Made by a program: the position numbers and the translations under genes
Origin: an uncultured Pelagibacteraceae bacterium
GTDB lineage: Bacteria; Pseudomonadota; Alphaproteobacteria; Pelagibacterales; Pelagibacteraceae
Reading direction: 5' to 3'
DNA length: 64,000 nucleotides
NCBI GenBank assembly: GCA_902578935.1
Contig: CACHEU010000001.1
Span: 124,001-188,000 of the forward strand
Notes under the pieces: model-generated
The model's input: the letters and a program-made list of their open reading frames with translations, nothing else
Told to the model about the DNA's origin: nothing
The model's database searches: none
Part shown: positions 1 to 64,000 of the stretch, piece by piece
Layout of the letters: every line of letters starts with the position of its first letter
How positions within the stretch are numbered: the first letter of the stretch is position 1

Positions 1-992
1 CCGGAGGAATAAAGAATCCTTTTGTGATTTTTTTGATTGTGCCTGCCATAGTATCTTCTACTTTGCTTACTTTAAAAAATACGTTCATTTTGGCATTTGC
101 AACAATCTTATTTTTGATAATACTTACTTTTAATCATTTACCACTACCTCATCCTGGAAATTTACATTTTCATGTACCTGATTACTATTTATATTCAGTA
201 CCCTTAGCGGTAATTATTGCCTTAATTTTTTTAACTTATTTTGGAGCAAGATTTGGAATAGAGTCGAGGCAGAGAGCAGGCGCTTTAAGAGAATTAGAAA
301 TGGCACTAGCCAAAGAACATGAGCTTGAAACTATTGGATTACAAGCAGCTGCAGCCGTCCATTCTCTTGGAACTCCTTTATCAACAATAACAGTAATTGC
401 AAAAGAGCTAAGAAAAGAAGCTGTCAAAAATCCAAAATACTTAAAAGATTTAGATCTATTATTAAGTCAGACTAAAAGATGCAGTGAAATACTTAAAAAG
501 ATATCCACGGCTCAAATTGAGGAAGACAAATTTATTAGCGAGATTACTATTAAAAATTTACTTATAGAAATTACAAAATCATTCGAAGAAATTTCAAATA
601 AAAAAATTACTTTGAATTTTGATCAAGCGAAAAAAGAAATACCAATGGATAGATCTGTAGAGATAACCTATGGAATTCGTAACTTTATTGGAAATTCGGT
701 AAAATTTTCAAAAAGCAATATAAATATAAATTTAGAAGCGGACTCCAAAAAAGTTAAAATAAGTATTTCAGATGATGGTCCAGGCTTTCCTCAGGATGTT
801 TCCAAAAGAATTGGCCAACCTTATATTACAACTAGTTCGGAATATTTAAGATCTAAAGCTGGTTTGGGATTAGGAACTTTCATAGGCAAAACTCTTCTGG
901 AAAGAAAAAAAGCCTCTCTTGAGTTTTCAAATTCAGAAACAGGAGGTGCTTTGGTCACAATAGCTTGGAGGACTTCTGATCTTATAATTTGA
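1..992 (+). CDS. regB: Sensor histidine kinase RegB/PrrB-type, 5' truncated by window edge
   Basis: ORF is open to base 1 in frame (GGINKPF before the listed GTG); H-box region 'AAAAVHSLGTPLSTI' matches the RegB family; HATPase motifs 'DDGPGFP' and 'GLGLGTFIGKTLLE'. Confidence 0.9.
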   Translation, partial: GGIKNPFVIFLIVPAIVSSTLLTLKNTFILAFATILFLIILTFNHLPLPHPGNLHFHVPDYYLYSVPLAVIIALIFLTYFGARFGIESRQRAGALRELEMALAKEHELETIGLQAAAAVHSLGTPLSTITVIAKELRKEAVKNPKYLKDLDLLLSQTKRCSEILKKISTAQIEEDKFISEITIKNLLIEITKSFEEISNKKITLNFDQAKKEIPMDRSVEITYGIRNFIGNSVKFSKSNININLEADSKKVKISISDDGPGFPQDVSKRIGQPYITTSSEYLRSKAGLGLGTFIGKTLLERKKASLEFSNSETGGALVTIAWRTSDLII

Positions 993-1866
993 AATTTATA
1001 AATTTATAAGAGAGGATTTTATAAGCTAGTTTTGCCGCTAAAAAATTATAACTTGGAAATCCTTTTATAGGAGCAAGTTCATTTATATCTCCGCCAACCA
1101 CTTTAGAATATTTTGATGCAATTTTTATGATTTCTATTGTTTCATCCCAAAATAGACCACCGGGTTCAGGAGTTCCAGTTGCTGGCATTAGGCTTGAATC
1201 AAAACCATCAACATCAAAAGTAATATAAACATTTTTGTTTTTTATTAATTTTTTAAAAAGATTTAAATTCCACTTTTTTTTGTCTTTTGCCCAAAAAATA
1301 TTTATTCTTTTTTTATTTTTTTTCAAATAACTTATTTCACCACTTGATATATTTCTTATACCAAAAGATATAACACTGACATTTTTATAGTCTAAACATC
1401 TCCTAATTGCTGATGCATGAGAAAATTTATTTCCATTATAACTTTGTCTTAAATCAGCATGAGCATCGAAATGTAATAAGCAAAGCTTATTAAATTTTTT
1501 TACAAAAGGTCTAATACACCCTGGTGTGATTGAATGTTCACCACCCAGTATCATAGGAAATATATTTTTTTTTAATAAAGATTCATTGATTTTCTCAATT
1601 TGTTTTAGCGCTTCATCCATTCTTTTTTTAATTGGAAAGGGTTTTATTGTTCTAATGCCAATTTTTTTATATGGATCACAATTTAAGTCTTCGTCGAACA
1701 GCTCAACTTGATGGGATGCTTTGATTATTTCTTTGGGTCCATTTTTTGTTCCTCCACCATAGCTGACAGTTTTTTCTAATCCGAATGGAACAATGACAGC
1801 TTTCTCTTTTATTTTGAATTTATTGTCAATTCCTAAAAAACCTAGTTTGTTAGATAGATAATTCAA
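982..1866 (-). CDS. speB: Agmatinase/arginase family (ureohydrolase)
   Basis: Metal-binding motifs 'GGEHSIT', 'HFDAHADLR', 'TFDVDGFDSSLMPATGTPEPGG'. Confidence 0.9.
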   Translation of the reverse strand: MNYLSNKLGFLGIDNKFKIKEKAVIVPFGLEKTVSYGGGTKNGPKEIIKASHQVELFDEDLNCDPYKKIGIRTIKPFPIKKRMDEALKQIEKINESLLKKNIFPMILGGEHSITPGCIRPFVKKFNKLCLLHFDAHADLRQSYNGNKFSHASAIRRCLDYKNVSVISFGIRNISSGEISYLKKNKKRINIFWAKDKKKWNLNLFKKLIKNKNVYITFDVDGFDSSLMPATGTPEPGGLFWDETIEIIKIASKYSKVVGGDINELAPIKGFPSYNFLAAKLAYKILSYKFINFKL

Positions 1867-1869
1867 TTT

Positions 1870-2916
1870 TTATCCGAATAGATTTGAAAATTTTTTTCTT
1901 TCTCTATTTTGCCAAAATTTATTGTGGTAAACATCGCTTGCAATTAACGGCAGCACACTAGTTGCTTCTGCAAAAACCATTTGTTCTTTCGAAGTATCAA
2001 CTTTTCCCCAAGAACTTGCTTCTTTTAGTGTAGAACTGCTACAAGCACCATCTCTTGTATCCGCAACAGTTATTTGTATAGCATATTTATGCATGTCGAC
2101 TTTTTTACCCAAAAGTTCAGCACAAACCACTGTGTCTTGAACAAAATTTTTTGGAACTCCCCCTCCAACCATTAACAAACCAGAGGCCTTGGATTTTAGT
2201 TTAATTTCTGTAAGTTCTCTAAATTCCCTTATCGAGTCTATAGTTATGTGTTTGGATGGATTTTGTTCCTGGTGCATTACCAGGCCAAAACCAGCAGAAC
2301 TATCTGTAAACGCCGGGCAAAATATTGGAACATTGTGGTCATAAGCAACCTCAATTAATGAATTTTTCTTTTTTGCATTTTTTTTTAAATATTTACCTAT
2401 TTCTTTAATGAACTCTCTAGAGGTATAAGTTTTTGGTGGTAATTTATTAGCTATATCACATATAGCCTTATCGCAGATCTGCAAATCTTCTTCATCAATG
2501 TAGGTGTCATAAATTCTATCTATATAATTTTCTCTTAAAACTTTATCATCTTGAAACTGATTACCTTGATAATGTTTAAATCCTAATGCTTCAAAAAAAT
2601 CCATATCAATTATGGAAGCCCCAGTAGCTACAATGGCATCAACCATATTATATTTAACTAAATCAGAATAAAGTTTCATGCATCCTCCAGCTGAAGTTGA
2701 ACCAGCAATTGTTAAAAATATTGAACAATTTTTATCCTTTATCATATCATTATAAATTTCAGCGGCTTTTGCTGTATCTCTTGAGGTAAATGACATTTTT
2801 TTCATAGACTCTATAATTTTTCGAGAGTCAAAAGCAGTTATGTCAATATGTTCGACTTCAGATTTTAATAAAGACTTTTTGTTGTGTCCTAGAGTTGGAC
2901 CGTTTTTTTTATTCAT
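1870..2916 (-). CDS. Deoxyhypusine synthase-like protein (possible homospermidine synthase-type enzyme)
   Basis: DHS-family features including 'VGGGVPKNF' and 'EASSWGKVD' (equivalent of the catalytic Lys region 'EAVSWGKI'); start codon overlaps the upstream decarboxylase stop (TAATG). Confidence 0.88.
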   Translation of the reverse strand: MNKKNGPTLGHNKKSLLKSEVEHIDITAFDSRKIIESMKKMSFTSRDTAKAAEIYNDMIKDKNCSIFLTIAGSTSAGGCMKLYSDLVKYNMVDAIVATGASIIDMDFFEALGFKHYQGNQFQDDKVLRENYIDRIYDTYIDEEDLQICDKAICDIANKLPPKTYTSREFIKEIGKYLKKNAKKKNSLIEVAYDHNVPIFCPAFTDSSAGFGLVMHQEQNPSKHITIDSIREFRELTEIKLKSKASGLLMVGGGVPKNFVQDTVVCAELLGKKVDMHKYAIQITVADTRDGACSSSTLKEASSWGKVDTSKEQMVFAEATSVLPLIASDVYHNKFWQNRERKKFSNLFG

Positions 2917-4094
2917 TACGCAACCAAGTAACTAAACTTATCTGTACGATCGTACATTGAAAGAATAGGTTTGTCATCTACTTGATAGATTGCATCTGAG
3001 TAAAAACCATTAAATTTTGTTCTAAATGTAGTTCCGTAAGCACCAAGTTGACCAAGCTCAATATAATCCCCTTCTTTAATATTGTTTGGCAGCAAGAAAG
3101 GTCCTTTCATATAATCAAGGCTATCACAGGTTGGTCCGTAGAAATTAAAAGCAGTTAATTTTTTTGAAACAACTCTTCCGTTGCTAATCATTTTTGTAGG
3201 TAAAACAAAATTTGGAACTCCTGCATCGAACAAAGATCCATAAGTTCCATCATTAATATATAGTTTTTGTTTTTTCTTTAAAATGACTTTAACGATAGTT
3301 GACCCAGCTTCTGCTACAATGGCACGGCCGGGTTCACAAAATATTTCTGGCATTTTTTCTAATTTCAAGTTTTTTAAAGCTTTTTTAATTTCGTTTAAAT
3401 AACTATCTAAAGGTTCAGGTTTTAAGTCTGGATATATAGAAGGAAAGCCTCCCCCTATATTAATAACATCTGGAACAATCTTTGTTTTTTTAATTATATT
3501 GCCAATTTCGCTAATTCCTTTTGAAAAAGAAATCTTGTCCATACATTGAGACCCTACGTGAAAACTTAGGCCTACTTTCTTACCGTGCTCCTTACATAAT
3601 CTCAATAGCCCCAAAGCCTCACTTGCCAAAGCTCCAAATTTTCTAGACAAATCAATTTCTGCATGCTCATTTGAAATTGCTATTCTTACATATAAATTTA
3701 AATCTTTTGCGTTATTTGTTGCCTCAAGAATCTTAAGCAACTCGTCTTTGCTGTCCAGAGCAAAATCTTTAATATTATATTGAAAATATGCTTCTTTAAT
3801 GCTCTCCCTACTTTTTATGGTATGCATAAAGTATATTTTAACTTTATTGTCGATTTTTCTTATTAGTTTTATTTCATTAATTGATGCAACATCAAAATTT
3901 TGAATTCCACTGTTAATAATAATTTTAATAATTTTTTCGTTGGGATTTGTTTTTACAGCGTAAAGAACTTTTCCAGGAAAGTTATTTTTAAAAAACTCTG
4001 CAGACTTTCTTACTGAGTTAGGTCTGATACAATAGACCGGATACTCAGGTTTCAAAGTGTTAACTAATTCGTTAACGCTAGTAAATTTTCGCAT
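2916..4094 (-). CDS. Ornithine/diaminobasic amino acid decarboxylase, alanine-racemase fold (PLP)
   Basis: 'YAVKTNPNEKII' PLP-Lys motif, 'NIGGGFPS', 'EPGRAIVAEAG', 'YGPTCDSLD'. Confidence 0.9.
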   Translation of the reverse strand: MRKFTSVNELVNTLKPEYPVYCIRPNSVRKSAEFFKNNFPGKVLYAVKTNPNEKIIKIIINSGIQNFDVASINEIKLIRKIDNKVKIYFMHTIKSRESIKEAYFQYNIKDFALDSKDELLKILEATNNAKDLNLYVRIAISNEHAEIDLSRKFGALASEALGLLRLCKEHGKKVGLSFHVGSQCMDKISFSKGISEIGNIIKKTKIVPDVINIGGGFPSIYPDLKPEPLDSYLNEIKKALKNLKLEKMPEIFCEPGRAIVAEAGSTIVKVILKKKQKLYINDGTYGSLFDAGVPNFVLPTKMISNGRVVSKKLTAFNFYGPTCDSLDYMKGPFLLPNNIKEGDYIELGQLGAYGTTFRTKFNGFYSDAIYQVDDKPILSMYDRTDKFSYLVA

Positions 4095-4251
4095 CGCATG
4101 TGTTCCCCGTTTAATTACACAATAAAGCTTCTAAAAAATTACATAAAAAAGCTTATTTAATTTCGCTTATAAGGTTTTTGACCTTTATGTAAAGGAAATA
4201 ATGCACCTTTGTCGCATTTGAAATATGACAATCACCACTACATAGTTTAGG

Positions 4252-4833
4252 ATGACAGACATGTATAAAACAAGAGAGACACCTGTAGGTTTAAAGATTT
4301 CCGATTTTGAGGACAAGTCTCTCTTGATCATTGACGACGACGATCCTCTCAGAATTAGACTTGCAAGGGCCATGGAGAAGAAGGGGTTTCAAGTTAAAGA
4401 TGCAAAAACTGTTGAAAATGCTGTAAAATTAGTCAAATCTTCCCCTCCCAAGTTCGCTTTAGTGGATCTCAGACTGGAAGATGGTAGCGGTCTAGATGTG
4501 GTCAAGGAGATTAAAAAGGCAAATAAAGACAGCAGAATAGTTATGCTAACTGGATATGGAAATTTGCCTACAGCCGTTGCCGCTGTGAAGGCTGGGGCCA
4601 TAGACTACATGGCTAAGCCAGTGGATGCGGATGATGTCGAATCTGCCCTTCTAGCCGCGCCAGATTCTAAGGCTACCCCCCCTGAAAACCCAATGTCAGC
4701 AGATAGGGTAAAATGGGAGCATATCCACAGAGTATTTGAGCTTTGTAACAGAAATGTCTCAGAAACTGCAAGAAGACTTAAAATGCACCGAAGAACTCTG
4801 CAAAGGATTCTCTCAAAGAGATCTCCTCGTTAA
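4252..4833 (+). CDS. regA: Response regulator RegA/PrrA/ActR
   Basis: REC domain 'LLIIDDDDPLRIRLARAMEKKGF' and C-terminal Fis-type HTH 'NVSETARRLKMHRRTLQRILSKRSPR', highly characteristic. Confidence 0.95.
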   Translation: MTDMYKTRETPVGLKISDFEDKSLLIIDDDDPLRIRLARAMEKKGFQVKDAKTVENAVKLVKSSPPKFALVDLRLEDGSGLDVVKEIKKANKDSRIVMLTGYGNLPTAVAAVKAGAIDYMAKPVDADDVESALLAAPDSKATPPENPMSADRVKWEHIHRVFELCNRNVSETARRLKMHRRTLQRILSKRSPR

Positions 4834-5375
4834 CCTCTAAATTTTGAAATTTTTGGAATTAGGGCGCTTAATATAAGGATCTTAAATAGTTCAGCCAAAA
4901 GGAAAGGTTGCGCACCCAATTCAAATACCGGTTTGTCCCAACCAATTATTGATCCTAACCAAATTAAACCCAAAATATATATAAAACTTACCGAGAAAGT
5001 TAGTTTTATAAAATTCTTAAAAAAATTATTATTAAAAGTAAAAAATCCTGTTAAAAAAACTGCCACCAAAAAACCAAGCAAATATCCCATGGTTGGCCCT
5101 GTAAAATAAACCAAACCTATACCTTTTTCCGGAGTTCCAGCAAAAACTGGCAAACCAGCTATACCTTCAAGTAAGTATAGTGATACGGTGAATAGGCCAA
5201 GTTTCCATCCATATATAATCCCCAATAACAAAACTACAAAAGTTTGCATGGTCATAGGTACCGGCCAAAAAGGTATTTTTATTTTTGCTGAAATAGCTAA
5301 AAGTATGGTACCTAAAATTGCTAGAAACAAATTTTTTACTAAAGAAACTTCTTTTAAATTTTTAATTAACTCCAT
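4830..5375 (-). CDS. bioY: Biotin transporter BioY
   Basis: 'IKIPFWPVPMTMQTFVVLLLG', 'GLPVFAGTPEKGIGLVYFTGPTMGYLLGF'. Confidence 0.93.
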   Translation of the reverse strand: MELIKNLKEVSLVKNLFLAILGTILLAISAKIKIPFWPVPMTMQTFVVLLLGIIYGWKLGLFTVSLYLLEGIAGLPVFAGTPEKGIGLVYFTGPTMGYLLGFLVAVFLTGFFTFNNNFFKNFIKLTFSVSFIYILGLIWLGSIIGWDKPVFELGAQPFLLAELFKILILSALIPKISKFRG

Positions 5376-5407
5376 ATTGTGATTCTTACTTTTATTTACA
5401 GAAAAAG

Positions 5408-6334
5408 CTACTTATTTGTTACCTGCAAAAAGATGTCTTCTAAGTCACCTTCATCAGTAGAAATATCAAGTATTTCAGCATTATTTTTTACTACATCTAT
5501 AATTTGGTCAAATTTGAATTTATTTTTGTCATAGGTAGCGGTAATTTCATAATCAGTTTTTGAAAATTTTACACCATTAAGTCTAATTTTTTCAAATTGA
5601 CTTAAATTTTTTACTTTAAATTTAATTTTTTTGCTTTCAATACGCCCTAAGAGTTTTTCGGTAGTATCAAAAGCCACTAGATTTCCTTTATTAATAATTG
5701 CAATTCGATCACACATCTCTTCAGCTTCGTAAAGATAATGTGTAGTTAAAATAATAGTTACTCCAAGCTTGTTAAGCTCTCTAACATTGTTCCACAAATT
5801 TTGTCTTAATTCTACATCTACTCCAGCTGTTGGTTCATCCAGAACTAAAATTGGAGGTTGATGTACCATAGCTTTTGCAACTAATAATCTTCTTTTCATT
5901 CCACCAGAAAGACTTCTTGCATATGAATTAGCCTGCTTATCTAAGGCCACCATTTTCAAAATTAAATCTGTAATCCTATCCTTTTTTTTTACTCCATATA
6001 GGCCGGCTTGAAGCTCAAGTAATTTTTTTGGACTAAAAAAAGCATCTAAATTAACTTCTTGTGGCACAATACCTATGGATGCTCTTACTTGTCTTGGATT
6101 AGTGTCTAGATCAAAGCCCCACAATTGAACTTTACCAGAGGTTTTCATTACTGTTCCTCCTAAAATATTTATAAATGTTGTTTTACCTGCCCCATTAGGA
6201 CCGAGAAGACCGAAAATTTCACCCCGCTTCACTTCTAGGTTTAATTTGTTTAGAGCTAAAATTGATTTGTTCGAATTGTTATTTTTTGAATAAACCTTAG
6301 TTAAATTTTCAGCAGATAATGCAATTTTGTCCAT
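5408..6334 (-). CDS. ABC-2 type transporter ATPase
   Basis: Walker A 'GPNGAGKTT', signature 'SLSGGMKRRLLVAKAM', Walker B 'ILVLDEPTAGVD'. Confidence 0.93.
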   Translation of the reverse strand: MDKIALSAENLTKVYSKNNNSNKSILALNKLNLEVKRGEIFGLLGPNGAGKTTFINILGGTVMKTSGKVQLWGFDLDTNPRQVRASIGIVPQEVNLDAFFSPKKLLELQAGLYGVKKKDRITDLILKMVALDKQANSYARSLSGGMKRRLLVAKAMVHQPPILVLDEPTAGVDVELRQNLWNNVRELNKLGVTIILTTHYLYEAEEMCDRIAIINKGNLVAFDTTEKLLGRIESKKIKFKVKNLSQFEKIRLNGVKFSKTDYEITATYDKNKFKFDQIIDVVKNNAEILDISTDEGDLEDIFLQVTNK

Positions 6335-6378
6335 AATTTAATATTATTATATCATGAAAAAAATTAAGATATCATTAA

Positions 6379-9144
6379 TTGATGAATGTAATAAAAAAAA
6401 CTGATCATTTTTATTTAGTAGACGGATCTGGATATATCTTTAGAGCTTATTACGCATTGCCTCCTTTATCTAGAAAAAGCGATGGGTTGCCGACTGGTGC
6501 AGTAAGCGGCTTTAGCAATATGCTTTTTAAACTTTTGGAAGATTCTAGATCTGACGACTCGGAGAATAAACCAACACATTTTGCAGTTATATTTGATTCT
6601 GCAAGAAAAAATTTTAGAAACGAAATTTATAAAGATTATAAAGCTAACAGATCTGATCCTCCAGATGATCTTGCTCCTCAATTTGAATATATAAGAAAAG
6701 CCGTCGAAGCTTTTAATGTGCCTTCCGTTGAGCAATTAAATTACGAAGCTGATGACCTGATAGCAACCTATGCAAAACAAATTATTAATGCAGGCGCTAA
6801 AGTTACAGTAATTTCTTCAGACAAGGATTTAATGCAACTAGTTTCTAAAAATATAAGGCTATACGATCCAATGAAGAGTAAAGTTATCGGAGAAAAGGAA
6901 GTACATGAAAAATTTGGAGTGAAACCAACACAGGTTATCGACGTTCAATCTTTAGCGGGAGACTCATCAGATAATATACCTGGTGTTCCGGGAATAGGAG
7001 TGAAAACGGCAGCTGAACTAATTAATAAATATAAGAATCTTGAAACTCTACTAAAAAAAGCCGAAGAAATTCCACAAAAAAAAAGAAAACAAACAATTAT
7101 TGAAAACAAAGAGTCCGCTTTAATTAGCAAAAAACTTGTAACTTTAAAAGATGACGTTCCAGTTAAAGATAAAATTGAAAACTTCATAATAAAGGAAATA
7201 AAAAAAGATAAACTTTATAATTTTCTCAGAGAGATGGAGTTTAATAGGCTTTTAAGTCAAGCTATAGGTTTTTATGGAGAAACAGGTAAAAAAATAGAAA
7301 ACACAGAAACAACAAAAGAAAAAATTGATCTAACTAAATATGAAACCATTACTACTGAAAAGAAACTTGAAAACTGGGTCAATATTCTTAAAAAGCAAAA
7401 ATTAATCTCTGTAGATACAGAAACATCCTCCCTTAATCCTATCGAAGCTGATCTAGTGGGAATTTCTTTTTGCTACGAGAAAGGAAAAGCGTGTTACATA
7501 CCGTTAAAAAACCAAAAAGAGAAATGTTTAAATTTAGATACTGTACTTAAAAAAATTAAACCAATACTTGAAGATCAGAGCATAAAAAAAATTGGTCAAA
7601 ATATAAAATTTGATTACATAATTTTGAAAAAAAATAACATCGATATATCTCCAATAGAGGATACAATGTTGGCTTCTTATACTCTAGATGCCGGATTAAA
7701 TCGGCATAATCTTGATACATTATCCGAAATTCATTTGGGTCACAAAACAATTTCTTTCAAAGATTTAGTAGGTAGTGGAAAAAAGAAAATTACTTTTACT
7801 GAAGTTGATTTAAAAAAAGCAACAGAATATGCAGGTGAAGATGCGGACGTAACTTTTAGATTATACCAATTATTAAAAGAAAGATTAGATCGAGAAAAGC
7901 TTACTAAAATTTATGAAATTTTTGAAAAACCGATGGTCAAAATACTTTCGGGGATTGAAATAAATGGTGTTAAGGTCGACAAAGAATATCTAAAAAAACT
8001 ATCTAAAAATTTTACAAATAAAATATTGAAGATTGAAAAAGAAATTTACTCTTTGGCCAAAAAAGAATTCAATATAGGCTCACCAAAACAACTTGGCGAA
8101 ATCATTTATAACGAACTTAAAATTGCTAGTCTAAAAAAAACAAAAAAAGGAAGCTTAGCTACTAGCGCAACAATCTTAGAGGATTTAGCCTTCAAGGGTC
8201 ATAAATTTCCAAGTTTAGTATTGGATTGGAGACAGTTGTCCAAACTAAAAAACACCTATACCGATGCGTTACAAGATCACATAAATTTAACAACCAATAG
8301 AGTGCACACATCCTTTTTATTGGCAGCAACAAATACTGGCAGGTTAGCTTCCAGCGATCCTAATTTACAAAATATTCCAATAAAAACAGAAGATGGACGG
8401 GAAATAAGAAAGGCATTTATTGCTGAAAAAAATAATATTCTAATATCTGCCGATTATAACCAAATAGAGATGAGAATATTGGCCGATCTTGCTGATGTTA
8501 AAGAATTAAAAAAGGCGTTTCTCAACAAGGATGATATTCATAGTATAACCGCAAGCCAAGTTTTTGATGTTTCGGTAAAAAAAGTTGATCAAAATTTAAG
8601 AAGAAAAGCAAAAGCTATTAATTTTGGTATAATTTATGGGATAACACAATACGGTCTTGCAAAACAAATTTCTGTTTCAAATCAAGAAGCATTACAATTT
8701 ATTAATTCTTATTTTAAAAAATTTCCTGAAATAAAAGAATATATGCAGTCAACAGTTAAGTTTTGCCGAAAAAATGGATATGTTAGTAATATTTTTGGAA
8801 GAAGGATACATCTAAGAGGCATAAATGATAAAAATTTCAGCGTTAGAAGTTTTCAAGAAAGAGCAGCTATAAATGCTCCAATACAAAGCTCTGCAGCTGA
8901 TATTATAAGACTTGCAATGATTCAGTTGCACAAACTAGTTGAATTAAAAAAAATACATAACGCAAAAATGCTCCTACAAATACATGATGAGTTAGTCTTT
9001 GAATGTCTAAAAACCAATAAGTCTGCTGTTGAAAAAATTGTTAAAAAAACTATGGAATCAGTTTCAAGCTCGGAACATCATATGTTTACAATTCCATTGG
9101 ATGTAAACGTTAATTCAGGTAATAATTGGGAAGAGGCACACTGA
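6379..9144 (+). CDS. polA: DNA polymerase I
   Basis: N-terminal 5' nuclease domain, 'SVDTETSSLNP' 3'-5' exo motif, PolA motifs 'SADYNQIEMRILADL' and 'LLQIHDELVFEC'; 921 aa. Confidence 0.97.
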   Translation: MMNVIKKTDHFYLVDGSGYIFRAYYALPPLSRKSDGLPTGAVSGFSNMLFKLLEDSRSDDSENKPTHFAVIFDSARKNFRNEIYKDYKANRSDPPDDLAPQFEYIRKAVEAFNVPSVEQLNYEADDLIATYAKQIINAGAKVTVISSDKDLMQLVSKNIRLYDPMKSKVIGEKEVHEKFGVKPTQVIDVQSLAGDSSDNIPGVPGIGVKTAAELINKYKNLETLLKKAEEIPQKKRKQTIIENKESALISKKLVTLKDDVPVKDKIENFIIKEIKKDKLYNFLREMEFNRLLSQAIGFYGETGKKIENTETTKEKIDLTKYETITTEKKLENWVNILKKQKLISVDTETSSLNPIEADLVGISFCYEKGKACYIPLKNQKEKCLNLDTVLKKIKPILEDQSIKKIGQNIKFDYIILKKNNIDISPIEDTMLASYTLDAGLNRHNLDTLSEIHLGHKTISFKDLVGSGKKKITFTEVDLKKATEYAGEDADVTFRLYQLLKERLDREKLTKIYEIFEKPMVKILSGIEINGVKVDKEYLKKLSKNFTNKILKIEKEIYSLAKKEFNIGSPKQLGEIIYNELKIASLKKTKKGSLATSATILEDLAFKGHKFPSLVLDWRQLSKLKNTYTDALQDHINLTTNRVHTSFLLAATNTGRLASSDPNLQNIPIKTEDGREIRKAFIAEKNNILISADYNQIEMRILADLADVKELKKAFLNKDDIHSITASQVFDVSVKKVDQNLRRKAKAINFGIIYGITQYGLAKQISVSNQEALQFINSYFKKFPEIKEYMQSTVKFCRKNGYVSNIFGRRIHLRGINDKNFSVRSFQERAAINAPIQSSAADIIRLAMIQLHKLVELKKIHNAKMLLQIHDELVFECLKTNKSAVEKIVKKTMESVSSSEHHMFTIPLDVNVNSGNNWEEAH

Positions 9145-9189
9145 TGCCTAAATTTTGACAATTTATTTTAAACTATTAGGATACTAGGA

Positions 9190-9888
9190 ATGTCAAAAAC
9201 TATCGCGCTTGTTGATGATGACAGAAATATTCTTACTGGAATCAGCATGGCTCTTGAACGAGAAGGTTTTAAAGTTCAAACCTATATAGACGGAGAGAGT
9301 GCTTTAATCGGGCTCTCAAGAAACCCCCCAGACTTGGCAGTTGTAGATATAAAAATGCCTAAAATGGATGGTGAAGAATTGCTTAAAAAGATAAGAAAAA
9401 AAATGTCTATTCCAATTATATTTCTTACATCTAAGGATGAAGAAGTCGATGAATTGTTGGGCCTGAAATTAGGTGCAGATGATTTTATAAAAAAATCAGG
9501 GGGTTTTTCAATTAAAGTATTGGTAGAAAGAATTCGAGTACAATTAAGAAAAAAAGCCATACCATTGGAGGACTCAAAAAATTTAATAGCTCATGGAAAA
9601 CTTAAACTTGATCCTAATCAGTTAGAATGCGAATGGAATGGCAAACCTCTACCAGAAAAGCTTACGACCACAGAATTTTTAATTGTTAAAGAGTTGGCCA
9701 AGAGACCCGGCGTTATCAAAGAAAGAGCACATTTGATGGACATAGCATATAAAGAAAATACAGATATTGAAGATAGAACTATAGATAGTCACATTAAAAG
9801 AATTAGAAAAAAATTTAAGAAGGTAGACGAAAAATTTTCATCAATCGAAACTCGCTATGGAAGCGGGTACAGATGGAATATTAATTAA
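9190..9888 (+). CDS. chvI: Response regulator ChvI-type
   Basis: OmpR/PhoB-type REC plus winged HTH; adjacent to the ChvG-like kinase; '[22 protein letters not shown]'. Confidence 0.9.
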
Positions 9889-11426
9889 TGAAGTTAGTAA
9901 AAAGTTCATCCTCAATTTTAAGAAAATTTCTAATATTTAATTTTTTTGGATTTTTAATTTTAGGATTGTTTACGTTTTTTTATCTTAGAGGAATCCAGCC
10001 GAATTTGGTTAAGCAGCGCACTGAAAAACATGTGGTCATAATAAATAATACTTCAAATCATATAGAGAGACTTAAATTAAATTTTGAACAAAAAAGCATA
10101 AAAAATTTTTTATTATCAACGAGGTTTTTATTTCAAAATCTAGAAAGGGTTCAGTTTTATAATTTAGATGGAGATTTAATCGCGGATACAAATGTATTAG
10201 ATGTAGATCAAACTGTTTTTACAAAAACTGATTTAGTTTTAGAAGAAAAAATAGAAAATAATGCTTTACCTGAAAAGACAAAAGACAATATCAATGAAGA
10301 AAGCAGAACAGGCAAGATTGATACAATAAAGGAATTATTGGTTAAGAAAAAAAGCAAAGAACCATCAGTTTTTGAAAAAACAGAGGGTAATAATTTTTAT
10401 GTAAAAACCTTAGGCGATGTAAGTATAAAAGAACAAATTCTTGGTTATATAATGGTTACTGAGCAGGCAAACGAAATTTTAACAGCTGTTGAGGAAAGAA
10501 AAAATTTTATTCTAAGAACGGTTTTAGCAATAGCGATTGCAATATTTATATTTTCTATATTTCTAAATCGATATATTCTTAAGCCTATAGCCGGATTAGT
10601 GGCATATACAGAGTCAATTAAATCTAGAGATGAATCAATGGGTAAAATTGAAAAATTTCTGTACAGAAGTGATGAACTGGGACTTTTGTCTAGATCTCTC
10701 AATAATATGACAAAAAACCTACAACAAAGAACTCAAAGAGCAGAAAACTCTTCAGCAGATTTAGCACATGAAATTAGAAATCCATTGGCATCTTTAAAAG
10801 GAGCTTCAGAATTACTAGATAACACAAATGATAAAATAGAAAGAGAAAAACTAATAAAAATTTTAAGCCACGACGTTGAAAGAATTGAAAGACTGATTAC
10901 AGATTATTCCCAAATGCTCAAGGATGAGGCTTCCTTATCTAGAGAAAAAATGAAGGTTTTAGATATACAGAATTTAATAAAAAATGTTGTAGACGAATTC
11001 AGCAACAATAACTCTGTTACAGAAAAAAATATAAAATTTGTTGTTAGCAAAAAGGATTTAAATGGTAAAAAACTCAAAATTTTTGGTATAGAAAACAGAT
11101 TAGAACAAGTTTTGGCAAATTTATTTGATAATGCTGTTTCATTTAGTCCTAAAAATAGTGAAATTCTTATTAACATACAAAGTGACAAAGATAACATAAT
11201 TTTGAAAATTAAAGATAATGGTCCAGGTTTTAGCGAAGTTAATACAGAGAAAATTTTTAAAAGATTTTATAGTAACAGACCTGAAAAATTTGGAGAGCAT
11301 TCAGGATTAGGTTTAAATATTGTTAAAAGCATAGTGGAAATGCATGGCGGCAGTGTTAGAGCATTAAACAGATCCGATATTAAAAAGGGAGCGCAAATTG
11401 AATTGGAACTGCCAAAACGAGCATAG
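9888..11426 (+). CDS. chvG: Sensor histidine kinase ChvG-type
   Basis: Two TM segments, HAMP, 'SSADLAHEIRNPLASLKGASELL' H-box, 'GLGLNIVKSIVEMHGG'. Confidence 0.9.
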   Translation: MKLVKSSSSILRKFLIFNFFGFLILGLFTFFYLRGIQPNLVKQRTEKHVVIINNTSNHIERLKLNFEQKSIKNFLLSTRFLFQNLERVQFYNLDGDLIADTNVLDVDQTVFTKTDLVLEEKIENNALPEKTKDNINEESRTGKIDTIKELLVKKKSKEPSVFEKTEGNNFYVKTLGDVSIKEQILGYIMVTEQANEILTAVEERKNFILRTVLAIAIAIFIFSIFLNRYILKPIAGLVAYTESIKSRDESMGKIEKFLYRSDELGLLSRSLNNMTKNLQQRTQRAENSSADLAHEIRNPLASLKGASELLDNTNDKIEREKLIKILSHDVERIERLITDYSQMLKDEASLSREKMKVLDIQNLIKNVVDEFSNNNSVTEKNIKFVVSKKDLNGKKLKIFGIENRLEQVLANLFDNAVSFSPKNSEILINIQSDKDNIILKIKDNGPGFSEVNTEKIFKRFYSNRPEKFGEHSGLGLNIVKSIVEMHGGSVRALNRSDIKKGAQIELELPKRA

Positions 11427-11477
11427 AAAAAATCAATTCCTTGATTAGAGTAAATTTAATTGTTAAAAGATTTTAAT

Positions 11478-12767
11478 ATGAGTGAAGATTTTAAAGTAAA
11501 AGATATTAACTTAGCAGAATTTGGTAGAAAAGAAATTTCAATAGCAGAGTCAGAAATGCCAGGTCTGATGGCCCTTCGTAAGGAATATAAAGGAAAAAAA
11601 CCTTTAAAAGGAGCAAAAATTTTGGGATGTCTGCATATGACAATTCAAACCGCTGTTTTAATCGAAACTTTAGTTGAGCTAGGAGCTGATGTGAGATGGT
11701 CTTCTTGTAATATTTTTTCTACCCAGGACCATGCAGCTGCGGCTATAGCAAAATCAGGAGTTCCAGTTTATGCTTGGAAAGGCGAAACAGAAGAAGAGTA
11801 TTGGTGGTGTATTAAAAAAACTATTGAAGGAAAAAAGGGCTGGACCCCGAACATGTTACTAGACGATGGTGGAGATCTTACCGCTTTAATGCATAAAGAT
11901 TATAAAAATCTTTTAAAATCAGTGAGGGGATTGTCGGAAGAAACTACAACAGGAATTAAAGCACTGAAAAAAATGGAATTAGAAAAGAAACTTTTGGTTC
12001 CTGCAATCAATGTTAATGATTCAGTGACCAAATCTAAGTTTGATAATCTATACGGTTGCAGAGAAAGCTTGGTAGATGGAATAAAAAGAGCAACTGATGT
12101 TATGATGTCGGGCAAAACAGCTATTGTTGCGGGATTTGGTGATGTAGGTAAAGGAAGTGCTGCCTCTTTAAGACAGAGTGGTGCAAGGGTGATGGTAACA
12201 GAAGCGGATCCTATTTGTGCCTTACAAGCCGCTATGGAAGGTTACGAAGTGGTATTAATGGATGAGGCTATAGGTGATGCAGATATAGTCGTTACAGCGA
12301 CAGGCAATAAGGATATCGTTACTGCTGACCATATGAGAAAAATGAAAGATCGTTCCATACTTTGTAATATAGGACATTTTGATAATGAGATTCAGGTAGA
12401 AGCACTAAAAAATTATAAATGGAGCGAAATTAAACCTCAGGTACACGAAATAGAATTTCCAGATAAAAAACGAATTATTCTTTTAGCAGAAGGAAGATTG
12501 GTGAATCTTGGATGTGCAACTGGTCATCCTAGTTTTGTAATGAGTGCATCTTTTACCAATCAAGTTATGGCCCAAATAGAGCTTTGGAATAACCATAAAA
12601 ATTATGAAAAAAAAGTTTATGTTTTGCCCAAACATTTAGATGAAAAAGTTGCGATGCTTCATTTAGACAAAGTTGGTGCTAAACTAACTAAACTCACAAA
12701 GAATCAAGCAGATTATATAAGTGTGGACGTTAAGGGGCCGTTTAAATCTGACAGCTATCGCTACTAA
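11478..12767 (+). CDS. ahcY: Adenosylhomocysteinase
   Basis: '[39 protein letters not shown]', C-terminal '[25 protein letters not shown]'; the listed start is TTG at 11460, but ATG at 11478 (MSEDFKVKD) is more likely. Confidence 0.97.
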
Positions 12768-12777
12768 AAAGTAGCCA

Positions 12778-13233
12778 ATGTTAAAATATAACTTATCTCA
12801 GATAGATACTATTTCTAAAAAAATTTTGTCAAATCTATCTAGTACAGACTGCATTTTCCTTTTTGGAGAATTAGGTAGTGGCAAAACAACTTTTACCAGA
12901 AGCTTAATTAACGGACTTCAGGAAAAAAATAAAGTTAATAAAACCGAAGTTCTTAGCCCAACATTTAATTTACTCTACGAGTATGAAATAAAATCGCTTA
13001 AAGTTATGCATTATGATTTGTATAGGTTAAAAGCCATAAAAGAGGTGGATCAGCTTGGTATTTTTGAAAATTCTGAAAATGCACTAACAATAGTTGAATG
13101 GCCAGAGAAAATAAAAAAAAACGTTGAGAATAGGCTTGAAATTACATTTTATTACGAAACTGATGAAAAAAGTAGAAAGCTAGAATTTCAAGGTTTTGGA
13201 AAGTGGAAAAATTTTAAATTAAATGCAATTTAA
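12778..13233 (+). CDS. tsaE: tRNA threonylcarbamoyladenosine biosynthesis ATPase TsaE
   Basis: 'LFGELGSGKTTFTRSLI', 'SPTFNLLYEYE', 'VEWPEK'. Confidence 0.93.
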   Translation: MLKYNLSQIDTISKKILSNLSSTDCIFLFGELGSGKTTFTRSLINGLQEKNKVNKTEVLSPTFNLLYEYEIKSLKVMHYDLYRLKAIKEVDQLGIFENSENALTIVEWPEKIKKNVENRLEITFYYETDEKSRKLEFQGFGKWKNFKLNAI

Positions 13234-14188
13234 ACTTAAAAAAATTAGAAGTGATGCTTCCTTTAGGGAGTTTTTTAGGCTTCATAAAGGAAAAAAAACC
13301 TCAATTATTGTAGTAGCTAAAAAAGAACGTTTTAAAAACCTTATAGTTTATTCGGCAATCAATAGGTTTTTAAGAAAAAAAGGAATTTACACGCCAAAAT
13401 TAATTAGCCAACACTTCAAAGAAGGAATTATGGAAATCGAGGACTTTGGAAATAATACGCTTCTGCATCATGTAAAACGGTCTAAAAATAAATTAAATTT
13501 TTATAAGAAATGTGTAGATGTAATATTAAAAATTCAAAAAATAAAACCAGTAAGAAAAATTAAATTTGGTTCAAGTAAATATTTTAATTTAAGTACTTAT
13601 AATACAGCAAACTTACACAAAGAATCGAATTTGTTTTTTGATTGGTACCTTCCAGGAGTTTTAGGTAAAAAAAAATCTTCAAAATATAAAAAAATAATAA
13701 AAAAAGAATTAAACAAACTGTACAAAAAAATTTTTTTCAAACATCAATTTATTGTTCATAGAGATTTTCACGTATCTAATATTATGCCGGCTAATAAAAA
13801 ATTAGGCGTAATTGATACACAGGATGCTATTTTAGGCAACCCCATGTATGATCTTGCATCATTAGTAGATGACGTAAGAGTTAAAGTCCCTTCTCAAATA
13901 AAAAGGAAAGCATTTCAATATTATTTGAAAAATTGTTCTATTAAAAAAAAACAAATCAATTTATTAAAAAATGATTTTGATATTTTATCAATTCAGAGAA
14001 ATTTAAAAATTCTAGGAATCTTTTATAGACTTTTTAAAAGAGATAATAAACCACAATATTTAAAATATTTACCCTACACATGGAATTTAATTGAATTAAG
14101 AATGAAAAATAAAATTTTTAAAAATTTAGAAATAACACTTAAAGAGGTTGTAAATAAAAAAATGAGAAAAAAAAGAAATTTTAAATGA
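13223..14188 (+). CDS. amgK: Aminoglycoside phosphotransferase-family kinase, AmgK-like
   Basis: APH motifs 'FIVHRDFHVSNIM' and 'GVIDTQDAILGNPMYDLASLVDD'; located between tsaE and murU-like genes. Confidence 0.85.
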   Translation: MQFKLKKIRSDASFREFFRLHKGKKTSIIVVAKKERFKNLIVYSAINRFLRKKGIYTPKLISQHFKEGIMEIEDFGNNTLLHHVKRSKNKLNFYKKCVDVILKIQKIKPVRKIKFGSSKYFNLSTYNTANLHKESNLFFDWYLPGVLGKKKSSKYKKIIKKELNKLYKKIFFKHQFIVHRDFHVSNIMPANKKLGVIDTQDAILGNPMYDLASLVDDVRVKVPSQIKRKAFQYYLKNCSIKKKQINLLKNDFDILSIQRNLKILGIFYRLFKRDNKPQYLKYLPYTWNLIELRMKNKIFKNLEITLKEVVNKKMRKKRNFK

Positions 14189-14883
14189 AAATAAAAAAAG
14201 CAATAATTTTAGGAGCGGGTTTTGGAAAAAGGATGCGTCCCATTACCAAAAAAATTCCAAAACCACTTGTTAAGATTAAGGGCGTAACATTATTAGAAAA
14301 TAGTATTAAATTTCTAAACTCTTTAGGCGTTAAAAATATTGTAGTTAATGCTCACCATCTTCATAAAGAGATTGTTAGCTTTATAAGAACAAAGAAGTTT
14401 AATTCAAGAGTACATGTGGTTGTTGAGAAGGGAAAAATTTTAGACACAGGTGGAGGAATTTTAAATGCATCAAAAAAATTTAAAAAACAAATATTTTTTG
14501 TTTTAAATCCAGATACTATTTGGAGAAAAGGATATAAGAAGGAATTTAGAAAACTTGAGAAAGTCTATTTGAAAAATAAAAAACCAACTATGCTTTTGGT
14601 ATCAAAAAATAAAAGTTACGACAGGTCATTCAAGGGTGATTTTAATTTAAATTCTAAAAATCAAATTTTAAGACAAAAAAATAACAAATTTATTTTTACC
14701 GGAGCTCAAATTATTGATAGATCAGTTTTCAAAAAAAGAAAAATTAAACCCTTTTCTATAAATAAAGTTTGGGATGATTTAATAAAGAACAAAGAACTTT
14801 TCGGCGTTACTAGTAGACAAAAATTTTTTCATATAAATAGCTACAAAATATATAAAAAACTAAATAAAAAAATTATTGATTAG
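14185..14883 (+). CDS. murU: Nucleotidyltransferase, MurU-like
   Basis: 'AIILGAGFGKRMRPITKKIPKPLVKIKG' and 'LDTGGGILNA'. Confidence 0.87.
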   Translation: MKIKKAIILGAGFGKRMRPITKKIPKPLVKIKGVTLLENSIKFLNSLGVKNIVVNAHHLHKEIVSFIRTKKFNSRVHVVVEKGKILDTGGGILNASKKFKKQIFFVLNPDTIWRKGYKKEFRKLEKVYLKNKKPTMLLVSKNKSYDRSFKGDFNLNSKNQILRQKNNKFIFTGAQIIDRSVFKKRKIKPFSINKVWDDLIKNKELFGVTSRQKFFHINSYKIYKKLNKKIID

Positions 14884-15586
14884 ATATTATTTCGGTTTTT
14901 CTAGATTCGTCTAAATATTTTGCACTTGAAAACTTACCTGAGTCATTAAAATCAATTACCAAAGGGTTTCCCGTTGGTATTTCAAGTAAATTAATACTTT
15001 TATCAGATATATTAAAAATTTTTTTCCCTAGAGCTCTAATTGTGTTTCCATGCGCTGAAAGCATAACATTCTTGTTTTGTTTGAGATGTTTTTCTATATG
15101 TTTCTCGAAATAGGGCACAACACGATCGTAAGTATTTTTCAAAGATTCAGTGTTAGGTATATTTTTTAGATCTTTATATAAGGGGTCTTTGTGTGAATTG
15201 TATTTAGAATTCCTATCTAGGTTCGGCGGAGGAATGTCCCAAGACCTTCTGTATTTTTTAAACTTTTCTTCACCCAGTTTTTTTTTCGTTTCGGTTTTAT
15301 TTAAACCTGTTAGAGCTCCATAATGTCTTTCATTAAGCTCCCAAGCTTTCGTGTACTTGCTATCTTTTCCAAGAACTTTCAACACTATCTCTAATGTGTC
15401 TATTGCTCGTTTAAGATAGGAGGTAAAGGAGATATCAAAATTTATATTTAACTCCTGTAATAATTTTCCAGATTTTTCGGCTTCTTGCACGCCTTTTTCT
15501 GATAGATCGACATCAACCCAGCCCGTGAAACGATTCTCTGCATTCCAAGTACTCTGTCCGTGTCTAATTGCTATGAGTTTACTCAT
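14873..15586 (-). CDS. gpmA: 2,3-bisphosphoglycerate-dependent phosphoglycerate mutase
   Basis: 'IAIRHGQSTWNAENRFTGWVDVDLSEKG', 'YGALTGLNK', 'SAHGNTIRAL'. Confidence 0.96.
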   Translation of the reverse strand: MSKLIAIRHGQSTWNAENRFTGWVDVDLSEKGVQEAEKSGKLLQELNINFDISFTSYLKRAIDTLEIVLKVLGKDSKYTKAWELNERHYGALTGLNKTETKKKLGEEKFKKYRRSWDIPPPNLDRNSKYNSHKDPLYKDLKNIPNTESLKNTYDRVVPYFEKHIEKHLKQNKNVMLSAHGNTIRALGKKIFNISDKSINLLEIPTGNPLVIDFNDSGKFSSAKYLDESRKTEIISNQ

Positions 15587-15621
15587 TGAATATAATATAT
15601 TTAATATATTAAATTATTAAT

Positions 15622-15936
15622 ATGAAGGGTATTAAATTCTTTTACATTACTTGTCCGAAAAAAAAGGAAGCACACAAAATAGCTGCATTTCTTGTAAAAA
15701 AGAAACTAGTAGCTTGCGCAAATATTATTCACAACGTTGATTCAGTATTTACTTGGAAGGGAAAAGTAACAAAGGCAAAAGAAATTTTAGTTGTTGGTAA
15801 GACGATGAACAAAAATGTTCAAAAAATTATCAAAAGTGTAAAAAAATTACACAGCTACGAAGTTCCATGTGTTATTTTTTTTGATATTAAAAACGGAAAT
15901 ACAGATTTTCTAAAATGGATTATAAAATCCGTATAG
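15622..15936 (+). CDS. cutA: Divalent-cation tolerance protein CutA
   Basis: 'LVACANIIHNVDSVFTWKGKV', 'LHSYEVPCVIFFDI'. Confidence 0.92.
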   Translation: MKGIKFFYITCPKKKEAHKIAAFLVKKKLVACANIIHNVDSVFTWKGKVTKAKEILVVGKTMNKNVQKIIKSVKKLHSYEVPCVIFFDIKNGNTDFLKWIIKSV

Positions 15937-16313
15937 TTCGTTATTTATATTATTTTTCTTTTACAGGTTTATTAATTTTATACTTGTTTCCTGGTAGCTT
16001 AATCGGATATTTTCTTTACGGAGATTTTGCACGACAACCAGATTTCATTCCAAATCCATTGGGAACATCAATTAACCATGCGCTGGCCTTTTTTTATTTG
16101 TCAATACTTGGTTTAATTAGTTACATGAGAGGAAGTGGTTTTAAGCATACTTTAATTTTTCTGATAGCTCTATCGCTAATATTAGAATTATCCCACTTAA
16201 TTATACCCAATAGATCTTTTCAATCTTTAGATCTTTTATCAAATTTACTTGGAACATTATTAGCTATTGTTATAATATTTTTTTATAAAAGGTTAAAAAA
16301 TGGAAAAATTTGA
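15915..16313 (+). CDS. VanZ-like family membrane protein
   Basis: Four hydrophobic segments with 'SINHALAFFYLSILG' and 'ELSHLIIPNRSFQSLDLLSNLLGTLL'. Confidence 0.75.
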   Translation: MDYKIRIVRYLYYFSFTGLLILYLFPGSLIGYFLYGDFARQPDFIPNPLGTSINHALAFFYLSILGLISYMRGSGFKHTLIFLIALSLILELSHLIIPNRSFQSLDLLSNLLGTLLAIVIIFFYKRLKNGKI

Positions 16314-16608
16314 CGAACGAAAAAAGTCCTTTGAGAAAAAATTTGCTCATGATGAAGAATTAAAATTCAAAGTTGCCGCAAAAAGAAATAAATATCTTGG
16401 TCAGTGGGTATCCCAGAAACTTGGATATGATTCAGAAAAGGAAAAAGAATATATTCAATCTGTAATTAAAGCTGATTTTCAAGAAGCAGGGGATGAAGAT
16501 GTTTTTAGAAAAATTCAAGCAGATCTAAAAGGTCAAAATGTTTCAGATGAAGACATCAGAAAAAAAATGAAAGAATTTGATGAAAAAGCTAAGTCTGATT
16601 TTATTTAG
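16300..16608 (+). CDS. DUF1476 / F1-ATPase inhibitor zeta subunit family
   Basis: Full-length match to family pattern 'FDERKKSFEKKFAHDEELKFKVAAKRNKYLGQWVSQKLG'; 102 aa. Confidence 0.9.
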   Translation: MEKFDERKKSFEKKFAHDEELKFKVAAKRNKYLGQWVSQKLGYDSEKEKEYIQSVIKADFQEAGDEDVFRKIQADLKGQNVSDEDIRKKMKEFDEKAKSDFI

Positions 16609-17044
16609 CATCATAATTTTAATTAATTTTTCATTTACAAACAGTTCAGAAAAAAATGTTGTCAAAGGAAAAGCAAGAATCATTGATGGTGATACAATTG
16701 AAATTAACAAAGAAAAAATTCGTTTTGGGGGAATAAATTCTCCTGAAAGAAAAGAAATTGGATATAGATTAGCCAAAGATAAGCTTATAGAGAAAATATC
16801 CAACAATATCCTCACTTGTGTAAGAGAGAAAAATAAAGACAAGTATCGAAGAACGGTAGCCGAATGTTTTATTAATGGAGAGAGTCTCTCATCCTTTATG
16901 GTTAAAAATGGGTACGCTTGCGATTATATGTACTATTCGAAAGGTAAGTACGCCAAAGAACAAAAATATGCCAAAGCTAACAAATTAGGTGTCTGGAAAA
17001 TGAAATATAATACTTCGTGGGAAAATAAATGCAGAAAAAAATAA
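16577..17044 (+). CDS. Thermonuclease/SNase-family nuclease with N-terminal signal sequence
   Basis: 'ARIIDGDTIEINKEKIRFGGINSPE' and 'YRRTVAECFINGESLSSFMVKNGYA'. Confidence 0.85.
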   Translation: MMKKLSLILFSIIILINFSFTNSSEKNVVKGKARIIDGDTIEINKEKIRFGGINSPERKEIGYRLAKDKLIEKISNNILTCVREKNKDKYRRTVAECFINGESLSSFMVKNGYACDYMYYSKGKYAKEQKYAKANKLGVWKMKYNTSWENKCRKK

Positions 17045-17062
17045 ACCATTTATAATGGTTGT

Positions 17063-17662
17063 GTGATTCGAAAAACAAATTTTTATTTATTAATTTTATT
17101 ATTCTTTGTTGCTGCCTGTTCCTCTGTTCCTAAAAATACAAAAAATAGCTGTGCAATTTTTGAAGATCGTTATTTATGGTACAAACATACCAAAAAGGTT
17201 GAAGAGAAGTGGGGTGTTCCAGTTTATATTCAGCTGGCATTTGTGAAAAAAGAAAGCGGGTTCGATTGGTTGGCAAAACCTCCTCGTCACAAATTGTTTA
17301 AAGTTATTCCCTATAAGCGTAAATCAAGTTCTTTTGGTTATTCTCAAGCTATTAAAGGTACCTGGGCACAATATAAAAAAGAAACTGGAAACAAATATGC
17401 TACCAGGGCAAGATTTAAAGACTCAGTTGATTTTATTGGTTGGTACGTAAATAAAACCCATAAATTATTGAAAATACCTAAGAATGATGCTTATAGGCAG
17501 TACCTGGCTTATTATAAGGGCTGGGGTGATTACAAAAACTACTCAAAAGATAAAAAAGCAATCATATACGCGAAATCTACAAAGGATATTGCTTCCACTT
17601 ATAGAAAACAGCTCACAATGTGCAGAGATAAGCTAAATAGAAAAAAATATATTATTTACTAA
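17063..17662 (+). CDS. Lysozyme/transglycosylase-like lipoprotein
   Basis: Lipobox 'FVAACSS'; 'FVKKESGFDWLAKPP' and 'SSFGYSQAIKGTWAQYKKETG' SLT-like motifs; GTG start. Confidence 0.8.
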   Translation: MIRKTNFYLLILLFFVAACSSVPKNTKNSCAIFEDRYLWYKHTKKVEEKWGVPVYIQLAFVKKESGFDWLAKPPRHKLFKVIPYKRKSSSFGYSQAIKGTWAQYKKETGNKYATRARFKDSVDFIGWYVNKTHKLLKIPKNDAYRQYLAYYKGWGDYKNYSKDKKAIIYAKSTKDIASTYRKQLTMCRDKLNRKKYIIY

Positions 17663-20600
17663 ACTCTTTACTTAATTGAATATCGACTTCATCCATTCTT
17701 TTAGAGTTTTTACAAAGTAGTAAATAAAATACTGGGGTAGTAAATAAAGTTAGAAAAGTACTAATCAGCATTCCGCCAAAAATTGTACAGCCTACAGCCA
17801 GTCTTATTCCCTCCCCAGCGCCTGGACCAATGTTTCCAACTATTAGAGGAACCATTGCAATAAGCGTAGATAAACTTGTCATCATGATTGGTCTAAATCT
17901 TCTCATACAAGACTCGACTATAGCATTTTCAACACTTTTCCCTTTTACTCTAAGTTGGTTTGCCCAATCTACTATTAAGATACTGTTTTTCGTAGCGATA
18001 CCAATCAATACAACCAAAGCAATTTGAGAAAAAATATTTATCGTACTATTGAATAAAAGAATGAAAATTAATCCACCCAAAGCCGCTAAAGGTACTGTTA
18101 ACATTACCACAAAAGGTTGTCGCCAAGCGTTGAAAGTGCCGGCCATTACTAAATAAGCACTCACTAAAGCTAAAGCAAAAATTACCAATAATTCACTGGA
18201 AGCTTCTTTAAGATCTAAAGATTTTCCTTTATAAAAAATTCCAGCGGTTGGTGCCTTGTCATCAATAGTTTTTTCAATAAAATTTAATGCTTCATTTAGA
18301 GTATACCCGCCAACTAAACGAGCAGTAAGGGTTACAGATTTAGATCTTTGGTAACGGGTTAACAATTTAGGTGAACCTTTTTCCTCAAAACTTACTACAT
18401 TGGCTAAAGAAATTAACTTACCCGTAGTTTCTGAGCGTACGTATATCTTACTCAAACTTTCAGTTCTTCTTCTATCTTTAAGATCAGCTTGTAAAATTAT
18501 AGGGTATTCTTTTCCATCTTCATTAAGAGTCGTTACACTTTTTCCTGAGAATAGTGTTTCTATAGACTTACCAATTGCTTGAATAGATAGACCCAAGTCT
18601 TTTGCTTTATTTTCATCTATCACTAGCTGCACCTCAGGTTTATTTTTGGAGTAGTCAGAAGTAATATCAGCTAAACCTCTATTTTTTCTTAATTCTTTCA
18701 TTACCGAATTTTGCCATTTATATAAACTTTCATAAGAAGGTCCCGTCATAGTAACTACAACAGGTTTTTGATAATTACTAACCCGAACAGAATTTGGTGT
18801 TAACGGAAACGCCATTGTGCCTGGAACAGTTACAATTTTTCCAATAGCTTTTCTAACAATTATTTGAGCACTGTCTTTTCTATCTTTCCAGTTATCTAGC
18901 AAAGCTATTATTATAAAGCTGTTATATGATTGTGAGGATCTACCAAATCCGGGTACTCTCATAATTAATTTTTGATAGGGTTCATTTTCATCTTGTAAAA
19001 GCGGTAATAACCTTTTTTCAACTTTTTCAGCTTTATCAACCGTATATTCAAACGAAGAAGATTCATCAGTTTTTCCAAAAACTAAATAAACACCTCTATC
19101 AGGATCTTTTTCCAGCAAAGTTTTAGGGGTAAATTTGAAAAGAAGTCCAGCAAAAACAACAACAAAAACCATAAACCAGACAATAGTTTTGGGTCTTTTA
19201 ATCCAATAATTTAAAGTTTCGTAATAAAATTCTCCGAAAGAATCAAATAATCTCTCAAACTTTAAAACTATTTTTGACTTGGATTTTTTTTTATTAAGAA
19301 GTTTCGATCCTAACATTGGTGCTATTGAAAGTGCTGTAAAAGTGCTTATAACAATCGTGATCGAAAGAGTTATTGCCATTTCTCTAAACAAGGTTCCACT
19401 AATTCCACCAATAAACAATAAAGGTGCAAACGTTGCCAAAAGTATAATGCTAGTAGACAAAATAGCAAAAATAACATTTTTAGATCCTGTTGCTGCTGCC
19501 GAAAGAGAAGTATCGCCTTGTTCAACCCGATGGTAAATTGACTCTGTCATAACAACACTATCGTCAGTGACAATTGCCACACTTAAAATGATTGCTAGTA
19601 AAGTAAAAACGTTAATAGTAAGGCCAAAAATCCACAAACCAAGGCACGCGCCTATCAAGCTGACAGGAAGCGTTACAGCTGGAACGATGGTTGCTCTTAT
19701 GTTTCCTAAAAAAAGATAAATAATTCCAACAACCAAGGCTAAAGCCAAAATTATAGACTGATAACACATCTGAATTGCTTCTTTTATGTAAGTAGCCCTA
19801 TCAAAACTTACTGATAATTTAAGACCGTCTGGCAAAGTTTTATTTACTTCTTTGATTTTTTTACGAATATTTTTTGATAGCGTTACAGTACTTTCGTTCG
19901 TTCTTGCATAGATACCTATACCAACAGTATTTTCATTTAAAGCGTCAGGACCTTGAGCTTTAAATAAGGTTTTTTCAGAAACAGGGCCATATTTTATTTC
20001 TCCTAAATCACCCAAAGTTATAGTTTTACCTTTAATTTTTTTAATAGGTAACTTTTTTATAGAGTTAATATCTGTATATGTTTTTCCAAGATCAAGAGTA
20101 AGATCTACATTATTGGCCTCAATGGTTCCTGCAGGCACAGCAACATTATTTTTTCTTATTGAACTTTCAACTTCTCTTATATCTAAATCATTTGCGCTTA
20201 ATTTGACCGGATTGAGATAGGCTCTAACTGCCTTTTCATTAATTCCACCAACAATTACTCTTCCTGTTCCGGAAACGGAACTAAAAGCATCTACTAAGTT
20301 TCTTTTTACATAATCTCCAATATCTAAAGAGTTCCAAGAAGTGCTGCTTACGGAAAGCCACATGCTAGTCGAAAATCCTGCTGAAGCTTTTCGCACTTCT
20401 GGCGCTTTGCTGTCTTCGGGTAAATTATCAATAATTCTTGCGATTCTTTCACGAATATCATTTGCAGCATCATCAATATCTATACTAGTAAAGAATTCTA
20501 TTTTTATTGTGCTTCTACCAATTTCAGAAAGTGTATCAATTGATTTAATTCCTTCTGCTCCACCAATTGCTAATTCGATTGGCTCAGATATTTCAGATGC

Positions 20601-20783
20601 GATTATTGATGGGCTTGCACCGGTGTACTTAGTGGAAATAACAACTTCTGGCGGCTGAAGATTTTTTGGTAGTTCTCTAGTGCTAAGTTCAAAAAAAGTA
20701 TAGAGACCAAAGATCACAAGCAACAAAGAGAAAACAGAACTTAAAACTGGTCTTTTTATGTTAATCAAACAAAAATTATGCAT
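17652..20783 (-). CDS. RND (HAE1/AcrB-like) efflux permease
   Basis: 1043 aa; 'AIILSVAIVTDDSVVMTESIYH', 'IALVVLIGIATKNSILIVDWANQ'. Confidence 0.95.
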   Translation of the reverse strand: MHNFCLINIKRPVLSSVFSLLLVIFGLYTFFELSTRELPKNLQPPEVVISTKYTGASPSIIASEISEPIELAIGGAEGIKSIDTLSEIGRSTIKIEFFTSIDIDDAANDIRERIARIIDNLPEDSKAPEVRKASAGFSTSMWLSVSSTSWNSLDIGDYVKRNLVDAFSSVSGTGRVIVGGINEKAVRAYLNPVKLSANDLDIREVESSIRKNNVAVPAGTIEANNVDLTLDLGKTYTDINSIKKLPIKKIKGKTITLGDLGEIKYGPVSEKTLFKAQGPDALNENTVGIGIYARTNESTVTLSKNIRKKIKEVNKTLPDGLKLSVSFDRATYIKEAIQMCYQSIILALALVVGIIYLFLGNIRATIVPAVTLPVSLIGACLGLWIFGLTINVFTLLAIILSVAIVTDDSVVMTESIYHRVEQGDTSLSAAATGSKNVIFAILSTSIILLATFAPLLFIGGISGTLFREMAITLSITIVISTFTALSIAPMLGSKLLNKKKSKSKIVLKFERLFDSFGEFYYETLNYWIKRPKTIVWFMVFVVVFAGLLFKFTPKTLLEKDPDRGVYLVFGKTDESSSFEYTVDKAEKVEKRLLPLLQDENEPYQKLIMRVPGFGRSSQSYNSFIIIALLDNWKDRKDSAQIIVRKAIGKIVTVPGTMAFPLTPNSVRVSNYQKPVVVTMTGPSYESLYKWQNSVMKELRKNRGLADITSDYSKNKPEVQLVIDENKAKDLGLSIQAIGKSIETLFSGKSVTTLNEDGKEYPIILQADLKDRRRTESLSKIYVRSETTGKLISLANVVSFEEKGSPKLLTRYQRSKSVTLTARLVGGYTLNEALNFIEKTIDDKAPTAGIFYKGKSLDLKEASSELLVIFALALVSAYLVMAGTFNAWRQPFVVMLTVPLAALGGLIFILLFNSTINIFSQIALVVLIGIATKNSILIVDWANQLRVKGKSVENAIVESCMRRFRPIMMTSLSTLIAMVPLIVGNIGPGAGEGIRLAVGCTIFGGMLISTFLTLFTTPVFYLLLCKNSKRMDEVDIQLSKEFSK

Positions 20784-20784
20784 A

Positions 20785-21648
20785 TTATCTTACTATAGGC
20801 TTAACAAGCATTCCATCGGCCAGTCTGGACAAACCCTCTTTAACAACCTTGTCGTTTGTACTTAGACCCTCTAAAATTTCTAGATTGCCACCTTTTCTTA
20901 TTCCAGTTTTAACTTCCGTCTTTTCAATTTTGTTATTATCTAAAATTTTATAAACAAACTTTTTTTCATCTTCAAAAATGATACTTGTGTCTGCCACAGA
21001 AAGTGCTTCTTTTTCATCATAAAGAAGTTCAATGTCTAATAATGATCCAGGAAGAATCTCAAGATTTTTATTGTTTATCTGTGCCCTAGCCAAAATACTA
21101 CGAGTTTGAGCATCTACCCTTGAAGCATGAGAAATAATAACTCCTTCATATAATTTATCTTTATATGCTAAAAATTTTGCATTAACTCTTAAACCTTTTT
21201 TCAAAACAGCAGCAAAAACTTCAGGAATTTGTAAATCGCAAAGTATTTTTTTAGAGTCATCAAGGGTAACTATCATAGAGTCAGTACCTAATATTGAAGA
21301 ACTTATACCGCGTGTACCGACTGTTCCTGAAAAGGGTGCTGTAATAGTTTTATTTTGTAATTTAGCAATTATTCCTCCTTTTTTAATTGATTTAAATTTG
21401 ATTGGTTCCAGGAGTTCACTTTTTTTAATTTTAAAAGAAGTAGTTTTACTACTTAATGCTGTACAATAACTCTCGATAGTTTTGCTAAATTTTTTTTCAG
21501 AAACTATTTCAACTATGACTCCCGGCGGTGGTCGTTTACCAAATTTTTTTTTAAAATAAATGCCCATTGCTGTTCTGCCGCCAATTACAGTAGCAACGAT
21601 GACAAAAAATATTATAATTCCTATAGTTACTTTTTTAGATCTTTTCAT
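20785..21648 (-). CDS. RND periplasmic adaptor (membrane fusion protein)
   Basis: N-terminal TM, 'ITAPFSGTVGTRGISSSILG', immediately upstream of the RND permease. Confidence 0.9.
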   Translation of the reverse strand: MKRSKKVTIGIIIFFVIVATVIGGRTAMGIYFKKKFGKRPPPGVIVEIVSEKKFSKTIESYCTALSSKTTSFKIKKSELLEPIKFKSIKKGGIIAKLQNKTITAPFSGTVGTRGISSSILGTDSMIVTLDDSKKILCDLQIPEVFAAVLKKGLRVNAKFLAYKDKLYEGVIISHASRVDAQTRSILARAQINNKNLEILPGSLLDIELLYDEKEALSVADTSIIFEDEKKFVYKILDNNKIEKTEVKTGIRKGGNLEILEGLSTNDKVVKEGLSRLADGMLVKPIVR

Positions 21649-22454
21649 TTCTCTCCATATTCAGACCAAGAACCATCATAAATCACAGCATTTTTATCAC
21701 TTATCAAAGAATATGCCATACCTAAAACGCAAGCTGTTATTCCAGAACCGCAAGTAAAAACAATGGGCTTAGATGGATCTACATTATTTTGATTAAAAAT
21801 CTTAATTAATTCAGATTTTTTCTTAAAAGTGTTTGATTCAGAATCTATACAATTTTTAAAAGGAATGTTTCTCGAGCCTGTGATGCAGCCCCTTTTTAAT
21901 CCAGGACGAGGCTCATCTACTTTTCCTTCAAAACGTTCACGACTTCTGGCATCAACTGTCTGAAAAGATAAATTTTTAATATTTTCATCAATTTGTTTTT
22001 TATTTTTAATACACTTAGTATTTTCATTTATTTTGTAGTTATTTGATTTTTGAATTTTTTCTAATTTATTTGTAGTTTCTTTATTTTCCTTGAGCCATTT
22101 TTTTAATCCACCATCCAAAACAGAAACTTGTTTATGACCAAAATATTTTAGAGCAAACCACAATCTACAAGAGCTATATAGATCACTAAAATCATACACT
22201 ACAATATGATCTTCATTTTCAATTCCGTAAGATATTAGCATTTTGATCCAATAATCTGCATTTGACATCATGTGTGGATAAGGCGAGTTTTGATCGCTAT
22301 GTTCGTTAACATCCCAGAACATTGCTCCTCTAATATGTTTTTCATCATACTCTTTTTTAGCGTTACGCTTTGTGGAAGGCATATGCCAACTAGCATCAAA
22401 TATTTTTACTTTATCTAAATTAGATTCTAACCAATCGGTTGTAATTAAGTTCAC
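21645..22454 (-). CDS. Thiosulfate/3-mercaptopyruvate sulfurtransferase (two rhodanese domains)
   Basis: 'IFDASWHMPSTKRNAKKEYDEKHIRGAMFWDV', active-site loop 'FTCGSGITACVLGMA'. Confidence 0.93.
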   Translation of the reverse strand: MNLITTDWLESNLDKVKIFDASWHMPSTKRNAKKEYDEKHIRGAMFWDVNEHSDQNSPYPHMMSNADYWIKMLISYGIENEDHIVVYDFSDLYSSCRLWFALKYFGHKQVSVLDGGLKKWLKENKETTNKLEKIQKSNNYKINENTKCIKNKKQIDENIKNLSFQTVDARSRERFEGKVDEPRPGLKRGCITGSRNIPFKNCIDSESNTFKKKSELIKIFNQNNVDPSKPIVFTCGSGITACVLGMAYSLISDKNAVIYDGSWSEYGEK

Positions 22455-22903
22455 AACATTCCTTTCTTTCTAAGATATTTTTGATGATAATCTTCAGCCC
22501 TACAATAATTAGACTCCTTTGAAATTTTTGTTACAACTTTTCCCCTAAACCTTTCATTTGCTTCTTCTACAACTTTTTCAGCAATTTTTTTTTGTTCTTC
22601 TTTGGTATAAAAAATTTCACTTCTATATTGAGTACCTACGTCTGGTCCCTGCCTATTAAGAGTTGTTGGGTCATGAATTTTTAAAAAAAAGTTTAATAAT
22701 TCTTTATAGGAAATAATATTTTCGTCATAATAAACCTTAACTACTTCTGCATGATTAGTTGTGCCTGTGCAGACATTTTCATAAGTTGTATTTGGGTTAT
22801 TGCCCCCACAGTAACCAACTTCAGTTTTTTCAACACCCTTGAGTTTTTCAAACTCTAAATCAGGTTTCCAAAAACAACCAGCTGCAAATATTCCAGTTTC
22901 CAT
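22451..22903 (-). CDS. msrA: Peptide methionine sulfoxide reductase MsrA
   Basis: 'GCFWKPDLEFEKLKGVEKTEVGYCGG', 'GPDVGTQYRSEIFY', 'EDYHQKYL'. Confidence 0.96.
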   Translation of the reverse strand: METGIFAAGCFWKPDLEFEKLKGVEKTEVGYCGGNNPNTTYENVCTGTTNHAEVVKVYYDENIISYKELLNFFLKIHDPTTLNRQGPDVGTQYRSEIFYTKEEQKKIAEKVVEEANERFRGKVVTKISKESNYCRAEDYHQKYLRKKGML

Positions 22904-22951
22904 TTTATTTAAATTCTAATATGTTAATCAAATTAATTAAAGGCGGTAAAT

Positions 22952-23830
22952 TTGCTTACAAAATCTCAAAAAGCTGTTTTATATATGATTGGATCTGTTG
23001 TTTGTTTCAGCACAATGGATTTAATAGTTAAATATTTAGACGATGTTCCATTTGGACAAGTTTTATTTATGCGATTTTTTTTTGGAATGATACCAATCTT
23101 TTTTTTAATACCTAGAGATAAAATTTTTACTTTTTACAAAACCAAAAGACCATTACTTCATGCCTTCAGAGCGATTAGTGGTACAATTGCCATTATCGCT
23201 TTATTTTTGGGCTTGAGAAATTTACCTTTGGCTGATGTTATTAGTTTAACTTTTACTGGACCTTTATTTGTAACAATAATGTCCGTGATTTTCCTTTCAG
23301 AAAAAGTTGGTATAAAAAGATGGTCTGCCGTTGCAATTGGTTTTATAGGAATGTTGTTTATAGTTCGACCCGCTTTTGAAGAAATGAACTTTTATTATGT
23401 CTTTCCAGTTATATTTTCACTAGGTTTTGCAAATGTTGCAATAAGTATAAGGAGCTTGTCAAAAACCGAACCAAATTATTTGATAGCATTCTATTTCTCC
23501 ATCCTATCTCTTTTGGTTGGTCTCAGTACAATTGTAAATGGGTGGATTTGGCCAACGCCCTACGAAGCATTTTTATTTGCACTTCTTGGTTTAGCAGGAG
23601 GTGTTGCAAATTTATTGCTTACACAGGGTTACAGATTGGCGGACGCAAGTCTTGTTACTCCTATTAAATACTTGTCTTTAGTATTTGCAATTGTAGCGGG
23701 TTATTTTATTTTTAGCGAAGTTCCAAAAGTTATGACCTTGTTTGGTGCCGGTCTGATCGTTGTGAGTTCGTTTATAATCTTTAGAAGAGAAGAAACATTG
23801 AAAAAGCAAGTTGTGGCGCCAAGAGTATGA
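22952..23830 (+). CDS. EamA/DMT-family transporter
   Basis: Ten hydrophobic segments, duplicated EamA pattern; TTG start. Confidence 0.88.
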   Translation: MLTKSQKAVLYMIGSVVCFSTMDLIVKYLDDVPFGQVLFMRFFFGMIPIFFLIPRDKIFTFYKTKRPLLHAFRAISGTIAIIALFLGLRNLPLADVISLTFTGPLFVTIMSVIFLSEKVGIKRWSAVAIGFIGMLFIVRPAFEEMNFYYVFPVIFSLGFANVAISIRSLSKTEPNYLIAFYFSILSLLVGLSTIVNGWIWPTPYEAFLFALLGLAGGVANLLLTQGYRLADASLVTPIKYLSLVFAIVAGYFIFSEVPKVMTLFGAGLIVVSSFIIFRREETLKKQVVAPRV

Positions 23831-24444
23831 AGCCTAAGTGGTGGGAAAAATCAAAGAAATATCTTTCAAAAAAAGATAAGGTTATGGGAAGCCTAATCAG
23901 TTCATACAAAGGCCACTTGACTACTCGCAATAATTTTTTTTATTCCCTATCAAGATCAATAATTGGTCAACAAATTTCAACCGCAGCTGCTGACTCAGTA
24001 TTTTCTAAATTTTCAAAAAAATGCAAGGGAAAAATCAACCCAAAGACTGTTTCTAAAATTTCTTTAGGATCTCTGAGGAAATGTGGTTTAAGTCGACAAA
24101 AGGCACTAGGAATAAAAAGTTTAGCAAGAAAAATTTTGGATAAATCATTTGACCCCAGATTGATAAAAAAAATGAACGACGAAGAAGCAATTGTCTATCT
24201 TTCTAGCCTAAGACAAATCGGTAGATGGTCTAGTGAAATGGCGCTTCTTTTCTTTTTTAATCGACCAAATATTTGGCCGATTCAAGACATAGGATTGCTT
24301 AAGGCTATTTCTGTTAATTATAAAAAAAAGTATTTACCTCCTAAGAGCTTTGTAAAAAAACTTCAAAAAAGATTTTCACCCTACTGCTCTGTAGCAACTT
24401 GGTATTTTTGGCGATCAATAGATAACGAACCTATTCAGTACTAA
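23827..24444 (+). CDS. DNA-3-methyladenine glycosylase II family (HhH-GPD)
   Basis: 'SIIGQQISTAAADSVFSKF' and 'SLRQIGRWSSEMALLFFFNRPNIWPIQDIGLLKAI'. Confidence 0.88.
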   Translation: MKPKWWEKSKKYLSKKDKVMGSLISSYKGHLTTRNNFFYSLSRSIIGQQISTAAADSVFSKFSKKCKGKINPKTVSKISLGSLRKCGLSRQKALGIKSLARKILDKSFDPRLIKKMNDEEAIVYLSSLRQIGRWSSEMALLFFFNRPNIWPIQDIGLLKAISVNYKKKYLPPKSFVKKLQKRFSPYCSVATWYFWRSIDNEPIQY

Positions 24445-24733
24445 ACCCTTCAACTATTTGCATATGTCTTACACTGGTTTCTTTCGTTAGATCCCAACCG
24501 GCTTGATACTCCTTGGAGCTATGACATTCGATCGCTTTATCGTAGCTGGGAAATTCCCAAATTACTGTTCGTGGAAAATTTTCTCCAGAATAAACTTTGC
24601 TTTTTCCACCTCTTACAAGTGGAACCCCACCATAACTCTTGATAATAGGAGTAACAGTTTTAGCATATTTTTTTTGATTTTCTTGATTTTTAATCTTTGT
24701 ATACAAGCTTATCCAATACGCTTTTACCATCAA
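24431..24733 (-). CDS. DUF1330 family protein
   Basis: 'VRGGKSKVYSGENFPRTVIWEFPSYDKAIECHSSKEYQ'. Confidence 0.88.
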   Translation of the reverse strand: MMVKAYWISLYTKIKNQENQKKYAKTVTPIIKSYGGVPLVRGGKSKVYSGENFPRTVIWEFPSYDKAIECHSSKEYQAGWDLTKETSVRHMQIVEGFSTE

Positions 24734-24782
24734 TTTTCTCCTTTTTAATTAAGTTTTTTTTAACTATGATAGCAGAATTAAT

Positions 24783-25313
24783 ATGTCAGAAAAATTAATT
24801 ATTTCTTGGGATGAATATAACAAGACTGTAGAAAAATTAGCCCTTATGGTTCATGACAGCGGTTACAAACCAACTTTACTTGTTGGTATAATGCGTGGTG
24901 CTGCTCCTATGATAGATGTTTTAAGCAGAGTTTTTAAATTAAAGTGTGCCTACCTTGCCGTTGAATCTTATAGTGGGAAAGGAGTTGAGGACGAACAAGG
25001 AGATATAGTATTTTCTAGAGAGATGAGTTCTATTGCAAAAAATATGGGCGGAAAAATATTGTTATGTGATGATTTGTCAGACACAGGAATTACCTTAAAC
25101 AAAAGTGTAGATTGGTTAAAAAAATATGAACCAATAAAGGATAAAATTGAAGATATAAAAACAGCAACCCTGTGGAAGAAAAAAAAATCAACATTTGAAC
25201 CAGATTACTGTGCTGTAAAATTAAAGAATAATCCTTGGATTGTACAACCTTTCGAACATTACGAAGAAATTAGAATTGAAGAGTTGGAGAAAAAGCATAA
25301 AAAAAAGGGTTAA
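24783..25313 (+). CDS. Purine phosphoribosyltransferase family protein
   Basis: 'LVGIMRGAAPMIDVLSR' and PRPP loop 'ILLCDDLSDTGITLNKS'. Confidence 0.85.
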   Translation: MSEKLIISWDEYNKTVEKLALMVHDSGYKPTLLVGIMRGAAPMIDVLSRVFKLKCAYLAVESYSGKGVEDEQGDIVFSREMSSIAKNMGGKILLCDDLSDTGITLNKSVDWLKKYEPIKDKIEDIKTATLWKKKKSTFEPDYCAVKLKNNPWIVQPFEHYEEIRIEELEKKHKKKG

Positions 25314-25336
25314 ACTTTCGTTCAACCCTTTTTTTT
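25305..25336. terminator. Bidirectional intrinsic terminator between convergent PRTase and NCS2 permease genes
   Basis: aagggttaaac-tttc-gttcaaccctt followed by a T-run; the one imperfect position is A/C on + and U/G wobble on -; the PRTase TAA lies inside the stem. Confidence 0.8.
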
Positions 25337-25353
25337 ACAGAATATTAAATATT

Positions 25354-26712
25354 CTAAGCTATTGCGAAGCTCATTACACTTAGCACTGCAACCACCCATA
25401 TTGCTGGTGATGTTTTCGGAGCATCTCCACTTAGTATTTTAATTAGTGCATAAGCTATAAAAGCTAAAGCGATACCATTACTGATACTATAAGTTAAAGG
25501 CATAGTAATCATAGCAATCACTGCAGGAGCAGCCTCTGCTATATCATCCCACTCTATATCTGTAATATTTCTTACAAACAGAACGGCAACATATACAAGT
25601 GCAGCACCATCTATTTCTTTAGGTAGGCTTGTTGCCAAAGGCGCAAAACCTAAACACAGAAGAAACATAACTCCAATGACTAAAGACGTCATTCCAGTTC
25701 GTCCACCTGCTTTAACTCCGGCACCAGATTCTACATAACTGGTAACCGTAGTCGTTCCCAGGAATGCACCAGCTACTGTTCCAGCACTATCCGCAAGCAT
25801 TGCTTTATCAATGTCTTCGACTTTATTTCCTCTTACTTTACCAGAAACGTTTGCAACTGAAGTTAAAGTTCCAGCCGTATCAAAAAAGTCTATAAAGAAA
25901 AGTGTGAATATAACTGTTAAACCACTTCCTGTTAGGACTTTTCCTGTACTAAAACCATCAACAGCATCAAAAAGATAACTCATTGACGGAGGAGCAGAGA
26001 AAATTCCATTAAATTTTGCTAATGAACTTCCGCCCTCAATTGTAGCTCCAGTCCAGTCCCACATCGGCAACCAAGCGAGGATACTAAATGCTAATATCCC
26101 GATGATAATGTTACCTTTTACTTTCATTTTTTCTAAGACAATCATAACCACTAGCGCAAGACATCCCAATAAAACCAATGGGTTTTTAATGTCTCCTAGA
26201 GTTACTAAAGTTACAGGATGATCTCCAACTACCCCCATTATCTCCAAACCAATAATAGATAAGAAAAGACCGATTCCAGCTCCAATTCCAAGTTTTAAAC
26301 TTCTTGGAATAGAATTAATAATCCAAGCTCTGATGGGAGTAAGTGATACTAGCAAGAACAATACACCAGCAAGTAATACCGCTGATAAAGCTTCAGCAGG
26401 TGTATACTTCATTCCACCAACTACACCAAACGCCACGAAAGCGTTTATGCCCATTCCAGGCGCAAGACCGATTGGCCAAGTTTTTCCGTAAAACGCCATA
26501 ATGAAGCAAGCTATGGCCGTTGCAACTATCGTAGCAGTAAACACACCTCCAAAATCAAAAAAACCTTTTTCTGTTCCAGCAAACTCACCGGAAAGAATAA
26601 AAGGGTTTAAGAACATTATGTAAGCCATAGTCAGGAATGTCGTAACTCCAGCTACAACTTCTGTATTGAAAGTAGTTTTATGCTTTCTGTACTCAAAGTA
26701 CTTATTCATCAT
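25354..26712 (-). CDS. NCS2-family purine permease (adenine/guanine/hypoxanthine)
   Basis: 'TEVVAGVTTFLTMAYIMFLNPFIL', 'GLAPGMGINAFVAFGVVGG', 'TVTSYVESGAGVKAGGRTGMTSLV'. Confidence 0.94.
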   Translation of the reverse strand: MMNKYFEYRKHKTTFNTEVVAGVTTFLTMAYIMFLNPFILSGEFAGTEKGFFDFGGVFTATIVATAIACFIMAFYGKTWPIGLAPGMGINAFVAFGVVGGMKYTPAEALSAVLLAGVLFLLVSLTPIRAWIINSIPRSLKLGIGAGIGLFLSIIGLEIMGVVGDHPVTLVTLGDIKNPLVLLGCLALVVMIVLEKMKVKGNIIIGILAFSILAWLPMWDWTGATIEGGSSLAKFNGIFSAPPSMSYLFDAVDGFSTGKVLTGSGLTVIFTLFFIDFFDTAGTLTSVANVSGKVRGNKVEDIDKAMLADSAGTVAGAFLGTTTVTSYVESGAGVKAGGRTGMTSLVIGVMFLLCLGFAPLATSLPKEIDGAALVYVAVLFVRNITDIEWDDIAEAAPAVIAMITMPLTYSISNGIALAFIAYALIKILSGDAPKTSPAIWVVAVLSVMSFAIA

Positions 26713-26848
26713 AATAATTTTTCCTCCAAGCGGCGACTCTAGTGTTTATTTATGAATATAAAAGTTCAAAATGGGTTTAGTTTAAATTCAAAGTTGTATA
26801 TTGTTTATAACTTTATTTGTTATAGTTTAAGATCAAAGGAAATTTTTA

Positions 26849-27145
26849 ATGAAAAAATTTTTTACTTTTTTTTTGTTTATAATTTTAATCTCAGGTTGCA
26901 AAACATTCACAAATAAGGTGGATGAGGCTTCGAAAAAGGAATCACAAAAACTAAGCAAATTTCTTAAAAAAACAGAATCAGAATTAAAAATAGAATTTGG
27001 CACGCCTGATTTTATAGAGACAGCAAATAACAAAAATAGAATTTTGGTTTATTATGATTCTAAATTCAAAATAAAGTGTGAAAGACGATTTGAAGTTGAT
27101 CCCAAAAATATAGTAGTTGCTTTTAGCAGCAAGAATTGTTTCTAG
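26849..27145 (+). CDS. Small putative lipoprotein, 98 aa
   Basis: Signal peptide plus lipobox 'ILISGCKT'. Confidence 0.65.
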   Translation: MKKFFTFFLFIILISGCKTFTNKVDEASKKESQKLSKFLKKTESELKIEFGTPDFIETANNKNRILVYYDSKFKIKCERRFEVDPKNIVVAFSSKNCF

Positions 27146-29208
27146 GCGAGTTTTCCTGCAATTTTTAAAGCAAAGGCATAATCAAAGGTTATTTCCTCTA
27201 TTCCCGCTGTTCTTCCACTTCTACCTCCGTGACCAGCTTCCATTTCGCACTTGAGAAGAAGCAAATTATTATCGGTTTTATAATCTCTCAACTTTGCACA
27301 ATATTTTGTTGGTTCATCAAACAAGACCCTCGAATCTGCTAATGAGGTTGTAATTAAAATATGTGGGTATTCTTTTTTAGTAATTTGTAAATAGGGTGAA
27401 TAACTGTAAATATATTCAAAGTGTTCTTTGTTATTTTTCCCGTCGCCGAATTCTAAGAGCTCACCTTTTGACAAAGGTAGAGAATGATCCATATTGGTTG
27501 TTAAATTATCTACAAATGGTACAGCCATGATAGCGCCCAGGAACAACTCAGGTACCTGATTGATTACATTTCCAATAAGCAATCCTCCTGCGCTGCCACC
27601 AAAAACAATTATTTTTTTTTGGCTAGTATATTTTTTTTTAATTAAAAACTTTGCACAACTTATAAAATCAGAAAACGTATTCTTTTTTTTAAGAAGTTTG
27701 CCCTCTCTCCACCAATGAAAACCCCTCTCAAAGCCACCGCGAATATGACAAGTTGCCCATATTATATTTCTTTCAATTAGAGAAAATCTTGCTGTAGAAA
27801 AAGTTGGTGCCATAGCGCTTCCATAACTTCCATAGCCATACATGAGCATATGTGCACTTCCATCTAATTTAGTATCCTTATGATAGGTAATAGTGATGGG
27901 AATTTGACGACCATCATGACTTGGACAGTTTAAACGTTTAACTATGTAGTCGTCTCTATTATGACCTGAGGGTACCTCTTGTTCTTTAACAAGCTTCTTA
28001 TCTTTAGTTTTAAGATTGTATTCAAAAACTCTGGCTGGTGTCTTTGGAGATTCATAGCCTATTCTTATGGTATCAGTATTTTTATCTTTCTGCATAAGTG
28101 AAACACCTGGAGATATTACTTTTTCATCGGTAAATATTAACTGTTCCTCACGATTTGTTTTTACATTTCTAACAAAAACTTTTGAAAGTGCATCAGAAAT
28201 TTCTGTTCTTAAAATCCAATTTTTCAAAAAAACCAACCCTCCTATTATGGTTCCACTTCGAGCAGGTATAAAATCATTCCATTCATTAATTTTATCATGC
28301 TTACAACGCAGAACCTTGAAATCTTCGGCCTGCTTGTTCGTGTGGCAATACCAATAACCCCCAAAGCTATCTATATTGTAAAGGATTTCTTGTTCTCTTT
28401 TTATAAACAATTTTGGTTTAAATATTTTTTCATCTTTATGAAAATAATAAACTTCATTACTTGTATGTTCGCCGGTTTCAATCAGATAATATTTTTCACA
28501 AGAAGTGGTATCAATAGAGCAAGTAAATCTTTCACTCTTTTCTTCAAAAATTAATTTATCTTTTTCAACCGATGTACCAAGTACATGCTGAAAAATTTTA
28601 CGAGGTCTTTTTTGAGAGTCATTTTTTCTATAGAAAAAAGATTTGTCATCAAAAGCCCACAAACATCCACCGGCAGTATCTTCAATTTTTTCGACTATTT
28701 TTCCGTCAGATATTCTTCTGACAAAAATTGTAAAATATTCGCTACCTTTATCATCTATTGAATATAATAATAATTCATCGTTGTAAGATACAGTAAGATC
28801 ACCGCAACTAAAGAATTTTTTTCCTTTAGCTTCTCTGTCCCCATCAAAATAGCATTCAATTTTGCTATCACCAATTTTTCGTCTTAATTTTTTAAAGTAG
28901 TTGCCTTCTTTCGTAGTTTTAGTCCAGTATTCATAAAGTTTGTCCTTATAAGGCAAACCTTCATCATCTAATTTTATTCTTCCTTCAATTTCTTTAAAAA
29001 GTTTTTTTTGAAGGCCTTCGGTATCTTTCATATTTTCTTTGGTATAAGCATTTTCTTCTTCAAGGTATTTTTTAACCTCAGGATTTAACTTTTTTGGGTT
29101 CCTTAAAATTTCCAAGCAATTCTTTTGCTTAACCCAACTATAGTTGTCAATCCATTCTCGTGAAAAATGATTTTTCTTTTCTGGTTGTTTCCTTAATCGT
29201 GGTATCAT
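27142..29208 (-). CDS. ptrB: Oligopeptidase B (S9 family)
   Basis: 'YGSYGSAMAPTFSTARFSLIERNIIWATCHIRGG', 'GGSAGGLLIG', 'EAGHGGRSGR'. Confidence 0.95.
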   Translation of the reverse strand: MIPRLRKQPEKKNHFSREWIDNYSWVKQKNCLEILRNPKKLNPEVKKYLEEENAYTKENMKDTEGLQKKLFKEIEGRIKLDDEGLPYKDKLYEYWTKTTKEGNYFKKLRRKIGDSKIECYFDGDREAKGKKFFSCGDLTVSYNDELLLYSIDDKGSEYFTIFVRRISDGKIVEKIEDTAGGCLWAFDDKSFFYRKNDSQKRPRKIFQHVLGTSVEKDKLIFEEKSERFTCSIDTTSCEKYYLIETGEHTSNEVYYFHKDEKIFKPKLFIKREQEILYNIDSFGGYWYCHTNKQAEDFKVLRCKHDKINEWNDFIPARSGTIIGGLVFLKNWILRTEISDALSKVFVRNVKTNREEQLIFTDEKVISPGVSLMQKDKNTDTIRIGYESPKTPARVFEYNLKTKDKKLVKEQEVPSGHNRDDYIVKRLNCPSHDGRQIPITITYHKDTKLDGSAHMLMYGYGSYGSAMAPTFSTARFSLIERNIIWATCHIRGGFERGFHWWREGKLLKKKNTFSDFISCAKFLIKKKYTSQKKIIVFGGSAGGLLIGNVINQVPELFLGAIMAVPFVDNLTTNMDHSLPLSKGELLEFGDGKNNKEHFEYIYSYSPYLQITKKEYPHILITTSLADSRVLFDEPTKYCAKLRDYKTDNNLLLLKCEMEAGHGGRSGRTAGIEEITFDYAFALKIAGKLA

Positions 29209-29214
29209 GTTTTT

Positions 29215-29727
29215 ATGAATTTGTTTTTACTCATAGGAATTTCCCTGGTGGTATTATACCTTTTATTGAATTTTTTTGCCAAAGCAAGTAGCAAAAAAAT
29301 CGCAAAGGGTATTAGATATTTAATTTTTACAGTTGGAATTATCTTGGCTGTAATACTTTTTTTAGTTGGTCGATACGCATTTAGTATTCCTATTTTAATA
29401 TTTTTACTGCCGCTTCTTAAATTAAAAGGTGGTATTGGCCTGTTCCAACTTTTCCAGCTTTGGAGGCTTATCAGTTACCTTCGTCAAACAGGCAGATATT
29501 CGTTTAGATCCGGAACAAATTATTCAAAAGCATCTTCAAATATATCTTTAGATGAAGCTTACAACATTCTTGGCTGCAAAAAAGGATGCTCAAAGGCAGA
29601 AATTTTGTCTAGCTATAAGTCAATAATGTCTAGACTGCATCCAGACAAAAATGACACTGATACAACCAAGCTTGCCCAAATGGTTTCTGAAGCAAAAGAA
29701 ACTATTTTAAAAAATGATTTTAGTTAG
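29215..29727 (+). CDS. Membrane-anchored DnaJ-domain protein
   Basis: Two N-terminal TM segments; C-terminal J domain 'LDEAYNILGC...YKSIMSRLHPDKND' with HPD motif. Confidence 0.88.
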   Translation: MNLFLLIGISLVVLYLLLNFFAKASSKKIAKGIRYLIFTVGIILAVILFLVGRYAFSIPILIFLLPLLKLKGGIGLFQLFQLWRLISYLRQTGRYSFRSGTNYSKASSNISLDEAYNILGCKKGCSKAEILSSYKSIMSRLHPDKNDTDTTKLAQMVSEAKETILKNDFS

Positions 29728-30644
29728 TTAAGTAATTTTAAAGTTTCAGACAGAACTTCTTTAAAAGATATTCTATCTTTTCCAAGCGTATCATGTTTAG
29801 TGCTATCTTTCTCACCCTCAGGTTCAACCGTTACCATTTTTGAAGAGTAACGTCCGTAAGAAAGAATTGGGCTATCCATAAACAAGGTCAAAGTTTTTAC
29901 TCCAAGCGCGGCACTTATATGAGCAAAACCTGTATCATTGGCAATTGTTAAATTACAATTTTTAATAATTGGCAAAGTTTCTTTAATACTCAGATCTTCA
30001 AAGGATTCACAGTTTTTTCCAACACTAGAATTTTTAAATTTATTAATCAAATCAATATCATTCTTTCCAGCAGCTAAATAAAACTTACATTTATATTTTT
30101 TTGAGAGTTCTTCACTAAGTTTTATAAAATTTTGTATTGGCCAAATTTTGGTTGGTCCCGAAGCTGCAATAGCTAAACCGACATGAGTTATGCTTTTATC
30201 AAAATTATTATTAGTATCAGGTATTTTTAAATTTGCTTCTGTTGAAACAATTTCACCAATTACATTTTCAGTAAAAATTTTAGCACTATGAACGATATTA
30301 TCTTTAGATCTAAACAAAGGATACTGGTGAATCGATTTTATACCAGAAAATTTTGCAATCAAATTGTATCTGAGAGAGCTGTTAAAAATAAAAACTTTAT
30401 CAAACTTTCTTTTTTTTAGTTCATTCGATAATTTGAAAAATCCACCTAAGCCATCTTTTTCTTTATCTAATGTAATTATTTCGTCTATGTGATCATCCTC
30501 AGCTAGTAAATCTGATGCCTTTGAGTTTTCCTTAACCAAAAGACTTACTCGTGTGTTGAACTTTTTTGAAATTGCATGAATATAGGGGAGAAAAATAATT
30601 AGGTCCCCAATACCACGTCTTTGTTGAATTATAAGAATTTTCAT
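29724..30644 (-). CDS. Glycosyltransferase family 9 (heptosyltransferase-like)
   Basis: 'ILIIQQRRGIGDLIIFLPYI', 'TIANDTGFAHISAALGVKTLTLF'. Confidence 0.9.
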   Translation of the reverse strand: MKILIIQQRRGIGDLIIFLPYIHAISKKFNTRVSLLVKENSKASDLLAEDDHIDEIITLDKEKDGLGGFFKLSNELKKRKFDKVFIFNSSLRYNLIAKFSGIKSIHQYPLFRSKDNIVHSAKIFTENVIGEIVSTEANLKIPDTNNNFDKSITHVGLAIAASGPTKIWPIQNFIKLSEELSKKYKCKFYLAAGKNDIDLINKFKNSSVGKNCESFEDLSIKETLPIIKNCNLTIANDTGFAHISAALGVKTLTLFMDSPILSYGRYSSKMVTVEPEGEKDSTKHDTLGKDRISFKEVLSETLKLLN

Positions 30645-30690
30645 TCTTTTTTAATTTATAGTACGTTTATACATAAAATTAGGTAAAAAC

Positions 30691-31581
30691 ATGTCGGAAA
30701 TTTTAAAAGGTGTATTTGCAGCTGCCATGTCAGTTTTAAAAGCTGATTTAAGCTTAGATATTGAAGAAACTTTAAATCATGCAAAAAAAAATCTTGATAG
30801 CAATGGAGTTGGTTCCGCATTTTTTGGTAGCACAGGTTGTGGACAATTAATTTCAATTTCTGAAAAGAAAGCGTTTATTAGTGCTTTATCAAAAGAAAAT
30901 TTTAAAGAAAAAATTTTAATAGGCCCTTCATGCAACAGCTTAAGTGACACTATAAATATAATGCAACATTCTACTAAAGCAGGTTTTAACAATTTTCTTA
31001 TCATGAATGTTGCCTACTATAAAAATGAAGACAACGGTGTTTACAATTTTTATAAAAATATAATTAAATCTGTGCCAGAGTCTAAAATTATACTTTATAA
31101 CTTTTCCAAGTTAAGCGGATATACTTTTACATCTGAAGTAACCAAAAGACTAATAAAAGATTTTCCAAAAAATATAGTTGGAATGAAAGATAGTACAGGA
31201 AATCTTTGGGACAATTTTAAAGCTAAAAATTTTTCAATGTTTGTTGGAAGTGAGAAAAAGCTATTAGACGGTCTCAAGGTAGGTGCTGCTGGCTGCATCT
31301 CGGCGACAACGAATGTTACGGGTTCTGTAGCAAAAAAAGTTTTTGATGATTTCCATAAGAGCGGAAACTCATCTAGTGACACAAAACTTAAGGCTTTAAG
31401 AACAGTTTTTGATGATACTGGAAACCTAATTTCTGCTTTGCATACTTTAAAAAGCATGGAAAATGAAGTTTATAAAAATATGCTCCCACCTTTGGAAATG
31501 TTGAGTGAAGAGAAAAAAAATGAAATGTTAAAAAAATTAAAAGATCTAAACTTTTTATCAAAAAAAAATATTGCTGCATAA
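30691..31581 (+). CDS. Dihydrodipicolinate synthase / N-acetylneuraminate lyase family protein
   Basis: 'ILYNFSKLSGYTF', Schiff-base Lys 'NIVGMKDSTGN'. Confidence 0.85.
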   Translation: MSEILKGVFAAAMSVLKADLSLDIEETLNHAKKNLDSNGVGSAFFGSTGCGQLISISEKKAFISALSKENFKEKILIGPSCNSLSDTINIMQHSTKAGFNNFLIMNVAYYKNEDNGVYNFYKNIIKSVPESKIILYNFSKLSGYTFTSEVTKRLIKDFPKNIVGMKDSTGNLWDNFKAKNFSMFVGSEKKLLDGLKVGAAGCISATTNVTGSVAKKVFDDFHKSGNSSSDTKLKALRTVFDDTGNLISALHTLKSMENEVYKNMLPPLEMLSEEKKNEMLKKLKDLNFLSKKNIAA

Positions 31582-31583
31582 AC

Positions 31584-32774
31584 ATGTTACTTATTAAATT
31601 TTTAAATAATTTATTTAAACAAGATGGTTTTTTATTAGAAGATGCCAATGAAAAAGAGCATGTTATTGGTAAACCAAAATCAGAAAACCCAATCAAAATG
31701 AAAATCCACGATAAAAAATTACATTATAAATTACTTTTATACCCCGATCTTTATTTTGGAGAAGCATATACTGATGGGAAAATTACATTTAAAAATGGAA
31801 GCATAAGTGACTTTTTAGATCTAGCACTGAAAAATATTGGGCGAGAAAAAACGAATACTGTAAGTGAATTTATTAATACAATTAGAGGTTCTTACCGTTA
31901 TTTAACAAACTTTAATTTTATAAAAAAATCCAAAATGAATGTTGCTCATCATTATGACATTTCAGACGAACTTTACTTTCTTTTTTTAGATCCACTGAAA
32001 CAATATTCATGTGCATATTTCAAAAACAATACTGACTCTTTAGAGGAGGCCCAAAAAAATAAAATAAATCACATAATAAAAAAACTTAATATTAAAGAAA
32101 ACTCAAGAATATTAGACATCGGAAGTGGCTGGGGCCATCTTTCTATGGAAATTGCCAAACAAGCCAAGTGTCAGGTAACCGGAATAACTTTATCTAAGAA
32201 TCAATATGAATATAGTAATCAAAAAGTAAAAGAATTAAATCTGGGAAACCAGGTTCAGTTTAGAATGATGGATTATAGAGAAGTAAAAGAAAAGTATGAC
32301 CGCGTAGTTTCAGTTGGGATGTTTGAACACGTGGGAAGAAAGTTTTACAAAACATTTTTTAATAAGGTTTCCGAAATACTAAAGGACGACGGAGTGGCTC
32401 TTTTGCACACCATTGGATCTGTAAACTCTCCAAGAAACCCACAACCATGGATTACTCGCTATATTTTTCCGGGCGGGTACACACCCAGCTTGAGCGAAGT
32501 AGCTGGTCCGATAGAGAAGTCCGGTCTAATTTTATCAGATTTGGAAGTTTTAAGAATGCATTACGCATACACTCTAAAAAACTGGAAGAATAGATTTGAA
32601 AAAAACAAAGAAAAAGTTTTAAAAATGTTTGACGAAAGGTTTTTTAGAATGTTTGAATTTTACTTGTCTTCTTGCGAAATGGCATTTAGGCATGGAGACC
32701 AGGTTGTATACCAACTTCAACTTACTAAGAGGCTAAACACAGCACCCTCCACGAGAGACTATATTTATTCTTAA
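31584..32774 (+). CDS. cfa: Cyclopropane-fatty-acyl-phospholipid synthase family methyltransferase
   Basis: 'NVAHHYDISDELYFLFLDPLKQYSCAYF', 'ILDIGSGWGHLSMEIAK', 'VSVGMFEHVG', 'WITRYIFPGGYTPSL'. Confidence 0.92.
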   Translation: MLLIKFLNNLFKQDGFLLEDANEKEHVIGKPKSENPIKMKIHDKKLHYKLLLYPDLYFGEAYTDGKITFKNGSISDFLDLALKNIGREKTNTVSEFINTIRGSYRYLTNFNFIKKSKMNVAHHYDISDELYFLFLDPLKQYSCAYFKNNTDSLEEAQKNKINHIIKKLNIKENSRILDIGSGWGHLSMEIAKQAKCQVTGITLSKNQYEYSNQKVKELNLGNQVQFRMMDYREVKEKYDRVVSVGMFEHVGRKFYKTFFNKVSEILKDDGVALLHTIGSVNSPRNPQPWITRYIFPGGYTPSLSEVAGPIEKSGLILSDLEVLRMHYAYTLKNWKNRFEKNKEKVLKMFDERFFRMFEFYLSSCEMAFRHGDQVVYQLQLTKRLNTAPSTRDYIYS

Positions 32775-32798
32775 GTTCTGCTATTAATAAAATAGTAC

Positions 32799-33884
32799 AT
32801 GAAGAAAAAGAAAAGAAAAATAAAAAAAAAAGCTAAGACAAAAAAGAGAAAAAATAGAATATCCAGCAAAACAAGAAAATCTCGCAAAACAAGAAGAAAA
32901 TCAAAGACCAAAAGACCCAAAGCAAAAAAAAGAAAAAAATCTACAAAAAAATTAGATGTTGAAAGCTTCATAAGTTCTTTAAAACCAAGATTTACTTTTA
33001 ATCTACAAGAATTTTTAACGAGATTGATATCTCCACTAACCGATAAAATTCGAGATTATAGAATAAACAAGGAAAGATTAAAAATTAGACAGAGAAAAGA
33101 AGAAGAAGAGCAAAAATTACACACATCACTTAGAACAGAGCTTCTTAAAAAAGAGATTAAAGAAGAGGAGGCTTTAGCCAAAATTCGAGCAATAGAATTG
33201 AAGAATTTTTTAAGAGAAGAACAAAAAGCTATTAGAGAAAAAGAGAAAGAGAAACAAAGAAAATTCTTAGAAGAAGTAAAATTAGAAAAAACTTTAGAGA
33301 AATTCAGAACAAGAGAACTTTCTGAGATCAAAGCCATTGAAAAATATACCCTAAATTTAGAGAAAGAAGATTATAAGGCTTTCCAGAAACGAATCGATGA
33401 AGTCAGAGAAAAATACAGAGCTCTTAGAAACGAACGTCTAAGAAAAAGAGTGGAGGAATTAGGCGTTACACTTTCTGATCAAGCAACTGTTGAAGAGATA
33501 CGACAAAAAGAAAAAGAATATCTTGAAAAAAGGGAACTAATAGCAACAAGTTTGGAAAGTTTTACTCGAAGTGCCACGTCTCTCGTATATCAGATTAATA
33601 AAAGATATTTGCCAAAGAATGCAGACTTGATAAGAGTAATTAACCTTGTTTATGAACAATCAGAAATTCTTATTCGAGAAGACCAAGAACAAAATGAAAA
33701 TTTTTTAATATTAATTTATGTTAAGGATCAGGATGAAAAAAAAGAAATTATAGTAGAAGATAAAATTAAACAAGAAACCCGAGAGTATAACCGTAATTCT
33801 ATATTTAAATTTGGGGACGATTTAACAGACAGTTTAATTTTATATTTAGAAAGAATTAGAGAAAGGATGAAAAAAGCTAGTTAA
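32799..33884 (+). CDS. Hypothetical protein with very Lys/Arg-rich N-terminus and charged coiled-coil middle
   Basis: 34 of the first 51 residues are K/R; followed by extended E/K/R-rich helical sequence and an apparently globular C-terminus. Confidence 0.8.
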   Translation: MKKKKRKIKKKAKTKKRKNRISSKTRKSRKTRRKSKTKRPKAKKRKKSTKKLDVESFISSLKPRFTFNLQEFLTRLISPLTDKIRDYRINKERLKIRQRKEEEEQKLHTSLRTELLKKEIKEEEALAKIRAIELKNFLREEQKAIREKEKEKQRKFLEEVKLEKTLEKFRTRELSEIKAIEKYTLNLEKEDYKAFQKRIDEVREKYRALRNERLRKRVEELGVTLSDQATVEEIRQKEKEYLEKRELIATSLESFTRSATSLVYQINKRYLPKNADLIRVINLVYEQSEILIREDQEQNENFLILIYVKDQDEKKEIIVEDKIKQETREYNRNSIFKFGDDLTDSLILYLERIRERMKKAS

Positions 33885-34956
33885 TAAGATCCTCTAATTT
33901 TTTAATCTCACCGATTTTAAATATAACAGCATCTTCTTTGTTATATCCAAATTTCTCCGCATTTGCTTTAAATCTAACCGGAGGTTCCCAAATTGGTTCC
34001 AAACTTAAGATTGCTGTGCCCCAATGCATTCCTACTACTTTTTTAACTTTTAAGTCTTTCATTAATGATAAAAGTTCTTCAGGGTTTGCATGAGCTGTAG
34101 ATTTGTCTTTAACATTTATAATCGGAAAAAAATTGTAGGCTCCAATATTTCCAAAGCCTAAATCAATTGGACCAAATTTTTCTCCTAAATCTTTATAGAA
34201 AGGCGCAGGTCCAGTATCACAAGCAAAAAAGATTTTTTTACCTTTATATTCAATTAAAAAACTACCCCAAAGACTTCTATTTGTATTTCCAACTCCCCAT
34301 ATCCAACGCTTGCTCCAATGTTGGGCCGGGAGCATTGTAACTGTTATATCATCATTAATTTTAATTTTGTCAAACCAATCCATCTCTTTGACATTGTCTT
34401 TTTTGTATCCATTTTTTGTAAAATATTTTCCAAGTTTTAAAGGAACAAGTGCTTTAGCGTTTTTATAAGGAAAGTTTTTTATTGTACGAATGCTCATGTG
34501 ATCATAATGATTGTGTGTCAGTAAAAATAAATTTATCTCAGGAAGTTCTTTCAGGGTTAAAGGGGGCTTGACATATTTTTTAGGGCCAAACCATAAAGGT
34601 CCATAATTTTTTTCAAAAACTGGATCGGTAATAATCGTAGTGTCTCCAAGTTTAATAATAAAGTTTGTGTGATCAAGCCACATAACATACGAACCTGATT
34701 TATGTCTTTCAAGATTTTTTAAAACTTCTTGTTTATCAATTACATGCTCAGGCGGATAATCAATTTTCAGTTTCTTTTTTTCTTCTCTAAAAACTTTCCA
34801 ATTCCATTTAAAATTAGGATCTCTCTTTGGACCACCTGCTAAATTTCTAAAAGCAAATAGCTTCCCGTCTTTGTATATGTGGTGATAAGGTTTTTCCATT
34901 GCACCCAAACTATTAAAAGAAAAGAAAAGAAGTATAAATAGGAAATATTTTAGCAT
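33877..34956 (-). CDS. Metallo-beta-lactamase-fold hydrolase (NAPE-PLD/UlaG-like), secreted
   Basis: 'LFLLTHNHYDHMSI', 'ACDTGPAPF', 'VVGMHWGTA'; N-terminal signal peptide. Confidence 0.9.
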   Translation of the reverse strand: MLKYFLFILLFFSFNSLGAMEKPYHHIYKDGKLFAFRNLAGGPKRDPNFKWNWKVFREEKKKLKIDYPPEHVIDKQEVLKNLERHKSGSYVMWLDHTNFIIKLGDTTIITDPVFEKNYGPLWFGPKKYVKPPLTLKELPEINLFLLTHNHYDHMSIRTIKNFPYKNAKALVPLKLGKYFTKNGYKKDNVKEMDWFDKIKINDDITVTMLPAQHWSKRWIWGVGNTNRSLWGSFLIEYKGKKIFFACDTGPAPFYKDLGEKFGPIDLGFGNIGAYNFFPIINVKDKSTAHANPEELLSLMKDLKVKKVVGMHWGTAILSLEPIWEPPVRFKANAEKFGYNKEDAVIFKIGEIKKLEDLIN

Positions 34957-35054
34957 TCGGTGTCTTTTTTATCGTTTTTAGAATTAAAATTCACGATTAA
35001 AAAAGACACCAATAGTGCGGCAATACCAAGCAGGGTAAGACCAATGATGATCAT
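34950..35054 (-). CDS. Putative 34-aa single-TM microprotein (MIIIGLTLLGIAALLVSFLIVNFNSKNDKKDTEC); not in supplied ORF track
   Basis: ATG at 35054-35052, TAA at 34952-34950; hydrophobic helix followed by a charged tail; stop overlaps the ATG of the MBL gene (ATGCTAA). Confidence 0.6.
   Translation of the reverse strand: MIIIGLTLLGIAALLVSFLIVNFNSKNDKKDTEC
34959..35010. repeat. Inverted repeat / strong hairpin (ggtgtcttttttatcg ... cgattaaaaaagacacc)
   Basis: 16-bp arms complementary apart from one bulged base; sits within the 34-aa ORF, adjacent to the MBL start codon. Confidence 0.8.
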
Positions 35055-35078
35055 AGTTTTTTAAACTGTCCCTAAAAA

Positions 35079-35297
35079 TTAAGATTTTTTAGCTACTTTG
35101 GGACAGTTGTCCTTGGAAATTCTCTTTCCAAAAGATTCATCGCTCATAGTTTTGTTTACAGACCAAATGAACGATTTTTCGTAAGCACCAGTTGCTTTGT
35201 CTGGTGATGTGCATTTAGTTCCGAAAACGTATCTATTGCTGCAGTTTACGAGCAACAGAGAGCATACTAGTAAAATTAAAATGTTTTTCATGGTCAA
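35079..35297 (-). CDS. Small putative lipoprotein, 72 aa
   Basis: 'MKNILILLVCSLLLVNCSNRY' lipobox. Confidence 0.65.
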   Translation of the reverse strand: MTMKNILILLVCSLLLVNCSNRYVFGTKCTSPDKATGAYEKSFIWSVNKTMSDESFGKRISKDNCPKVAKKS

Positions 35298-35345
35298 AGA
35301 TTTAGTTGTACTTTTTGTTTTAAGAGGGGCTGAAATTTGTTTTTT

Positions 35346-36143
35346 TTATGCGTCTAGAATAATTCTGTGCATTAGCCTTCTACCAACAAAAGGAGTTGCG
35401 GAATGAATGATAGAGTGATTATCCCAAACTACGATTGAATTTTTCTCCCAAGAAAAGCTGGTTTGGAACTCTTTTTTCGTTTGGTGGTTGAATAAAAACT
35501 TCAAAAGATTTTTAGAATCTTCGTTACTTAGATTTTTTATGGCAATTGTATGACCCGGACTTAAATATAAAGTTTTCTTATTTTTCACAGTTTTAACGAT
35601 TGGATGTTCAGATATAAAATCTTTAGCTTTTCCCGTTCCTCTTTCGGCCTCCCTTTCAACCCGTGTTTCTGAAATAGGACCAGCAGAACTAAAAATTCCA
35701 ACAAGACTTTCTATCTTTTCTTTAGTTTTTTGATCAAGGGCCTCATAAGAAGCAAACTGTGAGGCAAATAAAGTTTGACCCTGGTCTTTTTCTACTATTT
35801 TTCCCATAAGACATGTATATCTCGGCGTTTTATCTAAGTAAGAACTATCGGTATGCCAACCTTCGCCGTATGATTTCCCCTTATCTTCTGCCTTTCGTTC
35901 CACAACCGTGATGCCCTTATAACCTTCGAGATCTTTAAGCATGGGATAGTCTTTAATTTTGCCCAAAAGCTTTGCAAACTCTAAATATTTTCCAGGATCT
36001 AAATTCTGATTTCTAAAGCAGACAAATCCGTAATTATTTAAAGCTTCTTTAGTTTTTTCCACCCCATCAACTTTTATAGATTTTAAATCACAGACAATAG
36101 AGGCGCCTATGTTATTTTTAAACGGTTCTATTTTAATGCTCAT
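35346..36143 (-). CDS. TauD/TfdA-family Fe(II)/2-oxoglutarate dioxygenase
   Basis: 'GEGWHTDSSYLDKTPRYTCLMGKIV', 'VVWDNHSIIHSATPFVGRRLMHRIIL'. Confidence 0.92.
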   Translation of the reverse strand: MSIKIEPFKNNIGASIVCDLKSIKVDGVEKTKEALNNYGFVCFRNQNLDPGKYLEFAKLLGKIKDYPMLKDLEGYKGITVVERKAEDKGKSYGEGWHTDSSYLDKTPRYTCLMGKIVEKDQGQTLFASQFASYEALDQKTKEKIESLVGIFSSAGPISETRVEREAERGTGKAKDFISEHPIVKTVKNKKTLYLSPGHTIAIKNLSNEDSKNLLKFLFNHQTKKEFQTSFSWEKNSIVVWDNHSIIHSATPFVGRRLMHRIILDA

Positions 36144-36766
36144 TACTCGCTACTAAAATAGATATCCCGGTAATATGCAATAATTTTCTGTTTAGAGTTA
36201 TTTGAGTCTGAGAAAATAGCCACAAAGTTTGTAAAAGAAATACCATGAGTTTTTTCTAGCAATTCTTTAACATTAATTTTACGGGTATGCCATTCACCAC
36301 TTTTATCGTTTGAAACAACATAATCTCTTGAGCCTTTGGTCCACGGACTTGTTTGAAGAAAACCTTCCTCTAAAAAAGAAGAATGAGCCAAGCTAACTAA
36401 CTTAGATCCAATTTTTTTACCGTGACCCACCATGACTCTAGCAGCCCAGTCATGTCCATCTTTAGTTTTTTGGTCAATACTGTCAAAATCCTTTTCAATT
36501 TTAAAAGTAATATTTAAAAAAGGCATTTCCTTAAGAAGCCCTTTGTCTATTTCCATGCCAAGTCCCGTTGCACCTGAATCTGCCTCAGCCTTCAAGAACC
36601 AGCCTTTATCATCTTTACCATTGGTATAAACAGTCTTTTTCCCAAAACCTCTTTTTTTAAAAAGCTTCATTCCTTCATCGCTAAAATCGATTCGAAATTC
36701 TTTCGCGTTAGCCGTGACACAAATTAACAAGATAGTTAGAAAGTAAGCGAATATTCTCATTAACAT
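36143..36766 (-). CDS. DUF3047-like secreted protein
   Basis: Signal peptide; 'FLKAEADSGATGLGMEID', 'DWAARVMV', 'VAIFSDSNNSKQKIIAYYRDIYF'. Confidence 0.7.
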   Translation of the reverse strand: MLMRIFAYFLTILLICVTANAKEFRIDFSDEGMKLFKKRGFGKKTVYTNGKDDKGWFLKAEADSGATGLGMEIDKGLLKEMPFLNITFKIEKDFDSIDQKTKDGHDWAARVMVGHGKKIGSKLVSLAHSSFLEEGFLQTSPWTKGSRDYVVSNDKSGEWHTRKINVKELLEKTHGISFTNFVAIFSDSNNSKQKIIAYYRDIYFSSE

Positions 36767-36818
36767 TAGTATTTAAATTAAAATTTGTTTTTTAGCAAAT
36801 AAACCATATATTCATAAA

Positions 36819-37850
36819 ATGGATTCGCTACTTATAATACTGATAGTCGTCCTGATAGCACTAAATATTGGGGTGCTTTTGTTTTTGTTTAAAAACAAAC
36901 AGGAAAAAACAGAAAATCCTACCCAATCCCTTAAGGATGAGTTTAATGCCTTCAAAGAGTCTTTTAGTCAATCTTTCGGGCATATGTCTAAAGACATCGC
37001 AAAAGATATGTCAGGGGCTTTAACAAGGGTAGATGAAAAAGTGGGGGTATTTAACAAACAAGTAGAGTCTCTAAATAAAAGCCAAGATAATTTTAGTAGA
37101 ATTCTTGCCGGGGTAAAACAATACGGAGTTCTAGCAGAATTTTCTCTAGCTTCACTTTTAAAAGATTTATTACCCGCATCTCAATATATTGAGAATGTTA
37201 AAATGAAACCAGATGAAACAGGAGACACAGTTGAGTTTGCTATTAAACTTCAAGATGTTTTAGTTCCGGTAGATAGTCATTGGCCCATTGAAAAATTTAA
37301 AGAGATAGACAACGCTTATCAATCAAAAGACAAAGAAGCTCTAGCAGAAGCCAGAAAAGATTTAGCAGCCGCATTCAGATCTAAATCTAAATCAGTTAGC
37401 TCTAAATATATTGCGCCACCTAAAACAACAGATTTTGCAATTGTGTATGCACCTACAGAAGGATTATTTGCTGAACTTTCAAGTTATCGAGATCCTAAAA
37501 CCAAAGAGCTTTTACTTGAGGAGCTTAGAACAAAATACAAAATTACAATTGCAGGACCAAATACATTATCCGCTCTCTTGCAGTCATATCACTTAGGTTT
37601 TCAAACACTTAAAGTTCAAAAGCATGCAACACAGATTTATAACGACTTAAAACTTATCTCTAGAAGATTTGAAAAGCATTTTGATGGGATCGTGGATTTA
37701 AGAAAAAAATTAGAACAGGCTATGACTACAACTGACAGTTTTGGTAGGGATGCACGTTCTATAATGAATACTCTGAATAACATTAAAGATCCCGGAACAG
37801 TAAAAGAGACAGTCGAAGAAAATTCTGATAAAATTAAAGCCTTTAAGTAA
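36819..37850 (+). CDS. rmuC: DNA recombination protein RmuC
   Basis: N-terminal TM, coiled coil, 'KQYGVLAEFSLASLLKDLLPASQYIENVKM', 'VPVDSHWPIEKF', 'AGPNTLSALLQSYHLGFQTLKVQKHA'. Confidence 0.93.
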   Translation: MDSLLIILIVVLIALNIGVLLFLFKNKQEKTENPTQSLKDEFNAFKESFSQSFGHMSKDIAKDMSGALTRVDEKVGVFNKQVESLNKSQDNFSRILAGVKQYGVLAEFSLASLLKDLLPASQYIENVKMKPDETGDTVEFAIKLQDVLVPVDSHWPIEKFKEIDNAYQSKDKEALAEARKDLAAAFRSKSKSVSSKYIAPPKTTDFAIVYAPTEGLFAELSSYRDPKTKELLLEELRTKYKITIAGPNTLSALLQSYHLGFQTLKVQKHATQIYNDLKLISRRFEKHFDGIVDLRKKLEQAMTTTDSFGRDARSIMNTLNNIKDPGTVKETVEENSDKIKAFK

Positions 37851-37863
37851 GTAAATTTCCTAA

Positions 37864-39282
37864 ATGTCAAATTTTGTATTTTACGATTTCGAAACCAGTT
37901 CATCCAATAAACAATGGGGTCAAATTATAGAAGTAGGAGCAATTCTGGTTGATGATCAACTAAATGAATTGGACAGATTTGAGTCTAGATCCAGACTATC
38001 ACCCGGAATTATTCCAGAGGCGATGTCGTTAATTGTAAGCAATACCACTCCAAAAAAATTAAAAGAAACTAATCTTTCACATTATGAAATGGTTAGACAG
38101 TTTGTTGAAAAATTAAAAAGTTGGGGGAAAGTTACTTACATTGGTTGGAATAATATAGAGTTTGACCAAATTTTCTGGAGGAATACTCTATTCCAAAATT
38201 TACAATATCCTTTTACTTCTACGACCAATGGAAATAAAGAAGGGGACTTACTTAATCTAGCAAGGGCAGCAAATCTCTATTATCCAAAAACCTTAAAGAA
38301 CGCGACTAATAAAAAAGGAAACCTAGAGTACAAACTTGATACCATGGCTCCCCTTAATGGAATTAAACACGCAGCTCATACAGCAATAGGCGATTGTAGT
38401 GCCACATTAGAGATCGCCAGGATAATAAAAAAGAAAGCCCCTAGCGTTTGGGACAGCAGTCTTTTAACCTCAAACAAGGAAGAGAGCTTAAAAATAATTA
38501 AAAACGAAAAACTTTTTTGTGCTAATGAATTTTACTATGGAAAAGTTGTACCATTCGTTCAAACTTTTGTTTGTCAACATCCGGTTTATCAGTGGCCTAA
38601 AACATTTGATCTAAAACACGATCCAAATATTTATATGAATATGCCGATTCAAGTCTTGAAAGAAGAATTGAAAAAAGCTCCTAAGGTTTTGAGAACATGT
38701 CGTCATAACAAACATCCTATTGTTATGAATCCGTCTTATATTGACCACTTCGAAGAATATAAGATGATAGGAATTAATAAATTAAAAGAAAGAGCAGAAA
38801 TTGTTAGAAAAAATAAAAAGTTTGCAGAAAAAGTTGAAGTAATTTTAAGAGATGAAGCTCAAGAAAAAGCTGAAACCAAATCACAAGAGGATATTTGCGA
38901 AGAGGAAAGCTTGTACAATTTCCCTCCAGCAGAGGATAATAAAATTTTACCAGGCTTTCATGAAGCAGATTGGAATAAAAAGCTTTCCTATTTACAGAAG
39001 TTCAAAGATAAAAGATTTCATTATTTTGGAAAAAAATTACTTTATCAAGAAAAGCCCGACCTTTTACCCAAAGAAGATTATGACGAAATTCATGGGACAA
39101 TTGTAAAAAGAGTTCTCTCTACCACTGACGACAAGAAATGGAATACAATACCAAGAACATACAAAGAGATTGATGATTTAAGAGTAAAATTTGAAAAAAG
39201 TAAAGAAACCGACAAACTGAAAATGTTAGAAGAGATTAACGCGTACGTTGAAGAATTAGAAAAAGTTTACTCTCGTGGGTAG
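37864..39282 (+). CDS. Exodeoxyribonuclease I-like DEDDh exonuclease (SbcB-like)
   Basis: 'FVFYDFETSSSNKQWGQIIEVGAILVD', 'YIGWNNIEFDQIFWRNTLFQN', 'HAAHTAIGDCSATLEIARII'. Confidence 0.85.
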   Translation: MSNFVFYDFETSSSNKQWGQIIEVGAILVDDQLNELDRFESRSRLSPGIIPEAMSLIVSNTTPKKLKETNLSHYEMVRQFVEKLKSWGKVTYIGWNNIEFDQIFWRNTLFQNLQYPFTSTTNGNKEGDLLNLARAANLYYPKTLKNATNKKGNLEYKLDTMAPLNGIKHAAHTAIGDCSATLEIARIIKKKAPSVWDSSLLTSNKEESLKIIKNEKLFCANEFYYGKVVPFVQTFVCQHPVYQWPKTFDLKHDPNIYMNMPIQVLKEELKKAPKVLRTCRHNKHPIVMNPSYIDHFEEYKMIGINKLKERAEIVRKNKKFAEKVEVILRDEAQEKAETKSQEDICEEESLYNFPPAEDNKILPGFHEADWNKKLSYLQKFKDKRFHYFGKKLLYQEKPDLLPKEDYDEIHGTIVKRVLSTTDDKKWNTIPRTYKEIDDLRVKFEKSKETDKLKMLEEINAYVEELEKVYSRG

Positions 39283-39317
39283 TTGACATTATTAAAAAAA
39301 ACTTTATTTATAAATTT

Positions 39318-39638
39318 ATGGCCACAAAAAAAGTAACTGACGAAAGCTTTGAATCAGACGTTATTAAATCACAAAAACCAACCATAGTAGATTTTTGGGC
39401 AGAATGGTGTGGGCCATGCAAACAGATCGGTCCAATTTTAGAAGAAATTTCCGATGAGATGTCAAACGATATTGTAATTGCTAAACACAATATAGATCAA
39501 GAACCCAATACTCCGACGAAGTATGGGATTAGAGGCATTCCAACAATGCTCTTATTTAAAGCTGGAGAGCTTAAGGCAACCAAAGTTGGTGCTACTACAA
39601 AATCAAACATTGTTTCTTGGATAAAAGAAAATATTTAG
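39318..39638 (+). CDS. trxA: Thioredoxin
   Basis: 'VDFWAEWCGPCKQIGPILEEI', 'YGIRGIPTMLLFK'. Confidence 0.97.
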   Translation: MATKKVTDESFESDVIKSQKPTIVDFWAEWCGPCKQIGPILEEISDEMSNDIVIAKHNIDQEPNTPTKYGIRGIPTMLLFKAGELKATKVGATTKSNIVSWIKENI

Positions 39639-40891
39639 TTCATACTTAAAGCGTGTCCCACTAAATAGAGACTACCAAAAATACAGACTACCTTTTTTTC
39701 ATTTGTTGAAATTTTTTTGAGTGCTTCTTTAATGTTTTTTGAGTCAATTGCTTGAAAACCATTTCTTTCAGCTATTCTTCGCAGATCAAACGAACTCATC
39801 GCACTAGGTTCATTGGGAATTTTTATGGTGATAATTTTTTTAAAAATTCCTTTAAAATTTTTAATAAGTTGATCTGGATTTTTATTTTTAAGACTTCCCC
39901 AGATACTATAAACAGGTATTTTAAATTTTCTTAAATACCGAGCTAAATTTTTGGTGGACTCATTGCTATGACAACCATCTACTAGAACTTTAGTTTTTTT
40001 AAGATTTTTAGTTAATTTCCCTTTTATAAATTGAACACGACCCTCAAATTGTATTTTTGGAGTCGTTTTTTTGATTATTTTTGCATCGATGCCTAAATCC
40101 AAAGCCACTTTTATAGCCAAACCTACATTTTCCCATAAACCATCTGAATGAATATATTTTGAGCTAAGATTGATTAAATTATTCTTATCTCTGTAATATC
40201 TTTTCTTACCCTTGTTTATAATTTTCCAAGATCCATAAAATACTTTTTGACTTGGATTTTTATTCAGAATTTTTTTAATTATTTTTGCTGTTTTTGTATT
40301 TTGTTTTCCAATGTAAATATTTGTATTTTCACTCAAATAACCAACTTTTTGTTTACATATCTCAGTTATGGTTTTTGGACGAACCCACTCTTGATGTTGG
40401 TAATTAATATTTGTAATTACTTGAGCCAAAGGATTGGACCATAGATTTGTACTATCTTTTTTGAAGAGCAAACCGCTTTCAACTAAATTATAAGATTCAG
40501 AATCTGTTTTAGTAGCCGATAAAATATAAATACAAGTAAGTAATTCAAATAAAGTTAATTTCAGCTTGGTTCTTTCTATAATTTTCTTATATTTTTTTAT
40601 TTCTTTAAGAGAAATAAATCTATTTCCTAACCAAAATCTTTGTCGAACATCATACAAGTGTGGACTGGTGAAAGTATTTACCTTTTGATTGTTTGCTTCA
40701 AGGAAATATTTTAATGAAGTCAAAACACTATTTTTTCCATCACTTCCAATTATATTAATTACATTTTGAAGTTGTTCTTCAGGATTGTTTAATTTTTCTA
40801 AAACTTTTTTGATTCTTTTGAGATCTAGATTGATCCGACGGCTATACTGCTTTTGAAGTTTTTGATACAGTTTCTTCGAAGGTTGCAACAT
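39635..40891 (-). CDS. folC: Folylpolyglutamate/dihydrofolate synthase
   Basis: Mur-ligase-like architecture, 'IIGSDGKNSVLTSLKYFLEANNQKVNTFTSPHLYDVRQRF', 'VDGCHSNESTKNLARYL'; next to accD. Confidence 0.87.
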   Translation of the reverse strand: MLQPSKKLYQKLQKQYSRRINLDLKRIKKVLEKLNNPEEQLQNVINIIGSDGKNSVLTSLKYFLEANNQKVNTFTSPHLYDVRQRFWLGNRFISLKEIKKYKKIIERTKLKLTLFELLTCIYILSATKTDSESYNLVESGLLFKKDSTNLWSNPLAQVITNINYQHQEWVRPKTITEICKQKVGYLSENTNIYIGKQNTKTAKIIKKILNKNPSQKVFYGSWKIINKGKKRYYRDKNNLINLSSKYIHSDGLWENVGLAIKVALDLGIDAKIIKKTTPKIQFEGRVQFIKGKLTKNLKKTKVLVDGCHSNESTKNLARYLRKFKIPVYSIWGSLKNKNPDQLIKNFKGIFKKIITIKIPNEPSAMSSFDLRRIAERNGFQAIDSKNIKEALKKISTNEKKVVCIFGSLYLVGHALSMN

Positions 40892-41768
40892 CTGTTGTAG
40901 ATATAGCTTGAGCTTCTTTTTTCTTCAACAGAATTGATAAAAGTGTCGAAATTGTTGATCTTAGATATTTTCTTTCAACCACTAAATCAATTCCACCGTG
41001 CTCTTTAACGAATTCTGCTGTTTGAAATTCTTCTGGAAGTTCTTCTTTTACTGTATCTTGTATAACTCTACGCCCAGCAAATGCAATTATAGCTTTAGGT
41101 TCTCCAATTAAGATATCTCCTAGACCAGCAAATGAAGCTGTTACCCCACCAGCTGTAGGATTTGTCATTACAACAATATAAGGCAGATTAGCCTTTTTAA
41201 GTTCGTTTACGCCAAGAACAGACCTGGTCATCTGCATTAATGCAACTGCACTTTCTTGCATTCTTGCGCCCCCACTACAACTAAAAAAAATAAATGGATT
41301 TTTATTATTTATAGCGTGTTGAACACCATGAATAAATGCTTCTCCAGCGGCCGCACCTAAAGATCCTCCGATAAAGGAAAAATTTTGTGCTCCAACAGTA
41401 ACATTCGTCCCTTCCAATTTTCCATGTGCAATTAAAATTGCGTCAGACTGTTTAGTTTGTTCTCTAGCCTTCTTCAATCTTTCTGTATATTTTTTGGTAT
41501 CTTCAAATTTTAGCGGGTCGTCTTTAGGCAAAGGTGTTTCTAAAACTTCATATTCTTTGTTGTCAAAGAATATTTTAAATCTTTCTTCCGGTGTAAGTTT
41601 ATGGTGAGACCCACAGGTTGGACATACGCTTAAATTGTTAAAAAGGTCATCTTTGTACACGAGATTTTTGCACTCGCATGTTGTCCAGAGTGTATCTTTG
41701 CTATCAGATGATTTTTTTTTGAACAAAGACTTTATTTTAGGTTTAATAAATTTTGTAATCCAGTTCAT
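40842..41768 (-). CDS. accD: Acetyl-CoA carboxylase carboxyltransferase beta subunit
   Basis: Zn finger 'CECKNLVYKDDLFNNLSVCPTCGSHHKLTPEERF', 'FFSCSGGARMQESAVALMQM'. Confidence 0.97.
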   Translation of the reverse strand: MNWITKFIKPKIKSLFKKKSSDSKDTLWTTCECKNLVYKDDLFNNLSVCPTCGSHHKLTPEERFKIFFDNKEYEVLETPLPKDDPLKFEDTKKYTERLKKAREQTKQSDAILIAHGKLEGTNVTVGAQNFSFIGGSLGAAAGEAFIHGVQHAINNKNPFIFFSCSGGARMQESAVALMQMTRSVLGVNELKKANLPYIVVMTNPTAGGVTASFAGLGDILIGEPKAIIAFAGRRVIQDTVKEELPEEFQTAEFVKEHGGIDLVVERKYLRSTISTLLSILLKKKEAQAISTTDVATFEETVSKTSKAV

Positions 41769-42565
41769 ACAATTTTTCTTCTTAAAGCTTTTACCATTTT
41801 ATTTAACTTTATGACAGGATTTTGACGATTTTTTATTGAATCGCTAATTCCCTTGCATAAAGCACTTCCTACTACCAAACCATCAGCTTTTTTAAAAGAG
41901 CCGATAGTTTTATTTGTGATTCCAAATCCAATTACCATATTTTTTGATTTATTTATTTTTTTGATTTTATTGTAATTTTCTAAAATTTTTTTAGGAGAAA
42001 CTTTTAATTTTCCTCCTGTGGTAGACAACATACTAATAAAATAATTTAGATCATGAGAATCTTTTATAATTTTTTTCATTCTTTCCTTTGATGTTGTAGG
42101 TGACAAAAGCTGAACAAAAGTAATTGAATTTTTTTTACATAATTTTGAAAATTTTTTATTATCAGGCCATGGAAGATCTACAACTATCAAACCGTTAACA
42201 CCAACCTTTCTACATTCCTTAACAAACTTTCTTTCTCCGTATCGATAGACCATTTGATAGTACCCCATGAGAATGCACGGCTTTGCATTTTTACTTTTTT
42301 TATAATTTTTAACTATTTGGAAAACGTCTTTAAGTTTAAATCCATTCTTTAAAGCCCTGTAAGAACTATTTTGAATTTGAGCACCATCTGCTGTAGGTGC
42401 ATTATGAGGAAAGCCAATTTCTAAAATATCAGCATGATTAGATATTGATTTTAAAATTTCTAGCGATTTCTTTTTACTGTTATCACCAGCTACCGTATAA
42501 GTTAGTAGAGCAGGCCTATTTTCTTTTTTACACTTTTGAAAAGCCAAACTAATTTGAGATTTCAT
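41765..42565 (-). CDS. trpA: Tryptophan synthase alpha chain-like, divergent
   Basis: 'DILEIGFPHNAPTADGAQIQNSSYRAL' retains Glu49/Asp60 equivalents; 'MVIGFGI', 'ADGLVVGSALCKG'; loops altered (see findings). Confidence 0.88.
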   Translation of the reverse strand: MKSQISLAFQKCKKENRPALLTYTVAGDNSKKKSLEILKSISNHADILEIGFPHNAPTADGAQIQNSSYRALKNGFKLKDVFQIVKNYKKSKNAKPCILMGYYQMVYRYGERKFVKECRKVGVNGLIVVDLPWPDNKKFSKLCKKNSITFVQLLSPTTSKERMKKIIKDSHDLNYFISMLSTTGGKLKVSPKKILENYNKIKKINKSKNMVIGFGITNKTIGSFKKADGLVVGSALCKGISDSIKNRQNPVIKLNKMVKALRRKIV

Positions 42566-43797
42566 CTTGGGTAACTACCTAAGTGTTTTTTAATAATATC
42601 TTTGTCTTTCAAGCTATCGCCACAGCTATCAACCACTATAATATTTGAGTCATCAAGCTTAGGAGCAATCTTTATTGCTTCCGCAAAAGCATGAGCTGGT
42701 TCTAAACTTGGAGAAATTTCTTCAAGTTCAGTAACTAATTTAAAAGCATCAAGCGCCGCTTCATCTGTTGCAGAAACGTACTTAGCTCTACCGCTGTCTT
42801 TCAAAAAACAATGAATAGGACTTACAGATGGATAATCAAGTCCACTGGATATAGATTCTGTTTCATTGATTTGTCCATCAGAATTTTGAACGCAATAAGC
42901 AGCCGCTCCATGAAGAATACCTATTTTAGAATTCTTGCTTAGAGGTGCTGCATGAAGCTTACTATTTTTTGGACCCCCAGCTTCTACACCTATAAGCTCA
43001 ACTTGATTTTTATTATGGTCAATAAATTCGCTCCAAAAACCATAGGCACTTGAACCTCCTCCAACGCAATTAATTAATTTTAATTTATTTGGTATTTCAC
43101 CAAACTCTTCTTCTAATTGAACTACAAGCTCCCTCGAGATTTGAGCAGTACTAAATCCGCAAATTTTTACGAAAATGTTTGGTCCAACAAGACTACCTAT
43201 TCCCATGTGAACTTTATCGCAATTTGATACCCAATATCGAATACACTCACTAACAGCATCCACTAGAGTTTTGCTTCCTGAGTTTACAGGCACGATCTCG
43301 GCCCCATTTTTTTTCATTGCATCACAGTTTGGCTTTTGTCTTTCGATATCTCTCGTTCCCATAAACACTTTACACCCAAGACCAAATTTTTTTGCGACCA
43401 TAGAAAACATTTTTCCATTATATCCAGCACCAGTGTCAGTACAGATATATTTCTTCTTTGCTCGTTTGCAGAGCATCGCGTGAGTTATTGCATTGTAGCA
43501 TTTGTGTGCTCCCCCTCTGCAGTCAGATACCATTTTTGCATAGATCTGAGCGCCACCTAAATGGTCCGTAAGATTCTGTAACTTTATAAATCTTGTGGGT
43601 GTTCCTATATAATTTTCGTATAAATCATCTCTTTCTTTTATAAAATTTTTGTCTTTTCTATACTTTTCAAACAATTTTGTTAAATCATCTATAGGTTTTT
43701 TGAGCGTTTCGGCAACGTAATTACCGCCAAATTTTCCTCCATAAAAACCATTTTTGTCGTGTTGATCAATTAAAGGTATTCCTTTTTTAATTTTCAT
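42562..43797 (-). CDS. trpB: Tryptophan synthase beta chain-like PLP enzyme, divergent
   Basis: 'GGAHKCYNAI' with PLP Lys, 'CVGGGSSAYGFWSEFI', 'ESISSGLDYPSVSP'; several conserved TrpB active-site positions differ. Confidence 0.88.
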   Translation of the reverse strand: MKIKKGIPLIDQHDKNGFYGGKFGGNYVAETLKKPIDDLTKLFEKYRKDKNFIKERDDLYENYIGTPTRFIKLQNLTDHLGGAQIYAKMVSDCRGGAHKCYNAITHAMLCKRAKKKYICTDTGAGYNGKMFSMVAKKFGLGCKVFMGTRDIERQKPNCDAMKKNGAEIVPVNSGSKTLVDAVSECIRYWVSNCDKVHMGIGSLVGPNIFVKICGFSTAQISRELVVQLEEEFGEIPNKLKLINCVGGGSSAYGFWSEFIDHNKNQVELIGVEAGGPKNSKLHAAPLSKNSKIGILHGAAAYCVQNSDGQINETESISSGLDYPSVSPIHCFLKDSGRAKYVSATDEAALDAFKLVTELEEISPSLEPAHAFAEAIKIAPKLDDSNIIVVDSCGDSLKDKDIIKKHLGSYPR

Positions 43798-43818
43798 TCT
43801 TAGATATAGTTAAGTTTG

Positions 43819-44475
43819 CTATTTAGCAGACTCTATAATTTTTTTGATGTTTTGACCAGCGTCACCACTTTCATAGATAGGTCTGCCTATGACGGCGAAG
43901 GCTTTGTTGTCATTTTTTGAGATTTTACAAAACTCTGAGTAACTCATGACCCTTTTTTGATCATGTTTTTTATCCTCAATCCCCCGTATTCCAGGACAAA
44001 AGATTTTTAGGTCTTTAGACAAAGATCTTACTAATCCATACTCTTGTGCTGAAGCAATTACACCACTGAGCTCTGATTTGATAGCTAAATTGGCTAAAAG
44101 TTTAACCTGATCTTTCGATGAAGATTGCGAAGTTAATACAGTGACACCTAGCAATTCTAACTGACCAGAAGATTCTTGGGCTGCTTTAAGCATATCGTAA
44201 TCTCCACTGGTATGAACTGTTAAATATTTCACAGTTTTTAATGATGTAATACTAGCTACAGTTTTTTTGACTGTATTGGGAATATCCAGAATTTTCAAAT
44301 CAAGAAAAATTTCTAGTCCAAAATCTGAAAGTTTTTTTAAACCTTCTTTCCCACAAATTGCAAATAATTCATTAGTAATTTTAAGCCCAGCGGCATCATT
44401 TTTTACACTGCTAGCAACATCCAGGGCCTTATCAAAATTTGAAAAATCTAAAGCAACAAAGATATTTTTTTTCAA
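43819..44475 (-). CDS. pyrF: Orotidine 5'-phosphate decarboxylase
   Basis: 'FVALDFSNFDKAL', 'IFLDLKILDIPNTVKKTV', 'CPGIRG', 'VIGRPIYESGD'. Confidence 0.94.
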   Translation of the reverse strand: MKKNIFVALDFSNFDKALDVASSVKNDAAGLKITNELFAICGKEGLKKLSDFGLEIFLDLKILDIPNTVKKTVASITSLKTVKYLTVHTSGDYDMLKAAQESSGQLELLGVTVLTSQSSSKDQVKLLANLAIKSELSGVIASAQEYGLVRSLSKDLKIFCPGIRGIEDKKHDQKRVMSYSEFCKISKNDNKAFAVIGRPIYESGDAGQNIKKIIESAK

Positions 44476-44768
44476 TTCATTGCCTCTTTTTCATTAACTT
44501 TTTTTTTCAGTTTATTTGCCATTTTAAAACTAATGGATATTTTTTCTGGAGTATGAATTTTTTCCCCAGTACGTGGGTTTCTGTTTATTTTTTTTTTTAA
44601 TTTTTTTACAGAAAATCTTCCAAAATGTCTAAACTCAGTGCTCTTGTTATTTTTTATTCCCTCAACAATAGTCTCTAATAGTATGGACACTATTTTTTCT
44701 AGATCAGATTTTTTTAATTTTCGTTGAATTTTTTCGGATAATTTTGAGATTAACTCAGATCTCACCAT
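44472..44768 (-). CDS. ihfB: Integration host factor beta subunit / HU-family protein
   Basis: 'MVRSELISKLSEK', 'VEGIKNNKSTEFRHFGRFSVKKLKKKINRNPRTGEKI'; adjacent to rpsA. Confidence 0.92.
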   Translation of the reverse strand: MVRSELISKLSEKIQRKLKKSDLEKIVSILLETIVEGIKNNKSTEFRHFGRFSVKKLKKKINRNPRTGEKIHTPEKISISFKMANKLKKKVNEKEAMN

Positions 44769-44774
44769 ATAAAA

Positions 44775-46535
44775 CTATTTTTTGTCCTCTTTTTTCTTCC
44801 CCTTTTTCTTTGAACCGAATGCTTTACCAAGTATATCTCCTAGAATTTGACCAGAACTTGTACCGCCTTTACCATATTTCTTTATAGCAATTTTCTCATT
44901 CTCTATTTCTAATGCTTTTATTGACAAGGACACTTTCCTCTTCTCTCTTTCCAAGCCGACTATCATGCAGTCAACCTTGTTTCCTTTATTAAACACTTCT
45001 GGTCTACAGTTTTCAATTTCTTTAGCAAGTTCGGCTTTTCTTATAGTAAAAAGAGAGTTTTCGTCTTGACCAACTGAAACTTTTATTCCATTTTTTAAAA
45101 CCTCTTTGACTGTCGCGGTTATAGTATCCCCGTTATTTTTACTTTCAAAATAGTCAAACGGATCCTTTTCTAATTGTCTTACACCAAGTCTAATCTTTTC
45201 TTTTTCTTTGTCAAATTCAAGTATTTTTGCTTTTACAGAGTCATTTTTTTTGAATTTATTTAAATTTTTTTCTGATTCATTCCAAGAAAGATCTTTGTGA
45301 TGTATCATTCCAACAAGATCAGAGTTTCCCAGTGAAACAAACAAACCAAAATCTGCAATATTAACAACTTTTGTATCTATAACTGAGCCTACAGGAGTTT
45401 TTTTCAAAAAAGCATTCCACGGATTTTCTAAAGTCTGCTTATAGCTTAGTGAGATCCTCTTTTTCTCGGGATCCATCTCGATTATTTTTATATTAATTTC
45501 TTGAGATGGAGAAAGTACTTTGCTCGGTTGTATAGTTTTTTTTGTCCAAGAAAGCTCTGACTGGTGTACCAACCCTTCCAGACCTTCTTCTGGCTCATTG
45601 GTTTTTGGATTTTTTAGTCTTATAAAACAGCCATACTCAACACACTTGGTGACCACGCCCTTATAAATATTGTTTATCTTAAATTTTTTCTCTAAATTTT
45701 CATAAGGATCAGTATGCATTTGTTTAATACCACAGCTGATTCTTTTTGTTTCTTTGTCTATTTTAATTATTTTGACTTTTATAGTTTGACCTATTGATAA
45801 AAGGTCAGAGGTTTTTTTTACTCTTGAATACGAAAGATCTGTAACGTGTAGTAATGCATCCGCTCCATTTAAATCTAAAAAAGCTCCCCAGTCCAGAATA
45901 GCCTTAACTTGTGCTTCGACAATATCCCCTTCTTTTATTTTTGATAATATCTTTTTTAGATCTTCGTTTTTACTTTTTTCTAAAATAGCTCTTCTTGATA
46001 CAACAATATTCCCCCTTACTTTGTCCAGCTTGACGCACAAAAATTTTAGAGGAACATTCATTAAGTGATCAAAATTTCTAAGAGGTTTCGTGTCAATTTG
46101 TGATCCTGGCAAAAAACAAAGACAAGAGTCTATATTTACGACCATACCGCCTTTCACTTTATTTGTGATCATACCTTCGACCTCTTCTTGGTTTTGAAAG
46201 GCTTTTTCCATTTTTTTCCACGAACCCATTCTTCTGGCACGCTCACGACTGACAATTATCTCACCCTTGTAGGTTTCAATTCTTTCCAGATAGACATCTA
46301 TTTTCGAACCTATTTTTAAAGCTTCAAGTTCTTTAGATATTTTAAACTCTTCAATGGGAATTATGCCTTCGCTCTTAGCTTTTAAGTCGACAAAAACATG
46401 TTTTTTTCCTATTTCACTTACAGTAGCTTTGATGATGCTACCTTCTTTTAGATCTCTCTTTTTAAAATCTTCTTCTAAAAGGCTTTCAAATTCTTTTTTA
46501 CTTTCTTTTTTAACAACTTCTGTTTTAACTTCCAT
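44775..46535 (-). CDS. rpsA: 30S ribosomal protein S1
   Basis: Multiple S1 domains ('GDIVEAQVKAILDWGAFLDLNGADALLHVTDLS'); listed start 46562 is upstream, ATG at 46535 (MEVKTEVVKK) is more likely. Confidence 0.96.
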   Translation of the reverse strand: MEVKTEVVKKESKKEFESLLEEDFKKRDLKEGSIIKATVSEIGKKHVFVDLKAKSEGIIPIEEFKISKELEALKIGSKIDVYLERIETYKGEIIVSRERARRMGSWKKMEKAFQNQEEVEGMITNKVKGGMVVNIDSCLCFLPGSQIDTKPLRNFDHLMNVPLKFLCVKLDKVRGNIVVSRRAILEKSKNEDLKKILSKIKEGDIVEAQVKAILDWGAFLDLNGADALLHVTDLSYSRVKKTSDLLSIGQTIKVKIIKIDKETKRISCGIKQMHTDPYENLEKKFKINNIYKGVVTKCVEYGCFIRLKNPKTNEPEEGLEGLVHQSELSWTKKTIQPSKVLSPSQEINIKIIEMDPEKKRISLSYKQTLENPWNAFLKKTPVGSVIDTKVVNIADFGLFVSLGNSDLVGMIHHKDLSWNESEKNLNKFKKNDSVKAKILEFDKEKEKIRLGVRQLEKDPFDYFESKNNGDTITATVKEVLKNGIKVSVGQDENSLFTIRKAELAKEIENCRPEVFNKGNKVDCMIVGLEREKRKVSLSIKALEIENEKIAIKKYGKGGTSSGQILGDILGKAFGSKKKGKKKEDKK

Positions 46536-47196
46536 ATTTGCTTTTAATCTTTCTTTCCACAACCTCTGACATTTTTTTCATCATCTGAGGTATTTTCCTT
46601 AATTTTCCGGTGTCCACAATTACCGCATCATGGCTTTTTAGTAAAGGACTGTTTTTTCGAGAGACGTCTCTAAAATTACGTATTTGCAGTTGTTTTTTAA
46701 CAGCTTGTAATTTAATTTTTTTATTTTTTTTCCTTAACTCTTTAAACCTTCTTTTAGCAGCAGTATCCAAGTCACATTTGAAAAAGAATTTAATATCTGC
46801 TTTTGGCAAAATTACTGTTCCAATGTCTCTTCCTTCAATACATGTTTTGTTAAATTTCTTAGAAAAATTTTTTTGAAATGATTTTAATACAAGTCTAATT
46901 TTCTTTTCTTTAGCGATTATTGATGTGTGTTCAGAAATTTTTGTAGAATGTAAATTCATACTATTTAATTTTTTTAAATTTAATTTTCTAAATTTTTTTT
47001 TTAAAAAAGCTATTTTATTTTTTGGTTTATGCTTCAGTATTAGGTAGCTTGCAAATCGATATAATAATCCTGATGAAAGAAATTTTAGGCCATATTTCTT
47101 AGAAATTTTCTTTGCGCCCGTTGTTTTTCCGCTAGCTGCCGAACCATCAGCGGCAATTACTAGTTTATGATGCTTTTTTAATTTCAAATTTTCCAC
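46525..47196 (-). CDS. cmk: Cytidylate kinase
   Basis: 'IAADGSAASGKTTGAKKISKKYGLKFLSSGLLYR', 'CIEGRDIGTVILPKADIKFFF'. Confidence 0.95.
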   Translation of the reverse strand: MENLKLKKHHKLVIAADGSAASGKTTGAKKISKKYGLKFLSSGLLYRFASYLILKHKPKNKIAFLKKKFRKLNLKKLNSMNLHSTKISEHTSIIAKEKKIRLVLKSFQKNFSKKFNKTCIEGRDIGTVILPKADIKFFFKCDLDTAAKRRFKELRKKNKKIKLQAVKKQLQIRNFRDVSRKNSPLLKSHDAVIVDTGKLRKIPQMMKKMSEVVERKIKSKYGS

Positions 47197-48523
47197 CTAA
47201 TGCTTTTATAGTTTTTAAGAAAGAAGGCGATGAAGTATTAACAGTTTCAAAGCCTCTTATGTGAACCGGGCAAGATGTGACAAGCGATAGAACAGCAGAG
47301 CTCATACAGATTCTGTGATCACCTAGGCTTGAAACTTTAATTGATTTCCTTTTTATCTTATTTGTTCCAAAAATTTTCATTTGATCTCTGGTTAATTTAC
47401 ATTTTATCCCAATTTGGTTCAGTATTTTTTTTATCTCATAAGCTCTAGAACTTTCCTTGTTAGAAAGGTCTGAAATTCCTTTAAATACATGAACACCAGG
47501 AGTGAGGGCTGCAATTATGAATGAAATCGGATATTCGTCCGGCATCGAAGGATATATTTTGGCGCTTGCCCTAATCGGTTTAAGTTTGCTACTTTTGATG
47601 CAAATGTCTCCCACAAGTTCGTTTGTGTTATTTCTTCTTACCTTCTCGTATATTATTTTGGCTCCATGCATTTTCATTAGCCGATAAAATCCTGTTCGTT
47701 TTGGATTCAGTCCAACATTTTTTATTTTTAGGTAGCTATTTGGAGTAAGCATTGTTATTGCCGCAAGAAAAGCTGCTGACGACGGATCTCCAAACACTGA
47801 TAGTTTTAGACATTCCAGATGACCTTTGCCAGAAATTTTTATGATACTTTTGTTTTTTTCCTTTCTAATTTTTAAGATATTAGAATTTTTTAACAAAATA
47901 TTTTCAGTATGATCACGACTTTCAAAATTTTTATTTTCCACTACAGTTGATTGTCCATAAGCATTTGTAGAGGCCAATATTGCAGCAGACTTTAATTGGC
48001 TACTAACTCCCGTTTTATAAACAATACCTGTTGGTATAGCAGAGGAAATCATTTTTAAGGGTAGGTTGAATTTATTCTTTGGATGAAATTGCGCACCAAA
48101 CTCATTCATTATTTTTATTAATTTTATCATGTTTCTTTTATTTAATGATTTATCACCTTTTATTCTTACCTCTATGCTAGGTGTAGTTGATAAAATTCCA
48201 ATCAACAATCTTGCGCAAGTTCCAGAATTTCCACAATTTAATAGACTATTTTTTTTTATATATAACGACCCTAGACCCTTACCGTAAATAAGATAATTTT
48301 TTTTTCCAGATTTTTTTATCTTTACACCTAATTTTTTTAGACAATCAATTGTAGAAAATAGGTCTTCAGATTCGAGAACGTTCTTAACTTCTGAAATACC
48401 ATGACTTATAGATCCAATCAAAAAAGATCTTATAGAGACTGATTTGTCCGGATCAACATTTGTAACTTTTTTAAATCTTTTAATTTTATTTTTGAATAAT
48501 ACAGAGTAACTTCTCTTTGGCAT
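47165..48523 (-). CDS. aroA: 3-phosphoshikimate 1-carboxyvinyltransferase
   Basis: 'NCGNSGTCARLLIGIL', 'GDHRICMSSAVLSL'; in operon with cmk. Confidence 0.95.
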   Translation of the reverse strand: MPKRSYSVLFKNKIKRFKKVTNVDPDKSVSIRSFLIGSISHGISEVKNVLESEDLFSTIDCLKKLGVKIKKSGKKNYLIYGKGLGSLYIKKNSLLNCGNSGTCARLLIGILSTTPSIEVRIKGDKSLNKRNMIKLIKIMNEFGAQFHPKNKFNLPLKMISSAIPTGIVYKTGVSSQLKSAAILASTNAYGQSTVVENKNFESRDHTENILLKNSNILKIRKEKNKSIIKISGKGHLECLKLSVFGDPSSAAFLAAITMLTPNSYLKIKNVGLNPKRTGFYRLMKMHGAKIIYEKVRRNNTNELVGDICIKSSKLKPIRASAKIYPSMPDEYPISFIIAALTPGVHVFKGISDLSNKESSRAYEIKKILNQIGIKCKLTRDQMKIFGTNKIKRKSIKVSSLGDHRICMSSAVLSLVTSCPVHIRGFETVNTSSPSFLKTIKALGGKFEIKKAS

Positions 48524-48529
48524 ATTTAC

Positions 48530-49285
48530 TTAATTTTCAAAAGAACCAAAGTATAACTCTCTAGCTTTGTTGGATTTTAATATTTCTTTAGGTTTTCCAG
48601 ATGCAATTATGGTTTGCTCACCTATGACATAGGCTCTATCTACAATTTCAAAAAGGTTTTGAACCTGGTGATCTGTAATGATAACTCCACATCCATAAGA
48701 TTGTAATTTTAAAATATAATTTTGAATATCCTGAACAATGATAGGGTCTAAAGCGGCCATTGGTTCGTCCAACAAAATAACCTTAGGGTTGTTTATTAAG
48801 GTTCTGGCTATTTGCAATCTTCGCACCTCTCCCCCGGATAAAGAATTTGCGTTTATATTTCTCAAGTGCTGTAGATTAAATTCTGTCAAAAGTTTTTCTA
48901 CCATAAGTCTTTGTTTTTCATTTTCTTTGATTGAAATCTGACAGACTCCAAGAAGATTATCGTAGACGCTCATATTAAAAACACTTCTGTACTGGCTTAG
49001 ATAAGCAATACCAAGCTTAGCTCTTTGGTGAATAGGTTTATAAGTTATTTCTTTTTGATTTAAAAAGATGCTTCCAGCATCTACTTTGTGTTGACCTATA
49101 ACAACTCCGTAAAGCGTAGACTTTCCCGAACCATTGGGGCCAATAAGGCCAACAATTTCTCCTGGATATAAATCTAAATTGATTTTTTTTAATATGGGTC
49201 TTCCATCAAAAGATTTGCTTACACTCTTAACTTGTAATGCAGGTTTATTTTTTTTAAACTTAATAATTCTAAAACTTTTTTTCAT
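48530..49285 (-). CDS. lptB: LPS export ABC transporter ATP-binding protein LptB
   Basis: 'GLIGPNGSGKSTLYGVVIG', 'SLSGGEVRRLQIARTL', 'LLDEPMAALDP'. Confidence 0.95.
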   Translation of the reverse strand: MKKSFRIIKFKKNKPALQVKSVSKSFDGRPILKKINLDLYPGEIVGLIGPNGSGKSTLYGVVIGQHKVDAGSIFLNQKEITYKPIHQRAKLGIAYLSQYRSVFNMSVYDNLLGVCQISIKENEKQRLMVEKLLTEFNLQHLRNINANSLSGGEVRRLQIARTLINNPKVILLDEPMAALDPIIVQDIQNYILKLQSYGCGVIITDHQVQNLFEIVDRAYVIGEQTIIASGKPKEILKSNKARELYFGSFEN

Positions 49286-49885
49286 CTAATAATTAACTCT
49301 TATATTTACTTTATCTTCATTGTACATAGAAATTCTTAATTTTTTTTCAGTCAAGTCAAAATTCATCTTATCTGCCCTTAAATCTCCTTCCAAACCTTCC
49401 GCAACAACATTTCCTTGCACGAACAGATAATTTTTCGAATTAACAAAATCTGCTTTTTCCGCAAACAATCTGCTTTCTAAATAATACATTTTCACATTTT
49501 GTTCAAATGACATGTCGTTGGTAATGTTATCGTAAACACCAAAATCACTTATAACCCTTAAAACAGTTCCATCTTTAAAAAAGAATTTACACACGATATT
49601 TCTCATATCAATTATATTTGGCGCGTCGTTCTCAAATTCAGCATAGTCAGAATTAATTATAAATTTGTTTCCACTTGCATCAACCCCCTCATATTGAATA
49701 TTTTCGAACGTACTCTTATCTCCAATCTCTTCATTTGTTTTTGCTACTTTTTCCTTTTCAGTTTTTTTTACAGTTTTTTGCTTATCTGTGTAGAAGTAAG
49801 TAAAAAAAATTATCAAAATTCCCAATAAAAAAAGTATTGTTTGAGACAACATTTTTTTATTTAATTTAAGTTTATTTGATGCCAT
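49286..49885 (-). CDS. lptC: LPS export system protein LptC
   Basis: N-terminal TM, OstA-like beta repeats; between kdsD and lptB. Confidence 0.85.
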   Translation of the reverse strand: MASNKLKLNKKMLSQTILFLLGILIIFFTYFYTDKQKTVKKTEKEKVAKTNEEIGDKSTFENIQYEGVDASGNKFIINSDYAEFENDAPNIIDMRNIVCKFFFKDGTVLRVISDFGVYDNITNDMSFEQNVKMYYLESRLFAEKADFVNSKNYLFVQGNVVAEGLEGDLRADKMNFDLTEKKLRISMYNEDKVNIRVNY

Positions 49886-50855
49886 ATTTTAAAAGTGCGT
49901 GAATATTTAATATTCCCGTTGGTTTAAATAAAACTTTATTTTTTTTATAGTCACTGTCAGAAGAAACCAATAAATCAGTAATTCTGTATTCGCTCATCAT
50001 AGAGAGTGCCTTTGCAGCTGAGGTACTTTCACTTACATATTTTGGTCTTTTGCTCATCAATACTTGAATTTTATTTTTAGTTGAAAATTTCTTTCTTCCT
50101 CTTCTAATGTCTCCGTCCGTAACAACCCCTACTGCCAATCTATTTTTAACAACTATTCCAACTCCTAAATCTTTTTTAGTAATAATTTTTATTCCTTTTG
50201 AAATATTTGTATTATAGTTTATTAATGGAATTCCGCTTCCTCTTACCATTACATCTTTAACCAATAAAAGAGTTTGTCCTATACTTCCCCCGGGGTGAAA
50301 GATCTTAAATCTTTCTTTAGAAAATTTAAATTTCTGCATTAATGCAGAACATAAAGAATCGCCGAATAACAAAGTAATACTTGTTGATGTTGTTGGAACC
50401 ATCCCGGTTGGATCACTTTCTTTAACTCTAGGCAGTATTATTGGTACATCACTTGCCTTCAAAAGTAAGCTGTCCTTTTTAGATGCTACTCCAATAACTT
50501 TAATATTAAATCTATTAGCATACTTAAGCATATTTGTGAGTTCTACTGTATTTCCTGAGTAAGAAAAAACTAGAAGTATATCTCTTTTGTCTATTTGACC
50601 CAGATCACCATGATTAGCTTCTCCTGGATTTAAATAAAAGGATGGAAACCCAACAGAAGAAAGAGTAGCCGAAACTTTTCTAGCAATTAGTCCACTCTTG
50701 CCAATTCCTGCAACTATAATTTTGCCTTTACAATTTGCCATTACCTCTATTGCTTTGATAAAATTTTTATCAAAAACTTTATTTATTTTTTTCAATTCTG
50801 AAATTTGAACTGCAGTTGATTTTTTTGCTATTTTTATATAATTTTCTTTACTCAT
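49872..50855 (-). CDS. kdsD: D-arabinose 5-phosphate isomerase (KdsD/KpsF)
   Basis: SIS domain 'IIVAGIGKSGLIARKVSATLSSVGFPSFYLNPGEANHGDLG' plus two CBS domains. Confidence 0.95.
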   Translation of the reverse strand: MSKENYIKIAKKSTAVQISELKKINKVFDKNFIKAIEVMANCKGKIIVAGIGKSGLIARKVSATLSSVGFPSFYLNPGEANHGDLGQIDKRDILLVFSYSGNTVELTNMLKYANRFNIKVIGVASKKDSLLLKASDVPIILPRVKESDPTGMVPTTSTSITLLFGDSLCSALMQKFKFSKERFKIFHPGGSIGQTLLLVKDVMVRGSGIPLINYNTNISKGIKIITKKDLGVGIVVKNRLAVGVVTDGDIRRGRKKFSTKNKIQVLMSKRPKYVSESTSAAKALSMMSEYRITDLLVSSDSDYKKNKVLFKPTGILNIHALLKYGIK

Positions 50856-50857
50856 TT

Positions 50858-51484
50858 TTAATGTTCAAACACATCAAATTTGAATCCAGTTTGGTCAAGT
50901 TCTATTCTTGTATCTAGAAAGTTGATACATCTTTTATACAAATCCATTCTTTTTTCTCGAACCAACATTTTTTCTAATTCATTTTTAATTTTATGAAGAT
51001 AAACAACATCATTTGCAGCGTATTCTAATTGTTTATCGGTCATTTCATTAATATCTTTATTCCAGTCGCTACTACCCTGTCTTTTGTCCAAATTTTTATT
51101 ACAAAATTCAAAAACTAAATTTTTTAGTCCGTGCTGATCAGTGTAAGTTCTTACACACTTAGATGCAATTTTGGTATCAAATATATTTTTTATTTTACAT
51201 TTTAGAAAATATTCCAAAGCACTTTTGTCAAATCTTAAAAAATGTCCGATCTTTAAAATTTTTTCATTTTCCAGAACAGAAACTAAATTTGGTGCCTTGT
51301 AACTTTTCCTGTCCGGTTGAATAACATGAACGTCTCCATTTTCAGCACAGATTTGAATTAAGCTTAATTTGTCTCTTTCTGGAATTTGAAGTCCTGTAGC
51401 TTCTGTATCAATAGCCACAGATCCCTTAAATGATTTAGCAATTTCTGAGCTTATGTCGCCTTTTAATCTGTGTATTTTTACCAT
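50858..51484 (-). CDS. rnd: Ribonuclease D-type 3'-5' exonuclease
   Basis: DEDD motifs 'VAIDTEATGLQIPERDKLSLIQI', 'IGHFLRFDKSALEYF', 'YAANDVVYLHKI'; likely start ATG 51484 (MVKIHRLKGD), listed start 51523 is upstream. Confidence 0.92.
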   Translation of the reverse strand: MVKIHRLKGDISSEIAKSFKGSVAIDTEATGLQIPERDKLSLIQICAENGDVHVIQPDRKSYKAPNLVSVLENEKILKIGHFLRFDKSALEYFLKCKIKNIFDTKIASKCVRTYTDQHGLKNLVFEFCNKNLDKRQGSSDWNKDINEMTDKQLEYAANDVVYLHKIKNELEKMLVREKRMDLYKRCINFLDTRIELDQTGFKFDVFEH

Positions 51485-51498
51485 ATTATCTGAATACC

Positions 51499-52443
51499 AT
51501 GAATAATTACCCGATAGCAACAATTCTAGGCGGTGGTGGATTTATAGGCAGGTATCTTGTCAGAAATTTGACCAAGAGGAACTTTAGATGCATTGTTCCG
51601 ACTCGAAATCCCTTTACAAAAGGCTATTTAAAGACTCAAGCGCCTCCAGGAGCTATAGAGATTATTGATTTTAATTCGAAAAATTTTAATGCAATTAAGA
51701 ATGCTATTAACAATTCAGATATAGTTATTAACCTTACAGGAATTTTGTACGAGACTAGAAAGCAAAAATTTAACACTATCCATGCAGATTTGCCAGAAAC
51801 GATAGCAAACCTATGTGCTCAATCTGATGTAAAAAAATTTGTTCATGTAAGTGCGATCGGAGCCAGCAAGGAATCTAAATCAAAATATCAGCAGTCAAAA
51901 TTTTTAGGAGAAGAAAAATCTTTAAATAGCTTTAAAAATACAATCATAATTAGACCAAGCGTTGTTTGTGGTAGTGAAGATAATTTTACCAATTTATTTG
52001 CGAAATTAAGTTTCTCACCCATCATACCTGTTGTTAACATGAATTATAAATTTCAACCTATTTTTGTAAATGATGTTGCAAAAGCTATCTTAAAAGCTAT
52101 TGATGTTAAAAATAATGAAGGAAAAATTTATGAAATTGGAGGAGAAAAAATTATGAGTTTTGGAGATATAGTCAAATTAATCCTAAAAATTATTGGAAAA
52201 AAAAGACTGGTTGTAGAAATGCCAATGACTCTTGCCAAAGTTCAAGGTACACTTTTGAGTTTGTTGCCTATTCCTCCTATTTTGACCAGAGACCAGTGTT
52301 TAATATTATCAGAAAAAGACAATGTAGTTTCAGACAACCATTTAACCCTTCAGGATTTAAACATAAAACCAACAGACGTAGAAAGTGAAATGGAAAAATG
52401 GTTATGGCGCTACCGTTCAGGCGGAGAATTTGCTAAAGTTTAA
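51499..52443 (+). CDS. NAD(P)-dependent epimerase, complex I NDUFA9-like
   Basis: 'ATILGGGGFIGRYLVRNLTKRNFRC', 'VHVSAIGASKESKSKYQQSKFLGE'. Confidence 0.92.
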   Translation: MNNYPIATILGGGGFIGRYLVRNLTKRNFRCIVPTRNPFTKGYLKTQAPPGAIEIIDFNSKNFNAIKNAINNSDIVINLTGILYETRKQKFNTIHADLPETIANLCAQSDVKKFVHVSAIGASKESKSKYQQSKFLGEEKSLNSFKNTIIIRPSVVCGSEDNFTNLFAKLSFSPIIPVVNMNYKFQPIFVNDVAKAILKAIDVKNNEGKIYEIGGEKIMSFGDIVKLILKIIGKKRLVVEMPMTLAKVQGTLLSLLPIPPILTRDQCLILSEKDNVVSDNHLTLQDLNIKPTDVESEMEKWLWRYRSGGEFAKV

Positions 52444-52464
52444 ATTAGCAATTATAATTAACTA

Positions 52465-53652
52465 ATGGATTTACTCTTTATATTAATAGGCGCAGGTCTT
52501 GCTATATTTGTCATATTAGTATCTTTTAAAAGCATCGGAGCAGGTATAGCCGCAAAATCAGAAATAAATAGACAAAAAGACAAACTAAAATCAGATGAAA
52601 TTGAAGAAGAAGAAATTTTGGAAGAAGAAGAATTAAATGGTAATGAAAAAGGATTATCGAGCAATACTTTTAATCAAATAGATGATGTTTTATTTGAGAT
52701 TGATAAATTTAAAAATATAAAATTTTTAAACACAGCAGCTACAAAAAAATTTGGGAAAAAACTTCAAGGTAAACATATAGCTACAGTTTTAAGGGTTCCT
52801 GAAATTTTGCAAAATATTGATGTTGTCTTATCAACAAAAAAAAATAAAAAAATTGATATTGAACTTAATAATCCAACTTTTCAGTTCTTTTCTTCCTACA
52901 TAATTTTAAATAATCAAAATTCAGTAGTAATTTTTCTAAAAGATTTAACAGAAATTATTAAGACACAAAGGCTAAGATCTGACTTTGTTGCAAACGTATC
53001 TCATGAATTAAGAACACCACTTCAAAGCATAAAATTAGGCCTAGAAACGATAAATAAAGGACATGCATCAAATGATTTTGAAAGCCAAAAGAAATTTTTA
53101 CCTATACTTTTTCAACAGACGGTCAGAATGGAGAATATTGTTAGAGATCTACTCTCTTTATCTAAAATAGAATTACAAGAGCATATTAGACCTGAAAAAA
53201 ATGTAGATATTAAAAAAATTATATCTTCAGTTATTGAAATGAATAACGAGATACTCAAAAAAAATGAAATACAGGCTGAATTAAAAGCCCCAGATAATGA
53301 ATATGAGATTTTAGGAGACCAAGATAGATTAACAGAAGTGTTTTCTAATTTGATTGATAATGCTGCAAAATATAGCAAAAAAGGTAAAAAAATATTTGTT
53401 AATGTTGAAAACAATGAAGAGTCCGTAATCGTTTCAATCAAAGATCAGGGAATTGGTATTCCAAAAGAATATATACACAGAGTCACTGAAAGATTTTTCA
53501 GGGTAAATCCGTCTAAAAGTAAAGATGTAGGCGGGACAGGTTTGGGTCTAGCAATTGTAAAACACATTATAAATCAACACAGAGCTGATATGGATATTAA
53601 AAGCGAAGAGGGTGTTGGTACCGAATTTATCCTTAAATTTCCCGCAATTTAA
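52465..53652 (+). CDS. phoR: Phosphate regulon sensor kinase PhoR
   Basis: 'DFVANVSHELRTPLQSIKLGLETI', 'DQGIGIPKEYIHRVTERFFRVNPSKSKDVGGTGLGLAIVKHI'; adjacent to the pst operon. Confidence 0.94.
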   Translation: MDLLFILIGAGLAIFVILVSFKSIGAGIAAKSEINRQKDKLKSDEIEEEEILEEEELNGNEKGLSSNTFNQIDDVLFEIDKFKNIKFLNTAATKKFGKKLQGKHIATVLRVPEILQNIDVVLSTKKNKKIDIELNNPTFQFFSSYIILNNQNSVVIFLKDLTEIIKTQRLRSDFVANVSHELRTPLQSIKLGLETINKGHASNDFESQKKFLPILFQQTVRMENIVRDLLSLSKIELQEHIRPEKNVDIKKIISSVIEMNNEILKKNEIQAELKAPDNEYEILGDQDRLTEVFSNLIDNAAKYSKKGKKIFVNVENNEESVIVSIKDQGIGIPKEYIHRVTERFFRVNPSKSKDVGGTGLGLAIVKHIINQHRADMDIKSEEGVGTEFILKFPAI

Positions 53653-53678
53653 ATACTAACACAACTAAAAAGTTAGCC

Positions 53679-53707
53679 TTGTAACAAAACTTTCATATTA
53701 CTGAAAC
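53679..53707 (+). promoter_or_regulatory. PHO box upstream of pstS (three 11-bp-spaced heptamers)
   Basis: TTGTAAC-aaaa-CTTTCAT-atta-CTGAAAC, exact 11-nt periodicity, resembling CTGTCAT-type PHO repeats. Confidence 0.75.
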
Positions 53708-53764
53708 AATTTTTAAATCCTTTTTTAATAGATTAATCAAATAAATAATAAAAAAGGAAAAAAT

Positions 53765-54790
53765 ATGAAAAAAATAAAAATAATTCTTTTAGCTTTTGCT
53801 GCTATGATTTTTGCATCAACAGCTCAAGCAAGAGATCAAATCAAAATTGTAGGTTCATCTACAGTTTATCCGTACGCAACAGTTGTTGCTGAAAAATTCG
53901 GTAAACAAAGTAAATTTAAAACCCCAGTTATCGAAAGTACTGGTACTGGCGGTGGAATGAAATTATTCTGCGCAGGTGTAGGAACTGCACATCCAGATAT
54001 CACAAATGCTTCAAGAGCTATTAAATCAAAAGAAAAAGCATTGTGTGAAAAAAATGGAGTTAAAGAAATCGTCGAAATAATTGTGGGGAATGATGGAATA
54101 ACTTTTTCTCACTCTGCTAAATCTCAAGACGCAAATTTTACAAAAGAGCAGCTTTGGAGAGCTTTAGCTTCTAGAGTTGATGTGGATGGTAAATTAGTTG
54201 AAAATCCATACAAAAACTGGAGTGATATTGATACAAGTTTGCCAAACAAAAAAATTGAAATTTTAATTGCTCCCCCAACTTCTGGTACAAGAGATGCTTG
54301 GAACTCATTAGTAATGAACAAAGGTTGTTCGAAAGCAGCAAAATCTCTTTACGAAGCTGATGGAAAAAAGGCTAAAAAAGAATGTGCTAAAATGAGAGAA
54401 GATGGTTATGCGGTAGAGGCTGGTGAAAATGATACACTTATAGTTCAAAAGCTAACTGCTAATCCAGATGCTTATGGTTTTTTTGGTTATAGCTATTATT
54501 TAGCTAACAAAGATAAAATTAAAGCAGCAGCAATTAATGGAGTGAAACCATCTCTTGAAGGTATTCAAGATTATTCATATCCAATAGCAAGACCATTATT
54601 TTTCTATGTGAAAAAGGCTCACATCGGTGTAGTGCCAGGTGTGCAAGAATTTTTGAAAGAATTTACTTCAAAAAAATCAATGGGACCTAGAGGATATCTA
54701 ACAGATATTGGTTTGGTACCTTTAGCTTCTGATAAGTATAAAATAGTAAGAACTGCAGCAACAGATCTAATTACTATTAAAATAAAGTAA
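53765..54790 (+). CDS. pstS: Phosphate ABC transporter substrate-binding protein
   Basis: Signal peptide; 'IKIVGSSTVYPYATVVAEKFGK', 'ESTGTGGGMKLFCAG', 'PTSGTRDAWNSLVM'. Confidence 0.96.
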   Translation: MKKIKIILLAFAAMIFASTAQARDQIKIVGSSTVYPYATVVAEKFGKQSKFKTPVIESTGTGGGMKLFCAGVGTAHPDITNASRAIKSKEKALCEKNGVKEIVEIIVGNDGITFSHSAKSQDANFTKEQLWRALASRVDVDGKLVENPYKNWSDIDTSLPNKKIEILIAPPTSGTRDAWNSLVMNKGCSKAAKSLYEADGKKAKKECAKMREDGYAVEAGENDTLIVQKLTANPDAYGFFGYSYYLANKDKIKAAAINGVKPSLEGIQDYSYPIARPLFFYVKKAHIGVVPGVQEFLKEFTSKKSMGPRGYLTDIGLVPLASDKYKIVRTAATDLITIKIK

Positions 54791-54800
54791 TTAATCCCTC

Positions 54801-54833
54801 AAAAAGGCCAGATATAGTATCTGGCCTTTTTTT
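54801..54833 (+). terminator. Intrinsic terminator downstream of pstS
   Basis: Perfect 14-bp stem aaaaaggccagata-tag-tatctggccttttt with trailing Ts. Confidence 0.9.
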
Positions 54834-54864
54834 AAACACTTAAAATTCAATCAAAAGTTTATTT

Positions 54865-54893
54865 TTGTAATAAAACTGTAACAGTTTTGTAAT
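54865..54893 (+). promoter_or_regulatory. Second PHO box, immediately upstream of pstC
   Basis: TTGTAAT-aaaa-CTGTAAC-agtt-TTGTAAT, exact 11-nt periodicity; ends 14 nt before the pstC ATG. Confidence 0.78.
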
Positions 54894-54907
54894 ACCGTCT
54901 TCCTACC

Positions 54908-56311
54908 ATGAACTTAGCAATTCTTTTGCTTGTAGTGTTATTTAGTACTTCTTGTTTTTTTTTCGGTAGAAAGAAAATAATAAAAATTACTTCAGAAAAT
55001 AAAATTAGACCTAACGCACTACCTGATTATTATGGTTATTATTTAGCCTTATGGTGTGCGATTCCAGCAGTTTTAATCTTAGCCTTATGGACTGTTTTTG
55101 AACCGACCATAATCAAAGCTATTATAATTAACAATTTAAGCTCAAATAATTTGAGCGAATTAAACCCTGACGAATTAAACTTAATTTACCAACAGATAAT
55201 TGCATTATACGCAGGAAATTTTACAGGAACAATCACAGAAGAAATTAGATTAGGTGCTGAAAATTATAAATCTTTCTTATCTATTGCCGAAGGATCGAAA
55301 ATAGTAATTCTTATAAGCTTTTTAATGTTTACCACTCTTTATGCTTATAAAAAATTAATAAGTAATAATAAGGCAAGAGAAGAGGTAGAAAAAATTGTTA
55401 AAGCAGTTCTTTTTACCTGTTCCCTAGTTGCAATTTTAACAACAATTGGAATTATTTTTTCACTTTTATTTGAGAGTATTAAATTTTTTACCACAATTAA
55501 TATATTTGACTTTTTGTTTGGAACTTCATGGAGCCCACAAAGAGCATTTGTTAGGGATGCCTCTACTATTACTCCAGAAGAATATAATGAACTTAAAGAT
55601 GCCTTTGGATCAGTGCCCTTATTCGCCGGTACAGCATTTATAGCTTTTATTGCAATGATAGTTGCTGTTCCGATAGGTCTTTTTTCAGGAATATATTTAG
55701 CAGAATATGCAAGTAAAAAAGTTAGAAAATATTCTAAACCAATTATAGAAATATTAGCTGGAATACCAACCGTAGTTTATGGATTCTTTGCTGCATTAAC
55801 TGTTGGTCCTTTCTTTAGAGAATTCGGCGAAAGGTTTGGTCTCGAAGTATCTTCTGAAAGTGCTTTAGCGGCTGGTTTAGTAATGGGTGTAATGATAATT
55901 CCGTACATTTCCTCTCTATCAGACGATGTAATAAATGCAGTACCTCAATCTTTGAGAGATGGTTCTTATGCAGTTGGTGCAACTAAGTCAGAGACAATAA
56001 AAAAAGTAGTTATACCTGCCGCGTTACCAGGAATTGTAGGTTCGGTTTTACTCGCTGTATCAAGAGCAATAGGCGAGACAATGATCGTAGTTATGGCAGC
56101 TGGACTAGCAGCAAGACTTACAATCAATCCTTTAGAGTCGACCACAACGATTACCACACAAATAGTTATGATTTTAATTGGAGACCAAGAGTTTGATAGT
56201 CCAAAAACACAATCTGCTTTTGCTTTAGGTTTAACACTATTTTTTGCAACATTAATTCTAAACTATATTGCTCTAAGGTTTGTTAAAAAATATAGGGAAA
56301 AATATGAGTAA
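54908..56311 (+). CDS. pstC: Phosphate ABC transporter permease PstC
   Basis: 'VAVPIGLFSGIYLAEYASKKVRKYSKPIIEILAGIPTVVYGFFA', 'RAIGETMIVVMAAGL'. Confidence 0.96.
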   Translation: MNLAILLLVVLFSTSCFFFGRKKIIKITSENKIRPNALPDYYGYYLALWCAIPAVLILALWTVFEPTIIKAIIINNLSSNNLSELNPDELNLIYQQIIALYAGNFTGTITEEIRLGAENYKSFLSIAEGSKIVILISFLMFTTLYAYKKLISNNKAREEVEKIVKAVLFTCSLVAILTTIGIIFSLLFESIKFFTTINIFDFLFGTSWSPQRAFVRDASTITPEEYNELKDAFGSVPLFAGTAFIAFIAMIVAVPIGLFSGIYLAEYASKKVRKYSKPIIEILAGIPTVVYGFFAALTVGPFFREFGERFGLEVSSESALAAGLVMGVMIIPYISSLSDDVINAVPQSLRDGSYAVGATKSETIKKVVIPAALPGIVGSVLLAVSRAIGETMIVVMAAGLAARLTINPLESTTTITTQIVMILIGDQEFDSPKTQSAFALGLTLFFATLILNYIALRFVKKYREKYE

Positions 56312-57566
56312 AGAAGAATTATTAAAAAAAAGATACAGAGCTGAAAAAAGATTTAAATTTTATGGACTTACCTCAGTAATTTTAGCAATCTTATTTGTTC
56401 TCTTCTTAGTAAATGTTATTTTCTCAAAAGGAAAAGGTGCATTTTCTAGAACAACAATATCTGTAGAGGTAGATTTCAATACAGAAAAACTTGAAATTAA
56501 AAACAACCCAACAAATGAAGAGATTCAAGACACAGACTTTTATGATTTATCCATCGAAAGTTTGTTAAATGTTTACAAAACAAAAGGTCTTAAAGAAGAA
56601 AAGGATTTGATAAGAATATTTAGCCCTGATTATGAATTTGAAATAAAGAATTTCATTATCGAAAATAAAGGATTCTTAAACAAAACAACTATAATCGAAC
56701 TTACAGCTTCAGATGATATAGATCAATTAAACAAGGGAAATTATCCAAGGCACTTACCCGAAGAGAGGAGAAGAATCTCTGACTTTCAGCTTTTGATTTA
56801 TGACAAACTTGTTGAGGATAATAAAATTCAAAAAACTTTTAATACATTTTTATTTACAAACGGCGACTCCAGAGATCCAGAATTAGCAGGTGTCGGAGGT
56901 TCATTATTAGGTTCGTTTTTTACAATCATAGTAACTTTGCTTTTATCATTTCCTATTGCGATACTTGCATCTATTTACTTAGAAGAATTTGCACCTAAAA
57001 ATCGAATAACAGATTTTATTGAAATCAATATAAATAATCTTGCAGCAGTCCCATCTATTGTCTTTGGATTACTTGGATTGGGTATTTTACTAGGTACTTT
57101 TGATTTCCCTCGTTCAACACCGTTAGTTGCAGGTATTACTCTAGCTTTAATGACTTTGCCTAGAATAATTATTCCTTGCAGAGCATCTTTAAAAGCAGTG
57201 CCACCATCTATTAGAGAAGGTGCTTTAGCTGTTGGTGCATCTAAAGTTCAATCAGTTACACACCATGTTGTTCCGCTTGCTATTCCAGGAACACTTTCAG
57301 GAACAATAATAGGTTTAGCTCAAGCTTTAGGTGAAACTGCTCCTTTAATTTTAATTGGAATGGTCGCATTTGTTGTGGACTTACCTTCTAGTCCCGTTGA
57401 TCCCTCAGCATCATTACCCGTTCAGGTCTATCTTTGGTCAGAACAAGCAGAAAGAGGTTTTGTTGAAAAAACTTCGGCAACAATAATGATTTTGCTTACA
57501 TTTTTAATTACAATGAATGCTTTTGCAGTATATTTAAGACAAAAATTTGAAAGAAGATGGTCATGA
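56304..57566 (+). CDS. pstA: Phosphate ABC transporter permease PstA
   Basis: '[21 protein letters not shown]', '[13 protein letters not shown]'; listed TTG start 56280, ATG 56304 overlaps the pstC stop and is more likely. Confidence 0.96.
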
Positions 57567-58330
57567 CAAATAATAAAGTTAAAATAAAAACTGAAAAATT
57601 AGATGTTTTTTATGGGCAAAAACAAGCTCTTAAAAATGTTAATTTAGAAATTTTTAATAGAGAAGTTACTGCCTTAATAGGACCTTCGGGTTGTGGTAAA
57701 TCAACATATATAAGATGTATTAATAGAATGAACGACGTAATTGAAACATGCAAAATATCTGGCTCAATAAAAATTGATGGACAAGAAATAAATAATAAAC
57801 AAATTGATGTAGTAAGACTAAGGGAAAGAATAGGTATGGTTTTCCAAAAGCCAAATCCTTTTCCAAAAAGTATTTATGATAATGTAGCTTATGGTCCACA
57901 AATTCATGGTTTAGCTGATCATAAAGATAAATTGGATCAGATTGTTCAAACAAGTTTAAAAAAATCTGCACTTTGGGAAGAGGTTAAAGATCGTTTAGAT
58001 GAACCAGGCACTTCTTTATCAGGAGGACAACAACAGAGACTTTGCATCGCCCGTGCTATATCTGTTAATCCAGAAGTAATTCTAATGGATGAACCATGTT
58101 CTGCATTAGATCCAATTGCTACAGCAAAAATAGAAGAACTTATGGAGGAGCTTAAAAAAACTTTTACCATAGTAATCGTAACTCACTCTATGGCTCAAGC
58201 AGTAAGGGTCTCACAAAGAACTGGCTTTTTTCATTTAGGTAATTTGATTGAAGTCGATACTACTGATAAGATGTTCAAAAATCCTAATAACAAGATGACA
58301 CAAGATTATATTACAGGAAGGTTTGGTTAG
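57557..58330 (+). CDS. pstB: Phosphate ABC transporter ATP-binding protein PstB
   Basis: '[19 protein letters not shown]', '[18 protein letters not shown]', '[21 protein letters not shown]'. Confidence 0.97.
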
Positions 58331-59032
58331 ATGTCTGAAGAAAAAAGAATAGTAAAATCTTACGAAGAAGAGATGCAAAGTTTAAACGATGATCTTGTGA
58401 AAATGGGAAGTCTAACCGAAAGTCAATTGTCAGATACTATTCAAGCAATTGTAAAAATCGATAAAGAGGCAGCTGAAAATATCGTAAAAAATGATGCTCA
58501 AATAAATGAGCTTCGAGCAAAAATAGATGACCAAATTTCAACTGTTTTAGTTAAAAGAGCACCCATGGCTATTGATTTGAGAACAACTATATCCTCACTT
58601 AAAATATCTCATGATTTAGAAAGGATCGGAGATTTAGCTAAAAGCGTTGCCAAAAAAATTGAGCCACTTCCAATTGACTTACCTCCAGAATTGACAGGTA
58701 GTCTAAAAAGATTGGGTGAACTAGTTAAGAAACAGCTTAATAATGTTCTAGATGCATACATATCTAAATCTAAAGACAAGGCTATCGAAGTGTGGAGAAA
58801 TGATGAACAAGTAGATGATTTAACTCATATTGCCATGAATGAGGTTGCAAATTTTCTAGGGAAAAATAAAAAAAATTTAGAATTAGCTACACATTTACTC
58901 TTTGTTACTAAAAATATCGAGAGAGCTGGCGATCACGTTACAAATATAGCTGAGTCACTTTATTATTTGATTGAGGGTGAATATTTAGAAGGCGCAAGGC
59001 CTAAAGGAAAAGAATTTGTAAAAGATAAATGA
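58331..59032 (+). CDS. phoU: Phosphate signalling protein PhoU
   Basis: 'RAPMAIDLRTTISSLKISHDLERIGDLAKSVAKK', 'FVTKNIERAGDHVTNIAE'. Confidence 0.97.
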   Translation: MSEEKRIVKSYEEEMQSLNDDLVKMGSLTESQLSDTIQAIVKIDKEAAENIVKNDAQINELRAKIDDQISTVLVKRAPMAIDLRTTISSLKISHDLERIGDLAKSVAKKIEPLPIDLPPELTGSLKRLGELVKKQLNNVLDAYISKSKDKAIEVWRNDEQVDDLTHIAMNEVANFLGKNKKNLELATHLLFVTKNIERAGDHVTNIAESLYYLIEGEYLEGARPKGKEFVKDK

Positions 59033-59712
59033 ATGCAAATATTCATATAGTTGAGGACGAACAATCAATAGTAACACTTGTAGAATACAACTTAAGCAAA
59101 GAAGGTTTTAAAGTAAACTCTTCAACTAATGGAGAAAATGGTTTCAAAGCAATTAAAGATACAAATCCAGATTTAGTTTTGATGGACTGGATGTTGCCTG
59201 ATTTATCTGGAGTTGAAATTTGCAAGCTACTTAAGAAAAATGACAAATATAAAAATATTCCTATTATAATGCTTACAGCAAAAGGTGAAGAAGAAGATAA
59301 AGTCAAAGCACTGAATATTGGTGCTGACGATTATATTACTAAACCTTTTAGTTTCCCTGAACTATTAGCAAGAATAAAAGCTTTGCTGAGAAGATCAAAA
59401 CCATCAGTGGCAGAAGATATAATTTCTTTTGGAGATCTTAAAATAGATAGAATTACTAGAAAAGTTTATAGAGCAAACAAACAAATAGATTTAGGACCAA
59501 CAGAATATAACCTTCTTGATTTTTTTATAAAAAATCCAAAAAGGGTTTATTCAAGAGAACAATTATTAACTAATGTTTGGGGAGATAATATAAATGTTGA
59601 GAGTAGAACAGTTGACGTACATATTAGAAGACTAAGACAAGCAATTAATCTCGAAGGAACAAAAGACTTAATTAGGACAGTTCGAGCTGCAGGTTATTCT
59701 TTGGATAACTGA
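59029..59712 (+). CDS. phoB: Phosphate regulon response regulator PhoB
   Basis: 'MDWMLPDLSGVEICKLLKK', 'LGPTEYNLLDFFIKNPKRVYSREQLL...RTVDVHIRRLRQAI'. Confidence 0.95.
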   Translation: MNANIHIVEDEQSIVTLVEYNLSKEGFKVNSSTNGENGFKAIKDTNPDLVLMDWMLPDLSGVEICKLLKKNDKYKNIPIIMLTAKGEEEDKVKALNIGADDYITKPFSFPELLARIKALLRRSKPSVAEDIISFGDLKIDRITRKVYRANKQIDLGPTEYNLLDFFIKNPKRVYSREQLLTNVWGDNINVESRTVDVHIRRLRQAINLEGTKDLIRTVRAAGYSLDN

Positions 59713-59720
59713 CTTTTCAA

Positions 59721-59748
59721 AAATTCAATTCTTAAATTGAATATTTTA
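59721..59748. terminator. Possible weak bidirectional terminator 3' of phoB
   Basis: attcaatt-ctta-aattgaat dyad flanked by A/T runs; AT-only stem core, so weak. Confidence 0.4.
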
Positions 59749-59959
59749 TAATACCCGCAAACATTATAGGTATTTGCAATGCAAAGTTTGTAAGTAGCGG
59801 TTTATCCTTTGTTATGGTTCCTACAACTGTCCATCCAATAATACCAAGTCCGTGAGGTATCATGCTGTAAGGATAGTAATCTAAATAGAATGCTAATATT
59901 CCAAACAAGGTTAAAAACGTACTTGTCCATTTAAGGTATTTTATAGTTATTTTATTCAT
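59732..59959 (-). CDS. Small membrane protein, 75 aa, unknown function
   Basis: Two or three hydrophobic segments; good ORF with purine-rich upstream sequence (ggagaaaaaatatg). Confidence 0.6.
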   Translation of the reverse strand: MNKITIKYLKWTSTFLTLFGILAFYLDYYPYSMIPHGLGIIGWTVVGTITKDKPLLTNFALQIPIMFAGIIKYSI

Positions 59960-60011
59960 ATTTTTTCTCCTGATTATTATATTAAAGTATTGTTAAGGTT
60001 TTATTAAAGGA

Positions 60012-60512
60012 TTACTTAGCGGCTTTAACTTTCTTTTCTATGAAAGCCGGAACATCATCTTCTTTGTTAATTAACTCTTCTTTTGGATTTTTAGGCTGGA
60101 AGGCATATAAGATATGCAACTTGCAGTAAGAAAACCCTTCAATAGGTGATCTACCACAAAAATAAAAACTTTCTTCATCCGGATGACCTATGGGCCATCT
60201 GCAATTTTTATCACCCAACTCTTCTAATTTCTTAGGATTTTCTGGCTCAAAATTTTTATCTAAAAGCAGAGATTTAAACCTGCTTCTCCGGCTTATATAT
60301 CTTTCCTCTTTACTTTGTGCACTTACAGATTGTTTTTTTTCCTTTTCAGACTTTCTTGATTGTGTTCTGCCAGCCAACTTAAGACGATGTGCCTTTCCAA
60401 TAACCGCATTTCTTGTTGTGTCACCCAAAATTTTTGCAATTTGACTAGCGGTATGGCCCTTTTCCCACAATTCTTTTAACTTTGCTTCGCGTGCTTCGTC
60501 CCAAGTACTCAT
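60012..60512 (-). CDS. gcrA: GcrA cell-cycle regulator
   Basis: N-terminal 'MSTWDEAREAKLKELWEKGHTASQIAKILGDTTRNAVIGKAHRLKLAGR' and C-terminal 'CRWPIGHPDEESFYFCGRSPIEGFSYCKLH'. Confidence 0.96.
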   Translation of the reverse strand: MSTWDEAREAKLKELWEKGHTASQIAKILGDTTRNAVIGKAHRLKLAGRTQSRKSEKEKKQSVSAQSKEERYISRRSRFKSLLLDKNFEPENPKKLEELGDKNCRWPIGHPDEESFYFCGRSPIEGFSYCKLHILYAFQPKNPKEELINKEDDVPAFIEKKVKAAK

Positions 60513-60649
60513 ATCAAATGAAAACTACATATAGTTTTCTTATTTCAAGGTATTACATTATTTAGTAGTGTTAAAATAAATAAAGTCGAAAACCTGTTTA
60601 AAACAAAAGTTTTTCACAGAAAATTTATTTTACAGTTATAAGACTACGT

Positions 60650-61462
60650 ATGGTTGAAATAAGCAAAAAATACAAAATAGGAGTAACAAGATTTGGTTTG
60701 GTAAACTGGATTGGTTTTTGGACATTATACAAAAAAGAAGTCCTTAGATTTTTAATAGTTTGGATTCAAACACTTTTATCCCCAATCATTTCTTCGTTGC
60801 TTTTTCTTTTAGTTCTATCCGTTGCTATCGGAAGTGGTAGATCTGACATGCTTGGTTTTCCTTTTATTACTTTTCTCGCGCCAGGATTGATTGCCATGCA
60901 GATAATTCAACAAGCTTTTTCCCACTCTTCTTCTTCCTTTATGATAGGAAAAATTCAAGGGAATATTGTGGATATTTTGTATGCTCCTCTTTCAGCAGGA
61001 GAAGTAACACTTGCTGTAACTTTGGCTGCTATAACAAGAAGTTTTATGATTGGCGTTGTATCTATATGTATATTTTATTTTCTAGTAGATATAGAAATTA
61101 GAAATTTCTATGCTCTAATTTTTTACACCTTTGTTTCATCCTTTATTCTTGGTCTGGTTGGTATTATGGCAGGCTTATGGGCTGAAAAGTTTGATCATAT
61201 GGCCTCAGTAACTAATTTTTTAATTATACCTTTATCTTTTTTATCAGGAACTTTTTATACAATTGATAATCTTCCCCAATTTCTACAGGTCATAAGCAAA
61301 TGCAATCCTTTCTTTTATATGATTGATGGATTTAGATATGGTTTTTTAGAGCAGTCCGACGGATCAATTTTTATTGGAGCAACATACTTAACGATATTGG
61401 CAATAGTACTATGGTTTGTATCTTATTTGCTTTATAAAAGAGGATACAAGATAAAATCTTAA
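60650..61462 (+). CDS. ABC-2 type transporter permease
   Basis: 'TLYKKEVLRFLIVWIQTLLSPIISSLLFLLVL', 'PLSFLSGTFYTIDNLPQFLQVISKCNPFFYMIDGFRY'. Confidence 0.92.
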   Translation: MVEISKKYKIGVTRFGLVNWIGFWTLYKKEVLRFLIVWIQTLLSPIISSLLFLLVLSVAIGSGRSDMLGFPFITFLAPGLIAMQIIQQAFSHSSSSFMIGKIQGNIVDILYAPLSAGEVTLAVTLAAITRSFMIGVVSICIFYFLVDIEIRNFYALIFYTFVSSFILGLVGIMAGLWAEKFDHMASVTNFLIIPLSFLSGTFYTIDNLPQFLQVISKCNPFFYMIDGFRYGFLEQSDGSIFIGATYLTILAIVLWFVSYLLYKRGYKIKS

Positions 61463-61469
61463 TTAATTA

Positions 61470-62636
61470 ATGAGTGCTTTAGCTAAAAATTATAACAGAA
61501 GAAAAATTGCTTTTAAAAGAGGCAAAGGCAGTTTTTTATATTCGGTTAATGGCAAAAAATATTTGGATTTTGTTCAAGGTATAGCGGTTAATTCCCTAGG
61601 ACATGCAAATCCTTATTTAACCAAAGCAATGAACAAGCAAGCCAAGAAGCTTTGGCACGTTTCAAATGCATTTGTTATTCCCGAAAGCGAAAGACTTGCC
61701 AAAAGATTAACGCAAAAAACTTTTGCAGATTATGTGATATTCCAAAATAGTGGCGTTGAAGCGACAGAAGCCGCTATAAAGGCCGCAAGAAGATATTTTT
61801 ATTCAATTGGAAAACCTCAAAAAAATAGGATTCTTTGTATAAAAAATTCTTTTCACGGAAGAACTTTAGCAGCCATTTTTGCTAGTGGATCAAAAAAAAT
61901 GACAGAGGGATTTGGACCTAAAGTCCCTGGATTTGATCACTTTAATTTTGCTGATCATGAGGGGTTAAAAAAAGCTATTACAAAAAAAACAGCTGCAATA
62001 ATGTGTGAAACAGCAATGGGAGAGTCAGGCATTAAAGTTATACCCGATTGGTGTTTAAAAGATTTAAGAAAAATTTGTAATAAGAAAAAAATCTTATTAA
62101 TTCTAGATGAAGTTCAATGCGGAATAGGAAGATCGGGAAAATTTTTTGCTTTTGAACATGCAAAAATAAAACCTGATATCGTGCCAATTGCCAAGGGAAT
62201 AGGCGGTGGTTTTCCAATTGGGGCGCTTTTGATGAACAAAAAAGTAGCATCTGCTATGACACCAGGATCACACGGAAGTACTTTTGGTGGAAATCCTTTG
62301 GCTATGAGCGTGGGTAATGCGGTGTTAGACCAAATATTCAAAAAAGGTTTTTTAAAAAATGTACAAAAATCTTCCAAATACTTTATCTCTGAACTAAACA
62401 AAATACAGGAAGATTATCCGGAAATAATCAAAGAAGTTAGAGGAATTGGTTTACTGATAGGGTTGCAGCTTTATAATGATCAAACTAAATTTATTAAAAA
62501 ATTAGAGGATAACAAGTTGCTTACAATGAGAGCCGGAGAGAATGTAGTCAGAATCTTGCCTCCTTTAAATGTTAGAAAACAAGAAATAGATCTTGCAATA
62601 AAAATTATAAGAAAAGTGTGTGATAAATTAAATTAA
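61470..62636 (+). CDS. argD: Acetylornithine/succinyldiaminopimelate aminotransferase
   Basis: 'LDFVQGIAVNSLGHANP', 'LILDEVQCGIGRSGKFFAFEH', 'PIAKGIGGGFPIGALLM'. Confidence 0.95.
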   Translation: MSALAKNYNRRKIAFKRGKGSFLYSVNGKKYLDFVQGIAVNSLGHANPYLTKAMNKQAKKLWHVSNAFVIPESERLAKRLTQKTFADYVIFQNSGVEATEAAIKAARRYFYSIGKPQKNRILCIKNSFHGRTLAAIFASGSKKMTEGFGPKVPGFDHFNFADHEGLKKAITKKTAAIMCETAMGESGIKVIPDWCLKDLRKICNKKKILLILDEVQCGIGRSGKFFAFEHAKIKPDIVPIAKGIGGGFPIGALLMNKKVASAMTPGSHGSTFGGNPLAMSVGNAVLDQIFKKGFLKNVQKSSKYFISELNKIQEDYPEIIKEVRGIGLLIGLQLYNDQTKFIKKLEDNKLLTMRAGENVVRILPPLNVRKQEIDLAIKIIRKVCDKLN

Positions 62637-62639
62637 TAT

Positions 62640-63563
62640 ATGAATCATTTTATAAATATTTCTGATTTGTCAAAGAGCGAATTAAGATCCATCATTGATG
62701 GTGCTAAGAAAAGAAAGTCCGAAAGAGGTGAAAAACTCAACTCCCAGCCCGATTCAGATCAACCAATCAAAGGGAAGACAATGATTATGCTTTTTGCAAA
62801 ACCCTCAACAAGAACAAGAATTTCTTTTGATTTAGCGATCAAGCAGCTGGGTGGATCATCTATTATTTTAAATGAAGACGAAATTCACTATGGCAAAGGG
62901 GACGAAACGATAAAAGATACAGCTAAAGTTTTATCTCAATACGCAGATATTCTTATGATCAGAACAGACTCACACAAAGACATTAATGAATTTAAAAAAT
63001 ATTTAGAAATTCCAATCATTAATGGACTCACTAATTTAAGTCATCCATGTCAGATTATGTCTGATATTTTAACCTTTGAAGAGTTGAAAGGAGAAATCGA
63101 GGGAAAAACTATTGCCTGGCTTGGTGACGGAAATAACGTTGCAAATTCTTTTATTGAAGCAGCCACTAAATTTAAATTTGAGTTAAAAATTGCTTGTCCT
63201 AAAAAATATCAACCTGACAAAAAAATAATAGAAGCAGCTAAAAAAAATAATTGTAAGCTTTTAATCACAGAAGATCCTCATAAAGCAGCAAGAGATGCGG
63301 ATTGTATTATGACTGATAAGTGGATTTCTATGGGAGATAAGGGCGATAAAAAGAAAAAAAAGAAAGTTCTTAAAAAATATCAGGTAAATAGAAAAATTAT
63401 GAAGTCTGCAAAATCAGATGCAATTTTTATGCATTGTCTTCCCGCAAGTAGAGAGGAAGAGGTAACCAGCGAAGTTATGGATGGGAAACAATCTGTTGTT
63501 TGGTTACAGGCTTTTAATAGAATTCACGCACAAAAAAGTATTATTGAATGGTGTATAAAATAA
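62640..63563 (+). CDS. argF: Ornithine carbamoyltransferase
   Basis: 'FAKPSTRTRISFDLAIKQLGGSSI', 'NGLTNLSHPCQIMSDILT', 'FMHCLPASREEEVT'. Confidence 0.97.
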   Translation: MNHFINISDLSKSELRSIIDGAKKRKSERGEKLNSQPDSDQPIKGKTMIMLFAKPSTRTRISFDLAIKQLGGSSIILNEDEIHYGKGDETIKDTAKVLSQYADILMIRTDSHKDINEFKKYLEIPIINGLTNLSHPCQIMSDILTFEELKGEIEGKTIAWLGDGNNVANSFIEAATKFKFELKIACPKKYQPDKKIIEAAKKNNCKLLITEDPHKAARDADCIMTDKWISMGDKGDKKKKKKVLKKYQVNRKIMKSAKSDAIFMHCLPASREEEVTSEVMDGKQSVVWLQAFNRIHAQKSIIEWCIK

Positions 63564-63564
63564 A

Positions 63565-64000
63565 CTAAGGCTTAGGAAGCGGGCTATCGCTTTTACTATT
63601 CATGTAAAGTATAACTGAAGCTCTGTCTTTTTCACTTTTTAATCCAGCGTAAGCCATTTTAGTACCTTTGATATGTGCTGAAGGTTTTATTAAAAATCCA
63701 TTCATCTCAGCAAACGACCAAACTTTCCCGTGAGCGATCAAAGCTTTTGAGTATTTATAATCTGATACCGAAGCAGACTTTTTTCCTAAAACACCATACA
63801 GAACAGGTCCTATTTTATTTTTACCACCTTTAGCAATCACGTGACATGCGGAACATTTTTTAAATACTTTTTCACCATGTTCTATGGTGCCCAGAGCAAG
63901 CAGTGCCTTTATGTCCACACTTCCAGAACTAGACGATTCTGCGCTTGCTGTTTTTACAGCGGGAGCCTCAACTTTGTATGCTGCCTCAGAGGGTTTTTTT
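63565..64000 (-). CDS. Class I cytochrome c (CycM-like), N-terminus beyond window
   Basis: 'KVFKKCSACHVIAKGGKNKIGPVLYGVLGKK', 'GTKMAYAGLK'; frame stays open upstream of the listed GTG to the window edge (KKPSEAAYKVEAPAVKTASAESSSSGSVDIK). Confidence 0.9.
   Translation of the reverse strand, partial: KKPSEAAYKVEAPAVKTASAESSSSGSVDIKALLALGTIEHGEKVFKKCSACHVIAKGGKNKIGPVLYGVLGKKSASVSDYKYSKALIAHGKVWSFAEMNGFLIKPSAHIKGTKMAYAGLKSEKDRASVILYMNSKSDSPLPKP

Follow-up and report, generated by a model that had tools for sequence, protein, structure and literature searches.

SAR11 bacteria are among the most abundant cells of the ocean, with few regulators and genomes of about 1 Mb. Very small genes get missed in SAR11 genomes, and a 64,000-nt stretch of one of them (Pelagibacteraceae; the whole stretch is called the window below, and all positions are counted in it) raises this question at one particular locus: is a 34-codon ORF that overlaps the start of a metallo-beta-lactamase (MBL)-fold gene itself a gene, and does its translation control that of the larger gene behind it?

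A 34-codon ORF overlaps the start of a hydrolase gene

The small ORF, which had not previously been listed as a gene, lies on the minus strand (34950..35054), beginning with an ATG at 35054 and finishing with a TAA that ends at 34950, and its translation is MIIIGLTLLGIAALLVSFLIVNFNSKNDKKDTEC. The coordinates, sequence and translation in the first-pass annotation, which had described a membrane microprotein translationally coupled to the MBL-fold gene, match ours exactly. The peptide consists of one strongly hydrophobic stretch, in which a single membrane helix is predicted at about residues 2-22, followed by the tail NSKNDKKDTEC. Its Kyte-Doolittle hydropathy reaches a maximum of 2.82 (over 19 residues), which supports the helix and charged tail claimed for it. 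The peptide matched no known family in NCBIfam. A Pfam candidate, Gram_pos_anchor (E 0.05, below the cut-off), was rejected, as it reflects only the succession of a helix and a charged tail.

The ATG of the MBL gene, at 34956, overlaps the stop of the small ORF by 7 nt in the sequence ATGCTAA (34950..34956, minus strand). The two reading frames are co-oriented with overlapping stop and start, which is the arrangement of a translationally coupled pair, and the coupling geometry read from the window earlier is confirmed. Most members of the genus have an even more classical version of it, the 4-nt ATGA, and one relative (L022) has GTGAATAA. In the lineage of the window, a change from TGA to TGC makes the small ORF one codon longer, so that it runs on to the next stop, TAA, and the overlap survives.

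The downstream gene encodes a probable relative of NAPE-PLD

The MBL-fold gene (33877..34956, minus strand; putatively gated, as argued below) encodes a hydrolase of 359 aa with a Pfam Lactamase_B_2 domain (E 5e-31). Its best relative of solved structure is human NAPE-PLD (4qn9; E 1.2e-49, residues 85-354), and the metal-binding motifs of the two proteins align: HxHxDH (HNHYDH in the hydrolase), QHW, DTG and HWGT. UPF0173 and the UlaG-type lactonases matched the hydrolase more weakly than NAPE-PLD did. The protein is probably a lipid-hydrolase-like member of the NAPE-PLD group. It differs from the human enzyme in being bacterial and in carrying an N-terminal signal-like segment (MLKYFLFILLFFSFNSLGA), and it looks exported. 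A literature search found no paper linking NAPE-PLD with SAR11. In one relative (L021, in genome G020), ACG stands in place of the hydrolase ATG; use of this triplet as a rare start, a mutation, or an error in sequencing the single-cell genome could account for it.

The hydrolase start is enclosed by a hairpin within the small ORF

The first-pass annotation had not noticed that codons 15-33 of the small ORF contain a hairpin whose 19 pairs are interrupted by a single bulge (z -5.2). Its 5′ arm, TTGGTGTCTTTTTTAATCGT (34993..35012, minus strand), pairs with a 3′ arm, ACGATAAAAAAGACACCGA (34957..34975, minus strand), in which the whole ribosome-binding region of the hydrolase gene lies. Thirteen of the pairs form a perfect inverted repeat, 34998-35010 with 34959-34971, leaving 2 nt between this core and the hydrolase ATG. 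When the 95 nt around each of 67 gene starts in the window were compared, the hydrolase start was the most structured (z -5.4, the next being -3.2), and the hairpin site ranks in the top five for stability among 60-nt stretches of the 64-kb window. No Shine-Dalgarno-like motif was found at the hydrolase start; only about 10 of 68 genes in the window have a Shine-Dalgarno-like 4-mer. The predicted RNA structure encloses the downstream ribosome-binding region and is within reach of ribosomes on the small ORF, as in coupled gene pairs.

Two other identities of the palindrome were considered and rejected. An intrinsic terminator or attenuator does not fit, as the stem is followed by GAATGCTAAAATA instead of a T tract and no terminator-like site lies at 34950-35060, nor does a mobile or repeated palindrome, as the pattern is unique to this locus in the whole genome, where it is read once per strand. 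Searching Rfam with the hairpin gave no match above the gathering score, only weak matches to microRNA models of the sort that any hairpin gives.

The small ORF and the hairpin are both conserved in the genus

We examined 31 genomes of the genus, mostly incomplete single-cell assemblies, 25 of which carry the hydrolase gene. The small ORF lies immediately upstream of it and in frame in all 25, with no internal stop or indel. Its conservation ahead of the MBL orthologue is consequently complete among these genomes, and the frameshifts or stops that might have spoken against a gene were looked for in close relatives and not encountered. The ORF has 33 or 34 codons and starts with ATG, or with GTG in L008; this GTG start and the TGA-to-TGC change both preserve the frame and the overlap. 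The six genomes without the hydrolase gene are uninformative against the small ORF, since one has a contig that breaks inside the upstream lipoprotein gene, and the TauD-family dioxygenase gene of the locus is missing as well from the remaining five. When 197 genomes of the family were searched with a profile of the peptide, the only matches outside the genus were weak and partial (E >= 0.003), many of them with stops, and none was convincing.

Twenty distinct sequences of the small ORF occur in the genus, with amino-acid identity to the peptide of the window down to 45%. The pN/pS ratio is 0.46 (bootstrap 0.35-0.62). In 1000 shuffles of the alignment columns it averaged 0.82 and fell this low only 3 times, and every one of the 1000 contained stops. 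Indels are absent from the ORF; the spacer that separates its start from the lipoprotein stop, by contrast, ranges from about 10 to 24 nt.

The hairpin was predicted in every relative in the genus that has the small ORF. Alignment cells are paired in 96.5% of cases in the main clade (clade A) and in 91.5% in a divergent subclade (clade B: L008, L022-L025). In clade B the 5′ arm is TGTCTTTTTT or a close variant, which lies 11 nt further upstream and in another reading frame, and pairs with the same 3′ arm. The 5′ arm thus appears to be conserved as nucleic acid, because the amino acids that it encodes differ between the clades (VSFL vs AVFF); its shift in clade B may reflect two compensating indels or two origins. 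Changes on both sides of a pair were found once in clade A and twice in clade B, one of the latter in the inner helix. Covariation in clade A did not exceed the shuffle control, with 14 of the 19 pairs invariant; it is sparse because the stems hardly vary.

We also compared the native stability with that of recoded sequences. Among 500 synonymous recodings drawn from local codon usage, none was as stable as the hairpin in nine of 14 sequences, and at most 12 were in the others. Permuting each sequence's own codons gave 2-38 of 500 that fold as well as the native order, which is attributable to the ease with which Phe (UUU) and Lys (AAA) codons pair. In addition, pS is lower in the stem-loop half of the small ORF than in its first half (0.21 vs 0.32). 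With the 25/25 genomes, the pN/pS value and the recoding tests, both elements expected of a coupled pair, the ORF and the RNA structure, are conserved here.

Since the hairpin imposes a constraint at the nucleotide level, conservation of the small ORF is not creditable to the peptide alone. This qualifies the Ka/Ks-type check proposed in the first-pass annotation: the ORF as a whole passes it, while codons 2-11, which lie outside both stems, have a pN/pS as low as which 146/2000 shuffles went, and are only suggestive. Retained hydrophobicity in the codons outside both stems is clear (1/2000 shuffles). In general, before the conservation of such an ORF is taken as a sign of protein function, the contribution of any overlapping RNA structure needs to be tested. 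Taken together, we regard the small ORF as a real gene, part of whose conservation is unrelated to the peptide.

A model of translational coupling by RNA unfolding

We propose, with a probability of roughly 0.6, that the small ORF is a translated leader microprotein gene acting as a cis switch for the NAPE-PLD-like hydrolase, and that its translation opens the hairpin and thereby couples translation of the hydrolase to its own. In the mRNA, codons 15-33 would fold into the 19-bp hairpin, and free initiation at the hydrolase would be blocked because the 3′ arm holds its ribosome-binding region. A ribosome translating the small ORF would unwind the hairpin and terminate at the overlapping stop, whereupon this ribosome, or the next one, would start at the hydrolase ATG. 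Hydrolase translation would then depend on, and follow, translation of the membrane microprotein. The model presumes that the small ORF is translated and that the hairpin blocks initiation at the hydrolase; the peptide is also predicted to enter the membrane, with or without a separate function there. As for the earlier description of a translationally coupled microprotein, the conserved ORF, the helix and the geometry hold, and coupling, which we infer as that description did, is now strengthened by the finding that a conserved hairpin, itself part of the small ORF, encloses the region of the downstream start. If the model is true, a conserved small ORF serving also as an RNA gate would amount to inexpensive gene control, and the locus would be a clear test case for RNA-unfolding translational coupling outside phages.

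Within phages, pVII of f1 is a membrane peptide of about 33 residues. Genes VII and IX of f1 are translationally coupled with a -4 spacing, and a hairpin lies just upstream of IX (PMC12548453). This is the closest published parallel to the window locus, with which it shares overlapping codons and a hairpin ending just before the second start. In contrast to f1, the pair described here is chromosomal, belongs to a streamlined marine bacterium and has an apparently exported hydrolase rather than a capsid peptide downstream, and its coupling is proposed from comparative evidence.

Alternative roles of the peptide and the hairpin

The main role of the peptide might instead be that of a protein in the membrane, such as an anchor or a regulator that acts together with the neighboring lipoprotein or the exported hydrolase, in which case the overlap would only set stoichiometry and the hairpin would be secondary. 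We consider this unlikely, albeit with a real chance of being correct. The hydrophobic helix and charged tail are kept even at the lowest identity in the genus, hydrophobicity is retained outside the stems, and an unrelated microprotein of 57-61 aa, also conserved, occupies the same slot in the sister genus, suggesting a recurring protein role; on the other hand, the hairpin restricts which codons are used, and the slot holds no microprotein in many genomes of the sister genus. Two genomes of the window genus bear on the choice of partner. L024 and L025 (G004 and G030) have an intact small ORF even though it stands ahead of a divergent hydrolase, which shares only 39-42% identity with the others. 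A dedicated partnership between peptide and hydrolase is unlikely, because the peptide is kept when the hydrolase is exchanged in this way.

A regulated arrest or leader peptide, as MifM or CutF, is quite improbable. Under this explanation, stalling on membrane insertion or on a metabolite would open the hairpin and turn the hydrolase on. In the alphaproteobacterium Rhodobacter capsulatus, the small exported protein CutF is encoded upstream of the exported enzyme CutO, and a stem-loop shields the start of the enzyme gene (PMC9973294). The layout in the window resembles this one and those of the arrest leaders SecM, MifM and VemP in having upstream a small ORF whose product is exported or targeted to the membrane, an RNA structure over the next start, which is shielded by the predicted stem-loop, and downstream an enzyme that looks exported from its signal-like N terminus. 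Unlike in those systems, the ORF in the window has neither a stalling motif nor a metal-binding motif, and there is no Shine-Dalgarno sequence to shield; inspection of the alignment revealed no arrest motif and no Pro-rich C terminus. The CutF-CutO stem-loop, moreover, lies between the genes, whereas the hairpin here lies inside the small ORF, across its middle. As the stem starts at codon 15, the fewer than 20 residues on a stalled ribosome would all be in the exit tunnel, and the nascent peptide would be too short to emerge during translation of the stem and to sense membrane insertion.

A third alternative gives the hairpin a function in RNA processing or stability, as an RNase site or by protecting the 3′ end of the upstream dioxygenase-lipoprotein mRNA, with the ORF arising by accident from arms rich in U and in A. 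We consider it very improbable. Nucleotide-level conservation of the hairpin fits it, and a pseudo-membrane ORF is cheap to obtain because U-rich sequence is translated into hydrophobic residues and A-rich sequence into Lys, but the start and stop codons, the 33-34 codon length, the overlap, the freedom from indels, the pN/pS and the hydrophobicity outside the stem are all kept, stop-free column shuffles did not occur, and the stem is not followed by a terminator-type T tract.

Neighboring genes and the sister genus

Directly upstream of the small ORF and in the same orientation is a 70-aa lipoprotein-like small gene with an LVNC lipobox (35079..35291, minus strand), homologues of which stand beside the MBL gene in g1 and in the sister genus, g4. 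It belongs to no Pfam or NCBIfam family. Its product has three conserved Cys and a YEKSFIWxV motif, and is small enough for a length cut-off to miss. The next gene upstream encodes a TauD-family dioxygenase (35346..36143, minus strand; PF02668, E 5e-52), with synteny in relatives, and is probably in the same transcription unit as the lipoprotein gene, the small ORF and the hydrolase gene. A DUF3047 gene also lies upstream in this orientation.

The sister-genus microprotein of 57-61 aa is encoded between the lipoprotein and hydrolase genes and has a single helix. It is like the window peptide in its slot and in its order of one membrane helix and then a charged tail, but homology between the two is not detectable (hhalign probability 9.7%). 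The hydrolase start of the sister genus has no hairpin like that of the window genus, indicating that gating is not a general need of the hydrolase gene. The sister-genus hydrolase itself occurs as versions of about 60% and 87% behind the same small genes; together with the divergent version in L024 and L025, this suggests that the hydrolase gene was repeatedly replaced.

In nine sister-genus loci (L076, L114, L138, L162-L165, L168 and L169), the N-terminal codons of the microprotein, 60-240 nt upstream of the hydrolase, lie inside a 14-bp terminator-like hairpin, AATAAGGGGTATGAACTTACCCCTTATT, with the ATG in the loop. Other genomes of that genus have only a similar terminator-like hairpin in the slot. 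A possible reading of these sequences is that a terminator gave rise to a membrane microprotein gene.

A broader proposal would be that membrane microprotein genes of SAR11 arise and persist inside hairpins before an exported lipid-hydrolase gene. The U-rich arm would supply the helix, so that one sequence serves as RNA gate and peptide, and two genera would have arrived at this independently, each with a peptide unrelated to the other; in the window genus, the gate would tune hydrolase synthesis to the state of the membrane with no protein regulator. We hold this proposal to be improbable and offer it as speculation.

Two further features flank the pair. A second inverted repeat (AACTGTCCCTAA / TTTGGGACAGTT; 35064-35108) surrounds the lipoprotein stop, before the small ORF, and is poorly kept in relatives. 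On the plus strand, convergent to the hydrolase gene, lies a Lys/Arg-rich ORF of 361 aa (32799-33884; MKKKKRKIKKKAKTKKRKNRISS...), for which no convincing Pfam family was found and whose identity among relatives is about 28 to 79%.
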